A DNA stretch of 64,000 bases from Nitrospira sp. (GTDB taxonomy: Bacteria > Nitrospirota > Nitrospiria > Nitrospirales > Nitrospiraceae), in contig CP092081.1 in assembly GCA_022226935.1 (NCBI GenBank), forward strand, positions 466,540-530,539. The letters run 5' to 3'. Under the pieces are notes generated by a model that saw only the letters and a program-made list of their open reading frames with translations, was not told the DNA's origin and did no database searches. Positions within the stretch are counted from its first letter, which is position 1. The number at the start of each line of letters is the position of its first letter. The position numbers were made by a program, and so were the translations under genes. Positions 1 through 64,000 of the stretch are shown one piece after another.

Positions 1-123
1 CGGGAGGTCGTGGTCGCGATCACGGATGGAAAACTGGACTTCGGTCCTTGGGAACAAATTTTTTACGGTGAGTTTGACGGGCGGCGGCGTAAGCGCGTCC
101 TGGTGAAAGTCATCGGTGAATGA
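1..123 (+). CDS. YjbQ/UPF0047 family protein, C-terminal fragment
   Basis: The first 40 codons of the window are open in frame 1 and end at TGA (121-123). The peptide ends in a segment containing [13 protein letters not shown] and then [11 protein letters not shown], which is the characteristic C-terminus of the YjbQ (UPF0047) family. Members are small trimeric cytoplasmic proteins reported to have weak thiamine-phosphate synthase activity; the physiological role is not settled. The N-terminal part, including the start, lies to the left of the window. The family assignment rests on the conserved tail only but is distinctive. The next gene begins about 150 bases downstream on the same strand. 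Confidence 0.8.
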
Positions 124-273
124 CGACGCGATCGTCATCCGGACACGATGCTTCAGCCGGGGCGATACAGAACCGCATTCGCGCTTGCCACGTATGGGAA
201 AGTTTGGCAACATGGACAACAGGATGAACGACTACCTCGCAACACGAACGCGCATCGACCTGGGAGGCCGGCC

Positions 274-1287
274 ATGTTGAGTTGGTCACGACCGGACCCG
301 CTGACGCGAGATCTGATCCATCTCATCAACGCCCGCCGCCACGATCACGGCGATACCGACGCGGCGATCGATACCCTGCAAGCCTTCATTGAACAGGGGC
401 GCGAGCAGGATCTGCTGACCGTGCTGGCCGCGCTCGACGAAGAGATGGCCGAATGGATGTTCGACCTGGTTGCGGAGGCCTCTTGTGCCGTCATCATGGA
501 CGGACCCGATGAGGAAAAAAACGCGTATGCCTTGATGGCGGCGCTGGAGTTGCCGCTGCAGGTCAACCTGGGCCAGCCGCTTGGATTGAAGATCGACCCC
601 GTCGCGACCGCCGATCTCCTGCATCGGCATCTCCACATTCCGGCGGGGGTGGTCGTGCGTGTCGAGCCGCGGTTGCTGACCGACGCGACCCTCGAAGGAC
701 TGACGCTGCAAACCCTCAACGAGCACCTCGCGAGTATCGCCGACTCCCAACGCACTCAGGCCATTGCCTCCCGGCTCTATCCCCCGGTTGAAAACACCGC
801 GTTCCTCTTTTTCCAGCTGATCGGGATGCCTGATCCGGGATTGCCCGATTCGTTGGAAGAGCCGGAACGGCGCGCATTGCTCGAAGGCCTCGTGACGCAA
901 TGTTCCGAGCTGGCGCTGGCCCCGGACACCCTGGAGGTGCCGGTGTATGCGTCGTACGCGCTGTTCGATGCGCAGAATGCCGTGCGGCTGCATCGCCTGG
1001 CCGATGAAACCGCTGCCGTGTGGGGTTACCTCGATCCTATGGTGCGGGCCCGCACCATCGTCCACCTGCATACGCAGTGTGGGAACGGGGTGTATATGCC
1101 GGTCTGGACCGATCTCTTCGATCCTGAGTTGCCGGAGGAGCATGGCCCGGTGTGGACCTCGCCCGATGTGTGGGTCTTTACGGCCGACCTCCCGATCGAG
1201 TGGCCGGGAGAAATGCTGACGAATCGTCTGCTCGCCGAGGGCTGCACCCGCTTCGAGAACCATATCGTCGAAGCGCCCGAAAACTGA
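274..1287 (+). CDS. Conserved hypothetical protein, 337 aa
   Basis: Soluble acidic protein with no signal peptide or membrane segment. The frame stays open upstream to 148, but ATG at 274 is preceded by GGGAGG at 262-267 at good spacing, so I use it; the upstream extension is basic and unlike the rest. The protein is rich in leucine and acidic helices (for example EQGREQDLLTVLAALDEEMA near the N-terminus). I do not recognise the family. No catalytic motif is apparent and the context gives no function. The antisense frame 286-1302 is a high-GC shadow. Confidence 0.7.
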   Translation: MLSWSRPDPLTRDLIHLINARRHDHGDTDAAIDTLQAFIEQGREQDLLTVLAALDEEMAEWMFDLVAEASCAVIMDGPDEEKNAYALMAALELPLQVNLGQPLGLKIDPVATADLLHRHLHIPAGVVVRVEPRLLTDATLEGLTLQTLNEHLASIADSQRTQAIASRLYPPVENTAFLFFQLIGMPDPGLPDSLEEPERRALLEGLVTQCSELALAPDTLEVPVYASYALFDAQNAVRLHRLADETAAVWGYLDPMVRARTIVHLHTQCGNGVYMPVWTDLFDPELPEEHGPVWTSPDVWVFTADLPIEWPGEMLTNRLLAEGCTRFENHIVEAPEN

Positions 1288-1408
1288 CGGTCGCTGGAGC
1301 AAGCGGACTGTTAGTTATCTCCACGACGGGCAGACGGTGAGACGGCCGCTCCACCCATCCCTGCTCCGCTGACCGATCCGAGTTCGGATACTCTCATAGA
1401 GGAGTTTC

Positions 1409-2017
1409 TTGGCTGGCTCATCGCGAATCGGCGCTGTCGTGTTGGTGACCCTCCTCAGTTGTCTGGTTTTGGGCGGTGTGTGGGGACTCGTGATGTTGGT
1501 CCTTCCACAGACCGAGGCTCCGCCGGAGTCCGTGCCGCTGTCCATGCCCTCGCCTCCGGTGCCTGCTCCCGCCGCAACGCAGCTTCCAGGCCGCACTGTC
1601 ATCGATGATGCTCCTCGTGTTGGAGTTGCAAAGTCGGAGCCTCCCCCTGTCCTGCCCCAGCCTTCCGCTCCGCCCGTCGCCGAGGACGCCCGCGCGCCTA
1701 TCGGGCGAGAGGTCAAATGCGATTTGGAAATGGATGCGCTCTGTCCTGAAGAGGAGGGAGAGCGGCGAGCCTGTTTGCAGCGGAAGGCGGCTCAGATGTC
1801 TTTGCCTTGTCGGCCGATGCTGCGCGACAAGCTGGCGCGCATGAAGGAGAACTGGCAGCAACTCCGGGTGGCGTGCGAAGCGGATCGCCGTCAGTTTTGT
1901 CGCGAGGTGCCGTCAGCGGGCGGGGAGATGCTGCTCCAGTGCTTGGAATCGCATGCGCAGGACGTGTCCGATCAGTGCTTTCAATTCCTTCCCAAACGCG
2001 GTCGTCTGCTCAATTAG
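1409..2017 (+). CDS. Membrane-anchored protein with two Cys-rich (GLG1-type) repeats
   Basis: 202 aa from a TTG start at 1409, preceded by AGAGGAG at 1398-1404. Residues 8-33 form one hydrophobic segment (signal anchor). Residues about 35-95 are a Pro/Ala/Val-rich linker. Residues 100-195 hold two four-cysteine units: C104, C112, C122, C134 and C156, C164, C178, C190. The second unit, with FCREVPSAGGEMLLQCLE, matches the cysteine-rich repeat known from eukaryotic GLG1/ESL-1 proteins and also found in bacterial periplasmic proteins. I infer a periplasmic disulfide-bonded domain tethered to the inner membrane. The function is unknown. It converges with the FHA gene, whose stop abuts at 2018. 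Confidence 0.72.
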   Translation: MAGSSRIGAVVLVTLLSCLVLGGVWGLVMLVLPQTEAPPESVPLSMPSPPVPAPAATQLPGRTVIDDAPRVGVAKSEPPPVLPQPSAPPVAEDARAPIGREVKCDLEMDALCPEEEGERRACLQRKAAQMSLPCRPMLRDKLARMKENWQQLRVACEADRRQFCREVPSAGGEMLLQCLESHAQDVSDQCFQFLPKRGRLLN

Positions 2018-2743
2018 TCAGGCGGCATGGCTCCGTTCGTCACGCAACACAAAGCGCATCGTAATCCCCGCGACTTCCACCACGTCTCCATGCCGCAGGG
2101 CATGTTCTCTCTGAACCGGCCGGCCATTGATCAGAATACGTTTCCCGCTTTCCGTCTGGCTGACCACATACGCGTCTCCCCGACGGCTGATCATCGCGGC
2201 GGTTTTCGGCGCAAACCAGCCGGTGAGCGTGATGACGGCATCATCCTGCGCGCCGATCAGTGAGACCTGTCGCGTCAACGGATAGTGAGACTGACCGGTC
2301 TGGCCCGACAGAATTTCCACGATACCCACCTTGCGCGCGGGAGCTGGCGATTCGCGTGCGGCCGCGGATGGCACGACCATCGTCCTATCGGAGACGAGCG
2401 CTTCGCCGGTGATGGCCGGTTCCATTGCCGATCCTGGCTTATCGCGAAAGATCACCCGATGAGTTCCAAACCGGAGCGCATCGGCATCCTGCAACTGACG
2501 CCGGTCGATAGGGTGTTCGTTCACGAAGCTCCCGTTGGTGCTGCTCAGGTCCTCGAGAAACAGCACTTCCTGCACTTGGACGATGCGGGCATGGTGCGCA
2601 GAGACTGCCGGATCTTCCAGGCAGAGGTCGTTGTCCGGCTTTCGCCCGATCGTGAACGGAATGTGCGTAATTTCACATTCTCTCGTGCCGCCATGGGGCG
2701 CCCTCACGAGCAGGAGGGGGGGTGTCGCGCGATGCTGAGACAT
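2018..2743 (-). CDS. Double FHA-domain protein
   Basis: 241 aa, last gene of the kinase-PP2C-FHA operon (21 bases after the PP2C gene). FHA domain 1 spans about residues 9-100 with G33-R34, the S48-x-x-H51 motif and T69-N70-G71, which are the phospho-threonine-binding positions. A linker of about 40 residues follows. A second, more divergent FHA fold occupies about 140-235 (ILINGRPVQREHALRHGDVVEV), lacking a clear GR and SxxH pair. FHA domains read phospho-threonines, so this is the expected reader or scaffold for the upstream kinase. It has no membrane segment, so it should be cytoplasmic. The precise partner is unknown. Confidence 0.88.
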   Translation of the reverse strand: MSQHRATPPLLLVRAPHGGTRECEITHIPFTIGRKPDNDLCLEDPAVSAHHARIVQVQEVLFLEDLSSTNGSFVNEHPIDRRQLQDADALRFGTHRVIFRDKPGSAMEPAITGEALVSDRTMVVPSAAARESPAPARKVGIVEILSGQTGQSHYPLTRQVSLIGAQDDAVITLTGWFAPKTAAMISRRGDAYVVSQTESGKRILINGRPVQREHALRHGDVVEVAGITMRFVLRDERSHAA

Positions 2744-2764
2744 GGGCGCTCCTTCGGATAATCC

Positions 2765-3589
2765 CTATGCAGGGGGCGAAACCAATTGGGTATACATGCG
2801 CTTCCAGAGGCTTGTGTGCCGTTGCGTCACTACGGCCACGATGACGGTCGCGTTGTCGGTGCCGCCGGCGGCATTCGACAGGGCGATGAGACGGTCCGCC
2901 ATAACCTGCGGATCGGTGGATTCCTGGCTGACACGCAGGATGACATCGTCGGACACGCCGGCGGTCAATCCATCGGAACAGAGCAGCAGGATGTCGCCGG
3001 GCAATACCGGCATCTCTCCCAACTCGACATCCACCAGGGGATGCACGCCCACGGCGCGGGTCAACACATGCCGATGCGGGGCGCGCGCCATGTCGGCCGC
3101 GGGCAGAAGTCCGGATTGCACCTGCTCTTGCACCAGCGAATGGTCGACCGTCAGCAGCCGCACCGCGCCATCGCGAATCACATATAGCCGGCTGTCGCCG
3201 ACGTGAGCGATCGATAGAACGGCGCCGGTGAGCCGAACGGCGACGACCGTCGTCCCCATGCCGGCATATTCTGCGCGGCGCGCCGCTTCCTGATGCACGC
3301 GGTGATTCGCGAGCCGCACCGCGCTCGCCAGCCGATTGGCGGCCGGTGAAAACTCCGGACGAGAAAGCCCGATCAATGGGAGGGAAGGGTCCGCGTCCGA
3401 TTCGGCCACGTGGTGAGGAATAATCTCCACCGCGCGGCTGCTGGCGATTTCGCCGGCCCGGTGGCCGCCCATCCCGTCGCAGACGATAAACAGCCCGGCG
3501 GCCGGATCGGCATGGTAACGATCTTCGTTGAGGCGGCGGACCAGCCCGACATCCGAGGCTGCTCCATGTGTGACGTGCCAGGCGTGCAT
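2765..3589 (-). CDS. PP2C-type Ser/Thr protein phosphatase
   Basis: 274 aa. The metal-binding PP2C motifs are in order: NED near residue 21, CDGMGGH at 37-43, a GMGTTVV segment, HVGDSRLYVI, LCSDGLTAGV and the C-terminal GGTDNATVIVA. These aspartates coordinate the two Mn/Mg ions of the Stp1/PrpC family. The length is standard for a stand-alone bacterial PP2C, with no membrane anchor. It lies between the kinase (8 bases upstream) and the FHA gene (21 bases downstream), so it should dephosphorylate the kinase and its substrates. A second PP2C of the same type lies at 44206-45012. Confidence 0.92.
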   Translation of the reverse strand: MHAWHVTHGAASDVGLVRRLNEDRYHADPAAGLFIVCDGMGGHRAGEIASSRAVEIIPHHVAESDADPSLPLIGLSRPEFSPAANRLASAVRLANHRVHQEAARRAEYAGMGTTVVAVRLTGAVLSIAHVGDSRLYVIRDGAVRLLTVDHSLVQEQVQSGLLPAADMARAPHRHVLTRAVGVHPLVDVELGEMPVLPGDILLLCSDGLTAGVSDDVILRVSQESTDPQVMADRLIALSNAAGGTDNATVIVAVVTQRHTSLWKRMYTQLVSPPA

Positions 3590-3597
3590 AGGTGTGG

Positions 3598-5007
3598 TTA
3601 TCTCGGCATCACCTGAAAGACGTCACGGAGGTCTTGCGCCATGTCGCCGGCGTACCGGTAGCGGTTCTGAATCTCTTTCTGCAGCGCCCGGTCCACGATG
3701 CTTTGGACGCGCGTCGGCAGGTCGCGGCGGTATTTCAACAGAGGAGCGTGCGGGGCCTTGGCGATGCGCATGACCAGCGCCGGCATGTTCTCGGCGTCGA
3801 AGGGCCGTTCTCCGGTCAAGAGTTCGAAGAGCACGATGCCCAGCGAAAAGACATCGGACCGGCCGTCCACATCCTTTCCGGTGGCCTGTTCGGGCGACAT
3901 ATACCGCGGCGTCCCGACGATCATGCTGGTGTGCGTTTTCGACGCGCTGGCCATCTTGGCGATGCCGAAATCCATCACTTTCACCAGGCGCTGCTTGAGG
4001 ATCATGATGTTCGGCGGTTTCACGTCGCGGTGAATGACGCCCTGACTGTGAGCATAGTCCAGCGCCTCGGCGACGGTGGCGACAATCTGCAGCGCCTGCT
4101 TGGCCGGGACCAACGTCGATTTCTGGCAGTAACAGTTGAGGAGCATCCCCTCGAGGTATTCCATGGCGATGTAGGCCAAGCCGTCTTGCTCGCCGGCGTC
4201 GTAGACCGTGATGATATTCGGATGGGAGAGACGCCCGGTGGATTCCGCTTCGCGAAAGAACCGGTCTCGAAACTCTTTCAGGTCCTCTTCCTTGTCGATG
4301 TCGTCCAGCCGCATGGTTTTGATGGCGACAAACCGTTGGATCGTCGGATCCTTTCCCAGATAAACGACCCCCATGGCGCCGCGGCCCAGTTCTTTGAGCA
4401 CCTGGTAGCGTCCCAACGTGGCGGGTGCGCCGCTGCCATTGCGTATGACGACGCCGGCCGTCGGGCGAGTCGGCAAGGAGGCGACGGCGTCGTCCGAAGG
4501 GCGCACCTCGCCGGTCTTGTCGTCCCGCGCCTGATCTTCTGCAACCGGCCGGCGGCGGGGGCGTCCGGCAAACATTCGAGTCAGCGCGTCGACATGCCGG
4601 ACCCAGGCAAACGTCAGCCAGGTGGCCGAGCCGATGAGGCTGCCGGTGATCAACCAGCTGTAGAGCGGCTGTTTCGGCGGGCCGAGCACGGACATGCCAT
4701 GCGCTTCATAGGCGTGGAACGCCGTGATGACGATCAGAAAAGATGCGGAGGGGAAGAGAATGGCGCGGAGGAAGGTTTGCCCCTTGCCGTTGTCCTTAAG
4801 GTCCCGTCTGGCGCGCGAGGCGGCGAACCAGATCATGAGCAGGCAGATGCCGTCTGCAATGAACCGTACAACTTGCGCGGCGTTCATGCCCACGGGCCGG
4901 ATGTAGGTGTGCGTAAACAGCGGGAGGGTCGCGAGAAATGGCCCGACCAGAACCGCAAGGACGATAACGATGAAATACGGGCCGATCCAGCCCCAGGATG
5001 TGGTCAT
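3598..5007 (-). CDS. Membrane Ser/Thr protein kinase with N-terminal transmembrane sensor
   Basis: 469 aa. Four predicted membrane segments lie at about residues 10-30, 45-64, 83-100 and 117-135, before the kinase domain (about 199-465). Kinase motifs: glycine loop GRGAMG 208-213, K230, HRDVKPPN 326-333 (catalytic D328), DFG 346-348, and GTPRYMSPEQ in the activation segment. All are intact, so an active Hanks-type (PknB-like) kinase is expected. The topology is inverted compared with PknB, whose single membrane helix follows the kinase; here the membrane block comes first and could sense a membrane signal. It is the first gene of an operon with PP2C and FHA genes. The antisense frame 3592-5118 is a shadow. 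Confidence 0.92.
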   Translation of the reverse strand: MTTSWGWIGPYFIVIVLAVLVGPFLATLPLFTHTYIRPVGMNAAQVVRFIADGICLLMIWFAASRARRDLKDNGKGQTFLRAILFPSASFLIVITAFHAYEAHGMSVLGPPKQPLYSWLITGSLIGSATWLTFAWVRHVDALTRMFAGRPRRRPVAEDQARDDKTGEVRPSDDAVASLPTRPTAGVVIRNGSGAPATLGRYQVLKELGRGAMGVVYLGKDPTIQRFVAIKTMRLDDIDKEEDLKEFRDRFFREAESTGRLSHPNIITVYDAGEQDGLAYIAMEYLEGMLLNCYCQKSTLVPAKQALQIVATVAEALDYAHSQGVIHRDVKPPNIMILKQRLVKVMDFGIAKMASASKTHTSMIVGTPRYMSPEQATGKDVDGRSDVFSLGIVLFELLTGERPFDAENMPALVMRIAKAPHAPLLKYRRDLPTRVQSIVDRALQKEIQNRYRYAGDMAQDLRDVFQVMPR

Positions 5008-5150
5008 GTGTTGGCGTGGTGTGTCGTTGTAGCTCAGTGTAACGGAAGGTCTTCCCCTGTCAACGAAACGAGGGAATCACGCACGACCGGGACGGAGCCT
5101 GCGGCGGCGTCTGGCTGAGGAAAGAGAATACCTGTCTGGGAGAAATGGTC

Positions 5151-5999
5151 TCAGGACGAGGTGGCGGCTTTTCTGAGTGGATCGAGCAGCTTCTGGGAGA
5201 CCTTGAGCTGGCCGCGGCCGATCCCGACCTCAATATCCGGCTTGGTAACACCGTGAAAATCGCTGCCGCCGGTCACGAGGAGGTCGCATTGTTTGGCCAG
5301 GTCCAGGTATTCGGTGGTTTGACTGGGCGTATGGGTGCTGTAGTGGACTTCGAGCCCTCCCAATCCGGCGGCTTTGAGGTCTCGAACGAGTACGCGTAAC
5401 CCGTCGGCCGACGTTCTGACCCACGTCGGGTGGGCGAGCACCGGCACCCCGCCGGCCTCGCGAATCCATCGCACCGCCTCGGCCGGTTCGGGCAATTCAC
5501 GGTCGACAAAGGCCGGGCGGCCGTTGGCGAGATACCGATCGAACGCTTCTTTCGCCGACATCACGATCTTTTTCTCCATCAGCAGACGGGCGATGTGGGG
5601 GCGCCCCACGGATTCCGTGCCCGCCAGGGCTCGCACTTCCTCATAGGTGATGGGAATGCCCAAGTCGTTGAGGCGCTGGACGATTTGTGGATTGCGCAGG
5701 TGGCGGCTGTCGCGCAGGGTCTTCAGACGTTGCGCTAACTGAAGATCGGTCCAATTGAAAAAATATCCGAGGATGTGCAGTTCGCTCTCCCCGAGCCGCG
5801 AACTGATTTCGACCCCGGGAACCACTTCGATGCCGAGTTCTTTTCCGATTGCGGTCGCTTCGGGAATGCCGTCGACAATGTCGTGATCGGTGATAGCAAG
5901 TGCCGTGAGGCCGGCCTGCTTGGCAAAGGCCATGACCTCGGCGATTGAGAAACTCCCGTCGGAGTGCGTGGTATGCAGATGAAGATCAATGCGACTCAT
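5151..5999 (-). CDS. PHP-domain phosphoesterase (RNase AM/YciV-like)
   Basis: 282 aa. The N-terminus carries the PHP signature HLHTTHSDGSFS (residues 5-16), followed by ITDHDIVDG, GVEIS and, near the C-terminus, GSDFHG, which together form the trinuclear metal site of polymerase-and-histidinol-phosphatase proteins. Length and motif order match the YciV/TrpH group, which hydrolyses 3',5'-nucleoside bisphosphates and trims RNA 5' ends. The start is ATG at 5999: the stop of the upstream gene and this start overlap as ATGA (5996-5999), implying translational coupling. An upstream in-frame extension to 6050 is therefore rejected. Confidence 0.88.
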   Translation of the reverse strand: MSRIDLHLHTTHSDGSFSIAEVMAFAKQAGLTALAITDHDIVDGIPEATAIGKELGIEVVPGVEISSRLGESELHILGYFFNWTDLQLAQRLKTLRDSRHLRNPQIVQRLNDLGIPITYEEVRALAGTESVGRPHIARLLMEKKIVMSAKEAFDRYLANGRPAFVDRELPEPAEAVRWIREAGGVPVLAHPTWVRTSADGLRVLVRDLKAAGLGGLEVHYSTHTPSQTTEYLDLAKQCDLLVTGGSDFHGVTKPDIEVGIGRGQLKVSQKLLDPLRKAATSS

Positions 6000-6934
6000 G
6001 GTGATGTCTCTGGCCCCGTTTTCTGCGCGACCAGTCGCGCGGTGTAGCATGGCCCGCTGCCGTGGCCTCCGTCATGTTCGCCCTCATCGTAGTGCAGGAC
6101 GCGTAGAGGCGATGTCAGACGGAGCAGTTCGTTTTGCGCCAGGCAAAACTCCCATCGCCGGGGATGCTGATGGCGGAAGTAATTGTCGATGGTAAAGGTT
6201 TCGTACAGGAGGATACCGTTCGGTTTCAAGGCGTCAAGCATGATCGGGAACAGGGGGCGATGCAGGTAAAAAAAGACGATGATGGCGTCGTAACAGCGCT
6301 GCCCCAGGCTCGGCGGGTGGTCCGCAGAAGCTTCCAGATCGAGGACGCGTGTCGTGAGGCCGGAGAGGCGTTGCGTGTCCGCAGCGGCTTCCACTGCGGC
6401 AAGAGCCTCGGTGTCTCGATCGATGGCCTCAACCTGTGAGCCGTGAGCCAGCAGGTGCAGGGTATTGCGCCCGCGACCGGCGGCGACATCCAGGATGTGT
6501 CCTTTCGGCAGGCGCGCGAGTTGTTGGACGAGAAACGGCGCGGGGCTCAGGGGCTGCTGTTTGGACTGATGCGCGGCGCGCGTGCGTTCAAACCGGATGC
6601 CGACTGACCCGGCGACCATGGCCAGCGGGGCATGGACTTTTCGAATCCAGATGCGGATGCGATCAGCCGGAAATTCCGCGAACAACGTGCCGACCAACTG
6701 CTCGGCCAGGGTTTCCAGCAACTGGCAGGTGAGGGTCGTGCTGAGGGCGACGATGCGTTCCGCCACCCGGGCGTAATCGATGGTCTCATGCAAACGATCC
6801 GACACCGCCGCGGATTCCACGGCCGCTTCCAGTTCGAGATCGACGACGATCAGCTGGGGTTTGCGGCGTTCTTCTTCCGTCACGCCGCAACGGCCGTAGA
6901 ACTCCAACCGTTCGATGACGATCCGCTCTGCCAT
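5996..6934 (-). CDS. FolB (dihydroneopterin aldolase) fused to a class I SAM methyltransferase
   Basis: 312 aa in one uninterrupted frame. Residues 1-118 are a FolB domain: IVIERLEFYGRCGVTEEE at the start, the E21/E22 region and K99 in IRKVHAPL, the catalytic lysine position. FolB cleaves dihydroneopterin in folate synthesis. Residues 130-305 are a TehB-like methyltransferase with motif I ILDVAAGRGRN (147-157), acidic IDRD (171-174) and the post-motif LKPNGILLYETF. The methyl acceptor is unknown. Normal FolB is about 120 aa, so this is a true domain fusion with a short linker. It is coupled to the downstream PHP gene by an ATGA overlap. Confidence 0.85.
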   Translation of the reverse strand: MAERIVIERLEFYGRCGVTEEERRKPQLIVVDLELEAAVESAAVSDRLHETIDYARVAERIVALSTTLTCQLLETLAEQLVGTLFAEFPADRIRIWIRKVHAPLAMVAGSVGIRFERTRAAHQSKQQPLSPAPFLVQQLARLPKGHILDVAAGRGRNTLHLLAHGSQVEAIDRDTEALAAVEAAADTQRLSGLTTRVLDLEASADHPPSLGQRCYDAIIVFFYLHRPLFPIMLDALKPNGILLYETFTIDNYFRHQHPRRWEFCLAQNELLRLTSPLRVLHYDEGEHDGGHGSGPCYTARLVAQKTGPETSP

Positions 6935-6991
6935 GGCGGCATTGTCGTAGATGGGCTTTCAGACTGTCAAGCAACGCGCGGGCAGGATTGG

Positions 6992-7022
6992 CGTGAAACG
7001 TCAAACGTGAAATGTGAAACGT
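6992..7022. repeat. Short tandem GTGAAACGT-type intergenic repeat
   Basis: Between the FolB fusion start (6934) and the gene ending at 7146 there is a run of related nonamers: GTGAAACGT, then CAAACGTGAAAT, then GTGAAACGTG. A second short pair, ACGAACGAC, occurs twice just upstream (near 7084 and 7101). These look like low-complexity intergenic repeats and not like protein-binding palindromes. No gene is supported in 6935-7145. Confidence 0.5.
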
Positions 7023-7145
7023 GTCCCGATGGAAACGGGTGAAGGAAGCGCCTGTGGTCCGCCATTGATCCGCCGGACGAGAGACGAACGACGTTCCACG
7101 AACGACGCGCCGATCCGGCAAGATGAGCGTGCAACATGTAGCGCA

Positions 7146-7616
7146 TTATGAACGCGCGAAGAGACGCTTTGCGAGCCAATTGGCGGGCGAGGCGAACCGG
7201 CGGGCAGCGGCGATGATCGTCGCGGGAGAACACTTCGCTGTGAGGTCTTGCAGGATTCGTCTCCCGCCCATGCGCAGCAGCTCGATCACGTCACCCACGG
7301 TCGGTTGAGGGGGCCGGTGCAGATACAGCTGCTTCAATTCGGCCTTGTAGGCTTTGCGTCGGCGTCGCGCGGCATGGATGGCCACGGCCGCGACCATGGT
7401 CAGCAGCAACGGATTCGAGGGAATGGAGAACAACCACCGCCACCATTCATAGAAGGCCAAGACCGTCAGGCAGAGGGGCAGCGACAACACATCAGCCCAC
7501 GCCGATTGTACGGCGCGGATCTGTTCGTCGATCGATTGACCGGTCAATCGGCGGGGATGCATTGGCGGGGACGTGCGACGGTTTTTCGAGGTGAAGACTC
7601 GCGCGGGGAGAAACAT
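7146..7616 (-). CDS. Small membrane protein, possibly a truncated NERD-family protein
   Basis: 156 aa. A hydrophilic N-terminus (about 1-45) is followed by two hydrophobic stretches (about 46-65 and 68-84), then a basic region and the segment TVGDVIELLRMGGRRILQDL at about 110-130. That arrangement resembles the start of NERD-domain (nuclease-related) proteins with an N-terminal membrane anchor. However, the core NERD motifs that should follow are absent and the last 30 residues look unrelated. I therefore suspect truncation or frameshift. The alternative is an unrelated small membrane protein. No function can be assigned. Confidence 0.45.
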   Translation of the reverse strand: MFLPARVFTSKNRRTSPPMHPRRLTGQSIDEQIRAVQSAWADVLSLPLCLTVLAFYEWWRWLFSIPSNPLLLTMVAAVAIHAARRRRKAYKAELKQLYLHRPPQPTVGDVIELLRMGGRRILQDLTAKCSPATIIAAARRFASPANWLAKRLFARS

Positions 7617-7691
7617 CCAAGGTACCTCCAGTAGTGAATCACATTTCCTTCTGAAGGCATTGTAGGGCAGGTTGCGGAATCAGAATAGAAA

Positions 7692-7717
7692 AGACGGAAT
7701 TTCTGCGGGTGCCGTCT
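7692..7717 (-). terminator. Probable intrinsic terminator of the 79-aa membrane protein gene
   Basis: On the minus strand AGACGG (7717-7712) pairs with CCGTCT (7697-7692) over a 14-base loop and is followed directly by TTTTC. It lies 32 bases beyond the stop of the gene ending at 7749. The stem is only 6 bp, so strength is modest. Confidence 0.45.
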
Positions 7718-7748
7718 CGGTAGTTTTACCCGGATGGATTCTGCGCGA

Positions 7749-7988
7749 CTAACGGCTTGCGCGGAAGCGCAGGCGCTCCGTCAGGTACGGGGTGAGGTAA
7801 TACCCGAAGGCGGATATCAGCACGCTCGCGGCTGCGCCGATCAGGCCGTACACAAACAGCCCGGCGAAGGGCAGCAGGAAGACGATGAGAATCATCACGA
7901 CGGCGATGAGCTTATGGCTTTCGTAAAAGGCGGCGCGCCGCTCAGGGGTGAGCGATTCGGACAACGAGAGGGTGGGCGTATCGGTCAT
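7749..7988 (-). CDS. Small membrane protein, 79 aa
   Basis: Start taken as ATG 7988 (MTDTPTLSLSESLTPE), because the upstream in-frame extension to 8159 is Cys- and Arg-rich and unlike a signal sequence. Residues about 27-46 and 48-68 form two hydrophobic helices (VVMILIVFLLPFAGLFVYGL and a following segment), ending in a basic tail RLRFRASR. A two-pass inner-membrane protein of unknown function. It is separated from the next gene by about 110 bases and is probably its own unit. Confidence 0.6.
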   Translation of the reverse strand: MTDTPTLSLSESLTPERRAAFYESHKLIAVVMILIVFLLPFAGLFVYGLIGAAASVLISAFGYYLTPYLTERLRFRASR

Positions 7989-8100
7989 TCGGGAGCGGGC
8001 CTCTTCACCTGGGCGACGGGACCAACGAGGGCCGTCATATCGCGCGAAGCCGACGGCAGGCAGGCATGACAACAATCGACATACCTGCGCGCGCTTCAAT

Positions 8101-8619
8101 TCAGTGCAGCCGATGCAACACACCTTCGGCGACAACGGAGCTCGGATCTCCACCGACAATCAAATCCTTGTCCCCGAAATGGGAGGCGGTCCGCGTCGTC
8201 ACGCGCATGTTCATGCCTTCCGGCACCAACGTGTACTCGAGCAAGACGGCCTCTTGGCGTTGGTCCATATAGCCCTGACTGGCGCGTTCGAAGGACCCGA
8301 TCATGCTGATCGACACGCGCCCAGGGCCTTGCTCGAAACGCTTCACGGCCATCCGTTGCACGCCGCCGCCGGGCGGTACGTATTCGATCGTTTGCCCGAC
8401 GTGTGACAATTCCACCTGGCGCGTCACGCCCTTGTTGTTGGTATAGGAATAGAGGGGCAGGCCCTGCGGGCTGAAGTCGATTTGAACTTCAGCCCGGCTG
8501 CCGTCGGGGCTGCTCAACACGCCTTTCCACGCGCCGGCCAATTCCGCTGCCTCAGTGGAGCCGGATACGGCCAGGACGCCGATAATCGCGGCGATGTGCA
8601 CGACGTGTTTCATGGTCAT
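8101..8619 (-). CDS. Secreted hypothetical protein, 172 aa
   Basis: The N-terminus has a signal peptide (basic start, hydrophobic residues 5-20, AEA cleavage site near 25). The mature part begins ELAGAWKGVLSSPDG and continues with beta-rich segments such as TRQVELSHVGQTIEYVPPGGG. This 'WxG' beginning resembles lipocalin-like small beta-barrel domains found in many secreted bacterial proteins, but I cannot place a named family. Start ATG 8619 has AGGAGGTCAGG upstream (reverse complement of 8623-8633). Periplasmic or exported; function unknown. Confidence 0.7.
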   Translation of the reverse strand: MTMKHVVHIAAIIGVLAVSGSTEAAELAGAWKGVLSSPDGSRAEVQIDFSPQGLPLYSYTNNKGVTRQVELSHVGQTIEYVPPGGGVQRMAVKRFEQGPGRVSISMIGSFERASQGYMDQRQEAVLLEYTLVPEGMNMRVTTRTASHFGDKDLIVGGDPSSVVAEGVLHRLH

Positions 8620-8673
8620 GAGCCTGACCTCCTGTGCGATGGATGGGCTCGCGCCGGCCGCTTCCCGTATACG

Positions 8674-9582
8674 CTATACGCTGAACGGTTGCTGCCGGAG
8701 AAAGCGCGCCGCCGCCCCGAGCGTAAACAGATTGGGCGACTGGCTGGCCGGAAGGCCCGCCTTCACCGCCGCATGGAATTTGGCATAGTTCCCGCGGTAG
8801 TTCCCATGGTTCCACGCCTTCAGCACCTGTTCGGTAAACGCGCCGTTGTGGTCGCCGTCCATGGAGGTCTGATTGTCCTGGCAGCCGGAGATGAGAATCA
8901 CGGCCGCATTCAATCCCTTCGCGATCGCCGTCAGACGCGGGCTCACCGCCAGTTGGGCCAACGCGCTGTCCGGGTCCACCGCGGCCTTCCCGGCGGCTTT
9001 GGCGACATCGTGCTGTAATTTATTGTAGAACGCCTGGTGCTCGCGATAGGTGCGGATGGCGACGGCCGGGGGCATCATCTTCGAACGTCCTGTCACTTCT
9101 GTGCGATCAAGCGGCGGCGGCACGGCGCGGGTGACGGTGCCGCTATGGCAGCTGTCGGACAGGACGAGAATTCGCACGCCTGCCGCGAAGCGGCTCAATT
9201 CGAAATACAACTCATCGTCGATGAGCTGGCCGTCGTAGAGGCACCAGGTCTCGTCCTGCTTGTCGATTTCCTCTCCCGTCACGTCGGGCACCTGGCCGCC
9301 ATGGCCGGAATAGGTCAGAAAAAACAGATCGCCCTTTTTGAGCTGCTTCGCGGCCTTTCGCATCGCAGCCAGCATTTTCGCGCGCGTGCCTTGCGTGGTC
9401 AGCAGCACAGTGGATTTCATGCCCTGGGATTTGGCGATCGCCGCCATATCCTTGGCGTCGAACTCGCAAGCGGCTAATTCGCCGCTCCAGCCGCCGTAGG
9501 CGGCGGGGCTCACGGCGTTCAGGCCGATGTGCAGGGAGAGTCCCTTTGATTTGCTGCCGGATGACGACGTGGTCTTAGCCAT
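8674..9582 (-). CDS. Caspase-fold cysteine peptidase (metacaspase/orthocaspase)
   Basis: 302 aa from ATG 9582, which has GGAGGT just upstream; the longer frame to 9831 is rejected. The caspase p20 region spans about residues 14-240. The catalytic dyad is visible: H94 in YSGHGGQ (91-97) and C145 in SDSCHSG (142-148), together with the DETWCLYDG and LIDDEL segments typical of type I metacaspase-like proteins. No signal peptide or extra effector domain is seen, so it is a stand-alone cytoplasmic caspase homolog with predicted Arg/Lys specificity (family knowledge). Roles in bacteria range from stress response to abortive death; nothing adjacent identifies its target. Confidence 0.9.
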
Positions 9583-10103
9583 ACGTACCTCCTTGGTCGG
9601 CGGGCCTCTATCTACGTGAAAATGACGAGTGAATGATGTCGGTACGGTAATCGTTACGAAGAAATCTGTCAACGGCGCGGGGCCACAAATGCTGGTATTT
9701 AAGCTGGTCGCAGGAAAGGAAAAGCCGCTTTTCTCTCGATCTCCGGTCGGTCCCCACTGGCCGAAGTTACCCACCTGATCCGCAGAAAAAAATAATGACA
9801 AATCGCTTCGGAGTGTGACCTCGGATGTCACACCGCAGTGGTAGGGTCTGGTCGCGAAGCATGAAGGGGAAGCTGACGGTCGAGTAAGACGGCCGTGACG
9901 CGTTGCTCGTGAAGCGCCGTTCTCGGAGAAAGAGCATTCGTGGTAGCGCGCTGTGACCTATGGCGCAACGGCGCAATCAAGCGGGTACTGAGGAGGCACG
10001 TTTCACGAGATGAGCCCTAGTTATCTTCCTAGTCAAAAGAGCCTATTTCTCTCAGGACGCACGTCGTCGTTTTTGCTACAGTGCGCACCAGTCGGAGGAG
10101 CAG
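9583..10103. other. Intergenic region, 521 bases, no gene supported
   Basis: Divergent spacer between the caspase gene and a small plus-strand gene. Apart from the palindrome at 9813-9833, I see no reading frame with coding character. Short AT-rich stretches near 9780-9800 could hold a promoter, but no clear -35/-10 pair was found. It may carry the control region of the caspase gene. Confidence 0.5.
9813..9833. promoter_or_regulatory. Perfect 7-bp inverted repeat, operator-like
   Basis: GTGTGAC (9813-9819) and GTCACAC (9827-9833) are perfect inverted copies separated by 7 bases. The half-site resembles TGTGA, but the spacing between TGTGA and TCACA is 9, not the 6 of CRP sites. It lies 231 bases upstream of the caspase start. 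No T-run follows on either strand, so a dimeric-regulator site is more likely than a terminator. Confidence 0.4.
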
Positions 10104-10379
10104 ATGGCGTGGAATGAAGAGGCGCAGATCAGATGCCGGTTCGCGTGTATCTGTCCACAACTCTGGAACCGGCTCGAGCCGACGGAAAAGGACGATGTGC
10201 GGCATTGCTCCCCATGCAATCGAGACGTGTACCTCGCGTCGTCGGAGGCAGACGTGCGGAGACACAGCGAGCAGGGGCACTGCATCGCGGTGCCGGTGGC
10301 GGGGGCGGATGGGGAAGCCGATCCTGAGGAACCGTGTTGGTTGGTGGGCAAGACCATGCCACCGTATGGCACCAAGTAA
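10104..10379 (+). CDS. Small cysteine-rich protein, 91 aa
   Basis: ATG at 10104, preceded by GGAGGAG (10094-10100). Cysteines occur in two CxC/CxxC-like groups: RCRFACICPQLWNRL near residues 10-24 and HCSPCNRDVYLAS near 34-46, with a final H-E-x-G-H-C. The pattern suggests a zinc-ribbon-like fold with metal bound by the two pairs. The segment 'W..L.PT..DDVR.C..C...V' looks like a small conserved family that I have no name for. Single-gene unit between the caspase gene and the cas operon; function unknown. Confidence 0.65.
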   Translation: MAWNEEAQIRCRFACICPQLWNRLEPTEKDDVRHCSPCNRDVYLASSEADVRRHSEQGHCIAVPVAGADGEADPEEPCWLVGKTMPPYGTK

Positions 10380-10596
10380 AAACGGTTCTGTATATCAAAA
10401 CGCCTGGACCCTTGCGAACCACCGGTGACGTTTCTGAGAGGGACGGGAGCTCTGCGGGACAAACAGCGATCCTTTATCTGTATTCTCAGAAGCCGATTTC
10501 CTGGGCGTATGTGAGACGTTTTTTGAGGCAGTCGAGCACTGCGAAGTGGGGCGCATATGAGCGCAATGGATTTGGAAAAGACTGCGACAGATCAAC

Positions 10597-12834
10597 ATGA
10601 ATCCACCCTGGCCGCCTGAGCAATCAGACAAACGTTATCTCGCGCATGTTCGCCAAAATGCTGATGGATCATTTCTGATCCATGATCTTGAAGACCACCT
10701 GCACGCGGTGGCTACTCTCGCGAGGGAGTATGCCTCAGACTTTGGTGCTTCGGATTGGGGACAGTTGGCAGGGCTATGGCACGATCTCGGGAAATATTCT
10801 TCAGCCTTCCAAGACTATATCGCTCGTGAAAGCGGGTTCGAGCCTGAGGCGCATATTGAGGGTGGGAAAGGCCGAGTGAATCACTCTTCGGCCGGGGCGC
10901 TTTATGCCCTTGAGAAGCTCGGCGCGAAAGGAAGGCTCCTGGCATATCTTATCGCTGGTCATCATGCTGGCTTGCCGGATTGGTATGCTGACGAGCAGGC
11001 CGGTTCATCTCTATCCAAACGACTAGAAGATGCGCAGCACTTGCAGGCTCTCTCTGGTGCGAGCATTCCCACCGCCATACTTCAGCCTGGGATTACTCCT
11101 GCTGGCAAACCAGCAGGTGGAGAAACAGGCCTCGCGCTCTGGCTGAGGATGCTTTTTTCCTGTCTGGTTGATGGTGACTTTCTCGACACGGAGCGATTCA
11201 TGGATGGGGGGAAAGCGCAGTCTCGTGGAGAGTTCTCATCTCTAAAAACGCTTGTCGATCAGCTTAATAAACACATGACTACGCTAACTGCCGCCGCTAT
11301 GCCGACGAGTGTGAACCGCGTGAGGGCTGAAGTTCTTCGTCAGTGTCGCGAGCGCGCATTGGACTCGCCCGGCATCTTCTCGCTTACCGTTCCAACCGGT
11401 GGCGGAAAGACATTGTCCTGTTTGACCTTTGCCCTGATTCACGCAGTTCACCACAAGAAACGACGAATCATATATGTCATTCCATACACCAGCATCATCG
11501 AGCAAACGGCTGGAATTTTTAAAGATATCTTTGGGCAGAATGTTGTTGAACATCACAGCAATCTGGATCCGGAGAAGGAAACTGCCAAAAGCCGCTTGGC
11601 GTCAGAAAACTGGGATGCGCCGATAATCGTGACGACTAATGTGCAGTTTTTTGAGTCGCTATTCTCGGCGAGGCCCTCCGGCTGTCGCAAGCTTCATAAC
11701 ATCGTAAACAGCGTCGTGGTCTTAGATGAGGCACAGCTTCTCAATCCGGAATTCCTGCAACCAATCCTGGACACCATCAATCTCCTAATGCAGCACTATG
11801 GTGTCACCTTTCTTCTCTCCACGGCGACGCAGCCCGCCCTGAACTCACGTGAAGGATTTGGGTGGACTTTCCGAGGCCTGAATAGTGTCAGCGAAATTAT
11901 GACCGATCCCGATGCGCTGTACCGTGACCTAGAACGAGTGACGGTCGAGATGCCGAAGGACTTTCATGCGCGGCGGGGATGGGAAGAAATTGCTGCTGAG
12001 TTAACAACTCATGATTCGGTCCTGGCCATCGTGAATACCCGATCCGATTGTCGCGAATTGCACCGACTCATGCCGGATGGCACCATTCATCTGTCGGCTA
12101 CGATGTGCGGAGAACATCGATCAGTAGTCATTAAGGACATACGAGAACGATTAAAGAAAAACGTTCCAATGCGTGTCATCAGCACACAGCTCGTCGAGGC
12201 TGGGGTGGATATCGATTTCCCTGTTGTTTACCGCGCTTTATCCGGGTTGGATTCAATTGCTCAGGCCGCCGGGCGCTGTAATCGCGAGGGCCGAATGAAG
12301 CGCGGCAAAGTCGTCGTGTTCATGCCACCGAAACAGTCGCCCCCCGGCACACTTCGAAAGGCGGAGCAAACTACGATTAGCCTTATGAGCGACAGCGAAG
12401 TGGACCCCATGAGAAGAGGATTGTTCAGCAGGTATTTCGAGCATTTCTATGGAATGACTGACTCGCTGGATAAGTATGACATCAGCGATTTACTGACCAG
12501 AGATGCACGAGAGCTGAAAATCCAATTTCGCACCGCCGCCGAGAGGTTCAAGCTCATCGATGATGTCGAGACGCAAGCGATCCTTGTCTGGTATGGCGAA
12601 AGCCAAGCCCTAATTGGAAAGCTCAAGAAGGATGGACCGGAGCGATGGCTAATACGCAAATTGCAACGATATAGCGTCAATATGCCTCGCCGTGTGGTGG
12701 ATAAGCTGGTGGAAACCGGAGAAGTTCAAGAGGTTTGGCCTGGGATCTTCGCGCAGGCAGTCAGCACCTTATATGACAACGAAGTTGGTGTGACCGTGGG
12801 TGGCGCATTGGCTGCCGAACAACTGATTGGATGA
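10597..12834 (+). CDS. cas3: CRISPR-associated nuclease-helicase Cas3 (type I-C)
   Basis: 745 aa. An HD nuclease domain comes first (WHDLGK, residues 61-66, plus GHHAG at 121-125), then a superfamily 2 helicase: Walker A VPTGGGKTLS 265-274, DEAQ 377-380 in place of DEAD/DEAH, and STATQ 408-412. Cas3 is recruited by Cascade to target DNA, nicks it and degrades it. It opens the seven-gene I-C operon, with ATG 10597 following about 220 bases without a gene. Its base composition is low for the window: 11461-11520 has 25 of 60 G or C. The stop at 12832-12834 is 8 bases before cas5. Confidence 0.95.
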   Translation: MNPPWPPEQSDKRYLAHVRQNADGSFLIHDLEDHLHAVATLAREYASDFGASDWGQLAGLWHDLGKYSSAFQDYIARESGFEPEAHIEGGKGRVNHSSAGALYALEKLGAKGRLLAYLIAGHHAGLPDWYADEQAGSSLSKRLEDAQHLQALSGASIPTAILQPGITPAGKPAGGETGLALWLRMLFSCLVDGDFLDTERFMDGGKAQSRGEFSSLKTLVDQLNKHMTTLTAAAMPTSVNRVRAEVLRQCRERALDSPGIFSLTVPTGGGKTLSCLTFALIHAVHHKKRRIIYVIPYTSIIEQTAGIFKDIFGQNVVEHHSNLDPEKETAKSRLASENWDAPIIVTTNVQFFESLFSARPSGCRKLHNIVNSVVVLDEAQLLNPEFLQPILDTINLLMQHYGVTFLLSTATQPALNSREGFGWTFRGLNSVSEIMTDPDALYRDLERVTVEMPKDFHARRGWEEIAAELTTHDSVLAIVNTRSDCRELHRLMPDGTIHLSATMCGEHRSVVIKDIRERLKKNVPMRVISTQLVEAGVDIDFPVVYRALSGLDSIAQAAGRCNREGRMKRGKVVVFMPPKQSPPGTLRKAEQTTISLMSDSEVDPMRRGLFSRYFEHFYGMTDSLDKYDISDLLTRDARELKIQFRTAAERFKLIDDVETQAILVWYGESQALIGKLKKDGPERWLIRKLQRYSVNMPRRVVDKLVETGEVQEVWPGIFAQAVSTLYDNEVGVTVGGALAAEQLIG

Positions 12835-12842
12835 GGGACTCT

Positions 12843-13580
12843 ATGAGCAAAACCTATTGTCTTGAAGTGTCGGGTGACTTTGCCTGCTTTACGCGTCCAG
12901 AAATGAAGGTCGAGCGTGTTTCTTACGATGTCATGACGCCATCGGCGGCGCGGGCAGTATTTGAGGCGATCATCTGGAAGCCAGCCATCCGTTGGCGAGT
13001 GACCAGGATCGAAGTGCTGAAACCGATCAAGTGGATCAGTGTCCGACGAAATGAAGTAGGGGCTTTGGCTTCAACGCGGAATGTTCAAACTGCGATGAGT
13101 ACTGGCTCCGGCGACTTAGGGATCTATGTTGAAGACGAGCGCCAACAACGCGCAGGACTATTTCTGCGAGACGTGGTCTATCGCATTCATGCGCACTTTG
13201 AATTCCGCGACCCAAGCTTTCATAAACCGCATTTTCCGCATCTCTCCAAGGTTCCAATTAGTAGTGGCGAGGACAATCTGTGTGCGTTACCCGACAACAA
13301 CGCGGTGAAGTTCATGAGCATGTTTGAGAGACGTGCCTCACGCGGACAGTGCGTTAATCAGCCTTATCTCGGTTGCCGCGAGTTTGCCTGCGCATTCAGG
13401 TTAGTAGCCGACGTACAGACTGAGCCTGCACCTATCGAAGAAACGCGGAATCTTGGCTGGATGCTGTACGACTTGGATTACAGCGATCCCGCCAATCCCA
13501 AACCGCGCTTCTTCCAGGCCCGTTTGGTCAATGGTACCGTCACGGTCCCTGCATGGGAGAGCAAGGAGGTACGGGGATGA
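12843..13580 (+). CDS. cas5c: Cas5 (type I-C), pre-crRNA endoribonuclease
   Basis: 245 aa from ATG 12843 (MSKTYCLEVSGDFACF), with GAGGGA upstream; an alternative ATG at 12831 overlaps the cas3 stop as ATGA. The opening CLEVSGDFACFTRPEMKVE is the Cas5 N-terminal RAMP signature in I-C systems. In I-C there is no Cas6, and Cas5 itself cleaves the repeat RNA at its hairpin and stays on the crRNA 5' handle. The repeat here has a matching 7-bp hairpin. The stop overlaps the cas8c start (ATGA at 13577-13580). Confidence 0.93.
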   Translation: MSKTYCLEVSGDFACFTRPEMKVERVSYDVMTPSAARAVFEAIIWKPAIRWRVTRIEVLKPIKWISVRRNEVGALASTRNVQTAMSTGSGDLGIYVEDERQQRAGLFLRDVVYRIHAHFEFRDPSFHKPHFPHLSKVPISSGEDNLCALPDNNAVKFMSMFERRASRGQCVNQPYLGCREFACAFRLVADVQTEPAPIEETRNLGWMLYDLDYSDPANPKPRFFQARLVNGTVTVPAWESKEVRG

Positions 13581-15364
13581 TCCTTCAGGCACTGTACGAC
13601 TACTATCAGCGTAAACCGGACCTGCCGCGAGAGGGGTTCGAGTCTAAGGAAGTTCCATTCGTGATTGAAGTGAGCAAGATTGGCTCGGTCGTTCAGATCG
13701 AAGATACTCGCAGTCTCGATGGAAAAAAGAAGCGAGCAAAGAATTACCTCCTTCCGCAAGCAGCGAAAAAGTCTGTCAATGTAGCTGCCAATATGCTGTG
13801 GGGCAATGCCGAGTATGTTCTCGGGTTACCGGATGAGAAGAAGCTGGCTGACAGAAAAGGAAAAGGCAAGGAAGGAGATTATGGGGACCGCTTGAAAGAC
13901 ATGCATACGGCATTCGTTGATGCGATCAAGGCGTTGCCAAAAGGAGTTCAAGCCGATGAAGGTGTGCGGGCTGTCTTAAAGTTCATCGATCAGACCAAGC
14001 CGGCTGATCTGGAGAGGTTCGGCGAGATATGGAAGGAAATAAGAAGCACTAATCCAAACATGACGTTTCGTCTGCAAGGCGATCTCGAGCTTGTGTGTCA
14101 GCGCCCATCGGTTATTAACGCCTTGAACGAGGCAACGAGCGAGAAAGGTGGTGATGGCATCTGCCTCCTTACAGGTCAAAAGGTGAAGATAGAACGTCTA
14201 CATCCTCTTATTAAAGGTGTATGGGGAGCTCAAACTTCCGGAGCCAATGTTGTGTCGTTCAATCTGCCCTCCTTTACTTCGTGGGGCAAGGAGCAAGGCG
14301 ACAATGCGCCGGTTGGTGAAAAGGCAGCCTTTGCCTACACGACAGCGCTCAATTATCTGTTGGCAAGAGATAGTAGACAACGCATTCAAATAGGCGACGC
14401 CTCGACCGTATTTTGGGCAGATAAGGCGAGTTCATTGGAAGATCAGTTTGCTGATCTTTTCGGCGAGCCTCCCAAAGATGATCCAGATCGCAATGCGCGA
14501 GCCATTAAATCGCTGTATGAAGCTCCTAAGCATGGTATAGCGCCGATCGATGACGTGCAAACACGTTTCTTCGTGCTTGGGTTAAGCCCAAATGCCGCAC
14601 GCATTGCTATTCGGTTCTGGCATGTAGGAACCGTGGCAGAGTTAGCAAGGAACATTCAACAGCACTTCGATGATTTAGAGATAATTCATCCGGAGTTCGA
14701 AATGCCATATCTGTCAGTGTTTCGGCTCCTGCTTGCCTCTGCCGTACAAGGTAAGAGTGAAAACATTCCGCCGAATCTTGGAGGTGACGTGATGCGGGCT
14801 ATCCTTGCTGGCAATCCTTATCCGACAATATTGCTGCAGGGAGTTGTTCGTCGCATCCGCGCAGAACAATCAAAGCGAGATGAGCGTACGGGGAAACTCA
14901 TGCAAAACGTGACTCATGCTCGTGCTGCCCTGATCAAAGCTTGCCTTAACAGACAAGGACGCTCGCTCAAGATTGCTCAAAAGGAGGTTGCCGTGTCACT
15001 CGATTTTACTAACTGCAATTCGGGATATCGCTTGGGTCGCCTCTTCGCGGTCCTCGAAAAAACTCAAGAAGAAGCGAATCCTGGAATCAATAGCACCATT
15101 CGAGAACGTTTCTATGGATCGGCATCTGCCACGCCTCTGACAGCATTTCCTATTCTCATGAAATTAAAGAACCATCACATCGCAAAGCTTGAAAATCCTG
15201 GACGGAAAATAAACCTGGAACGCCTAATCGGCGAAATTATGGAGGGAGTGAACGACTTCCCAGCTCATTTGAGCCTCGCGGATCAAGGCCGCTTTGCTGT
15301 TGGGTATTACCATCAGCGGCAAGCCTTCTTTTCGAAAACCACAGAAATCAAACAGGGAGAGTAA
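13577..15364 (+). CDS. cas8c: Cascade large subunit Cas8c (Csd1)
   Basis: 595 aa from ATG 13577, preceded by AAGGAGG (13563-13569); the frame also runs to 13553, but the ATGA overlap with cas5 fixes the start. Opening [17 protein letters not shown] is typical of the Csd1 family. Cas8c is the PAM-recognising large subunit; in I-C an internal translation start in cas8c yields a small Cas11c subunit, and candidate internal starts exist in the last third (for example near 14909), but I cannot choose one. Low G+C (14041-14100: 28 of 60). Confidence 0.93.
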
Positions 15365-15366
15365 CC

Positions 15367-16293
15367 ATGGCTATTCAGAATCGCTACGACTTCATGCTGT
15401 TGTTTGATGTGAAAGATGGTAACCCTAATGGTGACCCTGACGCCGGCAACTTGCCTCGGGTGGACGCAGAAACTAGTCGAGGGTTGGTAACAGATGTTTG
15501 TCTGAAGCGAAAAATTCGGAACTACGTTGCCATGACTAAAGATCAGTCGGAGTCAGCAGAGAATCTAAAATCTGGAACCCAACGCTTCGAAGTTTACGTT
15601 AAGGAAAAGGCAATTCTTAATAATCAACACAAACGAGCTTATGTTGCGATCGGTCGCAAGGATGTGATCGAGGGGGAAGAGAAGAAACGCAAAGGCGGCG
15701 AGGCAGTGGGTGAAGCACAAGCCTGGATGTGCGCCAACTTTTTTGATGTGCGCACTTTTGGAGCAGTTATGTCAACAGGAATTAACTGCGGTCAGGTGCG
15801 CGGCCCTGTGCAACTCACTTTTGCACGTTCCATAGACCCCATTGTGGCTTCTGAACATTCGATCACACGGATGGCGGTGGCTACTGAGGCCGAGGCGGAA
15901 AAACAACAGGGCGACAACCGAACTATGGGACGAAAATTCACCGTTCCCTATGGGCTTTACATGGCACATGGGTTTGTCTCCTCCTTCCTGGCCAACCAGA
16001 CTAAATTTTCCGATACGGACCTTGATCTTCTCTGGGAAGCATTGAGCAATATGTTTGAACATGACCGTTCCGCTGCCCGGGGTGAAATGACAACGCGAGG
16101 ACTTTACATTTTTAAACATGATTCGGAGCTGGGCAACGCCCCTGCGCACAAACTATTTGAGCTTATCCAGATCCGTCGAACGAACGGCAGCGATGGCCCG
16201 CCCAGAAATTTTAACGACTATGCAGTTACAGCACCGACTGTGGGGCCAATGAGCGACTTTCCGGGGGTAACCTTTATCAGTAAGGTTGGATAG
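15367..16293 (+). CDS. cas7: Cascade backbone subunit Cas7 (Csd2)
   Basis: 308 aa, starting 2 bases after the cas8c stop with GGGAG upstream. The N-terminus [18 protein letters not shown] is the Cas7/Csd2 RAMP beginning with its glycine- and asparagine-rich turn; FGAVMSTG and [14 protein letters not shown] follow in the usual order. Several copies coat the crRNA spacer in Cascade. Low G+C (15481-15540: 25 of 60). The stop TAG shares its last base with the GTG start of cas4 at 16293. A marked rise in G+C begins at this junction. Confidence 0.95.
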
Positions 16294-16928
16294 TGGCCAC
16301 GTCGGACCAAGACGATCCCATCATGATCTCCGCTCTGGAACATTACAGCTACTGCCCGCGTCAGTGTGCCTTGATTCATATCGAGCAGACGTTCGACGAG
16401 AATCTCTATACGCTACGCGGACAGGCAGTGCATAAGCGTGTGGACGAGCCGGAATCTGAAATGGTTGATGGCGTGCGGCTGGAACGGGCGATGCCATTGT
16501 GGTCAAAACGACTTGGTCTGGTGGGAAAGGCAGACGTGGTGGAGTTTCATGGCGATGTCCCATACCCCGTCGAGTACAAGCACGGTCCTCGTCGTGAAAA
16601 GGAACACGATGATCTACAACTGTGTGCCCAGGCAATCTGCCTTGAGGAGATGACGGGTCAGCCGGTTCCACGTGGGGCCATCTACCATCACAGTTCCCGG
16701 CGGCGAAGAGAAGTTGTTCTGACATCGACCTTGCGTGATCGAGTCGCCGAAGTCGTGGCGCAAATCCGCGCCATGATAGCGGCTAAAACGATTCCACCGC
16801 CCGTGAATGATGCACGGTGTAAGCATTGCTCGCTGAGCGAAGCTTGCATGCCCTCGGTGATCAGCGAGCAGCAGCGTGCAGCGGCGCTGATTCGCAATCT
16901 GTTCGTCGTAAAGGACTCGCCATCTTAA
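16293..16928 (+). CDS. cas4: CRISPR adaptation exonuclease Cas4
   Basis: 211 aa from GTG 16293 (alternative ATG 16323). SALEHYSYCPRQCALIHIEQ-type N-terminus with the first cluster cysteine, KADVVEF (PD-(D/E)XK nuclease aspartate), PVEYKHG (E and K of the motif) and a C-terminal CKHCSLSEAC group complete the Fe-S cluster ligands. Cas4 trims prespacers and selects those with a PAM before Cas1-Cas2 integration. G+C is high (16621-16680: 38 of 60), unlike the upstream interference genes. cas1 starts at the very next base after its stop. Confidence 0.94.
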   Translation: MATSDQDDPIMISALEHYSYCPRQCALIHIEQTFDENLYTLRGQAVHKRVDEPESEMVDGVRLERAMPLWSKRLGLVGKADVVEFHGDVPYPVEYKHGPRREKEHDDLQLCAQAICLEEMTGQPVPRGAIYHHSSRRRREVVLTSTLRDRVAEVVAQIRAMIAAKTIPPPVNDARCKHCSLSEACMPSVISEQQRAAALIRNLFVVKDSPS

Positions 16929-17960
16929 ATGCATCAGTTGCTCAATACACTCTATTTGACGACGGAAGGCGCATATCTCCGTCTCGATCACGATACCCTC
17001 CGGGTTGAAGTCGAACGGGAAACGAAGCTGCAGGTGCCGATCCACCACTTGGGCGGCATCGTCTGTTTCGGCGATGTGCTGGTCAGTCCGGCCGCGATGG
17101 CGCGATGCGCTCAGGACGGCCGGTTTGTCGTGTTTCTCGACCGGAACGGCCGCTTTCAGGCGCGCGTGGAAGGTCCGGTCTCCGGCAATGTGTTGCTGCG
17201 CTGCGCTCAACATGCTGCCATGCGCGACCAAGCGACCACGCTGTCCATCTCCCGCCATGTGGTGGGCGGAAAAATTCAGAACAGCCGGCAGATTGTCTTG
17301 CGGGCTGCCCGAGAAACCGATCAGCCGGACGACGGCAACGCTTTACGTCAGACCGCCGAGGCTCTCGCCAACGTGCTGGGTCGTGTGCCGCTTTCCGAAG
17401 ATCTTGACCACCTGCGTGGGCTTGAAGGGGAAGCGGCGCGACACTACTTTTCAACGTTCGATCGCATGGTTCGAGAAGATCGTCCCACCTTCACCATGAA
17501 TGGCCGGAACCGGCGCCCGCCGACCGACCCCGTGAATGCGCTTCTCTCGTTTCTGTATGCCTTGATGATGAACGACTGTGTGGCGGCGCTGGAAGGAGTC
17601 GGCCTCGATCCGCAAATGGGATTTCTGCATGCGCTGCGTCCTGGTCGAGCCGCATTAGCATTAGATCTGATGGAAGAATTGCGGAGTGCTTTTGCCGATC
17701 GACTGGCCCTCACCTTGATCAATCGACGCCAAGTGGTTGCCGCTCAGTTTCATGCTCGTCCGGGCGGAGCGGTGCATCTGGAGGATGCCGCTAGAAAAGA
17801 GGTGATCGTCGCCTATCAAAAGCGGAAGCAAGAGGAGATCACCCACCCGGTCCTCGATCAAAAGATGCCATTGGGATTAGTTCCCCACGTGCAGGCCCGC
17901 TTACTGGCCCGCGTGCTGCGCGGAGATCTGGCCGCCTATCCACCATTTCTCTATCGATAG
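16929..17960 (+). CDS. cas1: CRISPR integrase Cas1
   Basis: 343 aa from ATG 16929, directly after the cas4 TAA. The metal-binding residues are in place: E in LRGLEGEAARHYF, H in GFLHALRPGRAALALDLMEE, and the acidic DLMEE. Cas1 integrates prespacers at the leader end of the array with Cas2. The family length (about 340 aa in I-C) fits. G+C is high (17101-17160: 39 of 60). cas2 follows after 8 bases. Confidence 0.95.
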   Translation: MHQLLNTLYLTTEGAYLRLDHDTLRVEVERETKLQVPIHHLGGIVCFGDVLVSPAAMARCAQDGRFVVFLDRNGRFQARVEGPVSGNVLLRCAQHAAMRDQATTLSISRHVVGGKIQNSRQIVLRAARETDQPDDGNALRQTAEALANVLGRVPLSEDLDHLRGLEGEAARHYFSTFDRMVREDRPTFTMNGRNRRPPTDPVNALLSFLYALMMNDCVAALEGVGLDPQMGFLHALRPGRAALALDLMEELRSAFADRLALTLINRRQVVAAQFHARPGGAVHLEDAARKEVIVAYQKRKQEEITHPVLDQKMPLGLVPHVQARLLARVLRGDLAAYPPFLYR

Positions 17961-17968
17961 GAAGAGGG

Positions 17969-18259
17969 ATGAACGTCCTGGTTGCATATGATGTGGCGAC
18001 AGAATCGGTTGGAGGACGCCGCCGCCTGCGCAAGGTGGCGCAGGCCTGCCAGAATTTCGGACAACGAGTGCAAAAATCGGTCTTCGAGTGCGCGGTGAGC
18101 GAGATGCAATTTGAAGAACTCGTGCGGTGTCTTCTCGAAATTATCGACGAGAAGGAAGACAGCTTGCGAGTGTATCGGTTGATAGAACCCAAAGAAAAAT
18201 ATGTGCAGATCTTCGGGGTGGATACCTCCGTGGATTTTGACGAGCCATTGATTTTGTAA
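17969..18259 (+). CDS. cas2: CRISPR adaptation protein Cas2
   Basis: 96 aa. The MNVLVAYDVATES start with beta-strand and acidic D8 is the Cas2 ferredoxin-like signature; GQRVQKSVFEC follows, and the C-terminus EKYVQIFGVDTSVDFDEPLIL is typical of the I-C subfamily. It bridges two Cas1 dimers as the structural core of the integrase. Last gene of the operon; the leader begins at 18260 and the array at 18438. Confidence 0.95.
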   Translation: MNVLVAYDVATESVGGRRRLRKVAQACQNFGQRVQKSVFECAVSEMQFEELVRCLLEIIDEKEDSLRVYRLIEPKEKYVQIFGVDTSVDFDEPLIL

Positions 18260-18437
18260 ACGCGAACCTCAAGCGGTGCGGATTCTCCGGAGGGTTCGCG
18301 CAGCGCGGAAGATCATGAGATGAAAGGAGAATTCTGCAAGTGGCAACAAACCATCGTTGCCGGCATCGTATGAGTCCGATAAGTTCGCGCGAACAAGACG
18401 CCAACTTCATTGGAAATCGAAGGTTTTTGGTAACGCC
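18260..18437 (+). promoter_or_regulatory. CRISPR leader
   Basis: 178 bases between the cas2 stop and the first repeat, open in no credible frame. It holds an 8-bp inverted repeat, CGCGAACC (18261-18268) and GGTTCGCG (18293-18300), and a third occurrence as the palindrome GTTCGCGCGAAC (18383-18394). The leader side is assigned because it adjoins cas2, and the opposite end of the array has the decayed repeat. It should contain the pre-crRNA promoter and integration signals; I could not place a promoter with confidence. Confidence 0.75.
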
Positions 18438-19461
18438 ATAGCGCCCGTCATTACCGACGGGCGAGGATTGAAACATGGCGCCTCCGGCTGATCGTCGGCA
18501 GTCCGCCGCATAGCGCCCGTCATTACCGACGGGCGAGGATTGAAACTATTCTCATGCGAGATTGATAACACCAGCGGCATATAGCGCCCGTCATTACCGA
18601 CGGGCGAGGATTGAAACATGCGACGGTACAAAGTCTTGGACTGGGGCCAAATAGCGCCCGTCATTACCGACGGGCGAGGATTGAAACAACAGAAGGCTAT
18701 GCAAGCGGAGATGCAGCAGAAATAGCGCCCGTCATTACCGACGGGCGAGGATTGAAACATATCGGAATAGCTGCCCGCGAGAACGCCGTTGACAATAGCG
18801 CCCGTCATTACCGACGGGCGAGGATTGAAACGACTAACACGCTGGCTCTGCATGGCTATAAGCCAATAGCGCCCGTCATTACCGACGGGCGAGGATTGAA
18901 ACCTGATAGCTTGGTAGCCAGGCATAAAGATTTCGTGATAGCGCCCGTCATTACCGACGGGCGAGGATTGAAACGGAAGGAATTGGATTCGAGATCTGCT
19001 CGCCGGCAATAGCGCCCGTCATTACCGACGGGCGAGGATTGAAACTCACCCTGCTATCCATTCTCCCTGCGCACGCGCAATAGCGCCCGTCATTACCGAC
19101 GGGCGAGGATTGAAACTGATCGATGGAGCGACCAATAGTCGCGTCAGCTCATAGCGCCCGTCATTACCGACGGGCGAGGATTGAAACGGTGGAGGCGCGG
19201 TGACGCGCAAACTCCGACTCATAGCGCCCGTCATTACCGACGGGCGAGGATTGAAACCGGATCAGGACGCTCGATCGCTCACGTTCCGGCAATAGCGCCC
19301 GTCATTACCGACGGGCGAGGATTGAAACACGTCGAGCGCGATCTCGGCTTTGAGTACAACCATAGCGCCCGTCATTACCGACGGGCGAGGATTGAAACAT
19401 CTTCTGCATGCCCACTTCGCCAATCTCATGGAATAGCGCCCGTCATTACCGACGGGCGAGG
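18438..19461 (+). CRISPR. Type I-C CRISPR array, 15 repeats and 14 spacers
   Basis: The repeat is 37 bases, starting ATAGCGCCCG, with hairpin arms GCCCGTC and GACGGGC around ATTACC, and ending GGATTGAAAC (the usual 8-base 5' tag ATTGAAAC). Repeat starts: 18438, 18510, 18581, 18651, 18722, 18795, 18866, 18938, 19009, 19080, 19151, 19221, 19292, 19362, 19433. Fourteen repeats are identical; the last matches only to 19461 and then diverges, losing the tag. Spacers are 33-36 bases. I found no two spacers alike and no obvious match to the rest of the window. Confidence 0.98.
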
Positions 19462-19662
19462 GGGTGCCGACGCCTTCCTCGATGCCGTGGATCAGGCCGC
19501 GTAGAGACCACTGCCCATGCGTCTTCGTATTTCTGTTGTGTTTCTCGCGCGAGTAGGACGCGGGGCAGTTGCTGATCGCCATGCTGTTTCGGATGAATGT
19601 CTGGCGGACATGCTTACCGTTTTGGCTTGGGGGCGTAGCGCCTGTATGACAGCCCGCATCCC

Positions 19663-19839
19663 TCACGGCTCCGCCTCTTCAATACCCTCGATCGAGTCCT
19701 TGAGCGCCGCCACGAACGCTTCCGGGGCAGCGAGCGCCTGCTCGGTCAGTTGGAATTCCGAGACCAGCACGCCATCTTTATCCACCACGATCAGACGATA
19801 TCCCTGTTTCACGGCGATGCCTTTCTTTACGATGTTCAC
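19663..19839 (-). CDS. Small hypothetical protein, or remnant, 58 aa
   Basis: Between the array end and the Tim44-like gene the minus strand has a frame ending at TGA 19663-19665 with coding character: GTG 19839 would give VNIVKKGIAVKQGYRLIVVDKDG and then LVSEFQLTEQALAAPEAFVAALKD. The open frame extends upstream through TVKASSPE without a good start or ribosome site, so this may be the 3' part of a damaged gene. The rest of 19462-19976 shows no gene. Family unknown. Confidence 0.4.
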   Translation of the reverse strand: MNIVKKGIAVKQGYRLIVVDKDGVLVSEFQLTEQALAAPEAFVAALKDSIEGIEEAEP

Positions 19840-20015
19840 TTCGGGGCTGGATGCCTTGACTGTGTGCCATGGTGTCAGGATACTGTACAGGACGCAAGCC
19901 GCCCTGCGCTCGGCGCAATGAAATGAGATAGAGGGGCCTCAGACGTGGCCGGCCATTTCTGGTACGATGGTGGCAGGTGTCGAGTGCCTTGATCGTCAAA
20001 AGAAAGGAATTCAAC

Positions 20016-21053
20016 TTGAATACAACCAAACTCATGGCTGCATGTCTGGTGATCGCCCTCGTCGGTGTGCCGACCCTGTCTTTCGCGAAGGCGCGAGGGG
20101 GATCCGGAGGTGGATTCTCCAGTGGATCACGAAGCGGTGGTTCTTCCGGAAGCATGGGCAGTCGCGGATCACGAACCTATCAAGACAATGGCGCGAAGCC
20201 GATCGAGCAATCCACGACGGCCAGGCCTTCCACCACCCCGCCGCCTTCGATGGCCGGCAGTCCTTCGACTGCATCCAGGCCTGCTCCGGCCGCGCAGCCG
20301 TCATGGTTTCAACGGAATCCGCTCTTGGCCGGCATTGCCGGCGGTCTCGCCGGAACCTGGTTGGGGCACATGATTTTTGGCGCGACCGACACGAGTGCCC
20401 GCACGACTGAGGGTGGTGAGGGTGAACAGGCCGCGGGCGGGTCAGGCTCAAGCGGCATGTTGCTGCTATTGATGGTTATGGGCGGTGGTGCCCTCTGGTG
20501 GTATATGCGATCGCGACGGACGCCGGCGCCGAATTTTTCGGGACTTTCGCGAACCAGTGTCGCGAGTGGCTCCGCGAATGGCTCGCTGCTGGCCGAATCG
20601 TCGCGCGCGGGATTCGGGGCGTCGGCTGTTGAAGACGAGATCACCCCAGCGGACAAGGCGGCATTTCAACAAGCTCTCATCGATATTCAAACTGCCTGGA
20701 GTCATCAGGATCTCGCAGGGTTGCGCCGCCTGGTGACGCCGGAGATGCTGGATTATTTCAGCACCGGTCTGGCCGAGCAGGCCAGTGCGGGTGTCGCCAA
20801 TCATGTGGAAGATGTGGTCTTGGGACGGGCGGAAGTCCGCGAGTCGTGGAGTGACGGCGCGACGCAGTATGCCACAGTCAGTCTCTGCTGGAGCGCCAAG
20901 GACTACACGATTTCTCTCGCGAAGCAGCCGGGCGAGCAGGGGTATATCGTGGAGGGCAACGCTGAATTGCCGGTCGAAACGACGGAAGTGTGGACCTTCA
21001 TGCGGTTCGGAGCCGGGAAGTGGCTCCTATCCGCCATTCAGCAGATGGCGTAA
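20016..21053 (+). CDS. Exported Tim44-like domain protein
   Basis: 345 aa from TTG 20016, which has AAGAAAGGA at 20000-20008; a longer GTG start at 19977 would spoil the signal peptide. Residues 1-25 (MNTTKLMAACLVIALVGVPT) form a signal sequence. A Gly/Ser-rich stretch (28-60), a Pro/Thr/Ala linker and a hydrophobic segment near 140-160 precede the C-terminal domain (about 215-345), which matches the Tim44-like fold: DLAGLRRLVTPEMLDYF and VWTFMRF..GKWLLSAIQQ. Such proteins sit on the periplasmic or cytoplasmic membrane face with unknown function. It converges with the 21184-21495 gene across a terminator hairpin. Confidence 0.8.
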   Translation: MNTTKLMAACLVIALVGVPTLSFAKARGGSGGGFSSGSRSGGSSGSMGSRGSRTYQDNGAKPIEQSTTARPSTTPPPSMAGSPSTASRPAPAAQPSWFQRNPLLAGIAGGLAGTWLGHMIFGATDTSARTTEGGEGEQAAGGSGSSGMLLLLMVMGGGALWWYMRSRRTPAPNFSGLSRTSVASGSANGSLLAESSRAGFGASAVEDEITPADKAAFQQALIDIQTAWSHQDLAGLRRLVTPEMLDYFSTGLAEQASAGVANHVEDVVLGRAEVRESWSDGATQYATVSLCWSAKDYTISLAKQPGEQGYIVEGNAELPVETTEVWTFMRFGAGKWLLSAIQQMA

Positions 21054-21144
21054 CGGGATGGTGAAAAAGTCCGCCGGCTTTGTTCTCGCGTCGCTCCGAG
21101 GCGGACGTTAGAGGACGCAAACGAATTGATCGGGTCACACGATT

Positions 21145-21172
21145 GGGGGCAGTCACAGGGGTGGCTGCCCCC
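21145..21172. terminator. Bidirectional terminator hairpin
   Basis: GGGGGCAG-T-CAC (21145-21156) pairs with GTG-G-CTGCCCCC (21161-21172) around a 4-base loop: 11 Watson-Crick pairs plus one G-U. It lies between convergent genes ending at 21053 and 21184. No strong T-run follows on either side, so termination may be partial. Confidence 0.6.
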
Positions 21173-21183
21173 ATTGTGTAGGG

Positions 21184-21495
21184 CTAGCGTTTTTTTGATG
21201 CTCGCCGTGAAGGTGTGACGGGACTGTCCTCAATCGACAGACAGCCTTGCGCGTGTGAAATCGCCTCCAGCAACGCGTGCCGTTCTTTGTCGGTCTCCTG
21301 CACAGGCGGCATACTGTGCACGAACTGCTCCGCCGCCTGCACCAAGCGTTGCAGTCTGCCGGTGATACCGTCCGGCGCTGCCTGCAGCTCGGAGGAACCC
21401 TTGCGAGCCAGTGCCCGCTTTCTTCTCGGTCCGATATAAATTTGCGGGGCTACGGGATTGTCTTTTTCTAATTCCGGTCGTCTCAAGGTCGACAT
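21184..21495 (-). CDS. Hypothetical protein, 103 aa
   Basis: ATG 21495 is preceded by TTGGAGGACGC on the minus strand, a strong ribosome site. The protein is basic at both ends (RRKRALARKG; SRRASKKR) with an amphipathic middle that contains RLVQAAEQFVHSM and CLSIEDSPV. No signal peptide or membrane helix. Family unknown. It converges with the Tim44-like gene; the 215-base gap to moaC holds the moaC promoter. Confidence 0.55.
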   Translation of the reverse strand: MSTLRRPELEKDNPVAPQIYIGPRRKRALARKGSSELQAAPDGITGRLQRLVQAAEQFVHSMPPVQETDKERHALLEAISHAQGCLSIEDSPVTPSRRASKKR

Positions 21496-21639
21496 GCGTC
21501 CTCCAACAGCCTCAGCGATAGTCTGGGGTGAGGGGCCACTCTACTCGATCTTCGACGGCATTTGCACCGGACTGTTGAGCCCGGCTGATGGGTGACGTTC
21601 CGATGAATGGGAAGGGAGCGGTGACTCCTCGCCTCTGGC

Positions 21640-21669
21640 TTGACTCCCATTTTCACCGGCTCCTATAAT
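21640..21669 (+). promoter_or_regulatory. Sigma-70 type promoter of the moa operon
   Basis: TTGACT at 21640-21645 and a perfect TATAAT at 21664-21669 are separated by 18 bases. They lie 41 bases upstream of the moaC ATG (21711), so transcription would start near 21676. This is the clearest housekeeping promoter I found in the window. Confidence 0.75.
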
Positions 21670-21710
21670 TCGGCGGTTTCATACGGCAACCAGCTGATTT
21701 GGCATCACCC

Positions 21711-22211
21711 ATGGCCGAGTTTACGCATTTCAACGAATCAGGGCGGGCACGGATGGTCGATGTGGGGGCAAAGGCCTCGACCGAGCGACTCGCTACCGCC
21801 CAGGCCATCGTGTTCCTCCAACCGGAAACCCTTGAAAAAATTCAGCAAGGAAAGATCGCGAAGGGCGATGTGTTGTCTGTCGCCCAGGTGGCGGGCGTCA
21901 TGGGGGCGAAGAAGACGCCGGATCTGATTCCCATGTGCCATCCCATTTTGTTGACGAGCGTCGATATTGCCTTTCAAGAAATCGATCGGCCGGACCGTGA
22001 GGGGCGCTGCTCGATTCTGATTACTGCCACGGCCAAGACCACGGGCCCGACAGGCGTCGAAATGGAAGCCATGACGGCGGCTTCGGTGGCTGCCCTGACC
22101 ATTTATGATATGTGCAAAGCGGTGGATCGAGGCATGAGCTTCGGCGACATCTGCCTGTTGACGAAATCGGGCGGGAAATCCGGCACCTATCAACGTCCGG
22201 TCCCTGTGTAA
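21711..22211 (+). CDS. moaC: Cyclic pyranopterin monophosphate synthase MoaC
   Basis: 166 aa from ATG 21711 (an upstream TTG at 21699 is possible). MVDVGAKASTERLATA and PLCHP-type LIPMCHPILLTSVDI, then AKTTGPTGVEMEAMTAASVAALTIYDMCKA, are the MoaC signatures; the lysine at the end of that run and KSGGKSG close the active site. MoaC converts the MoaA product 3',8-cyclo-GTP into cyclic pyranopterin monophosphate, the first intermediate of molybdopterin. First gene of moaC-D-E-A; length is standard. Confidence 0.95.
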   Translation: MAEFTHFNESGRARMVDVGAKASTERLATAQAIVFLQPETLEKIQQGKIAKGDVLSVAQVAGVMGAKKTPDLIPMCHPILLTSVDIAFQEIDRPDREGRCSILITATAKTTGPTGVEMEAMTAASVAALTIYDMCKAVDRGMSFGDICLLTKSGGKSGTYQRPVPV

Positions 22212-22246
22212 GGGCGGCCCGTTGGTTGAGGCAGATGGAGCGTGAG

Positions 22247-22504
22247 ATGGTAACGGTGCGACTCTTCGGCATGACGAAAATGTTGGCGGGAAATCAAGGC
22301 GCCCTCTCTCTGGCCCTGCCGGATGGCCGGCGGGTGAAGGACCTCGTGGCGGTAATCGAGGCCGCCTACCCGAAGATCGGCGAATTGCTGCAGAAGAAAA
22401 AAGTGCTCGTGTCGGTCAATCAGGATATCGCGCATGAGGATCTCGAAGTGCGTGACGGAGATGAAATTGCTTTGTTGCCACCGTTTGCCGGTGGAAATTC
22501 ATAG
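22247..22504 (+). CDS. moaD: Molybdopterin synthase sulfur carrier subunit MoaD
   Basis: 85 aa from ATG 22247 (MVTVRLFGMTKMLAG), with GGAG at 22237-22240; ATG 22235 in the same frame is an alternative. Ubiquitin-like beta-grasp fold ending in the diagnostic Gly-Gly region: LLPPFAGGNS. In most MoaD the chain ends at GG; here NS follow, so either two residues are removed or the tail is tolerated. Thiocarboxylated MoaD donates sulfur to the pterin in complex with MoaE, encoded 9 bases downstream. Confidence 0.88.
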   Translation: MVTVRLFGMTKMLAGNQGALSLALPDGRRVKDLVAVIEAAYPKIGELLQKKKVLVSVNQDIAHEDLEVRDGDEIALLPPFAGGNS

Positions 22505-22513
22505 GAGCGAGCG

Positions 22514-22987
22514 ATGAGTCTTGAACAGGTCACGAAAGCCGACCAGCCCGTTACCGGCGACGAGGCGATGCTGGTTCGGGTGCAGCGGGAAGATTTCTCG
22601 ATCGACGAAGAACTCCGTCGGGTCCGCGCGCGTTCCAAACGCATCGGCGGCATTGCGATCTTTCTAGGGACTGCCCGGGACCGTTCGAAGGGCAAAGATG
22701 TCGACGGCATCACCTTCGAACACTACGAGGGCATGGCGCAGAAAAAATTGCGGGAGATTCGTGAACGCGCGCTGAAGGATTTTGGGATCATCGAACTGTT
22801 GATCCTGCATCGGTATGGCGAGATCGGTATCGGCGACAACATTGTGTTGATTATTGCCGGCGCGGAACATCGAGCCGAGGCCTTTCAGGCCTGTAAGTGG
22901 GCCATCGACGAATTGAAGCAAATCACCCCGATTTGGAAGCTCGAGCACACTCCGGAAGGTGAGGTGTGGGTCGAGGAACACCCTTAG
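22514..22987 (+). CDS. moaE: Molybdopterin synthase catalytic subunit MoaE
   Basis: 157 aa, with AGGAGCGAGCG-type ribosome site before ATG 22514. Family motifs: GGIAIFLGTARDRSKGKDV, LEHYEGMAQKKL-type FEHYEGMA, ILHRYGEIGIGD and the C-terminal KQITPIWKLEHTPEG with the catalytic lysines (K in IWK and in ELKQ). It inserts two sulfurs into cPMP using MoaD. The N-terminus is about 20 residues longer than the shortest family members. Follows moaD in the operon. Confidence 0.94.
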   Translation: MSLEQVTKADQPVTGDEAMLVRVQREDFSIDEELRRVRARSKRIGGIAIFLGTARDRSKGKDVDGITFEHYEGMAQKKLREIRERALKDFGIIELLILHRYGEIGIGDNIVLIIAGAEHRAEAFQACKWAIDELKQITPIWKLEHTPEGEVWVEEHP

Positions 22988-23034
22988 CCCATCTCAACGG
23001 CAGTACGGGGAGAGGCCCGCGTCCTCGACATATT

Positions 23035-24099
23035 ATGAACCACAGCACGCTCGATACACCCGTTCCTACGATCTACGACCGGTTGGGACGTCCGCTCCGC
23101 AGCCTGCGCCTGTCTGTGACCGATCGCTGCAATCTCCGGTGCAAGTATTGTATGCCCGAGGATGATTACGCCTGGTTGCCGCGTGATACCATTCTGACCT
23201 TCGAGGAGATGGCGGAGCTCACCGCCGTCTTTACCGAGTTAGGGGTGGACAAGGTTCGTCTGACGGGCGGCGAGCCATTGTTGCGGCGGGATCTGCCGCG
23301 CTTTGTCCGGCAGCTGTCGGAAAATCGCCGGATCACTGAGATCGCCCTCACCAGCAACGGCGTGCTCATGGCCGATCAGGCTGCCGATCTCTCATTCGCC
23401 GGACTGAATCGCGTGACCATCAGTCTCGATACCCTCCGCGCGGACCGATTCCGCACGCTGACCAAACGGGATCTCCATCACCAGGTGTTCGACGGCATCA
23501 AGGCGGTGGTGCAAGCCGGCTTTCCGTCACTGAAGTTCGACACCGTCGTCATCAAGGGCTACAACGACGACGAACTCATCGACCTGATCGAATATGGCAA
23601 AACGGTCGGCGGCGAAGTGCGGTTCATTGAATATATGGATGTCGGCGGCGCCACGGATTGGTCCATGAAGCAAGTCTTGTCGAAGGCGGAGATGCTCGAA
23701 CTGCTTGGCCGCCACTATGGCGACGTCAAGCCGGTCATTGAGAACAGCGTCGCGCCGGCGGAGCGTTTTGTGCTACCGGATGGCACCACCTTCGGCATCA
23801 TTCCCTCGACGACCACGCCCTTTTGCCGTTCCTGTGATCGCAGCCGGTTGACGGCCGACGGGATGTGGTATCTCTGCCTCTATGCGAAAGACGGACTGGA
23901 TCTCCGCGCACCCCTCCGGCAAGGCCGAACCCGCGACGAATTGAAAGCGTTGATTATCGCAGCCTGGGAAGGACGGGCCGATCGTGGCGCCGAGGAGCGC
24001 AAGGCGCTGGAGGTGTTAGGGTTGCGTGAACAACGGCTCATTGAAATTAATCGGCTCCGCGAAGATCCCCACCTGGAAATGCATGCGCGTGGGGGATGA
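23035..24099 (+). CDS. moaA: GTP 3',8-cyclase MoaA
   Basis: 354 aa from ATG 23035; the frame is open to 22966 and overlaps moaE, but MNHSTLDTPVPTIYDRLGRP is the natural start. The radical-SAM cluster motif CNLRCKYC is at about residues 31-38, the second Fe-S cluster uses CRSC in TPFCRSCDRSRL and a later C in YLCLYAKDG. It ends ...RGG, the conserved Gly-Gly tail needed for GTP binding. MoaA makes 3',8-cyclo-GTP, the substrate of MoaC. Last of the four moa genes. Confidence 0.95.
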   Translation: MNHSTLDTPVPTIYDRLGRPLRSLRLSVTDRCNLRCKYCMPEDDYAWLPRDTILTFEEMAELTAVFTELGVDKVRLTGGEPLLRRDLPRFVRQLSENRRITEIALTSNGVLMADQAADLSFAGLNRVTISLDTLRADRFRTLTKRDLHHQVFDGIKAVVQAGFPSLKFDTVVIKGYNDDELIDLIEYGKTVGGEVRFIEYMDVGGATDWSMKQVLSKAEMLELLGRHYGDVKPVIENSVAPAERFVLPDGTTFGIIPSTTTPFCRSCDRSRLTADGMWYLCLYAKDGLDLRAPLRQGRTRDELKALIIAAWEGRADRGAEERKALEVLGLREQRLIEINRLREDPHLEMHARGG

Positions 24100-24159
24100 C
24101 CGCCGGTGTGTGCTGCTCCCGCTGCCGGATCGGCCGATGTCCCTCTCCTGGAGCAGTCA

Positions 24160-24867
24160 ATGTTTGATCCTCATACGCTGACTATCCTGAGTCTGGGGTT
24201 CGTGCTGGGGCTTCGTCATGCCCTGGACGCGGATCACCTGGCCGCGCTGTCCACTGTGCTGGCCGAACGTCCCACCGTACAGGCGTCCACAGCCATCGGA
24301 TTTTTCTGGGGGCTTGGCCACACGCTGATGCTGCTGTGCGTCGGGACCCTCTTGCTCGCCTTGAATCTCACCATTCCCGAATCCATGGCGAACCTGTTCG
24401 AGTTTGCGGTGGGGGTGATGCTGGTGGCGCTTGGTCTCTCATTGGCTCGCCGGATGTACCGTGAACAGTGGCATGTGCACACGCATGAGCATGGGGGGCA
24501 GGCGCACGTCCACTTGCACAGCCACCGCGTACAGACGGATCACACGCATGGGCATTGGTATCAGGGATCGTTGCGGCCTTTGCTGATCGGGATGGCGCAT
24601 GGATTGGCCGGATCTGCGGCGTTGATGTTGGTGGTGTTGTCCACGGTCACGGGCATTGGGCAGGGGATCGGCTATATCGTCGTGTTCGGGATCGGGTCCA
24701 TTCTCGGAATGGTGGGAGTCGGGGCGGCGCTCAGCCTTCCGGTCGTGTATTCCGTGACAGTCGGACCGCGCACCTATTGGATGGTACAGGGACTCGCCTG
24801 TTTCGCCAGCATCGGCTTGGGTGTGCTGATGATGGTGCGAATCGGACTAGGCGGTAGCTCGTCCTAA
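24160..24867 (+). CDS. NicO/UreH-family nickel or cobalt permease
   Basis: 235 aa from ATG 24160 (GGAG at 24150-24153); a longer frame from 24106 is less likely. About six membrane helices. The metal-transport signature HALDADH is at about residues 21-27, and GMAHGLAGSAA marks the matching motif in the second half. A His-rich cytoplasmic loop (HVHTHEHGGQAHVHLHSH) lies between, typical of Ni/Co transporters. UreH-like members serve urease or hydrogenase metallation; no urease gene is in the window. It sits 60 bases after moaA and may be co-transcribed. Confidence 0.85.
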   Translation: MFDPHTLTILSLGFVLGLRHALDADHLAALSTVLAERPTVQASTAIGFFWGLGHTLMLLCVGTLLLALNLTIPESMANLFEFAVGVMLVALGLSLARRMYREQWHVHTHEHGGQAHVHLHSHRVQTDHTHGHWYQGSLRPLLIGMAHGLAGSAALMLVVLSTVTGIGQGIGYIVVFGIGSILGMVGVGAALSLPVVYSVTVGPRTYWMVQGLACFASIGLGVLMMVRIGLGGSSS

Positions 24868-25069
24868 CCACGGGGTCCGTGAACAGTCCTGCCGTCCTCA
24901 CGCAGACATGCCCCCTCTCTCATGACGAGCCATGGCGAAAGAACGGCCTGTGCAAATCTGTGTGCGCCTTTTTCAGAGGTATGGTATTCTGCCGCCCAGT
25001 GCGGAGGACTCGTCCACAATATCGTGAAGGCATGCCGATACGCCGGGGCACGTCCGGAAAGCCACGGCC

Positions 25070-25858
25070 ATGAATGTGCGTGTGTTGGGTTGCCATGGCT
25101 CAGGGCAGCTCGTATCCGGCGAGAACGGTCCGGTTCAGTGCGGGACCTGCGGCTTTCTGGTCAACGATCAGCTGCTGGTGGATGCCGGAACGGTCGGATC
25201 CAGGCTGTACCTGGAAGAGCAACGGCGTATCCGGGTGGTCCTCCTGACCCACGCGCATTTTGATCATATTCGTGAATTGCCGACGTTGGCCGATAACCTG
25301 GTCGGCGAGATCCAGGACCCGATCGTCATCGCGGCTATTCCAGAAGTTCTGGATGAGTTGCACAGGCATATTTTTAACGGCACGGTCTATCCGGATTTTT
25401 TTCGGTTGCCCGATCCAGCCAAGCCTCTGTTCGTGTCCCGCGCGCTTCCCCCAGGACAGGAGACCCGGTTGTGCGGGCTGGGGGTGACGCCGATTCCGGT
25501 CAACCATGTGGTGCCGACAGTGGGGTTTCTTCTCCGCGAGGAGACCAGCACGGTTCTTTTTAGCGGCGACACCTATCATACGGACGCGCTGTGGCAGGCG
25601 GCCGGAGAGGTGGACGGATTGCAGGCGGCCTTTATCGAAAGTTCGTTTCCCGATGAGATGGCCGAATTGGCGCGAGTGGCGAAACATCTCACGCCGGCGT
25701 TGCTGGCCGAGGAGTTTGCCAAGATCGCGAGACCGGAGTTGCCGGTCTATGCCTACCATTTGAAGCCGCGGTTTCGAGCGCAGATCCGGCAGGAACTCGG
25801 ACGACTCGGCATTCGTCATTTGACCGCGTTGGAAGAGGGCCAAACTCTTGTACTATAG
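25070..25858 (+). CDS. Metallo-beta-lactamase-fold hydrolase, class II cyclic phosphodiesterase-like
   Basis: 262 aa. The metal motif THAHFDHIREL (H-x-H-x-D-H) is near residues 59-69, with further ligands in VNHVVPTVG, LFSGDTYHTD and a late YAYHLKPRF. The pattern VRVLGCHGS... at the start and VFSGDT in the middle resemble yeast PDE1-type (class II) cyclic nucleotide phosphodiesterases, though substrate cannot be inferred. Start ATG 25070. It is followed after 10 bases by accD, so the two may be co-transcribed. Confidence 0.78.
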   Translation: MNVRVLGCHGSGQLVSGENGPVQCGTCGFLVNDQLLVDAGTVGSRLYLEEQRRIRVVLLTHAHFDHIRELPTLADNLVGEIQDPIVIAAIPEVLDELHRHIFNGTVYPDFFRLPDPAKPLFVSRALPPGQETRLCGLGVTPIPVNHVVPTVGFLLREETSTVLFSGDTYHTDALWQAAGEVDGLQAAFIESSFPDEMAELARVAKHLTPALLAEEFAKIARPELPVYAYHLKPRFRAQIRQELGRLGIRHLTALEEGQTLVL

Positions 25859-25868
25859 GTGAGCACAG

Positions 25869-26705
25869 ATGGCTTGGTTTAAAAAAGGAAAAACCGAGGA
25901 AGCGGAGCCCCCCAAACGCTCGAAAACCGCGGAGGGGATGTGGCTGAAGTGCAATCATTGCCGGGAGATCGTCTATCGCAAGGAGGTCGACCGCAACAAC
26001 AAGGTCTGTCCGAAGTGCGATTATCACTTTCCCATCTCGGTCATCGAACGCATCAATCTGCTGGTCGATCTCGGCACGTTCAAAGAGTGGGATCCCGAGC
26101 TCGAGCCGCAAGACCCGCTCCAGTTCCAAGATACCCGCACCTATAAAGAGCGGATCAAGGCGCAGCAGGAAAAAACGGGACGGAAAGACGCGATGGTCAT
26201 CGGCCAGGGCGTCATCAATGGGCGGAAGGTGGCACTTTGCGTCTTTGATTTCGGGTTTATGGGCGGCAGTATGGGGTCTGTGGTGGGGGAAAAAATCTGC
26301 CGCGCAGTCGATCGCGCCTTGGAATCGCGCATCCCCTTGATCCTCGTGACGGCTTCCGGCGGCGCTCGTATGCAGGAGGGCATCCTGTCGCTGATGCAAA
26401 TGGCGAAAACGTCCGCAGCGGTCGCAAAATTGGGCGAGGCCAAACTGCCGTTCATCTCGATATTGGCCGATCCGACTTTCGGCGGCGTGACGGCCAGTAT
26501 CGCCATGCTCGGAGACGTCATTATTGCCGAGCCGAAGGCGTTGATCGGATTTGCCGGCCCCCGGGTCATCGAGCAAACGATTAAACAGCAATTGCCGGAT
26601 CAGTTTCAGCGGGCGGAGTTTCTGCTCGACCACGGCATGATCGATATGATCGTCGAACGGAAGCAGTTGAAAGAAGCCGTCAGCACATTGGTCGGTCATT
26701 TCTAG
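25869..26705 (+). CDS. accD: Acetyl-CoA carboxylase carboxyltransferase subunit beta
   Basis: 278 aa. N-terminal zinc ribbon [19 protein letters not shown] (residues about 28-50). Carboxyltransferase motifs: [31 protein letters not shown] and [18 protein letters not shown], which form the oxyanion holes for biotin and acetyl-CoA. It pairs with AccA (not in the window) to make malonyl-CoA for fatty-acid synthesis. Length is normal. folC follows after 159 bases. Confidence 0.96.
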
Positions 26706-26864
26706 CAGGATGTGGAACAGGTTCGCCGCCGGCGCTGTCGCTCCGGGCGGTGGCTTGACGTACCAACCACGTACGTCTGTCTCTCTGCTTGCTATGGCCT
26801 TGCCGACGATCGTCGTGCGCATCCTGCTGGAAGCTCCGATGTCTACATACTAGGTGAGTCTCTC

Positions 26865-28169
26865 GTGACCACGATAACGTATCCCTCCACCGTGCAATTT
26901 TTGTATGGCTTGCAACAGCACGGGATCAAGTTGGGGCTCGAGACGATTCGTGCCCTGCTCGGACGGGTAGGCGACCCGCATCGTCGATACCCCGTGTTGC
27001 ACATCGGCGGCACGAACGGGAAGGGCTCGACTGCGGCGATGGCTGCCTCGATCCTGCAAGCTTCCGGACATCGGGTGGGGCTCTATACCTCGCCGCACCT
27101 GATCGACTTTCGCGAGCGTATTCGCGTCAACGGCGAGATGATTTCCGAGTCGCGCGTGGTCCACGGAGTCGACGTGTTGCGCGCGGCCTCCGCGCCCGAT
27201 CTGGCCCCGACATTTTTTGAGTTCACGACGGCGCTCGCCTTCCACTATTTTGCGGAATGTCGGGTGGATGTCGTCGTGCTCGAGGTCGGTTTGGGAGGTC
27301 GGTTCGACGCTACGAATGTCGTGGAGCCGCTGGCAACCGCCATCACGACGATCGGCCTCGATCATGAAGCCTATCTGGGCTCGACGATCGAGGCTATTGC
27401 GATGGAAAAGGCGGGCATCATCAAGCCGGGTGTGCCGGTGGTGCTGGGCCGCATCGACGAGCCGGCTTGCCGAGTGATCGAAGCTCGCGCCTCGACGGCG
27501 GGCGCGGCGATCTTTCGTCTTGATCGGGACTTCCGTTGTGACGGCTCCTCCCCGGTTGACTGCCGATACACCGGCCTCGCGCTACGGGCTGAGCATCTGA
27601 GTTGTTCCCTGCAGGGACGATTTCAACTCGACAATCTGGCCTGCTCCCTGGCGCTGATCGAGCTGGCTCAGGAGCGGGGCATCACGGTGACTGAGACGGC
27701 GGTACGCGCAGGGCTGCAGCACGTGGCATGGGAAGGACGGTTGGAGATTGTCGGTCAGGAGCCGACGGTGATGCTGGACGGGGCGCATAATCCTGCGGCT
27801 GCGGCGGTCCTCGCTGAGTATGTGGCCGAGTGGCGACGTGTCAGGCCTGCCGCGCGTGTCAGCCTGATCGTGGGGATGATGCGCGACAAGCATCCGCGCG
27901 AATTTCTGGCGCCGCTGCTGCCGCTGGTCGATTCGCTGATCCTGACCCAGGCGGATCTGCCGCGCGCCGCGACCGGGCCCGAACTCCGTCTGTTGCTTGA
28001 AGACGCCGCACCATTCGCGCAGGTCGCGCCGACCCCCTCGGATGCGTTGGCCATGGCCAAGCAGGCAGCCGCTGCGTCCGATCTGATTTGTGTCACGGGT
28101 TCCTTGATGCTGGTCGGCGAGATCAAGGCCCTTCTTCGAGGGGACTCCCTCTCACCTGTTCGTGGTTGA
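26865..28169 (+). CDS. folC: Dihydrofolate/folylpolyglutamate synthase FolC
   Basis: 434 aa from GTG 26865, preceded by AGGTGAG (26853-26859). The frame is open upstream to 26712, but that stretch is Arg- and Cys-rich and not family-like. Motifs: HIGGTNGKGSTAAM P-loop, GLYTSPHLIDFRERIRVNG, VLEVGLGGRFDATNV, and LDGAHNPAAA. Adds glutamate to dihydropteroate and folates. The accD-folC order is common in bacteria. The stop overlaps the start region of lptD. Confidence 0.94.
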   Translation: MTTITYPSTVQFLYGLQQHGIKLGLETIRALLGRVGDPHRRYPVLHIGGTNGKGSTAAMAASILQASGHRVGLYTSPHLIDFRERIRVNGEMISESRVVHGVDVLRAASAPDLAPTFFEFTTALAFHYFAECRVDVVVLEVGLGGRFDATNVVEPLATAITTIGLDHEAYLGSTIEAIAMEKAGIIKPGVPVVLGRIDEPACRVIEARASTAGAAIFRLDRDFRCDGSSPVDCRYTGLALRAEHLSCSLQGRFQLDNLACSLALIELAQERGITVTETAVRAGLQHVAWEGRLEIVGQEPTVMLDGAHNPAAAAVLAEYVAEWRRVRPAARVSLIVGMMRDKHPREFLAPLLPLVDSLILTQADLPRAATGPELRLLLEDAAPFAQVAPTPSDALAMAKQAAAASDLICVTGSLMLVGEIKALLRGDSLSPVRG

Positions 28170-28170
28170 G

Positions 28171-30657
28171 ATGGGGCCAGACCGTCATCCGGGTTCAATT
28201 TGGCGGCGGCTGCTCAACGGTTTCCCGTTCCTCCTGTGCCTTTCCATTCTGCTCGGTGGGCTTCCGTTCTTCACGTCCTTGGCGCGGGGACAATCGATCG
28301 TGACTACGGCGTCCGCGACAAACCAGCCCCTCACGGTGACTGCTGAGCGCATCGATCACCTTCAAGACCAGGAGGTCTACGAGGCGGATGGGTCTGTCGT
28401 GGTGACACAAGGCAGCTTGCGGTTGACTGCCGACCACGTGACGATCAACGCCTTGCCGGGCACGCTGACGGCGACTGGGCACGTGCATTTCTGGGATTCG
28501 AGCTCGGATCTCAAATCGGAACGGTTGGAATTGAATGTCAACACCGAAGGGGGCGTCGTCGCCAACGGTTCGATGTTTATCCGGCCGAGCAATTCGTTTT
28601 TTACCGGCCGGAGTATTCGAAGACTCTCCGAAGATCACTATCGGATCAAGGAAGGCACCTTTACCAATTGCGATGCGAAGGAAGGCGAAGTCCCGGCCTG
28701 GCGGTTTACCTTCGACGATCTCGATGTGAACGCGGGAGAGAGCATCGGCATGAAGCGGGCGTGGCTATGCGTGCGCGATACCCCGCTCATTCCTGTGCCG
28801 ACCCTGACGTATCCGTTGAGCCAGCGGCATAGCGGGTTTCTCATTCCTACGCCCGGCTACGATAACCGGTTCGGGCTGCACTATCAGCAGGGCTATTTCT
28901 GGGCCATCAATCCCAGCCAGGACCTGACCATCGCGCCGTCGTATTACAACAACCTGGGCTACGGCAGCGATTTCACCTATCGCTATTATCTCGATCGGCG
29001 GTCGAGCGGGCAGTGGTTCGCCAGTTTCCTGCAGCAGACCAAGCTGCCGAATGTGTCGGGCGTGGAGCAAGTCAGCTCGGATGAGCGGCGTCTGCGCGGG
29101 TTGATCAGCGGGCAGCATGTGCAGCAGGTGACGGATACGCTCTTGGTGCGCGGGCAAGCTTCATTCGTGTCAGACCGGCAGTATCTCCAGCAATTGAGCA
29201 ACTCAGGCGCGCAGCGGGCTTCGCCCAGCGGTGAGTCGGCGTTGCTGGCCACGCAGCGGCTGCCTTACGGAAGCGCCTATTTTCTCGGGCAATATCTCCA
29301 ACCATTGAATTCCGGCGGTCCCGACACGTTTCAACGCCTTCCCGAGGTGGGGTATGTCCTGCCGAACACCTCGCCGTTCGGCATGCCGCTGCTGTTGAAT
29401 CTCGATACGAACTTCGTGAACTTCTATCGCGAGCAGGGGTTTGCGGTGAATCGCATGGATTTTATGCCGGGGATAACCACCGATGTGATGGATATCGGGC
29501 ATGTGATCGGCGTGACGCCGCACTTCAAATACAAGCAACTGTATTATACGCGCGGGATTCAAGAGGCCAGCCCGCTGCACCGCGAAACGTTTTGGGCCGC
29601 GCTGGATGCCTCCTCCAAATTGAGCCGCCGGTATACCGGCGGGGAGGGCGGAAGCTTCCTCCATACGATCGAACCGAGCGTGATGTATGAATACGTGCCG
29701 GGCAGCGATCAGAGCCAGATCGCGCAGATCGACCAAGTCGACGACCTCCCGAAGAAAAATTTGCTGACCTACGCGCTGCGCACGAAGTTCTTGGAGCAAC
29801 AACTCAACGGGCAGAGTTTCAATTGGTTGGATCTGACCGTGGCGCAGAGTTATCACGTGGGCGCGGTGCAGACGCGCGCGCGGGAATTTACCCCCGGGGT
29901 GTTGCCGTTCCTGGGGTCCTTGACACAGCCCTTGCAACCGGCGACGGTGGACGTGCACGGGCGGAAAATGTCGGATATCTGGATGCGCGCGGTGATCGGC
30001 AATACGGCGCCGGAATTCTTTCGTCCTCCCGGTATCAACGAAGCGCTCGGGCGAAACGTGACGAGCGGACAAATGCTGCCGCCGACCAATTCCTATCTGT
30101 CGGTAGACGCCTTTTTGGACCCGTATCGAGGCACGTTCAGCCAGTGGAATACAGACCTTCGGGTTCAGCAATCCAATTACTGGTACATTGAGGTCGGGCA
30201 GCGGTTCAGTCATGACGGCAATCGGGTTCGGCGCGGTGATATTTGGAATCCGATTTCCTTCAACGAGGTCTATGCGCCCACCAAGGAAATTCAGTTCGCC
30301 ACGGCCGGCGGCGGATTCCGGACGCCCTGGGGGTGGACCATCGGCGCGAAGGGGTATTACGATGTCAAAGGCGGACGCAGTCCGGAATTCGATGTGGTGG
30401 CGCTCTATCAAAATCCGTGCAAGTGTTGGTCGCTCGGATTGTACTACCTGCAGTTCCCGGATCGGCAGAGTTACTCCTTCATGTTCAGCATGACCGGAAT
30501 CGGCTGGACGGAAAACTTCGGTACGATCGTGGCGAGGACCATCCTGGGTCCGTTGCTGGTAGGAGATCGTGGGTTGCCGTGGGCCGCTCCGGGCGGTCCT
30601 TATGGGCGCGTACAAAATGCGCTCCCTGTGCAAGCCATGCCGCTGAGTCGTTATTAG
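28171..30657 (+). CDS. lptD: LPS-assembly outer membrane protein LptD
   Basis: 828 aa from ATG 28171, one base after the folC stop; GTG 28162 is an in-frame alternative. A hydrophobic signal segment (about residues 16-40) ends near ARGQS. Residues about 55-170 are the LptA-like OstA beta-jellyroll (VTAERIDHLQDQEVYEADGSV, ATGHVHFWDSSSDLKSERLEL), followed by the large beta-barrel with aromatic strand ends to the C-terminus. LptD with LptE inserts LPS in the outer leaflet, so the cell is a diderm with LPS. The antisense 476-residue frame at 29203-30633 is a shadow. Confidence 0.92.
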   Translation: MGPDRHPGSIWRRLLNGFPFLLCLSILLGGLPFFTSLARGQSIVTTASATNQPLTVTAERIDHLQDQEVYEADGSVVVTQGSLRLTADHVTINALPGTLTATGHVHFWDSSSDLKSERLELNVNTEGGVVANGSMFIRPSNSFFTGRSIRRLSEDHYRIKEGTFTNCDAKEGEVPAWRFTFDDLDVNAGESIGMKRAWLCVRDTPLIPVPTLTYPLSQRHSGFLIPTPGYDNRFGLHYQQGYFWAINPSQDLTIAPSYYNNLGYGSDFTYRYYLDRRSSGQWFASFLQQTKLPNVSGVEQVSSDERRLRGLISGQHVQQVTDTLLVRGQASFVSDRQYLQQLSNSGAQRASPSGESALLATQRLPYGSAYFLGQYLQPLNSGGPDTFQRLPEVGYVLPNTSPFGMPLLLNLDTNFVNFYREQGFAVNRMDFMPGITTDVMDIGHVIGVTPHFKYKQLYYTRGIQEASPLHRETFWAALDASSKLSRRYTGGEGGSFLHTIEPSVMYEYVPGSDQSQIAQIDQVDDLPKKNLLTYALRTKFLEQQLNGQSFNWLDLTVAQSYHVGAVQTRAREFTPGVLPFLGSLTQPLQPATVDVHGRKMSDIWMRAVIGNTAPEFFRPPGINEALGRNVTSGQMLPPTNSYLSVDAFLDPYRGTFSQWNTDLRVQQSNYWYIEVGQRFSHDGNRVRRGDIWNPISFNEVYAPTKEIQFATAGGGFRTPWGWTIGAKGYYDVKGGRSPEFDVVALYQNPCKCWSLGLYYLQFPDRQSYSFMFSMTGIGWTENFGTIVARTILGPLLVGDRGLPWAAPGGPYGRVQNALPVQAMPLSRY

Positions 30658-30710
30658 GTGAAATTCCTGGTGCGAGTTTCACCGGCGTCCTCTCAGGAGA
30701 TGCGTCCGGC

Positions 30711-31268
30711 ATGATCGGAACAGGAACCCTCATCGTGAGCCGGCGCATTGTTCTCGCGACAGGTCTGCTGTTGTTGGCGATCGCCGGACAGGAGTTCTAT
30801 CCGCCCGGTCTCTCCGCCGCAGAACACAGGTCCCATCTGGACCGGGCGGCCGTGTTTTTGCGGGCGGGAGATTACCGCCAGGCGCTGGAGGCCTGCCAGG
30901 CGGAAGTGAAGGATGCGCCCTCCGCTCGGAGCTATGTCTACCTGACCTATGCGTACCATGCTCTCGACGGCTATCTGCAACACTTGGCGAGCACCGACCA
31001 ATGGGTTCGAGTCGAGCAGCTCTATGTGAATTTGTCTACGGGACGCGTCGAGGATCTGCTGGATCCGCCCGATGTCCTGGCACGGATTGCGAAAGAGGTG
31101 ATTCAGCAAGCGGTGCAACGACAGGCGGATGTGACCGCCGCGCTGGCCGCGCGCTTGGATGAGCCCCTGGTCAAACAGCTGTGGCAGGAGCAAACGGCAT
31201 GGCGACAGGCACGGCCGGATGATTGGTGGTCGGGTGCGCCTCCTCAATGGCAATGGGGGCGGCCGTGA
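30711..31268 (+). CDS. Secreted helical protein, 185 aa
   Basis: The longer frame from 30243 overlaps lptD and is rejected. ATG 30711 gives a signal peptide (MIGTGTLIVSRRIVLATGLL then LLLAIAG); GTG 30735 is an alternative. The mature part begins HRSHLDRAAVFLRAGDYRQALEACQ, which reads like one TPR-type helix pair, followed by helical segments and a Trp-rich tail (DDWWSGAPPQWQWG). Probably periplasmic; function unknown. It lies 53 bases after lptD and may belong to the same unit. Confidence 0.65.
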   Translation: MIGTGTLIVSRRIVLATGLLLLAIAGQEFYPPGLSAAEHRSHLDRAAVFLRAGDYRQALEACQAEVKDAPSARSYVYLTYAYHALDGYLQHLASTDQWVRVEQLYVNLSTGRVEDLLDPPDVLARIAKEVIQQAVQRQADVTAALAARLDEPLVKQLWQEQTAWRQARPDDWWSGAPPQWQWGRP

Positions 31269-31370
31269 TTTGACTCTCCGCAAAACCATGTTATAGGATG
31301 ACGAACAGTGCCTGAAGCCGCTTCAGGACGTGGACTGGACAGCCGTACGCGGGTAGAGAAGGAGGGGATT

Positions 31371-31718
31371 GTGGCAGGCGATGCGTTGAAAGCGACTGAT
31401 GCAACGTGGGATGAGGATGTCATGAAGGCATCCGAATTGGTCATGGTAGATTTTTGGGCGGTGTGGTGTGGCCCCTGTCAGATGGTCGCCCCGATCGTCG
31501 ATGAACTGGCGACGGAATATGCAGGCAAAGTGAAGGTCCGTAAACTCAATACCGATGAAAACCCGGAAATCGCCGGCCGTTATCAAGTGATGAGTATTCC
31601 GACCATTTTGTTTTTCAAGAACGGTCAAGCCGTCGAACGGCTGGTCGGCGCGCGTCCCAAACGGCAGTTCAAAGAAATCATCGATACGCTCCTTGCTCAA
31701 CCTTCCGGCGCCGCCTAG
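31371..31718 (+). CDS. trxA: Thioredoxin
   Basis: 115 aa from GTG 31371, which has GAAGGAGGGG directly upstream; the frame is open to 31308, but that part lacks family character. Classic active site WAVWCGPCQM with the cis-proline loop SIPTILFF and the conserved FKNGQAVERLVGA. Cytoplasmic disulfide reductant. Length slightly above the 105-110 of E. coli TrxA. recN begins 18 bases downstream. Confidence 0.94.
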   Translation: MAGDALKATDATWDEDVMKASELVMVDFWAVWCGPCQMVAPIVDELATEYAGKVKVRKLNTDENPEIAGRYQVMSIPTILFFKNGQAVERLVGARPKRQFKEIIDTLLAQPSGAA

Positions 31719-31736
31719 CGCCGGACTCTCAGCGGC

Positions 31737-33422
31737 ATGCTGACCGAGCTGCGCATCTCGAATTTTGGTGTGATCGAGCAGCTGGGCGTCACCTTTGGCG
31801 CCGGATTCATCGTGTTTACCGGTGAAACCGGCGCCGGAAAATCTCTCCTCATCGATGCCGTGACGCTCCTGGTCGGAGGTCGTGCTTCCGCTGAACACAT
31901 CCGCGCTCAGGCCGAAGAGGCGGCGCTCGAAGCGGCATTTCAGCTGCCACCGGACCATCCTCTCCTTGCGGTCTTGCACAATAAGGGCTTTGCGCGCGCC
32001 GGTGAGACGGACATTCTCATTCGGCGCGTTATCTCGCGCGCGGGCCGCAACCGAACCTATCTCAACGGCAATCTCTGCCCGGTCCATCTTCTGGAAGAAT
32101 TGGGCGGTGCCCTGGTCGATGTGCATGGACAGCACGAACAGCAATCCCTGTTGTCGCCTTCCGCTCAAATGGACGCGTTGGACGCGTTCGGTGACCTGCA
32201 CGCTCTCCGGCAGGCATATCGGATGGCCTATCGAGATTGGCAGGACCGGGTGGCCGAACTGGAATCTCTGACCGCACAGCTTGCGCAGCGTCGGGAGCGG
32301 GAGGATCTCCTGCGGTTCCAATTCCAGGAAATGACAGATGCGGGGCTTGAGGCGGGCGAAGATATGCGACTCGAACAGGAACGTCCACGGTTGGTGCACA
32401 GTCAGCAACTGGGCGAGCTGTCGGACCAACTCCATGAGATGCTCTACGCAGGCGACCAAGGAATATTGAGCCTGTTGGCCGGAGCCCGGAAGCTGTTATC
32501 CAAAATGGAGTCGATCGACGCCACGACGATCGAATGGGCCAGGACGGTGGAGGAGGCGGTCGTTCCATTGAGGGACTTGGCTGAACAAGTCCGCCGGTAT
32601 CGTGATCACGTGGAGGCCAATCCTGGCCGATTGCTGGAGATCGAGCAGCGGCTGGACCGGTTGCATCGGCTCGCCAAAAAATATGGCGGTTCGCTGGATG
32701 CCGCGCTGGCCTTGCAGGAGTCCCTGCGCACGCAGCTGGCTCAATTGGACCATGCGGAGACCCACCTGCAGGAGCTGACCCGCGCGGTCGAGCAGGGGGC
32801 GCTCAGCCTGCGCGACGTTGCGGAGCGTCTGTCCCGCAAACGGCTTGAAGCCGCCAAGAAATTCACGGTTCAGGTGACGAAAGAATTGGGCGCGCTCCGG
32901 ATGGAGCGGACTCGTTTCGGCGTGGACGTCTCGCGTCTGTCCGGTGATGCGCCCTTTGGTCAGATGGGGCAGGATACGGTAGAGTTCATGTTTTCAGCGA
33001 ATCCTGGAGAACCGCTCAAGCCGCTGGCGAAGGTGGCCTCGGGAGGAGAATTGTCGCGAGTCATGCTGGCATTAAAAACGATTCTGGCTGAGAGCGATCG
33101 AGTGCCGGTCCTGATTTTTGATGAAGTCGATGCCGGTGTCGGGGGAGCGGTCGCCGAGGTGATGGGGGCGCGGCTCAGGAACCTCAGTCGGCACCATCAG
33201 GTCTTGTGCGTCACCCATCTTCCTCAAGTAGGATCTCAGGCGCATGCGCATTATCTCGTGGACAAGCAGGTTCGGCACAATCGAACGGTGACGCAGGTCC
33301 GCTTGCTGAGCCTGGACGAACGTGAAGAAGAAGTGGCGCGGATGTTGGCCGGTGTGACGGTGACCAAGACAGCGCGCGCGGCGGCGGCTGAAATGATTGC
33401 GAGCGCGAAGGATCGGCAATAA
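31737..33422 (+). CDS. recN: DNA repair ATPase RecN
   Basis: 561 aa. SMC-like ABC ATPase: Walker A GETGAGKS near residues 30-37, long coiled coil in the middle (about 160-360), ABC signature ASGGELSRVMLALK and Walker B VLIFDEVDAGVGG near the C-terminus, then THLPQVGSQAH. Head-to-head coiled-coil architecture and length match RecN, which acts in double-strand break repair with RecA. It converges with the response-regulator gene ending at 33430. Confidence 0.95.
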   Translation: MLTELRISNFGVIEQLGVTFGAGFIVFTGETGAGKSLLIDAVTLLVGGRASAEHIRAQAEEAALEAAFQLPPDHPLLAVLHNKGFARAGETDILIRRVISRAGRNRTYLNGNLCPVHLLEELGGALVDVHGQHEQQSLLSPSAQMDALDAFGDLHALRQAYRMAYRDWQDRVAELESLTAQLAQRREREDLLRFQFQEMTDAGLEAGEDMRLEQERPRLVHSQQLGELSDQLHEMLYAGDQGILSLLAGARKLLSKMESIDATTIEWARTVEEAVVPLRDLAEQVRRYRDHVEANPGRLLEIEQRLDRLHRLAKKYGGSLDAALALQESLRTQLAQLDHAETHLQELTRAVEQGALSLRDVAERLSRKRLEAAKKFTVQVTKELGALRMERTRFGVDVSRLSGDAPFGQMGQDTVEFMFSANPGEPLKPLAKVASGGELSRVMLALKTILAESDRVPVLIFDEVDAGVGGAVAEVMGARLRNLSRHHQVLCVTHLPQVGSQAHAHYLVDKQVRHNRTVTQVRLLSLDEREEEVARMLAGVTVTKTARAAAAEMIASAKDRQ

Positions 33423-33429
33423 CGGCAGA

Positions 33430-34572
33430 TCAGTTGGGCGGCGAGGTTTTGGCAATCGCCAGCGCCGGCAGAGAAGACTTACATTCCCGCACCACTTGCG
33501 CAAAGAGCTCCGTCAACTTGGGATCGAAGCGCGTATCGGCCTGCAGCAGAATCTGTCGAATGGCTTCATCGATGGATGTCGGCTGGTGTCCCGGCATATC
33601 CACCGTCAAGTTGTCGAATGCTTGCGCGATGGCGACGATCCGTGCCAGAAGCGGGATGCCTTCGCCTTCCAGGCCGTGTGGGTTGCCCACACCGTCGAAG
33701 CGTTCCTGGTGATAGGCCACGATTTGCCCGACCTCTGCCTGGAAACCAAGCGGTAACAGCATCCGAGCGCCTGCTTCGAAACATTCTCTCGCATGGGTAT
33801 TGGTCTTCAGGCTCTCATCGTCATCCGCTGAATATTTGTAGTTGGAGAGGCCGACCTTGCCGATATCATGCAGGAATGCTCCCAGCGCCAAAGCCTTTTG
33901 ATCGGGCAGCGGAAGAGTCAGCTGGTTGGCGAGAAGCGAGGCATAGAAGCTCACCCGGCTGCAATGATTGAGGAGTTGGCGGTCCTTGGCTTCGAGCAAG
34001 TCGGATAATAATGGAATGAGCGCTGTGACGTCTGCCGCGCTTCCCCTTGCGTCAGTGGAGGAATTGCCGATCGCGAAGTACTTCGATTGCAGCTCCTTCC
34101 ACGCTTGCGCCGCTTCCTGTTCGGTCCCCCACAAGGCGGTCGATGTTTTCAAAAACGATCGCAAGTAATCCAGCCGCTGTTTCTTTTCCAGGGTCTGATT
34201 GATCAGCGTGATCAGTTCCGTCACATTGAACGGCTTGAGCAGATAGCCGGCCGCGCCGTGCCGGATGCCTTCCATGGCCGATTTCAGACTGCCATAGCCT
34301 GTAATGATGATGACTTCAATGTCAGCGTAATCCTGCTTGATGTCCTGCAAGAGGTCGATACCCTGACGGTCGGGCAATTTCTGATCCAGCGTGATGAGAT
34401 CGATGTGCTGGTCTTTCAGAACCCGAAGCGCGGATTTGGCGTTATCGGCGGAGTGAATGGTGAAGAAGGGGCGAAGAATGACTTTCAGCGCGTCCCGCGG
34501 GCCTGTTTCGTCGTCGACGACCAAGACCGACGGTTTGATGCTGATCTGCTCAGCTGATGCCTGAGTTCCCAT
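33430..34572 (-). CDS. Response regulator with HD-GYP-like output
   Basis: 380 aa from ATG 34572 (an upstream extension to 34620 is possible). Receiver domain about 15-130 with D20/D21, phospho-acceptor D63 and K113. An HD domain follows at about 195-345: HDIGK 235-239 keeps the metal pair, but the hallmark HHExxDGxGYP motif reads YHQERFDGVGNP (287-298): one His is replaced by Tyr and GYP is GNP. HD-GYP domains hydrolyse c-di-GMP; the altered motif leaves activity open. Last in the minus-strand signalling block, 185 bases after the NtrC-type gene. Confidence 0.88.
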   Translation of the reverse strand: MGTQASAEQISIKPSVLVVDDETGPRDALKVILRPFFTIHSADNAKSALRVLKDQHIDLITLDQKLPDRQGIDLLQDIKQDYADIEVIIITGYGSLKSAMEGIRHGAAGYLLKPFNVTELITLINQTLEKKQRLDYLRSFLKTSTALWGTEQEAAQAWKELQSKYFAIGNSSTDARGSAADVTALIPLLSDLLEAKDRQLLNHCSRVSFYASLLANQLTLPLPDQKALALGAFLHDIGKVGLSNYKYSADDDESLKTNTHARECFEAGARMLLPLGFQAEVGQIVAYHQERFDGVGNPHGLEGEGIPLLARIVAIAQAFDNLTVDMPGHQPTSIDEAIRQILLQADTRFDPKLTELFAQVVRECKSSLPALAIAKTSPPN

Positions 34573-34757
34573 CCAGAGCGCTCCCGGTGCATTGCGAACT
34601 TCGGGAAAGACACATCGCAAAACCTGTACCGCTTACGTATATCTAAAACGGTCAATATATAGCAGGTCTCTTTATTTCAGGCCACAAGATATTTGATGCG
34701 CGAAAGCTAGCGCTGAGAAAGTATGAGACAGTTGCAGAGATTTTTGTGCCACTTGTG

Positions 34758-36173
34758 TCATTCCTGAGGCAGTGGCGCATCGGCATTGACCCCGTTACTG
34801 TCTGGCCTGCTGATCCCCAGGGTGTCCATGCGATACTTTAGCATGCGACGGCTGATGCCTAACATGGTGGCCGCATGAGTTTGTACGTATGTCGTCCGCT
34901 TGAGCGCGTCCAAGATAATTTCGCGCTCGAATTCCATCACGGCTTTTTCCAACGATAGACGTCCGGCGAGGGTGTCATCGCGAAGGGACGATGAGCGGGT
35001 ATCAGTCCGGAGGATATTCGGTAAATGCTCCGGAGTGATCACCGTGGAGCCTTTCGACCAGATGAAGGCTTGTTCGATGATATTCTCCATCTCGCGCACG
35101 TTGCCGGGCCAGGGATAATGTGAAATCAATTCGAGCGCGTCTTTCGTGAATTCCTGAGGCGGCCGTTTCTCCTCCTCAATGCGTTTCGAAAGAAAATGCT
35201 TGGCGAGAAGCGCAATGTCCTCGCCGCGTTCGCGCAAGGGCGGGAGGTAGAGCGCAATCACGTTGATACGGTAATACAAGTCCTCGCGGAACTGGTTTTT
35301 TCTGACCATCTCATCGAGGTTTTTGTTGGTCGCCGCGACGATCCGAACATCGACCTTGATGGATTGGACCCCGCCGACCCGCGTGAATTCCCGTTCTTGC
35401 AACACCCGTAAGAGTTTCGCCTGTGTGGCCGGGCTCAGATCGCCGATTTCATCGAGAAACAGCGTGCCCGTATGCGCCAACTCGAACTGCCCGACGCGGC
35501 GTGCGGTGGCATCGGTGAACGAACCTTTTTCATGGCCGAACAATTCGCTTTCGATGAGGGTTTCGGGCAAGGCCGCGCAATTGAGAGCCACGAACGGGCG
35601 TTCTCGCCGGGCGCTGTTGTAGTGAATCGCTTTGGCGACCAGTTCTTTTCCGGTCCCGCTTTCACCGGTGACCAGCACGGTGGTGCGGCTATCTGCTACT
35701 TGTTCGATTTTGGCGTAGATTTCCTGCATGGCGGGGCTTTTGCCGATGAGGTTGTGGAAGGCATAACGCTGCACCACCTGCGCGCGCAACTGGCGGACCT
35801 CTTGCTCAAGTTCCTGCTTGCCCAGTGTTCGTTCGATGACAATTTGAAGCTCTTCGACGTCGAACGGTTTGGACAGATAGTCGGCGGCCCCGAGCTTCAT
35901 GGCATCGACGGCTGTTTTCACGGCTTTGGTGCCCGTCAGCATAATCACGGGTACGGCTCGATTCTCGGTTCGCATCGTCTGAAGCACGGACAGACCGTCC
36001 GTTCCCGGCAGGATGACGTCCAGGAGGACCAGATCGGGAGTATCGTGCTTAAAACTCCTGAGGCCCTCGGCCGCGTCCGCCGCTTCGAAAATTTCATACG
36101 TCGGTTCCAAAACCGTTTTCAGCGAGGCTCGGACACGCGGCTCATCATCGACAAGAAGTACTCGTTTTTTCAT
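34758..36173 (-). CDS. NtrC-family sigma-54-dependent response regulator
   Basis: 471 aa. Receiver 1-120 with D9/D10, phospho-site D52 and K102; AAA+ domain about 142-380 with Walker A GESGTGKE (170-177); a Fis-type helix-turn-helix at the end (HAATMLGISRRMLKYRM). The sigma-54-contact loop, normally GAFTGA, reads GSFTDA (217-222), a double departure. It starts one base after the stop of the upstream histidine kinase (36175), so the pair is surely one two-component system. Target promoters would need sigma-54. Confidence 0.95.
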   Translation of the reverse strand: MKKRVLLVDDEPRVRASLKTVLEPTYEIFEAADAAEGLRSFKHDTPDLVLLDVILPGTDGLSVLQTMRTENRAVPVIMLTGTKAVKTAVDAMKLGAADYLSKPFDVEELQIVIERTLGKQELEQEVRQLRAQVVQRYAFHNLIGKSPAMQEIYAKIEQVADSRTTVLVTGESGTGKELVAKAIHYNSARRERPFVALNCAALPETLIESELFGHEKGSFTDATARRVGQFELAHTGTLFLDEIGDLSPATQAKLLRVLQEREFTRVGGVQSIKVDVRIVAATNKNLDEMVRKNQFREDLYYRINVIALYLPPLRERGEDIALLAKHFLSKRIEEEKRPPQEFTKDALELISHYPWPGNVREMENIIEQAFIWSKGSTVITPEHLPNILRTDTRSSSLRDDTLAGRLSLEKAVMEFEREIILDALKRTTYVQTHAATMLGISRRMLKYRMDTLGISRPDSNGVNADAPLPQE

Positions 36174-36174
36174 A

Positions 36175-37458
36175 TTACTCCCGTGCTGCTGACACTGTGG
36201 GGCCTGTCTCGGGAACCGGAAGATTCACGGAGAACGTGGAGCCCGCTCCGACGCGACTGTCAACCGTGAGGGTGCCCCCGTGCTCTCGGACAATCTGATG
36301 CGCGGTGGTGAGTCCGAGCCCGGCTCCTTCACTGGCACTGTTGGAATGTTTGGTGCTGAAAAAGGGATCGAAAATGTGCTCGAGGTGATCGGGCGCGATG
36401 CCGCATCCTTCATCGTCGACCTGCAATTGCACCCATGGTGGGCGGCCCGCTTCCGACATACGGCGTGTATGGACCCGAATGATGCCGTTGCCGTTAGGCA
36501 TCGCATCCAGAGCATTCAGCAGCAAATTCAGCAACACTTGTTTGATTTGTTGGCGATCAAGCGAGAGCAGAGGGAGTTGAGGTGACAGGTGCGTCTCTAC
36601 TTGAATCCCTCGATGCGCGGCGGTCGATGAGATGAAGCCGATACAGGAGGCGACGAGTTCGTTCACGTCTACCTCGGTGGGGCGAGGGGTCATATAACTG
36701 GCATAGTCGAGAATTTCATGCAGCAGGCGTTCGATGCGATGAATGTCCTCTATGGCCAGTTTACTAAATTCTTTGATGAAGACCGGATCCTGCTGTCGCT
36801 GGGGGGCCAACTGGACAAACGTTTTGATGGATGTGAGCGGATTGCGAATTTCATGGGCAAACCCGCCTGCCATGATTTCCAAGGAGCGGAGCCGGTCCGT
36901 TCGTCTCATCAGCGTGGATGAGCGGCGGAGGTCGTCTTGCGTGAGGTGATGATCGAGGCTATTGCCTGCGATGCGTGCGATTGTGTCAACGGTGGCGATG
37001 ATTTCTTCGTCGATGTGCCTATCCGTGCTGAGTGGACCCAGGACGCAGAGTCCGAGGAGCCGCCCTTTGTTTCGTAGCCCGAGACACAGGGTTGCACGAA
37101 CCGCCGTCATGGCTAACCCAACCGGAGAAGACGGTGCCTGGCTGGCATGAAACACATATGATTTGGCGGACAGCCCTGTAACGAGCGGGTGATCGCCGGT
37201 CAAAGTCGACGGTAATGAAGAGGGATGGCTGTGGCCATGGGATGCAAGGAGACGGTACTGTCCGTCTGCCGACTCTCGAATCCATAGTGCCGCTTCGGGC
37301 AACCGAGCGTGTTGCGAGAGAGTCGTCACAATCGGATGTCCGAGACAGGACACGTCTCGTGCGGATCCCAAGGTCTCAGCAAAGTCACCGATCTGTCTGA
37401 TGGTTCCCATGGATGGTGAAAGAACGGGCATGCGTCGGCTGTTCGGGTGGAGCGTCAT
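36175..37458 (-). CDS. GAF-domain sensor histidine kinase
   Basis: 427 aa with no membrane helix. A GAF-like sensory domain covers about residues 35-175; DHp H-box FAHEIRNPLTS (phospho-acceptor H202); catalytic ATPase with N-box LLNLLLNALDAM, G1 DEGCGIAPD, F-box FDPFFSTKH and G2 GAGLGLTTAH. All are intact. Starts at ATG 37431 or 37410 are also possible. Cytoplasmic kinase, cognate to the adjacent NtrC-type regulator. It lies 106 bases after the 1401-residue fusion gene. Confidence 0.93.
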   Translation of the reverse strand: MTLHPNSRRMPVLSPSMGTIRQIGDFAETLGSARDVSCLGHPIVTTLSQHARLPEAALWIRESADGQYRLLASHGHSHPSSLPSTLTGDHPLVTGLSAKSYVFHASQAPSSPVGLAMTAVRATLCLGLRNKGRLLGLCVLGPLSTDRHIDEEIIATVDTIARIAGNSLDHHLTQDDLRRSSTLMRRTDRLRSLEIMAGGFAHEIRNPLTSIKTFVQLAPQRQQDPVFIKEFSKLAIEDIHRIERLLHEILDYASYMTPRPTEVDVNELVASCIGFISSTAAHRGIQVETHLSPQLPLLSLDRQQIKQVLLNLLLNALDAMPNGNGIIRVHTRRMSEAGRPPWVQLQVDDEGCGIAPDHLEHIFDPFFSTKHSNSASEGAGLGLTTAHQIVREHGGTLTVDSRVGAGSTFSVNLPVPETGPTVSAARE

Positions 37459-37510
37459 AGTCCCGTGGGGGGAATATCAATCCGGACACCTGGTTTCCCG
37501 CAGTGTCGCC

Positions 37511-37542
37511 TCACTCACTGCATGTTTTGTGCTAGTGAGTGA
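37511..37542. promoter_or_regulatory. 9-bp inverted repeat between the fusion gene and the histidine kinase
   Basis: TCACTCACT (37511-37519) and AGTGAGTGA (37534-37542) are perfect inverted copies with a 14-base loop. It lies just after the stop of the large minus-strand gene (37565) and 53 bases before the kinase start. No T-run follows on the minus strand, so it could be an operator or an RNA hairpin that attenuates read-through. Confidence 0.4.
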
Positions 37543-37564
37543 AGTATATATGCGCCCTATTGTT

Positions 37565-40500
37565 TCAGCCAGAGGAATCCGGTTTTTCAGCGGCGGCGAG
37601 CAGAATCTGCCCGGCGAGAGTACGGACGAGTCTTGGCGCGAGAGGTGTGAAGCGGGAGAGCTGGGTGGTCAGGCTCTCTTCTTCAAACGTGTGTAATTGT
37701 CCCGTACGTAATGCCACACAGCACTGTGCCATGCGGTGCAAGGCCAAGCGCGGCGCTCCTGAAAATGCGTCGATGCCGAGTTCGTGTAAGGCCGGTCTGT
37801 AGAGGCGAGCCAGTTCTGCGGTGGGGGTGAAGGCTTTCACGATAAGTTTTCCGCCCGGACGAAGAATGCGGAAGAGTTCTCGCAACGTGTGCATCGGTGA
37901 ACGCGCAAAACTGAGCGAGAAATTCGCCGCCACACGATCGAATGAGCGATCCGCAAAGGGCAACGCTTCTGTTGAACGGCCGAGCGCCCATTGCTGAGTG
38001 ACGGGAGTCGGTGCAGAAATACGTCCCGAAAACAACTTGTCGAGGTGTTGCAAGGCTTCCTGTGTCGAGGTCCGCGCCGCATGCAGGGCGGTGGAAGAGA
38101 AGTCGAAGCCCACATACCGGAGTGGCTGATTATGGCGCCAGGTTTGAGCGCGCAGGCGGTACGCAAGATTGAGCAGGAGCAACCGGGCGAAGGAATGCAT
38201 GCCGCATCCGAGGTCCAGGAGCGCCACATTTCCATCGAGGGGTTGCAAGAGTTGATAGAGCTGATCGATCGAGTGCCAATGTGCCGGCAGCTCATCCAAG
38301 GCGCGGGTGAGATCAGTATGCGCCGTCCAGAGCCGTTCGTTGCTCGCGGTGCCGATGGCCTGTTTGTGGCGGAGTTGATCGCGTTCGAACCGGGCGCGAG
38401 TGGACGTCGCGAGTAAGAGCGACGGACGCCTGATGGCTCCAGGTTCGTGAAGAGTCTGTCCCGCTTGGCAGAGGTGTGACAATTGTTGCCAACTTGCGCG
38501 CAGCGTCAACGGTGGAATAGGGCCGGCTGTCAGAGTGGATGATGGTAACATCACTTTCCTGCCTTTGGCGCCAAGCCGAGAGAGCACTTCATTCAAAAGA
38601 GTCTGAGGAGGGGCGGGAATCGAGCAATCAGGGCCTTCTTGTTCGCCGGTTAGGACGACCACCTCCGTTCCACAGTGGGTCAGTTCCTCCTGCAGGACGG
38701 TGCCCTCCGTATACTGCGCGGCAACCGCGTCGGCCAGAAAATGGTCAATGTCGAGCGGGATGCCGAGCAAATTCCCCAGTCCCAGGCGCGTGCCGCTGAG
38801 GTGTTCCTGTAACAGATCCCGGTGATGGAGGGTTCTCAGGCAGTGTCCGAGGTCGAGGGCCGGATTAAGAAGAAGGAGGCGGCGAATCCATCTGTGCCAA
38901 TCCCGTCTTCGCAGTGCGATTCGACCGAGGAGATCCGATGCCAAAAGAGTGAGAGGCCTTTCCGGCCAATGTTCATGGACAAAGGTCAGGACCGTATCGA
39001 GGTCGTCTTCCAGGGAAGTGAACGTAGTCTGCGAAGGGTCGCCGTCGCTGAGTCCGACATGGCGGCTGTGATCGTATCGCAGTACATGAAACCCGCGGCC
39101 GGCCAGCGTATAAGCCAAGGCCACGTAGGCGTGCTGCGTCGTGCCGTATCCCGGGCAAAGGAGCACCAGCGGATCATAGTCTCCGCCGCCTCGCGTGGGG
39201 AAGTCATGCCGCAACGCAATCGTATATCCTTCACGATTTCGCAGGGTGTGTGCCGCGGTGAGAATGGGAGCATCAGACTGCGGTTCGGCCAGTTCTTGAT
39301 CTGCGCGGAACCCAGGTTCCATGATGCCACGCAGTCTCTGCTCTTGCGCGGGAGATAAATTGTCAAAGCGTATACCGATCTGATGCCGTGGTTCTCCTGT
39401 TGCGGTGAGACGTATTGTCGGCATCGTCTCTTCCCTATATCTCCAGAGGATCTGTGCCGTGAATGGTGGATCGGCCTCTTGTGATTGCGGGGCGCCGGGC
39501 ACAACTGCGTTCGATTCCATGAGACTCAGATGGATGACCTGGGAATCTCCGGGTAAGGCGCTGTCCGTGGGCAGTTCGATGCAAGCCCCGTTCAGATTCA
39601 GATTGACGATCCTGCCGAGCGGATGCGGTGAGGCCGCTTGGGATTCGGCTACGTGAACGGGACAGGACACCCTCAGTCGAACGGCTTCGCGCCGGTCTTC
39701 CGGCATGGACGGGGATGGAAGGAGATCACGGTCGTGGCTCCCTGTCCCCAGGGGGAGAGGGAGAATCAACCCTTCGAAGGTGATCTGTGGCGCCCCATCC
39801 TGCAGGCCCTCAAGCAACGACCGGAGTACATTGCGCTCATGCTCGACGGCGAGGGAGAAAGAAATTACGAAATCCTTGAGGGACGGGAGAGGCGATTCCG
39901 CGGTTGCGGATTGCCGCTCATGCACCACTCCTTGAAGTTCCAGGAAACTGACCGGTGTCTTGATGACGACATAGGCGGGCTGCAGATGGATGGAAGCCTC
40001 TATCCCCTGGATAGTCAGGAGCGCTCCCTCGGTACTCATATTGCGTAACAGCCCGCGAAGGGTGGTGCCCCCGATCGACAATTGAACGGGCAAGGAAAGG
40101 GGTTTGCGTTCTGAGCGGCGACGTTCAGAGCGTTGTTGCGGGATGTATCCAGATGGATTGCGACTATCGAACGGGGTCGGTGAGGCTGGTGGTCCCGGTG
40201 AGTCACTCAGGGAGAAGTCCTCCGAAGCAGGGATGCGGACCGTGATGGTTACACCGCTTTCGGGTGTGTGTTCGATCTCGATGGCGCCTCGATGTGCCTG
40301 AACAATTCGGTGTGCTTGAAATAAACTCTCCGCGGAACGATCGTGGCCGGATTGGCTATCCGGCGGCAGACGCAGAGCGCCGGCACTTCCCCGGATCGTA
40401 CAGCTGGCATACGTACGAAATGGCCGAGGGTGGGGTGCCACGTCTTGCGGGAGAGACCCTGGGGTTTCCACGGCCAGTGCGGCGGTTTGCAAGATCAGCC

Positions 40501-41770
40501 GGGGGGGCATGTTGTGGGATGTGGATTGGCAGGCATAGGTGAGCAAGAGGCGGGCAAGGTTTTCCAGGGCCGAACGCGACCCAAGAATGAGGGGAAGGTT
40601 GTCTGCAAAGTGTGTGGTGAGCAGAAACCGTGAGTCCTCGGTCTCGCCTGGCACCGTCCGGACAACCGTCTGAAGAATCTCATTCAGATCAAGAGGCACG
40701 AATTCGGTGGGGTGGGCATGGATCGCTTCGGCCAGTTGGTGCCCGAGCTGACTCGCTTGTGAAGCCTGGGCGACCATCGTTTCAACATGTTGCTCGATCC
40801 GGCTGTGTTGAAGAGATGTCAGCAACCGTTGTGAGTCTTGAAGTAAGGATGAGAGTGGCTGCTGCAATTGGCGGGAGACCCGTGCTGCCTCCCGCGAGAG
40901 GGTGAGCTGACGGTCGGTCTCTTGGAGTCGCGACTCCAGTTCAGCCAGGCGGTTCTGTTGAGCCTTTTGTTGAGACAGATCGCGCAGCAATCCGACCGTC
41001 CCCAGGTATTTATTGGTAGAGTCGAAGAGCCCTTTCGCGGTGACTTCCACGATGATGGGTACGTGTGGCGCCTCTGGAAGGGGTTTTCGGTACAGCGTGA
41101 GTTCTACTCGGCGCGTTGAACGACTGCCGGCCCGCCGCTCATTCAATCGGAAACGTGCGGTTGGTTCCTGTTGAGGAGGGAGCAAGAGGGAGTAGTGCCG
41201 GCCGGCGAGTTCCTCCGCACTGTATCCGAGCATCGCCGTGACTGTCGGACTCACATACACGAAACGCCCGTCCGCATCGAGTTCGTACAATAGATCGCTC
41301 AACGTTTCGATCACGCGCAGGTGGCGTTGAAACGTATGGTCCAGCTTCATTTGCAGGTCGCGCTTTTCCAGGGCTTCCTGTACCGAAAAGAGAAGCTCGG
41401 TGATAAAGCCGGGAGAGCGTTTGAAGAGCAAAAAATCAGCTCCGTGCTGGAGCGCTTGAACGGCGGTGCGCGAGTCGCTTTCGTTGGTCTGAAGCAGGAT
41501 CGCGGCATAGGGAGCATTGCGACGAAGGCGCGCGAGCAGATCCAGGCCCTGCTCCGGACTTAGATCTTGATCAATGAGAATGATCTGCCAGTCGCCCTGG
41601 CGGCTGAATGCAAGGGCATCCTCTGACGAATAACCGGCTTCGATGCGACAGCCGACGAAGAAGCTCCGCAAACTGGTCGTGACCAATTTGATTTCGTCGG
41701 GATTCTCATTGATGAGGAGGATGTGGAGCGAAGGTTCGGGCAAGGACATGGAAGATCTCATGGTCTTCAT
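37565..41770 (-). CDS. 1401-aa fusion: receiver, PAS, pseudo-kinase, two PilZ, LuxD-like pseudo-hydrolase, methyltransferase
   Basis: One uninterrupted frame. Receiver-like domain 15-130 (D67, K117; the acidic pair is reduced to N21/E22). PAS 147-265. Coiled coil 266-295. A histidine-kinase-like region 295-515 where the H-box is RQLQQPL (300-306, no His) and the N-box Asn is absent. PilZ 1 at 547-660 with RxxxR 551-555 and NMSTEG 577-582. PilZ 2 at 691-818 with R694/R698 and NLNLNG. LuxD-like alpha/beta fold 832-1100 without nucleophile or His. Class I methyltransferase 1160-1335, motif I LLDLGCG 1184-1190. No membrane segment. Function unknown; PilZ implies c-di-GMP binding. It heads the block with kinase and sigma-54 activator. 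Confidence 0.85.
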   Translation of the reverse strand: MKTMRSSMSLPEPSLHILLINENPDEIKLVTTSLRSFFVGCRIEAGYSSEDALAFSRQGDWQIILIDQDLSPEQGLDLLARLRRNAPYAAILLQTNESDSRTAVQALQHGADFLLFKRSPGFITELLFSVQEALEKRDLQMKLDHTFQRHLRVIETLSDLLYELDADGRFVYVSPTVTAMLGYSAEELAGRHYSLLLPPQQEPTARFRLNERRAGSRSTRRVELTLYRKPLPEAPHVPIIVEVTAKGLFDSTNKYLGTVGLLRDLSQQKAQQNRLAELESRLQETDRQLTLSREAARVSRQLQQPLSSLLQDSQRLLTSLQHSRIEQHVETMVAQASQASQLGHQLAEAIHAHPTEFVPLDLNEILQTVVRTVPGETEDSRFLLTTHFADNLPLILGSRSALENLARLLLTYACQSTSHNMPPRLILQTAALAVETPGSLPQDVAPHPRPFRTYASCTIRGSAGALRLPPDSQSGHDRSAESLFQAHRIVQAHRGAIEIEHTPESGVTITVRIPASEDFSLSDSPGPPASPTPFDSRNPSGYIPQQRSERRRSERKPLSLPVQLSIGGTTLRGLLRNMSTEGALLTIQGIEASIHLQPAYVVIKTPVSFLELQGVVHERQSATAESPLPSLKDFVISFSLAVEHERNVLRSLLEGLQDGAPQITFEGLILPLPLGTGSHDRDLLPSPSMPEDRREAVRLRVSCPVHVAESQAASPHPLGRIVNLNLNGACIELPTDSALPGDSQVIHLSLMESNAVVPGAPQSQEADPPFTAQILWRYREETMPTIRLTATGEPRHQIGIRFDNLSPAQEQRLRGIMEPGFRADQELAEPQSDAPILTAAHTLRNREGYTIALRHDFPTRGGGDYDPLVLLCPGYGTTQHAYVALAYTLAGRGFHVLRYDHSRHVGLSDGDPSQTTFTSLEDDLDTVLTFVHEHWPERPLTLLASDLLGRIALRRRDWHRWIRRLLLLNPALDLGHCLRTLHHRDLLQEHLSGTRLGLGNLLGIPLDIDHFLADAVAAQYTEGTVLQEELTHCGTEVVVLTGEQEGPDCSIPAPPQTLLNEVLSRLGAKGRKVMLPSSTLTAGPIPPLTLRASWQQLSHLCQAGQTLHEPGAIRRPSLLLATSTRARFERDQLRHKQAIGTASNERLWTAHTDLTRALDELPAHWHSIDQLYQLLQPLDGNVALLDLGCGMHSFARLLLLNLAYRLRAQTWRHNQPLRYVGFDFSSTALHAARTSTQEALQHLDKLFSGRISAPTPVTQQWALGRSTEALPFADRSFDRVAANFSLSFARSPMHTLRELFRILRPGGKLIVKAFTPTAELARLYRPALHELGIDAFSGAPRLALHRMAQCCVALRTGQLHTFEEESLTTQLSRFTPLAPRLVRTLAGQILLAAAEKPDSSG

Positions 41771-42090
41771 GCAGGGGCGCGTTCAGCGTGCCCGGAGGCT
41801 GCCTGTGCTCCGGGGAATGCACCACCGTACAGTGATGAACATGTTCTCCCTCTCAGGCGGACAAATCTGTCCTTCCCCAGCTGATTGGACTGCATGATTG
41901 GTTCAATATCATACACCTTCTTGAGAATCCCAGTCCGCCGCCAGAGGGGGCGGTTCCACTTCGGTAGGGGAAGGACGATGTGTATCTGAACAACGGATGA
42001 AGTCTAAGGGAAGCCGGAATGAGGGAAGTGTTCGGAATGGAACTGAGCCTGGTACGTCTCGTGTGCCGGTCCCGATGGCCGATCGGGCCG

Positions 42091-42120
42091 GCCCCCCACG
42101 GTGACCGCACTGTGGGGGGC
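42091..42120 (-). terminator. Terminator-like hairpin after the secreted His-rich protein gene
   Basis: GCCCCCCAC (42091-42099) pairs perfectly with GTGGGGGGC (42112-42120) around a 12-base loop, 16 bases beyond the stop at 42136. No T-run follows, so this is a strong hairpin with uncertain terminator activity. Confidence 0.5.
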
Positions 42121-42135
42121 GCCCAAAGGTTCCGG

Positions 42136-43137
42136 CTAGTGCGCGGAGGCGGTGGTCGACGACTGTTGGCAGGCGCCAGGCGTCATATAGAGCAGATAGT
42201 TGCCCATGCCATGTTGAATGTTGGGGTTTTGCAGCAGATGGTGGTGAACCATCACCATTTCGTAGTCATCCTGCTTCGTCACGGAGAAGCCTTTGTTATC
42301 GCGATAGACCTGATGGGGTCGGAAGTCCCTGAATGTGCCGTCGGCATCGACTTCGGGGACGGTGCGGAGGAGCGTCTCTTTTGACGTCTTATTCTCAAGC
42401 GCCACCATGAGAAGCTCGTCATGTCCGTGAGGATAGGCGAACTTAACGCAGCCATCCATATTGAACTTCAAAGGCGCGGAAAGGACCGAAACGCCCGGCT
42501 TGATCTCGATGCCTTCGTCCGTCTGGTCCGGGCCCCGTTGTGCGAACTTGCTGTAGCACACAATATTCACGCCCACCTGGTAGACGTCCATCTCCTGCAC
42601 CTTCGCCCCTTTTGGGGCGACATACATGGTGAAGCGGGCCATCACGTCTTTCGTCGGCGGGGCTTTGTGATAAAAAGCCACGACGGACATGAGGTTTTGG
42701 CCTTTGCCCAATTTCACTCCGTATCCGTCCGGGAAACGGGCTTCCGTCATTTCCAGTCCGGCCCCCGCGAAGAACAACGGCTCTCCATCGCACGAGACGC
42801 TGGGTTTGTCATTGTTCAACATGAGGATGTGATGGAGATAATTTTTCGGAAGGGGTTTGCCATCTTTGGTAAAGACTTCGGATTTGTACCCGATCATGTA
42901 GGTGTCGTCCGGTAGTTGGAACACCTTTTTCGGCATGCTGGAAGCGAGATCGCCATCATGGCCGGTCGGCAAATCGACGGGGCCGAACGTGAGCGTGACG
43001 GTCTGGTCTTCGATGGTCAGTTTCGTCTCGCCCAAACTCGGCATGGTTGGAATAGCGTGATGATCATGTCCGCCGTCGGCATACACCAAATTCGTGACGC
43101 CCAATAACATGACTACTACCAGAAGCGCACGATTCAT
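42136..43137 (-). CDS. Secreted His-rich protein, possible copper-monooxygenase-like fold
   Basis: 333 aa from ATG 43137, with GAGGAGGGG upstream; the longer frame to 43314 is rejected. Signal peptide 1-20 ends at VYADGG. The mature protein opens GHDHH, then carries YLHHILMLNND (about residues 100-110) and EMVMVHHHLLQNP near the end, with one Cys-containing segment (IVCYSK, SCDGE). Paired and triple histidines in such positions recall the HHM/HxH copper sites of PHM/DBH-type monooxygenases and SURNod19-like proteins, but this is an analogy only. Ends QQSSTTASAH. Follows the SnoaL-like gene by 77 bases. Confidence 0.7.
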   Translation of the reverse strand: MNRALLVVVMLLGVTNLVYADGGHDHHAIPTMPSLGETKLTIEDQTVTLTFGPVDLPTGHDGDLASSMPKKVFQLPDDTYMIGYKSEVFTKDGKPLPKNYLHHILMLNNDKPSVSCDGEPLFFAGAGLEMTEARFPDGYGVKLGKGQNLMSVVAFYHKAPPTKDVMARFTMYVAPKGAKVQEMDVYQVGVNIVCYSKFAQRGPDQTDEGIEIKPGVSVLSAPLKFNMDGCVKFAYPHGHDELLMVALENKTSKETLLRTVPEVDADGTFRDFRPHQVYRDNKGFSVTKQDDYEMVMVHHHLLQNPNIQHGMGNYLLYMTPGACQQSSTTASAH

Positions 43138-43214
43138 AGGCCCCTCCTCGTTGTAACAGACCGGCCGTCCATGAGTGTGTGTGAAGCTCTGAATAGGGAG
43201 TGACCGCCCATCCG

Positions 43215-44126
43215 TTAAGGAGCCGTCGGAGGCGGGGTGAGTCGTTTCCACAGGTAGCTGCCGCCATGTTGCCGGGGCGGGATGTTGTCTCTCGTGCCGA
43301 CACGCACATACCACCAGATGCCTTTGGCTTCAGTGCCATCCTCCGAGAGAATGACTTCAAAGGCGCCTTCGCGATCGTTTCCCGTTTGCTTCCACGTGCC
43401 CTGCCACCGTCGATCGTTGAAGCTGGTGGTGGAAAACTGTCCGCCTTGCCACGTGTAGGGACCGGTGCCCTGGGCGTTCAGCGTGGCGACGTATTTCTTA
43501 TTGTCTTCGATTTCCGTCACTTCCCATTCGCCGCTTAAGTCGGTGCCGTTCGGGACAGCCGGCTGCGTATCCGAGGCGCGATGAAGCAATGCTGCGCCGT
43601 TGGCCGCCGTCTGTTCCGTTCCGCTGTCATGATGACGTGTCGACTCATGCCAGGCCACGAGAATCCATCGGCCGTTCCGTTTCTCCAGAACGCCGGTTTC
43701 ACGCAGGCGGAGCACCATGCGTTGAGCCAGATCTGCGGGATTGCTGTAGCGGATGTAGTCTAATTCCATGGCGAACCAGGCCACGTCCTTGTTGTTCCAC
43801 ATGCGCAGATTGGTGATAGGAATTTCCAGTTTGACGACCGAATCAAACTCGCTGCGCATATCGGCCGCCAGATCCGACCATCCGATGTATTTGCGTCCGT
43901 CAATCGTATAGCCGATGGCGTCCACGTCGTGTGACATATATTTGGACATGGTAGCCAGATCCCGTTCGGCATTGGCCTGAACGAGCCTGCGCAAGGTGGA
44001 TTCCGGGTCGTGCGGCTCTTCGGCTCGCGCTGCCGGAATGTACAGCAATCCTACGAGTGGACCAAGCAGGAGCCAGGTTCGGACTCGCAGACTGAACGGA
44101 CGGGAGTGATGCGATTCCATGTTCAT
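43215..44126 (-). CDS. Secreted protein with SnoaL/NTF2-like domain
   Basis: 303 aa from ATG 44126 (a second ATG at 44120). Signal peptide to about residue 36 (LLGPLVGLLYIPAARAEE). Residues about 38-155 fit the NTF2-like/SnoaL fold: LRRLVQANAERDLATMSKYMSHDVDAIG..DGRKYIGW, ending in ENGRWILVAWHES-like KRNGRWILVAWHEST. The second half (about 185-300) is a separate beta-rich domain (DLSGEWEVTEIEDNKKY; WQGTWKQTGNDREG). Periplasmic, function unknown; upstream of the His-rich protein gene on the same strand. Confidence 0.72.
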   Translation of the reverse strand: MNMESHHSRPFSLRVRTWLLLGPLVGLLYIPAARAEEPHDPESTLRRLVQANAERDLATMSKYMSHDVDAIGYTIDGRKYIGWSDLAADMRSEFDSVVKLEIPITNLRMWNNKDVAWFAMELDYIRYSNPADLAQRMVLRLRETGVLEKRNGRWILVAWHESTRHHDSGTEQTAANGAALLHRASDTQPAVPNGTDLSGEWEVTEIEDNKKYVATLNAQGTGPYTWQGGQFSTTSFNDRRWQGTWKQTGNDREGAFEVILSEDGTEAKGIWWYVRVGTRDNIPPRQHGGSYLWKRLTPPPTAP

Positions 44127-44205
44127 AGAAGAGACTTCTGGAGGCCTCCGAGGCCTCACTGAGCGGATGTATTATTTTGAGGCTACCTGGTGCCTTGAGG
44201 CAGTG

Positions 44206-45012
44206 TCAATGGATATTTCCCTGATCGGGGAGGCCCGTCATGGCGCAGGCCACGACGGTGATGTTATCGATGCCACCGTTATCGAGTGCCGCTTGGATCA
44301 GGGCTTGGGTCACGAGGGGGGGATTGTCTCTGTGCGAATGTGCGATTTCCTCTATGCGTTCGTCCGGCAGCATTTTGGTGAGCCCGTCGGAACAGAGCAA
44401 CACCACATCGCCGATGAAGACGTCGACAGGAACGAGATCGCTCTGCAGGACCGATTCGAGCCCTATGGCCCGGGTCAGGACGTGGCGGTCCGGATGCCGG
44501 GCGGCCTGCTCAGCAGTGAGGCGGCCCTCGCGCACATAGTCGTCAACGAGGGTGTGGTCCCGAGTCAATTGCGTGATGCGTCCCTCTCTGACCAGATACG
44601 CCCGGCTGTCGCCGACATTGAGCACCAGGAGTCGGGGGGCGGGCAGAGCCATCAGGTGCGCCATCACCAGCGTCGTTCCCATGCCGTAGAAGGACGGGTG
44701 ACGATCCGCATAGGCGCGGACGGCCGCATGAGCCTGCTCGGCCATGGTCGTGAGAAGAAAGGACGGCTGCTCGCTGTGGTCCCCGCCGAGGTTCTCGGAA
44801 CTGCGAAGGAGGCTGGGTGAAAAGTCGGCGAGAGTGTCCATGACGATTCGGCTGGCCACGTCTCCTCCGGAATGTCCTCCCATGCCGTCGGCAACAGCCC
44901 ACAGACGGCGCCGGTTGTCGACGAAAAATGCGTCCTGATTGGTCGAGCGGACCAGTCCACGATCTGTCTGGCCGTATCCCGTCCACTCCCACCTGTCGCG
45001 AGGTGTTGTCAC
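44206..45012 (-). CDS. Second PP2C-type Ser/Thr phosphatase
   Basis: 268 aa from GTG 45012, which lies just after the stop of the upstream exonuclease gene (TAA 45016-45014); the frame to 45111 overlaps that gene and is rejected. PP2C motifs: NQDAFFVD, VADGMGGHSGG, GMGTTLVMAH, NVGDSRAYLV, LLCSDGLTKML, GGIDNITVV. All metal ligands are present. Resembles the 2765-3589 protein, but here no kinase gene adjoins; it is coupled to a YprB-like exonuclease gene. Its substrate is unknown. Confidence 0.92.
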   Translation of the reverse strand: MTTPRDRWEWTGYGQTDRGLVRSTNQDAFFVDNRRRLWAVADGMGGHSGGDVASRIVMDTLADFSPSLLRSSENLGGDHSEQPSFLLTTMAEQAHAAVRAYADRHPSFYGMGTTLVMAHLMALPAPRLLVLNVGDSRAYLVREGRITQLTRDHTLVDDYVREGRLTAEQAARHPDRHVLTRAIGLESVLQSDLVPVDVFIGDVVLLCSDGLTKMLPDERIEEIAHSHRDNPPLVTQALIQAALDNGGIDNITVVACAMTGLPDQGNIH

Positions 45013-45013
45013 G

Positions 45014-45787
45014 TTATCCGACCGAACCGAGAGATTGCGGCCCGTATCGCAAGACGAGACGCTCGTAGAGGCAGGCTGCGAGGGGCTCCAAGTTTTGAGT
45101 GTCGGCCGCATTATAACGAATCAGCTGATCCAGGGCGACGTCATGGCCTGCGCCGTACTGTTGCCACAGTCGAACAGCTTCCAGCCCATCCAGCTGGAGC
45201 AGATCCGAGTCCCGCGCGATGTCTAACTCACGTTCGATGGACTTCAACCCGCCTTGCAAGCCGACGCGCCGGGCGGCAAAACAAAGATCGAAATGAGGGA
45301 TCGAGACACGCAATCCGCGAAAGCAGGTTTGCAGATAAGGTATATCGAAGACCGTTCCAAAAAATGTGATGAGCAGGTCGGCTTGATCGAGTTCCTCTTG
45401 AATGGCTTCCTGGGTGAGATTCTGGCCATGGATCAAGGTGCGCATGCGCCCCTGACGATGGAGTCCGACGATGGTCACTTGTCCCTCGCGAGCCGAAAGG
45501 CCTGTGGTTTCAATATCGAGGTAGAGCGCGCGTGCACCGAAGGTCTGAAACAATCGCCAGTGGTCGCGGGTATGGAGGCAGTCTGCGAAATAACGGGGGT
45601 TGTGGAGGTCGAGATGGTTTTGCGCGAGGGCCAGCTCGGCGTCGTAGGCGGCTTTACGTGCCGGCGCGATACCGGTCAATTGAGATTCTCGCCGGAAGGT
45701 CGCCCAATCGGCGATGCCGCCTTCCCACAGCCGCCGCTCAGTCGACGGCCCGATACCTTTTAAATGGACAAATGTGGATGTCAGCAT
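45014..45787 (-). CDS. YprB-like ribonuclease H-fold exonuclease
   Basis: 257 aa from ATG 45787 (the frame runs to 46096, but that crosses the divergent gene's start). N-terminal helix-hairpin segment FVHLKGIGPSTERRLWEGGI. The DnaQ/RNase H-like core has YLDIETTGLSAREGQVTIVGL (catalytic D and E), DLLITFFGTVFDIPYL with a late D, and YNAADTQNLEPL with the final D. This matches YprB_RNaseH_2 proteins, presumed DNA or RNA 3'-5' exonucleases. It directly precedes the PP2C gene. Confidence 0.85.
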   Translation of the reverse strand: MLTSTFVHLKGIGPSTERRLWEGGIADWATFRRESQLTGIAPARKAAYDAELALAQNHLDLHNPRYFADCLHTRDHWRLFQTFGARALYLDIETTGLSAREGQVTIVGLHRQGRMRTLIHGQNLTQEAIQEELDQADLLITFFGTVFDIPYLQTCFRGLRVSIPHFDLCFAARRVGLQGGLKSIERELDIARDSDLLQLDGLEAVRLWQQYGAGHDVALDQLIRYNAADTQNLEPLAACLYERLVLRYGPQSLGSVG

Positions 45788-45919
45788 AGAGGTGGCCGGG
45801 AATCGTCCGGCCGGGATTGTAACCTTGATTTCAAGGGATAAACAAGTTAGAGTCCGCGACTGGTGCGGAGTTTCGTCACTATGATGCGACGCAGAGTAAC
45901 ACGGCGCGGATGAGGGATC

Positions 45920-46330
45920 ATGACCACGAACGGGACGATGAAACGAATTCGAATCAAGGTCGGCGGCGTCCAACTGGAGGCCGAGCTGAAGGGGACCAGA
46001 ACCGCCGAGGAACTCTATCGAGCCTTGCCGGCCGAGGGGCCGTTGAATGTGTGGGGCGAAGAGTTTTATTTTAAAATTCCCGGTGTCAAAGATCATCGCG
46101 AAACGGCGACGACGCAGGTCAAAATCGGCGACGTGGCATTTTGGGGAGCCGGCCAGGTCCTGGCGATTTTCTTTGGACGCACGCCGATGAGCATGGGCGC
46201 TGACCCTGTGCCTGCCGACCGGGTGAACGTCGTAGGACGGGTTCTGGGTGATGCGGAGACATTACGGCAAGCCATGAACGCCAGTACGATCCGGGTGGAA
46301 CGCATCGAGCCGGCGCAACCGGTCGGGTAG
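45920..46330 (+). CDS. Cyclophilin-like fold protein (TM1367/DUF3830-like)
   Basis: 136 aa from ATG 45920 (GAGGG upstream; ATG 45938 is an alternative). Sequence KRIRIKVGGVQLEAELKGTRTAEELYRALP, then GEEFYFKIP and GDVAFWGAGQVLAIFFGRTP, matches the small cyclophilin-like beta-barrel family first seen in TM1367. Prolyl isomerase activity is not established for this group. Divergent from the exonuclease gene, upstream of the DUF507 pair and probably in their operon. Confidence 0.8.
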   Translation: MTTNGTMKRIRIKVGGVQLEAELKGTRTAEELYRALPAEGPLNVWGEEFYFKIPGVKDHRETATTQVKIGDVAFWGAGQVLAIFFGRTPMSMGADPVPADRVNVVGRVLGDAETLRQAMNASTIRVERIEPAQPVG

Positions 46331-46366
46331 GTTTCGGCGGCTGATTCGAGCAGGGAGCGATGGCCA

Positions 46367-46648
46367 ATGAGATTGGCGAAAGAGCGAGTTCATCATATGG
46401 CGGATTCGGTGATCGCTCGATTGCACGAGTTGAGCTTTCTCGAGATGACCGGAGATCGAAAGGCGCTCCGCGAATCGTTGGAACACACGATGACGGAGGA
46501 GCTCATGGTAGAAGATCGCCTCAATGCCGAAGTGCGCCGGATGATGCAGCCCTATGAACGCCAGATCGAGCAAGGGCAGGTCGACTATCAAAAGATGTTC
46601 ACGATGATCAAACAGAAGCTGGTGCGTGAGCGCGGGATCATCTTATGA
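46367..46648 (+). CDS. DUF507 family protein, first copy
   Basis: 93 aa. Begins MRLAKERVHHMADSVIARL, the usual DUF507 start, and ends in the conserved helix YQKMFTMIKQKLVRERGIIL. All-helical, cytoplasmic, function unknown. The stop TGA (46646-46648) touches the region of the next copy. Confidence 0.88.
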   Translation: MRLAKERVHHMADSVIARLHELSFLEMTGDRKALRESLEHTMTEELMVEDRLNAEVRRMMQPYERQIEQGQVDYQKMFTMIKQKLVRERGIIL

Positions 46649-46681
46649 ATGGCGGTGCCACTCGGGACGGGAGCCGTAGCC

Positions 46682-46957
46682 GTGATCAGTGACGACAAAG
46701 CCAGCCACCTTGCCCACCTGATACTGGGCACGTTAAAGAAGAGCGCTCAGTGCAGGCTGACCGAAGACGATGGCAAGGTCCTGCGAGAGATCAAACGCGT
46801 GGTCGCTGCTGAACTCGCCCTGGACGCGGAGATTGATAAAAAGGTGCGGGCGAAACTGGCCTCCTACACGAAACAGATTGTGGAAGGCAGTCCGGAATGG
46901 GACGTGATGTATCGAAAAACGTCAGAAGAAGAACAGAAAAAACGCGCCAAGGCTTAA
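46682..46957 (+). CDS. DUF507 family protein, second copy
   Basis: 91 aa from GTG 46682, giving MISDDKASHLAHLILGTLKK, aligned with the first copy and with family starts; ATG 46649 in frame adds 11 poorly conserved residues. Similar helical pattern and the tail PEWDVMYRKTSEEEQKKRAKA. Tandem with the preceding DUF507 gene, so the two likely form a heterodimer or arose by duplication. Function unknown. Confidence 0.83.
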   Translation: MISDDKASHLAHLILGTLKKSAQCRLTEDDGKVLREIKRVVAAELALDAEIDKKVRAKLASYTKQIVEGSPEWDVMYRKTSEEEQKKRAKA

Positions 46958-46985
46958 TCACGCTGGCGAACGATATGAGGTGGCG

Positions 46986-47426
46986 ATGAGAGTTAGTCTG
47001 TGGATGGCCCTGGCACTGGTAGTGCTATCGATTTCGGCCTGCGCCCATGAGAAGCCCAAACCGCTGGTGCCCCTTGAACTGGCCTACGGAGCCAAGGCCG
47101 ATGCGAACGCGCTGAACAACCAAGGCAGACAGGCATTTCTGGCCGGCCAAATGGCTGAAGCCAAAGATCTTTTTGGACAGGCGATCAAAGCCGCACCGGA
47201 TTCCGGGCAGGCGCATTACAATTACGGGTTAGCATTGAACGCCTTGGGGCAAACCGATCAGGCCCGCCAGGAATTCATCGAGGCGGCGAATCTGGCGCCC
47301 GGCGATAAAGTCATCTGGGACTCTCCGGCATTGCGTCCCTTTGGAAATCCGGAAGCGCCCAAGGGGCCGGCGAGAGAGCATCCCTACGGAACGAGCAGGC
47401 CCACGATCGGTAGCGGACCGCGGTAA
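46986..47426 (+). CDS. TPR-containing lipoprotein
   Basis: 146 aa from ATG 46986 (GAGGTGG upstream). Signal sequence with lipobox LSISAC, Cys at about residue 19, so lipid-anchored. Two TPR-like units follow: ANALNNQGRQAFLAGQMAEA and GQAHYNYGLALNALGQTDQARQEF. Pro/Gly-rich tail. Small TPR lipoproteins act as protein-binding adaptors at the envelope. Follows the DUF507 pair by 28 bases. Confidence 0.82.
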   Translation: MRVSLWMALALVVLSISACAHEKPKPLVPLELAYGAKADANALNNQGRQAFLAGQMAEAKDLFGQAIKAAPDSGQAHYNYGLALNALGQTDQARQEFIEAANLAPGDKVIWDSPALRPFGNPEAPKGPAREHPYGTSRPTIGSGPR

Positions 47427-47464
47427 CGGCGACGGACGATGGTTGAGAAGGAGAAGTACGCAAC

Positions 47465-47932
47465 ATGACAACAGGAGTAGCAGTCGGGGCAAAGGCGCCG
47501 GAGTTTTCCCTCCCGGATCAAGACGGCAATGTCGTGACGCTAAAAAGCTTAAAGGGCAAGCAGGTGGTGCTCTATTTTTATCCCAAAGACGATACCTCCG
47601 GTTGCACGAAAGAGGCCTGCGATTTCCGCGATTCCTTGGCGGCGATCAAGAAGGCCGGGGCGGTGGTGATCGGGGTCAGTAAGGATGGGAAAGCCTCACA
47701 CCAGAAGTTTATCGCCAAGTACGGGTTGCCGTTTGCGCTGTTGAGCGATGAAGATGTGGCGGTGAGCACGGCGTATGACGTGTACAAAGAAAAAAGCATG
47801 TACGGCCGCAAATACATGGGTATTGAGCGGAGCACGTTCGTGATCGATGCAACGGGTCGAATCAAGGCATCCTTCAGGAAGGTCAAGGTGCCCGGTCATG
47901 TCGACGAGGTCTTGGCGGCACTGAAGGCCTAG
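47465..47932 (+). CDS. bcp: Peroxiredoxin of the Bcp/PrxQ family
   Basis: 155 aa. Thioredoxin-fold peroxidase with the Bcp motif GCTKEACDFRD: peroxidatic Cys near residue 45 and resolving Cys five positions later. APEFSLPDQDGNVVTLKSLKGKQVVLYFYPKDDTSGC is the family start. Reduces H2O2 and organic peroxides at the expense of thioredoxin. AGAAGGAGAAG lies upstream of ATG 47465. Short intergenic spacing on both sides. Confidence 0.94.
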   Translation: MTTGVAVGAKAPEFSLPDQDGNVVTLKSLKGKQVVLYFYPKDDTSGCTKEACDFRDSLAAIKKAGAVVIGVSKDGKASHQKFIAKYGLPFALLSDEDVAVSTAYDVYKEKSMYGRKYMGIERSTFVIDATGRIKASFRKVKVPGHVDEVLAALKA

Positions 47933-47981
47933 CCTCTGTTCAGATCGCGACGGTTGCGTCGTTGACTCCTCTGTAGCTCCT

Positions 47982-48224
47982 ATGGATCCGCTGGAAAAAC
48001 CATCCCATGCGCTCCGCGCCGCTGCCTTGTCTCTCCTGCCAGGGCTCGGTCATCTCTATATTGGGGAAAAGCGCGGCGGGCCGTTGCTCGCCGCCGGAGT
48101 GCTGCTGATCATCATGTGGATGAGCTGGTTTTCGTTTGCCCTCGTGCCGTTGCTCGGCCTCGTGTTGTTCTGCATGGGGGATACCTATCTCACGGTCATC
48201 CGCGATCGCGGATTGTTCTCCTAA
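47982..48224 (+). CDS. Small two-helix membrane protein
   Basis: 80 aa. ALSLLPGLGHLYIGEKRGGPLL and LLIIMWMSWFSFALVPLLGL form TM2/DUF5683-like helices with the common PGLGHxY turn. Inner membrane, function unknown. Seven-base spacing to the start frame of the next gene suggests co-transcription. Confidence 0.75.
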   Translation: MDPLEKPSHALRAAALSLLPGLGHLYIGEKRGGPLLAAGVLLIIMWMSWFSFALVPLLGLVLFCMGDTYLTVIRDRGLFS

Positions 48225-48263
48225 TCACGCATGTGGTGTTCACCCGAGAAGGCCAACCGTCCC

Positions 48264-49130
48264 ATGGCAGAAGGTGTTCGTTTGGGGTTGCGCACATTCG
48301 GTGTGGCTCTCTTGGCAGCTGTCGCGCTGGCGACGCCTGCCGAAGCAGCCGGCAAGATCCCCGGTACGCTGATCGTGCGCGATGCCCTGACGTTGCCGAA
48401 TCATGCGGTTCGCATAGAAGCTCAGGTGGCGGTGAAGGCTACAGGGGCGCCGCTGAGCGCGGTGGCGCTGCATCTGCACATCGACGGGAAGGAAGTCGCC
48501 ACGGGAAAAACCAATGAGGGCGGACAGGTCTCCTTCGACTATCTGGCGAAGATGCGCGGCACCAATGTGATCAGCGTGTCGGTCGATCCAGAGGCTCCCA
48601 TTGCGGCGGAGAAAGCTGACGCAACTTTGTGTGTGTGGGAGCGCCGTCGTCCGATTGTGGTGGTCGAAATAGACGCGCTCATCCAGCCGCCTCTCGCCTC
48701 GGCCGATCCGGCAACGTCCCCTGTGACAGGGACAGCGGATGACACAAGGCCGATGCCGGTTCCAGAGGCCGCCGAGGAATTGTCCCGGCTGACCCAGTAC
48801 TATTACAACGTGGTCTATGTGTCGAGTCACGAACAGGGGCCGATGGGGAATGCTTCCGGTGAACAGGTGCGTCGCTGGCTGGGGGCGCATCAGTTTCCTG
48901 CCGGGTTCGTAGCGCCGCCGACGCCAGGAGGACTGAACGCAACACTCGACGCGTTGAAGAACGACGGATGGACGACGATGAAATCCGGCATCGGCCGCAC
49001 GAAAGCGTTTGCGGACATGCTGCTGCAGCATCGCATGGAAGTCGTGGTGGTGCCGGAATTGCCCAAGGGCGAATTGCCCCGCAAAGCCAAGAGCGCGAAG
49101 GATTGGAAAGAGGTGCGAAAAAAGATGTGA
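48264..49130 (+). CDS. Exported protein with Ig-like and LNS2/App1-like domains
   Basis: 288 aa from ATG 48264; the frame runs to 48231 without a good ribosome site. Signal peptide to about 29 (ALLAAVALATPAEAAG). Residues 30-125 look like an Ig-like beta sandwich (VRIEAQVAVKATGAPLSAVALHLHIDGKEV). Residues about 175-260, with YNVVYVSSHEQGPMG, VRRWLGAHQFPAGFV and GRTKAFADMLLQHRM, resemble the LNS2/App1 phosphatidate-phosphatase-like HAD domain, although the DxDGT motif is not evident. Periplasmic; activity doubtful. Confidence 0.65.
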   Translation: MAEGVRLGLRTFGVALLAAVALATPAEAAGKIPGTLIVRDALTLPNHAVRIEAQVAVKATGAPLSAVALHLHIDGKEVATGKTNEGGQVSFDYLAKMRGTNVISVSVDPEAPIAAEKADATLCVWERRRPIVVVEIDALIQPPLASADPATSPVTGTADDTRPMPVPEAAEELSRLTQYYYNVVYVSSHEQGPMGNASGEQVRRWLGAHQFPAGFVAPPTPGGLNATLDALKNDGWTTMKSGIGRTKAFADMLLQHRMEVVVVPELPKGELPRKAKSAKDWKEVRKKM

Positions 49131-49135
49131 GCAGG

Positions 49136-49342
49136 ATGGAGCGTCTCTTTCTTGCTCGCGCAACGCGCGGCCTGAAGACCCTCGTCGAACGTGCGCAGTT
49201 GAACGGGATGCTCATCCTGCTCGCCATGAAGGAACAGGTAAGGAGGGAAGGTGCCGGTTCGAGGGGCGCACCTCATGGCTATCCGGGCAACACCTTGCGT
49301 GAGCAAAGGAAAAACGGAAAGCGCCACGGAATATGCGGATAA
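49136..49342 (+). CDS. Possible small protein, 68 aa
   Basis: A frame beginning MERLFLARATRGLKTLVERA at ATG 49136 occupies most of the 323-base gap before fabI. An amphipathic basic helix is followed by low-complexity Gly/Arg sequence. The ribosome site is weak and the tail may be read-through of non-coding DNA. The antisense frame 48890-49384 overlaps the previous gene. No homolog recalled. Confidence 0.25.
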   Translation: MERLFLARATRGLKTLVERAQLNGMLILLAMKEQVRREGAGSRGAPHGYPGNTLREQRKNGKRHGICG

Positions 49343-49453
49343 GCGCGTTACATGGCGAAGATGGATGGCCGGCAGGTCATTCACTCCGCGGGCGAATCAT
49401 GGTATGTTCAGCGCCCAATCAGATGTCATCTCATTGAAGGAGCACAAGCCGGT

Positions 49454-50233
49454 ATGTTGCTAGAAGGTAAAAAGGGGCTGATCATCGGTGTGGCCAATAA
49501 GCATAGTATTGCCTGGGCCATCGCGCAGGCTGCCGCGCGGGAAGGCGCGCAGATGCTGTTCAGTTATCAGAACGAACGGTTGCGCGAAAACGTCGAAGAA
49601 TTAGTCCAGACCTTGCCGGGCGCTTCGGCCTGCGTGTGTGATGTCGGCGATGACAGTCAGATCGCCGCGATGATGAAAGAGGCCTCGGAGAAATTGGGGC
49701 GATTGGATTTTGTCGTCCACTCACTCGCCTTTGCCCCGCGCGAAGAATTGACCGGAGAATTTGTGAATACCACCCGCCAGGGATTTGCGACGGCCCTCGA
49801 TGTGAGCGCCTATTCCCTCGTCGCCGTGACCCGGGCGGCGATGCCATTGATGACGGAAGGCGGTTCAGTCGTCACGCTGACCTACCTCGGCAGCGAGCGG
49901 GTCGTCCCGCACTATAACGTGATGGGGGTGGCAAAGGCCGCGCTTGAAGCAACCGTGCGGTACCTGGCGCACGATCTCGGACCGAAGAACATCCGTGTGA
50001 ATGCCGTCTCCGCCGGACCGATCAAAACGCTGGCGGCGCGCGGTGTATCCGGAATCAGCAAAATGGTCGACCACCATCGCGCATTCGCGCCGCTTCGTCG
50101 GGCGACTGAGCAGGGCGAAGTCGGCGACACGGCGCTGTTCCTCGTCAGTCCGTTAGGCCGCGGCATCACCGGAGAGGTGATCTACGTCGATGGGGGATAT
50201 CATATTCTCGGCTCCCTGGCTTCCGTCGACTAG
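49454..50233 (+). CDS. fabI: Enoyl-ACP reductase FabI
   Basis: 259 aa from ATG 49454 (AAGGAG at 49437-49442); the frame to 49352 is an extension. SDR fold: GLIIGVANKHSIAWAIAQ with the modified Gly-rich NAD loop, D of VCDVGDDSQI, VHSLAFAPRE, and active-site tyrosine/lysine in YNVMGVAKAALEA. GPIKTLAARG is a FabI signature. Catalyses the last step of the fatty-acid elongation cycle. Complements accD elsewhere in the window. Confidence 0.95.
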   Translation: MLLEGKKGLIIGVANKHSIAWAIAQAAAREGAQMLFSYQNERLRENVEELVQTLPGASACVCDVGDDSQIAAMMKEASEKLGRLDFVVHSLAFAPREELTGEFVNTTRQGFATALDVSAYSLVAVTRAAMPLMTEGGSVVTLTYLGSERVVPHYNVMGVAKAALEATVRYLAHDLGPKNIRVNAVSAGPIKTLAARGVSGISKMVDHHRAFAPLRRATEQGEVGDTALFLVSPLGRGITGEVIYVDGGYHILGSLASVD

Positions 50234-50315
50234 GAAGTCGACAGTCCTGTCCGCCCGATCCCTGCTGCGCGTTGTCTCGGTCTCATTCGAACTGCGGTGG
50301 CGATGGAATCGGGCG

Positions 50316-51194
50316 GTGCGTTCTCCGCTCATTCTTTTCCTCTGCCTGTTCACCCTCGACATGGCGGGTCTGCCACTGCCTGTCCTTTCTGCCCAACTTA
50401 CGGCTCGAGAGGAAGACGGATTGATCGGGACCGTTCAGTCCGTTGAAACAATCGACAGCCTCGTTGCGCAAACCGACTATTATGATCCGCAGGGGCGTAT
50501 TCTCGAACGGATTCAGGGTGGGAAGGATACATCGCAAGGCTTATGGCCGCTGCGATTTACCTATGTCTACGACAAGGACGGAAGACGTCTCGCCGAAATG
50601 ATCCGTGATGCACGAGGCGAACTGGTGAAAGAAACCCGCGCGGTTTATGATGCACAGGGCAATCGCTCCGCCGAGTTGTCGGCATGGGGCGATGGGACCT
50701 TCGAAAATGTGTCCCTGTATGACTACGATGAACTCCAACGGCTCAGGCGTGGCCTCCATTACAATGCGGTGCAGGTCGTGAATCGGAACCTGTATTCCTA
50801 TGATGGAGCCGGGCGTCTGCTACAGGAGCGATTCGAACGGAATTATCGATACGACGCGTCAGGACATCAGATGGTCACGACGGATCGATTCGACGTGGGG
50901 CATGATGTGGCGCTCATCTACGATGAACGTGGACAGGTCCAGCAAAAAACCGTGTCGGATCTGCGAGGGCGGCGGCAAGGCCATTCGGAGTTTCGCTACG
51001 ATGAGCGGGGCAGTCAGATCGAAGAACGCGGCTATGATGCAGCCGGACGGCTCACCGACCGCAAGACATACCGATATGAATACGATACGGTAGGGAACTG
51101 GATTACAGAGACGTTTCAGTGGTGGGAACTACGCGACAGTGAACCTCGAATCAAGCAAGCGCACATCCGCGAGCGCCGGATTACGTACCACTAA
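50316..51194 (+). CDS. Secreted YD-repeat protein
   Basis: 292 aa from GTG 50316 with signal sequence RSPLILFLCLFTLDMAGLP; the open frame to 50190 overlaps fabI. The mature part consists of YD repeats: VYDKDGRRLAEM, VYDAQGNRSAEL, YSYDGAGRLLQERF, IYDERGQVQQ, FRYDERGSQIEERGYDAAGRLTDRKTY. Such repeats occur in Rhs/Teneurin shells but here there is no toxin domain and only about seven repeats. Possibly a small cell-surface or periplasmic protein; function unknown. Confidence 0.72.
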   Translation: MRSPLILFLCLFTLDMAGLPLPVLSAQLTAREEDGLIGTVQSVETIDSLVAQTDYYDPQGRILERIQGGKDTSQGLWPLRFTYVYDKDGRRLAEMIRDARGELVKETRAVYDAQGNRSAELSAWGDGTFENVSLYDYDELQRLRRGLHYNAVQVVNRNLYSYDGAGRLLQERFERNYRYDASGHQMVTTDRFDVGHDVALIYDERGQVQQKTVSDLRGRRQGHSEFRYDERGSQIEERGYDAAGRLTDRKTYRYEYDTVGNWITETFQWWELRDSEPRIKQAHIRERRITYH

Positions 51195-51305
51195 CACCCC
51201 TTGCTTCGACTCTGGATGTGTCAGTTTTCATCATGCATGCTGTGAGAGCCGTTGCTTTCTGCAGGTAAATTTCTGATGTGCTGCGTGCGATGACTGTGGA
51301 GGAGG

Positions 51306-52775
51306 ATGGTGCGTTCTTCCAACGTGCTGCACTGTATCGTGACTGTCCTGTTGCTGTGCGGTGCCGGCCAAGCGGAAAGTCAGGCCGGGGATTCTCCACA
51401 GTCACTGCACACTCGAGGACCTCTGCGGCAGTCGCCTGACAATCCGCGGTATTTTGTCGATGCCGACAATCGAATGGTCTACCTGACCGGTTCCCACACA
51501 TGGGAAAACTTTCAGGATGTCACGCAGCCATTTGACTATCCGGCCTATCTCGATCGCCTCGCGGCGCTGAATCAGAATGTCATTCGCTTGTGGGCCATCG
51601 AATCCATGCGGTCAGATGGCGGATGGCTCATGCATCCCCCAAGCCATGAAAATAAGGTCGCCCCATTGCCCTATCTGCGGACCGGCCCCGGCGTCGCGCT
51701 GGACGGCGGGCCACGATTGGATCTGTCCCGCTTCGACCCGGCGTACTTCGAACGGCTTCGAGCGAGAGTGAAGCAAGCGGGACAACGCGGCATCTATGTC
51801 TCTGTGATGTTCTTCCAAGGGTTCAGCGTGGTGACGCCGGGAGCATGGAAGGCGCATCCGCTGAACGGCAGGAACAATGTGAATGGCATCGACGGCGACG
51901 CCAATGGCGACGGGCTCGGTTTGGAGGTGCATCGATCGCCCGGACCTCAGGTACTGGAGATCCAAGAGGCGTATGTGCGGCAGGTGCTGGAGACGCTGCA
52001 CGACCTGGACAACGTCTTGTATGAGGTGGTGAACGAGGCCACTCCGGAATCGGTGGCCTGGCAATATCACCTCATTCGCTTCATCAAACAGTATGAACGC
52101 GAGCGAGGCTTCGCGGTGCATCCTGTCGGCATGACCTTCTTTCAACTCGGAGAATTCGGCGGTGGCGACAATGCCGCCCTGTTCGACAGCCCGGCCGATT
52201 GGGTCTCTCCCGGCGGCTACACCAAGTATGCGCGAAATCCTCCGGCGGCCGACGGCCGCAAGGTCATGATCCTCGATACCGATCACATTCACGGGATCGG
52301 CGGTGACCACGAGTTTGTCTGGGAAAGCTTCATGCGAGGGTATAACCCCATCTACATGGACCCCTTGGGCGCGGTCCACGAGTTGACCATCGGGGAGCCG
52401 GTTCTCAATGAACCTCAGCATGAGCGCGCGCGGATCGCAATGGGCGAGACACGCCGTTGGGCTGATCGACTCGATCTAACGCGTACGACGCCACAAGGCG
52501 ACTTGGCCTCAACGGGCTACTGCCTGGCCGATCCTGGACGCGAATATCTCGTGTATGTGCCCGCGTCCGCGCCGCAGTCGAATGGGGTGAGGACTGCGCG
52601 GCCTGTGACCATCAATCTCACCGGCGCGGCCGGTCTATTCGTTGGAGAGTGGGTTGACCTGGAACAACCTCAGGCGATTCCTCGCTCCGAGTGGATTTAC
52701 GGTGGCGGAGAGCGGTTGTTGACGGTGCCATTTCGCGGTGCAGGGTTGCTGTTTCTGTATCGACAGAAAGCCTAG
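51306..52775 (+). CDS. Secreted glycoside-hydrolase-like protein (apiosidase/DUF4038-like)
   Basis: 489 aa with a signal peptide (VLLLCGAGQAESQAG). Residues about 40-370 fit a TIM-barrel glycoside hydrolase: FVDADNRMVYLTGSHTWENFQDV, YPAYLDRLAALNQNVIRLWA, DNVLYEVVNEATPESVAWQ (acid/base Glu in the NE pair), and MILDTDHIHGIGGDHEF. A beta-rich C-terminal domain (about 400-489) resembles the domain paired with DUF4038. Substrate unknown; extracellular polysaccharide processing is likely. GGAGGAGG precedes the start. Confidence 0.75.
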   Translation: MVRSSNVLHCIVTVLLLCGAGQAESQAGDSPQSLHTRGPLRQSPDNPRYFVDADNRMVYLTGSHTWENFQDVTQPFDYPAYLDRLAALNQNVIRLWAIESMRSDGGWLMHPPSHENKVAPLPYLRTGPGVALDGGPRLDLSRFDPAYFERLRARVKQAGQRGIYVSVMFFQGFSVVTPGAWKAHPLNGRNNVNGIDGDANGDGLGLEVHRSPGPQVLEIQEAYVRQVLETLHDLDNVLYEVVNEATPESVAWQYHLIRFIKQYERERGFAVHPVGMTFFQLGEFGGGDNAALFDSPADWVSPGGYTKYARNPPAADGRKVMILDTDHIHGIGGDHEFVWESFMRGYNPIYMDPLGAVHELTIGEPVLNEPQHERARIAMGETRRWADRLDLTRTTPQGDLASTGYCLADPGREYLVYVPASAPQSNGVRTARPVTINLTGAAGLFVGEWVDLEQPQAIPRSEWIYGGGERLLTVPFRGAGLLFLYRQKA

Positions 52776-52824
52776 TACTCTTAGCAGGGGCATGTGGTGA
52801 GATGCGTCTTGCCCGCGGGGTCCC

Positions 52825-53922
52825 TTACGGCGTCAGCGGACCGGTGATGGGGCTGCCGGGTTTGGCCTCGCTTGATGGCCCGGCGCCTTCTTGCGGCAGG
52901 ATGCGGAAGTGAGTGACGGCAAACGAAACGGCTTGCCCGACCGTAAAATTGCAGCGGCGAAATTCTTCCTTGTTCATGCGTGAACGGAGAATCAGTCCGT
53001 CCGCGGTTTCGATTTCCAACCGGTACGCGACACCAAGAAAATAAATGTGGCGGAGTTTGGCCTGTTGACGATAGCGGGTCGCATCTTCGGCCACCTTGAC
53101 GTAGTAGGGGCGGAAGCCCACCTGGAGCTTCTGGCCGTCCGAAAAGCCGGGAGCGGGGAATTCCAGTGAGCCCACCTGCACCTGATTGCGCCGCACAAGG
53201 CCTTCCACGATGTTCATCGAGCCGATGAAACGCGCCACGAATTCCGTGGCCGGTTCTTCATAGACGTCGGCGGGCGAGCCCGCCTGCTCCAGCTTACCTT
53301 TGGAAAAGACGATGATGCGCCCGGAGACTTCCATCGCTTCTTCCTGATCGTGAGTCACGAACAAACTGGTCACGTTCAAATCCGTATGGAGGCGGATGAG
53401 CCACTCGCGCAATTCCTGCCGGACCTTCGCATCCACCGCGCCGAATGGTTCATCCATTAATAGAACCGAGGGGCGAGGCGCCAGAGCACGCGCGATGGCG
53501 ACACGCTGCCGCTGGCCACCGGAGAGCTGGTGCGGGTAGCGGCTGCCCAGTCCGTCCAGGCTCATCAAGGAGAGGAGCTCCAGCACACGCTGTTCAATAT
53601 CTTGCCGTTTCCACTTCTTGATCTTGAGGCCAAAAGCAATATTGTCGAAGACCGTCAGGTGTTTGAAGAGGGCGTAATGTTGGAACACGAAGCCGATGTT
53701 GCGTTCTTGCACCGTGAGGTCGTTGACGCGCTTTCCATCGATAAAGATGTCGCCGGAGGTCGGGACTTCCAGGCCTGCAATCAAGCGCAATACCGTGGTT
53801 TTGCCGCTGCCGCTCGGCCCGAGTAAACCAAGCAGTTCGCCTTCGTTCACCACGAACGAGACATTGCCGACCGCCGTTCCGGAACCGAATTTCTTGGTGA
53901 GCCCGCGTACTTCAATTTTCAC
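52825..53922 (-). CDS. cysA: Sulfate/thiosulfate ABC transporter ATPase CysA
   Basis: 365 aa. Walker A GPSGSGKT (residues about 36-43), Q-loop FVFQHYALF, signature LSGGQRQRVAIARAL, Walker B VLLMDEPFGAVD and H-loop VTHDQEEAME. About 120 residues of regulatory TOBE-type extension follow (EPATEFVARFIGSMNIVEG). Energises sulfate uptake. Last gene of the operon; its start is 4 bases after the cysW stop. Confidence 0.95.
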   Translation of the reverse strand: MKIEVRGLTKKFGSGTAVGNVSFVVNEGELLGLLGPSGSGKTTVLRLIAGLEVPTSGDIFIDGKRVNDLTVQERNIGFVFQHYALFKHLTVFDNIAFGLKIKKWKRQDIEQRVLELLSLMSLDGLGSRYPHQLSGGQRQRVAIARALAPRPSVLLMDEPFGAVDAKVRQELREWLIRLHTDLNVTSLFVTHDQEEAMEVSGRIIVFSKGKLEQAGSPADVYEEPATEFVARFIGSMNIVEGLVRRNQVQVGSLEFPAPGFSDGQKLQVGFRPYYVKVAEDATRYRQQAKLRHIYFLGVAYRLEIETADGLILRSRMNKEEFRRCNFTVGQAVSFAVTHFRILPQEGAGPSSEAKPGSPITGPLTP

Positions 53923-53926
53923 CGGT

Positions 53927-54736
53927 CTACTGCGCTCCCGCTTCCGCGACGGTCGTTTCCGCTCTGGCCTTGGCGATCTCCAGCACCGTGAGGATGGCGA
54001 AGGAGACGGCGAGGAGAGTCAAGGCTACGGCATTGGCCGCTACGTAATTAAAATCGACATAACTTTGATAGATGTGCAAGGTGGCAGTTTGCGTCAGCAA
54101 GAGGATATTGCCTGACACCACCAGGACGGCCCCGAATTCGCCGATCGCCCGCGCGACGGTGAGGGTGGCGCCATAGACCATCCCCCAGCGTAAGGCAGGG
54201 AGGGTCACCTTGAGAAAGACCTGCCACTCGTTGGCGCCTAGTGTTCGGGCCGCCTCTTCTTCTTCAGTTCCCAGTGTCTGCAGCAGCGGCGTGAGTTCTC
54301 GCACCATGAAGGGAAAGGTGACAAACAGGGTCGCGAGAATCATGGCGGGCAGCGCGAAGAGTATCTTGATATGTGCCTGGCCGAAGAACGCGCCGAGCAT
54401 GGTGTCCGGTCCGAAGAGCAGGATCAGCATGAAGCCGGCGATGACGGGCGATACGGCAAAGGGCAAGTCGATCACCCCGCTGACCAGGCTGCGGCCCCAG
54501 AACCGTTGACGGGCCAACACCAGCGCCGTGAGCGTGCCGAAGATCAGGTTGAGCACGAGGACGATCAGCGTGATTTCCGCGGTAAGCGTAAAGCCGTGCA
54601 CCGCTTCCGGCCGTGTGATCTCCGTCCAGAACGTCGTCAAACCCTCACTGAAACTCTGGCTTGCCATGTAGAGAATCGGGCCCACCAGCAGAACTAGGAA
54701 ATAGAGCCAGACGATCCCGATCAATAGCCAACGCAT
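53927..54736 (-). CDS. cysW: Sulfate ABC transporter permease CysW
   Basis: 269 aa, six membrane helices, starting RWLLIGIVWLYFLVLLVGP. The BPD permease loop EEEAARTLGANEWQVFLKVTLPAL binds the ATPase, and IGEFGAVLVVSGN is the CysW/CysT motif. Forms a heterodimeric channel with CysT, whose gene lies 48 bases upstream. Confidence 0.94.
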   Translation of the reverse strand: MRWLLIGIVWLYFLVLLVGPILYMASQSFSEGLTTFWTEITRPEAVHGFTLTAEITLIVLVLNLIFGTLTALVLARQRFWGRSLVSGVIDLPFAVSPVIAGFMLILLFGPDTMLGAFFGQAHIKILFALPAMILATLFVTFPFMVRELTPLLQTLGTEEEEAARTLGANEWQVFLKVTLPALRWGMVYGATLTVARAIGEFGAVLVVSGNILLLTQTATLHIYQSYVDFNYVAANAVALTLLAVSFAILTVLEIAKARAETTVAEAGAQ

Positions 54737-54784
54737 GCCCGCACTCCCCTGACATTCACCACGATCTCAAACCCGGCCGATCTT

Positions 54785-55666
54785 TCAATGTGCAGCCGTC
54801 GGCACTACGGAATCAGGCCCAGGCTGTTCATGCCGGCTCGACCAGCGAAACAGTTTAGGTAACCGTTCGCCGGGACGCCTGGTCAACCGTTCCAACAGCA
54901 GCAGCACCACAAACGAAATGAGCAGAATCAACACCGAGACGGAGGTCGCTGCCTGGGGGTTGTAGCTCTCGATTTCTCCGTAGACATACACCGACGCCAC
55001 CTGCGTCTTCATTGGGATATTGCCCGCCACGATGACGATGGAGCCGAATTCGCCGAGTGCGCGCACGAAGGTGAGGAACACGCCGGTCAGCAGTCCGGGC
55101 AGGACCGACGGGACGGTCACCTTCCAGAAGGTACTCCAGGGGCTCGCTCCGAGGGTGAATGCCGCTTCTTCCTGATCGCGTTCGAGTCCCATCAACACCG
55201 GCTGGAGTGAGCGAATCGTAAAGGGCATCGTGACAAACAGCATGGCCAGAATGATGCCAGGCTGGTTATACAGCACCGTCAGGCCACCCTGTTGAAGCCA
55301 GGTGCCAAGCACGCTGGTCGGGCCATAGATGGCGGCAATCATCAATCCGGCGACGAGTGTCGGAATGGCGAATGGCAGATCGACTAACGCATTCAAGAGC
55401 CAGCGGCCGGGAAATTCATACCGCACCAGCACGAGCGCCGAAAGGGTGCCGAAGACCGCATTGATGGCGGTGGCAATCGCGGAAGTCTCAATGGTCAACC
55501 ACAGTGCGGCTGCTGCTTGGGGGGCCGATAAATCCTGAATGAAGCGGTCCCATCCCGACGCGATGGATTGCTGCGTCAGGGTGGCCAGTGGAAGAAAAAT
55601 GAGGAGCAGGACATACCCCACAGCCGCGGACCGCAGTGCCACACTCAAGAGCATGTGTGAGGTCAT
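54785..55666 (-). CDS. cysT: Sulfate ABC transporter permease CysT (CysU)
   Basis: 293 aa, six helices. PLATLTQQSIASGWDRFIQDLS start, EEAAFTLGASPWSTFWKVTVPSVLP coupling loop and LGEFGSIVIVAGNIP motif. A C-terminal extension of about 25 residues (RHEQPGPDSVVPTAAH) is longer than usual. Partner of CysW; 145 bases separate it from the binding-protein gene, still in the same direction. Confidence 0.94.
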   Translation of the reverse strand: MTSHMLLSVALRSAAVGYVLLLIFLPLATLTQQSIASGWDRFIQDLSAPQAAAALWLTIETSAIATAINAVFGTLSALVLVRYEFPGRWLLNALVDLPFAIPTLVAGLMIAAIYGPTSVLGTWLQQGGLTVLYNQPGIILAMLFVTMPFTIRSLQPVLMGLERDQEEAAFTLGASPWSTFWKVTVPSVLPGLLTGVFLTFVRALGEFGSIVIVAGNIPMKTQVASVYVYGEIESYNPQAATSVSVLILLISFVVLLLLERLTRRPGERLPKLFRWSSRHEQPGPDSVVPTAAH

Positions 55667-55811
55667 GTGCTCGTTCCGTGTCTTTGTTGACGGTCATTTA
55701 TGTTCGGCATGCAATCATTTTCACCTTGGTGGCGATCATTGATAACCAGTTCATTCACAGGAGGCTCAACACGTCGGTCCAGCGCTGGCTGGCGTGTTCA
55801 GCATTCTGCGA

Positions 55812-56876
55812 TTATTTTTTTGAGACATCTTCGACAATCTTCGTCCACACACCCTGTGCGCCAAAGAGTTTGTTGCTCACTGATTCCCATCCTCCAAGGT
55901 CTGCAATGGTGAACAGCCGGGCCGGTTGCGGCAGGGCGGCACCCGATGCAGGAGCCGCTGTGCCACGGTCCAACGGTCGGAACCCCAATTCGATAAATGC
56001 GGCCTGCGCCTCCGGGCCATGGAGAAATGCCACGAACGCCTCGGCCAGATCCTTGGCCTTGTGCCGATCGGCATAGGTGTCGACCACCGCTGCTGGGTTT
56101 TCGATCCAGACCGTTTCAGCCGGCACAATGAGTTCGTAGGGACGTCCGCTCTTCACGCGCGGCAACAATTCGTTTTCATAGGTCACGATGACATCGCCGA
56201 CGCCGCGTTCGAAGGTCGTCACCGATTCCCGGCCGCTTTTATCCATGACCTTCACGTTGCGTTGGATGCGTGTGAGCAAGTCGACTGCTTGCGTCGCCGC
56301 CGCCTCCGGAGCCACCGGTTTGCCTGCCCGTTGCTCGGCGAGTTTCAGTCCTGCGCCATAAATCGCGATCACATCCCACATGGCCCCGCCGGACGTCTTG
56401 GGATTGGGATACAAGACTTCAACGCCGGGCCGTGCCGCGTCTTCCCAGCCCTTCACGCCTTTGGGATTGCCCTTCCGCACGCCGAGTGCCACGACCGAGG
56501 CGGAAATCATGCCTCCGTGCGGAGCCTTTCGCCAGTCATGGGTGATCAGGCCAGCTTTGGTGATTTGATCGACATCACCTTCCAGCGAGAGGACGGCGAC
56601 ATCCGCATCGAATCCACCGATGATGGCGCGGGCCTGGGCACCGGAAGCGCCGTAGGAGCTGCGCACGCGGACCTCTTGTCCGGTTTTCTGTTTCCAATAC
56701 CGTTGGAACGCGGGAATGATGTGTCGTTCATAGGCTTCCTTCGGCACGCTATAGGCCGCCAGAATCAAATCACGGGCTTCGGCTGCGTGGACGGGTGCGG
56801 CCGGGAACGTGAACAGACTCCAGGATACGGTGACGGTGAGTATCAGTGTCGTTATGGTATGGCCGGTGGTACGCAT
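55812..56876 (-). CDS. sbp: Sulfate-binding periplasmic protein
   Basis: 354 aa from ATG 56876, which overlaps the Rrf2 stop as TGATG; the longer frame to 57044 would run into that gene. Signal peptide ends near PVHAAEA. Family motifs: LILAAYSVPKEAYERHIIPAF, YGASGAQARAIIGGFDADVAVLSLEGDVD, NPKTSGGAMWDVIAIYGA, and DVIVTYENELL. Binds sulfate and delivers it to CysT-CysW. Translationally coupled to the regulator gene. Confidence 0.95.
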   Translation of the reverse strand: MRTTGHTITTLILTVTVSWSLFTFPAAPVHAAEARDLILAAYSVPKEAYERHIIPAFQRYWKQKTGQEVRVRSSYGASGAQARAIIGGFDADVAVLSLEGDVDQITKAGLITHDWRKAPHGGMISASVVALGVRKGNPKGVKGWEDAARPGVEVLYPNPKTSGGAMWDVIAIYGAGLKLAEQRAGKPVAPEAAATQAVDLLTRIQRNVKVMDKSGRESVTTFERGVGDVIVTYENELLPRVKSGRPYELIVPAETVWIENPAAVVDTYADRHKAKDLAEAFVAFLHGPEAQAAFIELGFRPLDRGTAAPASGAALPQPARLFTIADLGGWESVSNKLFGAQGVWTKIVEDVSKK

Positions 56877-57316
56877 CAGGATCCTTCCGCCAGTTGAGTA
56901 TGGGCAAATCGACTTAACGTGTAATGGTCGAGAATGTTGGCAATGGCATCGCGCACTTCTCCCATAGCCTGCTGTAATGGGCAGGACGGTTTGGCGGCGT
57001 AGGGACAGTCGGCGCATTTTTGATAGGCAGTTTTGCTGACGCAACTGATCGGCGCCAGTGGTCCGTCCAGAATGCGGATGACCTGCCCGAGCGTAATCTC
57101 TTCTGGCGATTTGATCAGCGAGTACCCGCCACGAATGCCGCGCCGGCTTGCCAGCAAGCCGGCGCGTTTGAGCGCGAGCAAAATCTGTTCGAGAAACTCC
57201 ACGGGAATGTTCTGGCGCTCGGCAATCTCATGCCGCTGGAGTACGCGGCCTCCATACGTCTCGCAGAGCTCGAGCAGTGCCCGGAGCCCGTATTCACTCT
57301 TTTTGGAGAACTTCAT
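56876..57316 (-). CDS. Rrf2-family regulator with four cysteines
   Basis: 146 aa. Winged helix at 1-80 (KKSEYGLRALLELC, EIAERQNIPVEFLEQIL, GIRGGYSLIKSPEEITL). The C-terminal region holds C92, C101, C104 and C112, close to the three Fe-S cysteines of IscR (spacing C-x5-C-x5-C) but with one extra and different gaps. It heads the sulfate operon, so a sulfur-responsive repressor like CymR, or an Fe-S sensor like IscR, is likely; CymR lacks these cysteines, which favours a cluster-binding protein. Operator not identified. Confidence 0.9.
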   Translation of the reverse strand: MKFSKKSEYGLRALLELCETYGGRVLQRHEIAERQNIPVEFLEQILLALKRAGLLASRRGIRGGYSLIKSPEEITLGQVIRILDGPLAPISCVSKTAYQKCADCPYAAKPSCPLQQAMGEVRDAIANILDHYTLSRFAHTQLAEGS

Positions 57317-57375
57317 GGTCGAGGCAGTTGTCTAGTGAGTTGCTCAAGATTTAGCAGAATAAACCTTGCCGATGT

Positions 57376-57397
57376 CCTGATTCAAGCGCCTTATGGC
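57376..57397. repeat. 22-bp direct repeat, left copy
   Basis: CCTGATTCAAGCGCCTT, then A, then TGGC. An otherwise identical copy with G at the variable position is at 58249-58270. The two copies enclose 851 bases of decayed sequence. Confidence 0.7.
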
Positions 57398-57456
57398 GGA
57401 GTCTCTACGCTTTCTCAAGAGTCTAGATGGCTGCGAATGAATAACAGAAATTCGCC

Positions 57457-57730
57457 TTGGCGGAAGACGACCTAGAGCGAGCCTGGAATACATTGGCGAA
57501 TCTTCCGGGACTCTCGGTCGAAGCTCGGTTCACACTAATCAATCAGTTGAACCAAAATCTTCCCGAGGTGGAGCGCGCGGAGTTGGCGTGGAGTCAGCGT
57601 GGAGTCAGCGTGGAGTCAGGTCATTGATAATCACGCGGACGTGTCACCGAGGATGGAACGGCTTGCTCTATTAGATTCACTGCCTGAATTAAACCGTGTC
57701 GCGAAGTGTGAAGAACGAAATCCTGGTTGA
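57457..57730 (+). pseudogene. Small gene broken by an 11-bp tandem triplication
   Basis: From TTG 57457 one frame reads AEDDLERAWNTLANLPGLS, then VEARFTLINQLNQNLPEVE and AELAWSQ, then stops soon after 57587. CGTGGAGTCAG occurs three times in tandem (57587-57597, 57598-57608, 57609-57619). With a single copy the frame continues as VIDNHADVSPRMERLALL then DSLPELNRVAKCEERNPG to TGA 57728-57730. The unit is not a multiple of three, so duplication explains the frameshift. The helical, Leu-rich protein is of unknown family. Confidence 0.55.
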
Positions 57731-58248
57731 GTTGATCAGGATGAAATTAAGATGCCCACGCTTATCCGATTCGCCGGCCCAGTATCGCTCTAATGCATGT
57801 TCCAGCAATAGATCCATGGCCAGTGCTCTGCTACAGGCCCATGCTGGTCCGGTCTCAAGACAAACGGTTGACCGCTCATGACCGCGCAGTCTCCTACAAC
57901 ATGGAGATCATGTGCCTCATTACCGAACGTCGTGGTTCAGGCGCTCATTCCTCAGAAAATCGCCCCGTGGCCTTTACTCGCGAATGGTTCTTCAACATCA
58001 AGGTCGCCAACTGGGCTGAAGGAGTACGGAAAGAAGACGACTACAGAATAGCCACTCCGATGATCAAGGGCGACAGCGATTGCGTCTCGTTTTTCCGTTT
58101 TTTGCGGAGGACGACTTTTACGTCGTACAGGGTCGCGCATGCCTTTATCTGTCCCGTATTGGCGAGCTGCTGGTGCGCGTTTAGCAGTATGTCGATCAAC
58201 GACTGCGAAGACGGCTGTTCTCTTTCTTCCCCCGCACCATTGGGCCCT

Positions 58249-58270
58249 CCTGATTCAAGCGCCTTGTGGC
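58249..58270. repeat. 22-bp direct repeat, right copy
   Basis: Same as the left copy at 57376-57397 except G for A at position 18. Possible insertion-site duplication, far longer than a transposase target duplication, so recombination or an att-like origin is as likely. Confidence 0.7.
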
Positions 58271-58432
58271 AATGCCACTGAATCGAACTGCGCGGCCCTT
58301 GCAGCAACATCGACAGTGCAACCCATTGAAAACGGAGGTTCAGTTTCTTGACACCCCGTAACCGTTCTTGCTAGCTTCAGCGTGATTTTTCTCCGTCACC
58401 ACGAGCAGCCTGCGGCTAGATCTGGACATCCG

Positions 58433-59353
58433 GTGAATTTCCAAGACCTCATTTTGACTCTGCATCGCTTCTGGGCCGATCGCGGGTGCGTCGTTCATCA
58501 ACCCTACGATTTGGAAATGGGCGCGGGCACGTTCCATCCCGCCACGTTTCTTCGTTCCCTGGGACCGGAACCCTGGGCCGCTGCCTATCCGCAAGCCTGC
58601 CGCCGTCCGACCGATGGCCGCTACGGCGAAAACCCCAACCGTATGCAGCATTACTACCAGTATCAGGTGGTCTTGAAACCCGCTCCGGACAATATTCAGG
58701 GTCTCTATCTGGAGAGCCTCAAGCAACTGGGCATCGATCCCAAGAAGCACGATATCCGGTTTGTGCAGGACGACTGGGAATCGCCGACGCTGGGTGCCTG
58801 GGGATTGGGATGGGAAGTGCGTCTCGACGGGATGGAGATTACCCAGTTTACGTATTTTCAAGAAATCGGCGGCATTCCGCTCAACCCGATCACCGGCGAA
58901 ATCACGTATGGGACTGAGCGCATCGCCATGTATCTGCAGCAGGTCGATAATGTGTATGACCTCCAGTGGACCGATGGCGTGACCTACGGCGACGTGCACC
59001 ACCGCAGCGAAGTGGAGTTTTCACGCTACAACTTCGAGGAGGGCGAGGTGCCCATGTTGATGGCTACCTTCCAAGCCTTCGAAGGGGAATGCCAGCGTCT
59101 GCTGGACAAGAAGTTGACGCTGCCGGCCTACGATTACTGCATCAAGACCTCGCACATGTTTAATCTGCTGGATGCGCGCGGGGCGATCAGCGTCACCGAG
59201 CGGACGTCCTACATCGCCAGGGTGCGGGCGTTGGCGCGGCGCTGCGCGGAATCGTATGTGGCTGACCGGGAGGCCATGGGCCATCCGTTGATCAAGCAAT
59301 CGGCTCGGACAGGTAAGGGAGCCACCAACCACTCACCGGTCACCACCAAGTAG
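58433..59353 (+). CDS. glyQ: Glycyl-tRNA synthetase alpha subunit
   Basis: 306 aa from GTG 58433 ([19 protein letters not shown]); the frame runs to 58382 but that segment is not family-like. Motifs: [54 protein letters not shown] and [21 protein letters not shown]. Class II catalytic subunit; pairs with GlyS as (alpha-beta)2. About ten residues longer at the C-terminus than the usual 290-300. Confidence 0.95.
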
Positions 59354-59373
59354 CCTGCGGACCTTACTCCACG

Positions 59374-61575
59374 ATGCCATCTAAACAAACCAAGACCACG
59401 ACTGTTTCACGCGCGAAGACGCCGGCATCGGCCTCACGCGCCAAGACTCCCGCCACGACCGAATTGCTGCTCGAAATCGGGACGGAGGAGTTGCCCTATC
59501 AGTTTGTCGCTCCAGCGTTACGCGCCCTGCAGCAAGGGGCGGAGACGTTGCTGAAAGATTCGCGGCTCACCTATGGCAGCGTCCGGACGATGGGTACACC
59601 GCGGCGGCTCGTATTGCTCGTCGAAGGGCTGGCGCGACAGCAGGCCTCTGCCGTGAAAGAAGCCATGGGGCCCTCAAAGGCCGTGGCCTTCGATCAGTCG
59701 GGGCAGCCGACGAGAGCGGCCATTGGATTTGCCGCCGGCCAGGGCGTGCCCGTCGAGGCGCTGGAAGTGCGGCAGACGCCCAAAGGCGAGTATCTGTTTG
59801 CGGTGAAGCAGGAGAAGGGGCAGGCGGTGGTTGCGGTCCTGACGCAGGCCTTGCCGCAGTTGTTGGCCAAGTTGTCGTTCCCCAAGGCCATGCAGTGGAA
59901 CCAGACTGGGGTGCGCTTTGCCCGGCCGGTGCGTTGGTTGGTCGCGCTCTGCGGCGGCAAGGTTCTGCCGATTCAGTTCGCGACGATCAAAGCCGGCCAT
60001 TTCAGCCAGGGGCATCGGGTGCTGGGTGCCAAGGTGTCCAGTCCGAAGGGTTTTGCCGTCAAATCCATTGCACACTATTTGAAAGAGACCGAACGTCACA
60101 GCGTCATGGTCGATCAGGATCGCCGGCGGGCCATGATCCTTGATCAACTGGCCGCATTGGCCAAATCCGCCCGCGGGCATTTGCATCAGGATGATGAGCT
60201 CCTGGAGCAGGCTGTCTATATGGTGGAATGTCCCCTGACGATTCTCGGTTCCTTCAAGCCGCATTATCTCGCGCTCCCGAAAGAAATTCTGATGACCTCC
60301 ATGAAAGAGCACCAGGGATATTTTTCCCTCGTGGACTCCAAGGGCGCGTTGTTGCCGAATTTCCTCGCAGTCACGAATATGAAGTTGGCGAACATGCAGT
60401 TGATCCGTGAGGGCAACGAGCGGGTCCTGGCTGCGCGCTTGGCCGACGCGAAGTTTTTCTTCGACGAAGATCGCAAGACGTCGTTGGCGGATCGTGTGGC
60501 GAAACAGCTCGCGGTCACGTTTCACCAGAAGCTCGGCAGCCTCCATCAGAAGACCCAGCGCGTGGTGGCGGTGGCGGCGCATCTTGCCGGGCAGCTTGGT
60601 GACGACCAATTGGTTCACGACTGCCGGCGCGCGGCGGAACTCAGCAAGGCTGATTTGTTGACGGGGATCGTCGGCGAGTTTCCGACCCTGCAGGGCATGA
60701 TGGGCGGGGAGTATGCGAAACACGACGGGGAGTCGGCGACGGTCAGCGCGGCAATTCGAGAACAATATCTACCGCGGGCAATGGAAGGCGAGTTGCCGGA
60801 GTCGCTGGCAGGGAAGGTGCTCTCTCTCGCCGACCGCTTGGACAGCATTGCCGGATTCTTCCTGGTCGGCCTGGTTCCGAGCGGCTCCGAAGATCCCTTC
60901 GCCCTCAGGCGCCATGCCACGGCGATTGTGCGTATTCTCATCGAGAGCCGGTTGCGGCTCAATCTCGCGCAAGCTGTGCGGGTGGCCCAAGAAGGGTTGG
61001 CTCAACAAAATGTGTCGGCTGCGCCTCAGCCGGCCAAAGGCGGCGCGCCGGACGTCATCGGGTTTGTGTTTGAGCGAGTCCGCTTTTACGGCAAGAGTGC
61101 CCACCAATTGCGGGACGATGTGATGGAGGCCGTCCTGAAATCGGCCGATCGTCAGTCCCTCGATCTCGCCGACCTCTTCGACAAGATGCAATCGCTGCAG
61201 CAGATTACCTCGAGAGCGGAGTTCGATCCGTTGATCGTCGGATTCAAACGCGCGCACCGGCTGACGGAAAAGGAGCAGTGGGATCGCAAGCCGGTGGAAT
61301 CCGGGTTGTTCCGCGAGGCTGCCGAGTCTGCTTTGCATGAGACTGTGCACACGAGTCATGCGGCCTATGCGACGGCCATGCGCAGCGGAGGATACGGGCA
61401 GGCCTTGGACGTGCTGGTTCGGATGAAGAGTCCGATCGACGACTTTTTCAATGCGGTGATGGTCAATGCCGACGATCCGGCGGTGCGCGGCAACCGGCTG
61501 TCGCTCTTGAAAGCGGTCGATGATTTGTTCATGTCATTCGCTGATTTCTCCCAGATTATGGTACAAGGGACATAG
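59374..61575 (+). CDS. glyS: Glycyl-tRNA synthetase beta subunit
   Basis: 733 aa. The family start TELLLEIGTEELPYQF begins only at about residue 28; before it lies a basic leader with SRAKTPASA then SRAKTPAT, a repeated heptad. Motifs: GTPRRLVLLVEGL, FPKAMQWNQTGVRFARPVRWLVAL, MTSMKEHQGYFSL, and a late HD-like RDDVMEAVL region. Binds tRNA-Gly and supports GlyQ. 20 bases after glyQ. Confidence 0.95.
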   Translation: MPSKQTKTTTVSRAKTPASASRAKTPATTELLLEIGTEELPYQFVAPALRALQQGAETLLKDSRLTYGSVRTMGTPRRLVLLVEGLARQQASAVKEAMGPSKAVAFDQSGQPTRAAIGFAAGQGVPVEALEVRQTPKGEYLFAVKQEKGQAVVAVLTQALPQLLAKLSFPKAMQWNQTGVRFARPVRWLVALCGGKVLPIQFATIKAGHFSQGHRVLGAKVSSPKGFAVKSIAHYLKETERHSVMVDQDRRRAMILDQLAALAKSARGHLHQDDELLEQAVYMVECPLTILGSFKPHYLALPKEILMTSMKEHQGYFSLVDSKGALLPNFLAVTNMKLANMQLIREGNERVLAARLADAKFFFDEDRKTSLADRVAKQLAVTFHQKLGSLHQKTQRVVAVAAHLAGQLGDDQLVHDCRRAAELSKADLLTGIVGEFPTLQGMMGGEYAKHDGESATVSAAIREQYLPRAMEGELPESLAGKVLSLADRLDSIAGFFLVGLVPSGSEDPFALRRHATAIVRILIESRLRLNLAQAVRVAQEGLAQQNVSAAPQPAKGGAPDVIGFVFERVRFYGKSAHQLRDDVMEAVLKSADRQSLDLADLFDKMQSLQQITSRAEFDPLIVGFKRAHRLTEKEQWDRKPVESGLFREAAESALHETVHTSHAAYATAMRSGGYGQALDVLVRMKSPIDDFFNAVMVNADDPAVRGNRLSLLKAVDDLFMSFADFSQIMVQGT

Positions 61576-61589
61576 CGGATGGTGAACGT

Positions 61590-62108
61590 GTGGACGCAAC
61601 TTCAGAGAGCCTCCCTGAGTCACCCGAGGCAAGTGCCGCGGCTCAAGTAAGAGCGACCAAGGTCCGGCGGTTTGCGTCCGGCATCAGCGTCGTCATGATG
61701 GTGGTGTGCAACGCGGTCTTCCTGTTCGGCATCTGGGTGACCGGCCTCAATTTTGAGCGGCTGGTGCGGACTCCGGATATCTATGATTCCAGACAAGACA
61801 TTTGCTTGCGACTGGCCTACCAACATGTTCCGGGCTCGGAAAATCCCGTGCAGTTCTGTTCGGAGTGGCTCAACCTCGCCGATCCAACCGGAAAAACCCA
61901 TACGTTTCAGAAAGACGCACAACTCAAGCAGGGCGCAGACGGAACGTTCTATTTTGACTACGGACCGTTCGTGGACTACCGGCTGTTTGCGGTCGGCGCA
62001 TTCGTCGTGGGGATCATCGTGTGTGGCATTCGCGTGACCAGGCACGTCGTCAACCGCTATCGTATGCGACTGGAAGCCGCCGCCCGCCATTCGGTTCTGA
62101 CTCATTGA
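61590..62108 (+). CDS. Hypothetical protein with two membrane helices, 172 aa
   Basis: Starts GTG 61590. Hydrophilic N-terminus with Glu/Ser, helix 1 at about 30-52 (GISVVMMVVCNAVFLFGIWV), a periplasmic domain of about 85 residues with two cysteines (DICLRLAY, VQFCSEW) likely disulfide-linked, helix 2 at about 133-152 (LFAVGAFVVGIIVCGIRV) and a short basic tail. Unknown family. Lies between glyS and ppdK, 14 and 25 bases away, so it may be co-transcribed. Confidence 0.65.
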   Translation: MDATSESLPESPEASAAAQVRATKVRRFASGISVVMMVVCNAVFLFGIWVTGLNFERLVRTPDIYDSRQDICLRLAYQHVPGSENPVQFCSEWLNLADPTGKTHTFQKDAQLKQGADGTFYFDYGPFVDYRLFAVGAFVVGIIVCGIRVTRHVVNRYRMRLEAAARHSVLTH

Positions 62109-62133
62109 CCTCATAGCAGAAGGAGAGCGTCGC

Positions 62134-64000
62134 GTGGCCAAGAAATACGTCTATTACTTTGGAGATGGAAAAGCCGAAGGCACCGGCAACATGAAGGAAC
62201 TGCTCGGCGGCAAAGGCGCCGGTCTGGCCGAGATGACCAATCTCAAAGTGTCCGTGCCTCCCGGGTTTACGATCTCCACCGAGGCCTGCGTCGAATATTA
62301 CAAGCGCGGCAAAGCCTATCCTCCCGGCATGATGGAGGAGGCGCTGGTGGCGCTCAAGAAGATCGAGCGGTCGATGAAGGCCGGGTTCGGCGATCCCGAC
62401 AGCCCCTTGCTGGTCTCCGTCCGTTCCGGCGCGCGCGCCTCCATGCCCGGCATGATGGATACCGTGCTGAACGTGGGATTGACCACCAAAACCGTGCACG
62501 GCTTGGCGCTCAAGACCAAGAACGAACGGTTTGCGCAGGACAGTTACCGCCGCTTCATCGGCATGTTCGGCAGCATCGTCATGGGCATCAATCGCGAGCA
62601 TTTCGAGGACATTCTCAAACATAAAAAGCGCGATCTCGGGGTCACGCAGGATACGCATCTCGATGCGAAGGCGCTCAAGGAACTCGTCGTCAGTTTCAAG
62701 GAACTCGTCAAAGAGGAAACCAAACGCGATTTTCCGGATGACCCGCTCGAACAATTGCGTATGGCGATCAATGCGGTGTTCTCTTCCTGGTACGGCGCCC
62801 GGGCCGTGACCTATCGGCGCCTCTACAACATTCCCGAAACCTGGGGCACGGCGGTGAACGTGGTCGCCATGGTGTTCGGCAACATGGGCGAGACCAGCGG
62901 CACCGGCGTGGCCTTCACGCGCGATCCGGCCACCGGGCAACGGCAATTCTTCGGCGAATGTTTGACGAACGCGCAGGGAGAGGATGTCGTCGCCGGCATT
63001 CGGACTCCGCTGCCGGTCAACCAGCTCGAAAAGTTCATGCCGCAGGCCTATAAAGATTTGGAGACGACTTATAAGAAACTGGAGCGGCACTATCGCGACA
63101 TGCTCGACTTGGAGTTCACCATCCAGGAGGGCAAGTTGTACATGTTGCAGACTCGCGTCGGGAAGCGGACCGGTGTGGCCGCGGTGCGGATCGCGGTCGA
63201 CATGGTGAAGGAAGGGCTCATTTCCAAGAAAGAAGCCTTGCAGCGGATCGGCCCGGACCAGCTGGCACAGTATCTCTATCCGATTTTCGATGCGAAGGAA
63301 GAATCGCACTGCACGCCGCTCGGCAAGGGATTGCCAGCCGGTCCCGGCGCCGCCGCCGGAAAAATCGCGTTGACGGCCGACCGGGCGGTGGAGATGCAAG
63401 GCGCCGGCAACCGCGTCGTGCTGGTCCGGCAGGAAACCAGCCCTGATGACATCCATGGCATGAATGCCGCGCTGGGCTTTCTGACTGCCCGCGGCGGCAT
63501 GACGTCCCATGCGGCCGTTGTCGCCCGGCAGATGGGCAAAGTCTGTGTGGCCGGTTGTGAAGCCATCGAGGTGGTGGACAATCAAACGGTACGGATCGGG
63601 ACGCAAACCTTCCGTGAGGGCGACTACCTGTCCGTCAACGGGTCGACCGGTAATGTGTACGGCGGCGATATTCCCGTCGTGGAGTCCGAAGTCATTCAGG
63701 TCTTGCAGGGGAAAATGGAAGCCTCGGCCTCGGAGAAATATCAGTTGTTCGAATCCGTGTTGAAGTGGGCCGACGGGGTGCGCAAGCTCAAGGTCCGGGC
63801 GAATGCCGATGTGCCCGATCAAGCCCGTATTGCGCGGAGCTTCGGCGCCGAAGGTATCGGCCTCTGCCGCACGGAACATATGTTCTTCGCCGAGGATCGC
63901 ATTCACATCATGCAGAAGATGATTCTCGCCCGGAAGCGCGAAGAGCGGGAGATGTATCTGGATCAGCTGCTGCCCTTGCAGAAGCAGGACTTCCTGGGCC
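62134..64000 (+). CDS. ppdK: Pyruvate phosphate dikinase, N-terminal part (runs off the window)
   Basis: 622 complete codons without a stop, from GTG 62134 preceded by AGAAGGAGAG. Begins AKKYVYYFGDGKAEG, then LLGGKGAGLAEMTNL, VPPGFTISTEACVEYY, SVRSGARASMPGMMDTVLNVG (ATP-grasp), and GGMTSHAAVVARQMGK with the phospho-His region (T-S-H), then FRTEHMFF-type LCRTEHMFFAEDR. Interconverts pyruvate, ATP and Pi with PEP, AMP and PPi. About two thirds of the protein (usual length near 880) is present. The 618-residue antisense frame is a shadow. Confidence 0.96.
   Translation, partial: MAKKYVYYFGDGKAEGTGNMKELLGGKGAGLAEMTNLKVSVPPGFTISTEACVEYYKRGKAYPPGMMEEALVALKKIERSMKAGFGDPDSPLLVSVRSGARASMPGMMDTVLNVGLTTKTVHGLALKTKNERFAQDSYRRFIGMFGSIVMGINREHFEDILKHKKRDLGVTQDTHLDAKALKELVVSFKELVKEETKRDFPDDPLEQLRMAINAVFSSWYGARAVTYRRLYNIPETWGTAVNVVAMVFGNMGETSGTGVAFTRDPATGQRQFFGECLTNAQGEDVVAGIRTPLPVNQLEKFMPQAYKDLETTYKKLERHYRDMLDLEFTIQEGKLYMLQTRVGKRTGVAAVRIAVDMVKEGLISKKEALQRIGPDQLAQYLYPIFDAKEESHCTPLGKGLPAGPGAAAGKIALTADRAVEMQGAGNRVVLVRQETSPDDIHGMNAALGFLTARGGMTSHAAVVARQMGKVCVAGCEAIEVVDNQTVRIGTQTFREGDYLSVNGSTGNVYGGDIPVVESEVIQVLQGKMEASASEKYQLFESVLKWADGVRKLKVRANADVPDQARIARSFGAEGIGLCRTEHMFFAEDRIHIMQKMILARKREEREMYLDQLLPLQKQDFLG

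Follow-up and report, generated by a model that had tools for sequence, protein, structure and literature searches.

A predicted pseudo-enzyme domain related to LuxD in a receiver, PilZ and methyltransferase protein of Nitrospira, encoded next to a histidine kinase/NtrC pair

The myristoyl-ACP thioesterase LuxD of Vibrio harveyi (PDB 1THT; Acyl_transf_2) is an alpha/beta-hydrolase with a cap region and a Ser-Asp-His triad. In the PilZ effectors BcsA, Alg44, YcgR and MapZ, a PilZ domain is joined to an enzyme or acts on one, MapZ acting in trans on a methyltransferase (PMC7288161, PMC12564702). In the PhcB-PhcS-PhcR/Q quorum-sensing system of Ralstonia, one operon encodes both a SAM methyltransferase and a sensor kinase (PMC8578825), and the kinase of the PrsK/PrsR exopolysaccharide two-component system (TIGR02916/TIGR02915; PMC1569441) has an NtrC-type partner. 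An alpha/beta-hydrolase and a methyltransferase also occur within one protein, YnbC of E. coli. We compared these systems with a protein encoded within a 64,000-nucleotide stretch of Nitrospira DNA (hereafter referred to as the window), for which an earlier note, based on the letters alone, had proposed a fusion of receiver, PAS, pseudo-kinase, two PilZ, LuxD-like and methyltransferase domains.

The gene for this protein (hereafter referred to as type A) is a single open frame of 1401 codons on the minus strand (37565-41770), unbroken as claimed, and the proposed order of domains was recovered in full by a Pfam search and, for the pseudo-kinase, a structure model. Pfam matches above the curated cut-offs were obtained for a receiver (Response_reg, residues 17-118; 41417-41722, on the minus strand, like all the domains given below), a PAS domain (residues 152-264; 40979-41317), PilZ in two stretches (PilZ1, residues 548-655, 39806-40129; PilZ2, residues 692-816, 39323-39697), Hydrolase_4/Acyl_transf_2 (840-976), lying within a LuxD-like alpha/beta-hydrolase domain (residues 840-1110; 38441-39253), and Methyltransf_11 (1185-1311), lying within a class I methyltransferase domain (residues 1176-1396; 37583-38245). 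No Pfam match was obtained at the threshold used for residues 285-520 (40211-40918), which correspond to a degenerate histidine-kinase core; only approximate borders can be given for this core and for PilZ1, the hydrolase and the methyltransferase. An assembly artefact joining separate genes was ruled out. Type A was found in all 25 Nitrospira genomes searched, its own included, with relatives 50-82% identical; it was continuous (about 1400-1450 aa) in 23 and split across contigs in the other two, and full-length forms were present in thirteen examined genomes from other genera of Nitrospiraceae. The recurrence of the same continuous frame in the genus and in other genera of the family argues against an artefact.

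The phylogenetic distribution of the fusion was also explored with a two-peptide-pattern scan of 84,980 species' genomes, which returned 34 loci from Nitrospirota and, outside this phylum, only three weak matches to part of the hydrolase domain; both patterns were taken from the intact type, and divergent relatives could escape them. In these scans the fusion was confined to Nitrospirota. Searches of the literature, covering open papers, yielded no description of the unusual architecture of type A, in agreement, as far as the searches extended, with the earlier note, the author of which knew of no family with this order.

The receiver retains the phosphoacceptor reported earlier (D67), together with a Thr and Lys117, but its acidic pair reads Asn-Glu; in one relative (L084), Glu occupies the phosphoacceptor position. 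Residues 1-545 were modelled with AlphaFold (mean pLDDT 74), and the Foldseek matches of this model were PAS-histidine kinases. The phospho-accepting His of this region is an Arg (SRQLQQPL) and the N-box Asn has been replaced, so "pseudo-kinase" is a fair name for it; marginal HisKA and HATPase matches are still present in another relative (L118). PilZ1 contains both c-di-GMP receptor motifs, as RRSER (RxxxR) and NMSTEG ([D/N]xSxxG). The earlier note had credited the PilZ domains with both motifs, but in PilZ2 only RxxxR is present (REAVR), the second motif reading NLNLNG in this species. A link of type A to c-di-GMP is supported by these motifs and by an HD-GYP gene in the neighbourhood, and we treat it as a prediction.

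The same genome carries a second, shorter gene (hereafter referred to as type B), encoding a PilZ-PilZ-hydrolase-methyltransferase protein of 934 aa with an intact Ser-Asp-His triad, 29% identical to type A over residues 548-1396. By sequence profile, the closest solved structure to the hydrolase domain is LuxD 1THT (E 1e-34; next 5e-13), which was also the top match of a type B model (mean pLDDT 89) in Foldseek (E 4.8e-18) and VIA-align (Z 31.6, 281 residues, rmsd 2.6). In the alignment with LuxD, the serine of SLSAR pairs with that of VATSLAG in type B and with Asp946 of type A (LASDLLG; codon 38933-38935, minus strand). Asp takes the nucleophile position in 36/36 type A sequences examined, all of which also lack the catalytic acid, found within HAEQDAW in type B, and the His, found there within ALHRL; Ser takes it in 14/14 type B and 13/13 intact outgroup proteins, which have the rest of the triad as well. 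The likeness to LuxD noted earlier is strong at the level of the domain, but all three catalytic residues are missing, which the earlier note had not recognised. The hydrolase of type A, deprived of its catalytic residues in all 36 sequences examined, cannot be the source of the acyl- or lipid-related output suggested there; acyl chemistry, if any, would belong to the intact paralogue and the outgroup forms.

The pocket residues of type A (RYDHSxHxGxSxG, PGYG) are nevertheless invariant or nearly so. In the 13 pairs compared, dN/dS was below 1 in every domain. Values were lowest, in most pairs, for the receiver and PAS domains (mostly 0.03-0.15); they were mostly 0.1-0.25 for the hydrolase, mostly 0.09-0.24 for the methyltransferase, 0.15-0.38 for the pseudo-kinase and mostly 0.3-0.7 for PilZ2, the fastest-evolving domain. 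The retained pocket motifs and the dN/dS of the hydrolase speak for constraint on this domain and, judged from its residues, it is a pseudo-enzyme under purifying selection. The methyltransferase, correctly recognised in the earlier note by LLDLGCG, has the features of a class I SAM enzyme, namely motif I (LDLGCG) and an acidic residue after beta2 (VGFD). Nearly every type A sequence from Nitrospira retains motif I (LDxGCG) and VGxD, so type A may have an enzymatic role. Motif I is degenerate in four sequences from another genus (g12), in which the gene is otherwise conserved, and the residues CNLVLGYV and SNLKPYADLS, near the methyltransferase site of the intact family, are altered in type A.

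Type B was found in 22 of the 25 Nitrospira genomes, and no match to it was obtained in the sister genera that carry type A. It lies 33 bp upstream of a kinase gene, the product of which (1002 aa) contains a GAF domain and a 7TM region, and its locus adjoins Pup-proteasome genes. Two outgroup loci (L108 and L111) encode receiver, PAS, two PilZ, intact hydrolase and methyltransferase domains in one protein. At L111, this gene is followed by those of a 7TM kinase, an NtrC regulator and an HD-GYP regulator, with the same flanking genes as in the window; L108 lies on a short contig, in which only the start of a kinase is visible after the fusion gene. In an unrooted tree of 68 proteins, Nitrospiraceae type A formed one group (100/99), with the exception of the long-branch L084, and type B grouped with the intact outgroups. 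Since the outgroup loci hold one combined gene with a 7TM kinase gene behind it, the most plausible origin of the Nitrospira pair is the splitting of such an ancestor; the simplest history would be one ancestral gene with duplicates dividing its parts, in an order of events suggested by the unrooted tree.

Type A is adjacent to genes, all on the minus strand, for a soluble GAF-HisKA-HATPase histidine kinase with its active-site His kept (36175-37458), an NtrC-type sigma-54 response regulator (34758-36173) and a REC-HD-GYP regulator in which HD is kept and GYP reads GVGNP (33430-34620). The earlier note had drawn no connection from type A to these genes. The order recN, REC-HD-GYP, NtrC, kinase, type A was invariant at 19 further loci, all from other genomes, in a few of which one flanking gene was undetected, with genes for a signal-peptide protein without Pfam match, SnoaL_3, PP2C and RNase_H_2 on the other side. 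Across these loci, the NtrC protein was 80-97% identical (74% in L148), as against only 31-80% for type A. The block as a whole was missing from one 2.0-Mb genome, and in one relative (L085) the gene at the same locus lacks the hydrolase domain altogether. Type A alone was missing from two genomes, which retained kinase, NtrC and HD-GYP; together with the lack of type B in the sister genera, this argues that the kinase/NtrC pair receives an accessory input from type A. A conserved TATACT box directly after the type A stop suggests that the kinase is transcribed separately, from a predicted promoter of its own. A scan for sigma-54 promoters gave 62 sites, about 70 being expected by chance, and hence no support. 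A terminator-like inverted repeat (13-nt arms, 4-nt loop; 42091-42120) lies just downstream of the gene at 42136-43314.

Membrane segments were counted with a simple hydropathy window for the kinases present in sequence at 50 loci, some of them redundant. The kinase had 3-12 predicted segments wherever the adjacent hydrolase was intact (8 type B loci and 11 distinct outgroup loci), and also at two loci (L148 and L116) at which a PilZ-ketoacyl-synthase gene adjoins it; it had 0-1 at 20 type A loci, the window included, and at L126, and L118 had no separate kinase. This correlation, resting on only two or three independent losses, fits, without proving, a scheme in which the product of the active enzyme is read by a membrane kinase and the dead copy works with a soluble one. 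The PilZ-KASIII genes were rejected as a general feature: of 148 genomes sampled from the phylum, 2 have them, and they occur in addition at loci L039 and L116.

From the lost catalytic residues and constrained pocket, the invariant gene order, the combined outgroup proteins, the accessory-input behaviour and the pattern of kinase membrane segments, we favour, at about an even chance of being right, the view that type A no longer acts as a catalyst and regulates the adjacent kinase/NtrC pair in response to several inputs, its pseudo-hydrolase binding a ligand. Points against this view are the TATACT box, the intact motif I of the Nitrospira methyltransferase, and the few losses and simple hydropathy count behind the membrane-segment correlation. 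The ancestor would have combined a receiver-PAS front, a PilZ-gated LuxD-like acyl hydrolase or acyltransferase and a methyltransferase in one protein, its gene lying beside those of a membrane histidine kinase, of an NtrC regulator and of an HD-GYP regulator resembling c-di-GMP phosphodiesterases. After the split in Nitrospira, the 7TM kinase would have stayed with type B, in which the hydrolase is intact and which probably makes an acyl product, and type A would have kept the receiver-PAS inputs, carried the pseudo-kinase, lost hydrolase catalysis with its pocket preserved and had a soluble kinase as partner. Type A would be a cytoplasmic regulator built from a disabled enzyme: phosphorylation would reach it through the receiver, a further signal through the PAS domain and c-di-GMP through PilZ, and it would also bind an acyl ligand and possibly SAM. 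Its output would be the activity of the adjacent kinase, putatively set by physical control, and thereby sigma-54 transcription.

The conserved motif I and VGxD, the low dN/dS of the methyltransferase and the retained LuxD pocket motif would also suit a c-di-GMP- and phosphorylation-controlled methyltransferase, fed by a dead LuxD domain that docks acyl-ACP or presents substrate; the degenerate motif I of the four g12 sequences and the changes to CNLVLGYV and SNLKPYADLS speak against this, and we consider it rather improbable. It is more unlikely still that type A signals essentially through its REC-PAS-PilZ part, the C-terminal half being a scaffold fossil in which the pseudo-hydrolase and methyltransferase only keep the fold or a dimer together. 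The strong constraint on the receiver and PAS domains and the lack of the hydrolase in L085 are in keeping with such a protein, but the invariance of Asp946 and of the pocket residues, in a dead domain under purifying selection, is not. The presence of Asp at the nucleophile elbow in all 36 sequences is not random and could mark a new nucleophile catalysing a different reaction, as in haloalkane dehalogenases, epoxide hydrolases and OleB. Asp-nucleophile hydrolases require a catalytic His and an acid, however, and no type A sequence has either at the aligned positions, which makes this reading very improbable.

The regulator that we favour could form part of a wider Nitrospirota circuit, which we put forward only tentatively and regard as rather improbable as a whole: an acyl-derived signal (e.g. 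a fatty-acid methyl ester), made by a c-di-GMP-gated, LuxD-like hydrolase/methyltransferase, would be read by a 7TM kinase and NtrC, with the dead Nitrospira duplicate of this synthase serving as an intracellular receptor of similar molecules and connected to a soluble kinase. Such a circuit, of which no description was found in open papers, would link chemistry of lipid type with control by c-di-GMP and sigma-54. Type A would offer a clear example from nature of a regulatory domain derived from an enzyme, here within a two-component/c-di-GMP protein, with an intact paralogue, intermediates and natural deletions available for comparison, and it provides testable predictions for a globally important genus of nitrifiers, the lifestyle control of which is poorly known.

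Relative to the described systems, the hydrolase domain shares with LuxD the fold, including the cap region, and the RYDxxxHVGxSxG motif, and the triad is common to LuxD and type B; type A lacks it and differs further in its fusion to PilZ and methyltransferase domains. Scores against the NCBIfam LuxD equivalog (35.7 bits for type A, 86.0 for type B) were far below the cut-off of 420, and luxCDE-type luminescence was rejected, the only LuxC match in the genome being marginal (21.8 bits, with a cut-off of 21, in a 1015-aa frame). The Phc system provides an analogy only, as PhcB is not known to be fused to PilZ or a hydrolase. A search for AHL synthases gave no match but is no sign of their absence, because the control sequences were likewise unmatched. 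Among all PrsK matches of the genome, the partner kinases of type A and type B rank highest (145 and 113 bits, below the 300-bit cut-off), the NtrC protein scored 440 bits against the PrsR profile (cut-off 502.6) and was only third best, and three exosortase matches were found. YnbC has the same two-domain order, but no annotated PilZ, and adjoins the phospholipid-type genes ynbA/ynbB; membership of its family was rejected, as BLASTP detected no significant similarity to type A or B. In contrast to the PilZ effectors, type A carries two PilZ domains in cis with LuxD-like and methyltransferase domains, a fusion that the accessible parts of those sources do not mention. The parts are all of known kinds; their combination, and the split from enzyme to regulator, appear to be new.

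The slot held by type A, the 1401-residue protein with a dead hydrolase, in the conserved order recN, HD-GYP, NtrC, kinase, type A is occupied in genus g14 by a REC-PAS-PilZ-methyltransferase protein of about 740 aa without any hydrolase (L148:7697-9913, minus strand; the same gene is present in L085). A 676-aa hybrid kinase from genus g11 (L166:805-2835, minus strand) has a type A-like REC-PAS front, and its HisKA motif (AHDFNN) looks intact; the pseudo-kinase front of type A may have been derived from a hybrid kinase of this kind.

In the window, the gene for a protein with a signal-peptide-like start (42136-43314, minus strand; no match in Pfam or NCBIfam) and a SnoaL_3 gene are kept together at the type A locus, and genomes lacking type A still keep both. 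The minus-strand region between type A and the kinase gene (37459-37564), aligned by eye, contains a TATACT box about 15-22 nt past the type A stop, kept in 22/22 sequences and likely to be the -10 element of the kinase gene. The REC-HD-GYP protein (33430-34620, minus strand) has altered motifs (GVGNP for GYP, YHQE for HHE), and its predicted phosphodiesterase activity is uncertain.

The intact paralogue, type B, lies just downstream of a Pup-proteasome cluster (L159:888-7710, plus strand) encoding an Mpa-like AAA protein, two Pup ligase/Dop-type proteins and two proteasome subunits, and this upstream cluster is conserved within the genus. Fusions of PilZ to a FabH-like ketoacyl-ACP synthase III were found at L148:5933-7498 (minus strand), L116:4243-5838 (plus strand) and L178:8622-10175 (minus strand). 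At L148 and L116, the fusion gene is flanked by a methyltransferase gene and the 7TM kinase gene, and it is exactly at these loci, with the fusion in between, that the hydrolase is missing or carries a Ser-to-Asn change. In the L148 copy, for which the PilZ domain was detected with Pfam, the usual motifs contain Cys, His and Asn.

Follow-up and report, generated by a model that had tools for sequence, protein, structure and literature searches.

A tandem expansion of an 11-bp unit within a TolC-family pseudogene remnant between rrf2 and glyQ in a Nitrospira genome

Introduction

Short tandem repeats with exact head-to-tail units and a unit length that is not a multiple of three are a feature of phase-variable loci that change by slipped-strand mispairing, and the CGTGGAGTCAG array described here resembles them in both respects. 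The array differs from such loci in that it lies in a dead fragment and has three copies only, against one at most in relatives, and in that there is no functional gene for it to switch. The locus is also similar to the GeneTack-class frameshifted pseudogenes (PMC3711429), in that an intact gene has a decaying homologue whose indel is not conserved among relatives; it departs from them in that the efflux fragment carrying the indel is without both gene ends in the relatives too. The third comparison is with the TolC-family outer membrane efflux proteins (PF02321 OEP, TIGR01844), to which the remnant aligns mid-protein without gaps, although it keeps the middle only and its frame is broken.

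The array was found in a stretch of 64,000 nucleotides of Nitrospira sp., referred to below as the window. The host genome is a single contig of 4,229,538 bases.

Results and Discussion

Exactness and rarity of the array

Three exact copies of the 11-bp unit had been reported in the original prediction, and they were confirmed as CGTGGAGTCAG units standing head to tail at 57587-57597, 57598-57608, and 57609-57619. Tandem Repeats Finder gave a longer span, 57575-57619, with 4.1 copies of GCGTGGAGTCA and 91% matches, because a degenerate unit, GCGCGGAGTTG, precedes the exact copies. A counterpart of this degenerate unit was also found in the relatives.

57575..57585, plus strand: degenerate 11-bp unit GCGCGGAGTTG, 8 of 11 positions identical to GCGTGGAGTCA as counted by eye
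57587..57619, plus strand: triple CGTGGAGTCAG array, 22 bp extra compared with the relatives

Elsewhere in the window, the same program listed an imperfect 7-bp tandem repeat (CGTGAAA, 4.6 copies, 84% matches) at 6992-7023 and, at 18437-19400, an array of a 37-bp repeat, CATAGCGCCCGTCATTACCGACGGGCGAGGATTGAAA, to which we gave the label CRISPR-like.

The CGTGGAGTCAG array was the sole array with at least three exact copies, for periods of 5-60, in the 464,000 bases scanned, a sample made up of the 64-kb window and 20 evenly spaced 20-kb stretches of the same genome (approximately 11% of the genome). The array is more than chance. A double CGTGGAGTCAG unit with up to two mismatches was found in one of the 29 genomes of the genus, namely the array's own host, and the same search left the other 28 without any multi-copy form. 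The extra 22 bp are specific to the window genome among the genomes searched.

Such restriction to a single genome is also what a sequencing or assembly error would produce, in which the real copy number would be one and the extra 22 bp an artefact; a variant particular to the culture could also underlie it. We regard such an error as improbable; in our judgement, a clean gain of two exact units beside a degenerate unit that is common to the relatives looks biological.

Copy number and reading frame

Because 11 is not a multiple of three, the CGTGGAGTCAG copy number sets the reading frame. When zero to five copies were translated, the frame was open with one copy (83 codons) and with four (94 codons), and closed with zero, two, three, and five. 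The single-copy version runs from the TTG at 57457 to the TGA at 57728-57730, in agreement with the original expectation that collapse to one copy would restore a frame of about 80 codons. The three copies present in the window give the following frame:

57457..57627, plus strand: 56-codon frame with a TTG start

No Shine-Dalgarno-like sequence was read by eye upstream of this TTG, and a promoter scan of 57250-58450 returned one promoter-like match, with 0.7 expected by chance.

Identity of the interrupted frame

The one-copy protein was compared with 148 related genomes and matched in 14, its own genome counted. Eight of the match rows fall in open frames of 452-563 codons, which encode TolC-family outer membrane efflux proteins. 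In these eight long same-genus frames, approximately 60 residues of the one-copy reading align mid-protein at 41-46% identity and with no gaps. The 455-residue protein of an intact relative (locus L057 of genome G026) matched Pfam OEP with an E of 5e-37 and TIGR01844 with an E of 9.1e-35, the latter yet below the cut-off of the model. The one-copy protein itself had no Pfam or NCBIfam match above cut-off, OEP included in the case of Pfam, and it is not a full-length TolC-family protein with OEP domains such as those of the intact relative. These comparisons show that the supposed small gene amounts to some 60-70 central codons of a TolC-type outer membrane efflux protein of 455 residues, with approximately the first 217 and the last 168 of these missing.

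57433..57690, plus strand: central remnant of a TolC-family outer membrane efflux protein, approximately residues 218-287 of 455, based on tblastn, the one-copy alignments, and the Pfam OEP match of the intact relative; the right limit is approximate
57442..57444, plus strand: in-frame TAA inside the remnant, upstream of the TTG of the supposed small gene

Of this efflux subfamily, the window genome contained the fragment alone, plus two homologues at 25% identity. An addiction-module gene was also considered as the identity of the 83-codon frame and was rejected, as there was no such match in Pfam or NCBIfam and the genome search led to a TolC-type protein.

Decay of the efflux remnant

Remnants of the efflux gene were also present at the same locus, beside rrf2, in four relatives (G009, G017, G021, and G023). 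In-frame stops were identified in three of the four (G009, G021, and G023). In the match of the G017 remnant, no stop was seen and the open frame had 174 codons; the decay of this remnant therefore rests on its missing ends and indels. Because both gene ends are missing in the relatives too, the efflux fragment was dead before the indel arose.

The codon-position differences point in the same direction. Over 26 ungapped codons, the five remnants showed 58, 50, and 55 pairwise differences at codon positions 1, 2, and 3, respectively, in a comparison that is small (26 codons, 10 non-independent pairs); over 30 codons, five intact homologues showed 77, 55, and 165. In the four pairs that involve the window genome, the differences were 34, 17, and 29, position 2 being the lowest and the third position showing no excess. 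The flat pattern of the remnants is what a non-coding relic would be expected to show. The efflux fragment thus combines homology to an intact gene, truncation, stops, and lost coding constraint, by which a pseudogene is judged. The original proposal that the triplication disrupts a small gene did not hold: the repeat lies in an already dead internal fragment of a TolC-family gene, with both ends missing, an in-frame stop upstream, and no third-position excess.

One copy as the older state

The one-copy form, which the original prediction had advised looking for in relatives, was present in all four of the same-locus remnants. In addition, the one-copy translation crosses the join without gaps at 13 of the 14 homologous loci tested, the 13 being the four same-locus remnants, the eight long frames, and L014, which is weak and contains stops; the remaining locus, L015, gave no alignment to the one-copy translation. 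The three-copy translation produced a shorter alignment at all 13 loci, with a gap in two of them. With four copies, the join was crossed at six loci, each time with an 11-residue gap, and the remaining alignments ended before the join. Therefore, the one-copy state of the relatives and the gapless one-copy alignments mark a single copy as ancestral, and the earlier description of the repeat as a slippage or recombination event stands.

Probable neutral expansion and competing explanations

The locus is very probably the product of a neutral tandem expansion of the 11-bp unit, from one to three copies, inside a decaying TolC-family fragment carried by the rrf2-glyQ insertion. The first extra copy would have arisen by replication mispairing between GCGCGGAGTTG and the adjacent unit, or by unequal exchange, and a second would have been easy once exact copies existed. 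Replication slippage or unequal exchange is the most likely mechanism of the expansion, and the imperfect 11-bp repeat GCGCGGAGTTG probably seeded it. As the efflux fragment was already dead, the gain of 22 bp would have broken nothing and would have been selectively neutral, so that neither switching nor selection need be assumed. It is a little surprising, and counts against pure neutrality, that exact triplications were otherwise absent from the 464 kb scanned.

We consider it very unlikely that the array is phase variable, that is, that an 11-bp unit changing in number at a high rate turns a small protein on at one or four copies and off at two, three, or five. In favor of a switch, a change in the number of 11-bp units does shift the frame, which is open at one and at four copies, and no other exact array of this type was present in the 464 kb scanned. 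However, no functional coding gene contains or follows the tract: the frame is an internal piece of an efflux protein of 455 residues, preceded by an in-frame stop and with flat codon-position differences, and the remnants have no third-position excess. Nor does the copy number vary among the relatives, whose four remnants are one-copy and contain in-frame stops in three cases; it is the window genome that differs, by two copies. The number of promoter-like matches close to chance and the lack of a Shine-Dalgarno-like sequence before the TTG also argue against a switch. The suggestion of reversible, phase-variation-like behavior thus found no support, since the 28 further genomes of the genus were without a multi-copy form and the frame that opens is mere efflux scrap. 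Most likely, the CGTGGAGTCAG array switches nothing on or off.

It is least credible that the one-copy frame represents a genuine short gene, such as a domesticated fragment, recently inactivated by the triplication: removal of two units does open an 83-codon frame, but none of the 13 alignments was to such a gene (eight were to the 452-563-codon frames, four to remnants, and one was weak with stops), the match went no further than residue 63 of 83 in all but one of the 13 (L012, where it reached 73), and there was no third-position excess.

The insertion between rrf2 and glyQ

The array lies in a segment that is inserted between two working neighbor genes and bounded by direct repeats.

56876..57316, minus strand: Rrf2-family regulator gene, left neighbor, open frame of 146 codons
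57375..57397, plus strand: 23-bp direct repeat, left copy, bounding the insertion
57398..58247, no strand assigned: inserted segment in the rrf2-glyQ gap, which 21 of the 26 matching same-genus genomes lack
58248..58270, plus strand: 23-bp direct repeat, right copy, 22 of 23 positions identical
58433..59353, plus strand: glyQ, glycyl-tRNA synthetase alpha subunit, right neighbor, open, with the start chosen from the 306-codon frames of relatives

Of the 29 genomes of the genus, 26 gave a match at this site and three gave none; the insertion was found in five of the 26. In the other 21, rrf2 and glyQ are divergent neighbors with a short gap. The distance between their start codons was 236-255 bp in 18 of these empty sites, and the remaining three (G004, G006, and G010) were classed as empty because their BLAST pieces lie next to each other. 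G017 carries the two sides of the insertion on different contigs. Empty sites had one GATTCAAGCG-like site and filled sites had two, with diverged right copies in the four other carriers. As read by eye, the window genome retains a TTGACA upstream of glyQ together with the bases that follow the motif, all of which are conserved in empty sites; this site was not listed by the promoter scan.

The five carriers did not form one clade in the glyQ tree or in the rrf2 tree. Their distribution requires three changes on the glyQ tree and four on the rrf2 tree, and the well-supported branches force three in both. Label shuffles needed as few changes in 17 of 500 cases for glyQ and 117 of 500 for rrf2, and the clustering of the carriers on the flanking gene trees is weak. 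The two trees served to test whether the insertion came by simple descent, a reading that was rejected.

The right part of the insert in the window (57793-58281) contains a 162-codon frame and a second frame, and has the look of a broken gene. As a possible remnant of another gene, approximately 57793-58250 gave no Pfam match and none in plasmids or the 28 congeneric genomes; among 245 genomes of the phylum, it gave four weak matches besides its own, the best with an E of 9.5e-4. The scan for RNA families over 57000-58600 gave none at gathering score.

Cargo of the insertion in relatives

In G009, G021, G023, and G017, frames for an addiction-module antitoxin and a ParE-like toxin were located to the right of the efflux scrap. 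The antitoxins of G009 and G017 matched Pfam Unstab_antitox (E 7e-16), and the toxins of G023, G021, and G017 matched ParE_toxin below the cut-off (E 0.0026, 0.00089, and 0.0011, respectively); these two antitoxins and three toxins were the frames of the pairs covered by Pfam. A 181-codon frame was also present in G021 and G023, with a shortened relative in G017. Additionally, the insertion of G017 contained a transposase split over two contig ends, with matches to HTH_Tnp_1 (E 4e-11), rve_3 (E 1.5e-13), and HTH_21 (E 8.6e-16), for which the name IS3 is our label on the Pfam matches.

L047 1396-1937: toxin-antitoxin-like pair
L048 2291-2829: toxin-antitoxin-like pair
L049 876-1393: toxin-antitoxin-like pair
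L051 2850-3391: toxin-antitoxin-like pair
L050 1943-2260: G017 IS3-type transposase frame, inside the insertion
L051 3451-4245: G017 IS3-type transposase frame, inside the insertion

No transposase was seen among the insert frames listed for G009, G021, and G023, few of which were Pfam-tested, and the IS3-type transposase of G017 is probably a later arrival. The insert of the window was without the toxin-antitoxin pair, the 181-codon frame, or a transposase.

Tentatively, the rrf2-glyQ gap could be a small insertion hotspot of Nitrospira, at which an efflux scrap and a toxin-antitoxin pair entered at the 23-bp-repeat site and from which recombination passes the insert from lineage to lineage. 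Such exchange would account for the absence of a single carrier clade from both flanking gene trees. We hold this hotspot to be possible rather than likely.

Conclusions

Overall, the CGTGGAGTCAG array is a real yet ordinary tandem expansion in a pseudogene remnant. It also serves as a caution, as a repeat that sets the frame resembles phase variation, yet the relatives place this frame in a dead gene fragment. For the study of genome change in Nitrospira, the patchy insertion bounded by direct repeats, with the toxin-antitoxin cargo that it carries in relatives, is of minor importance.
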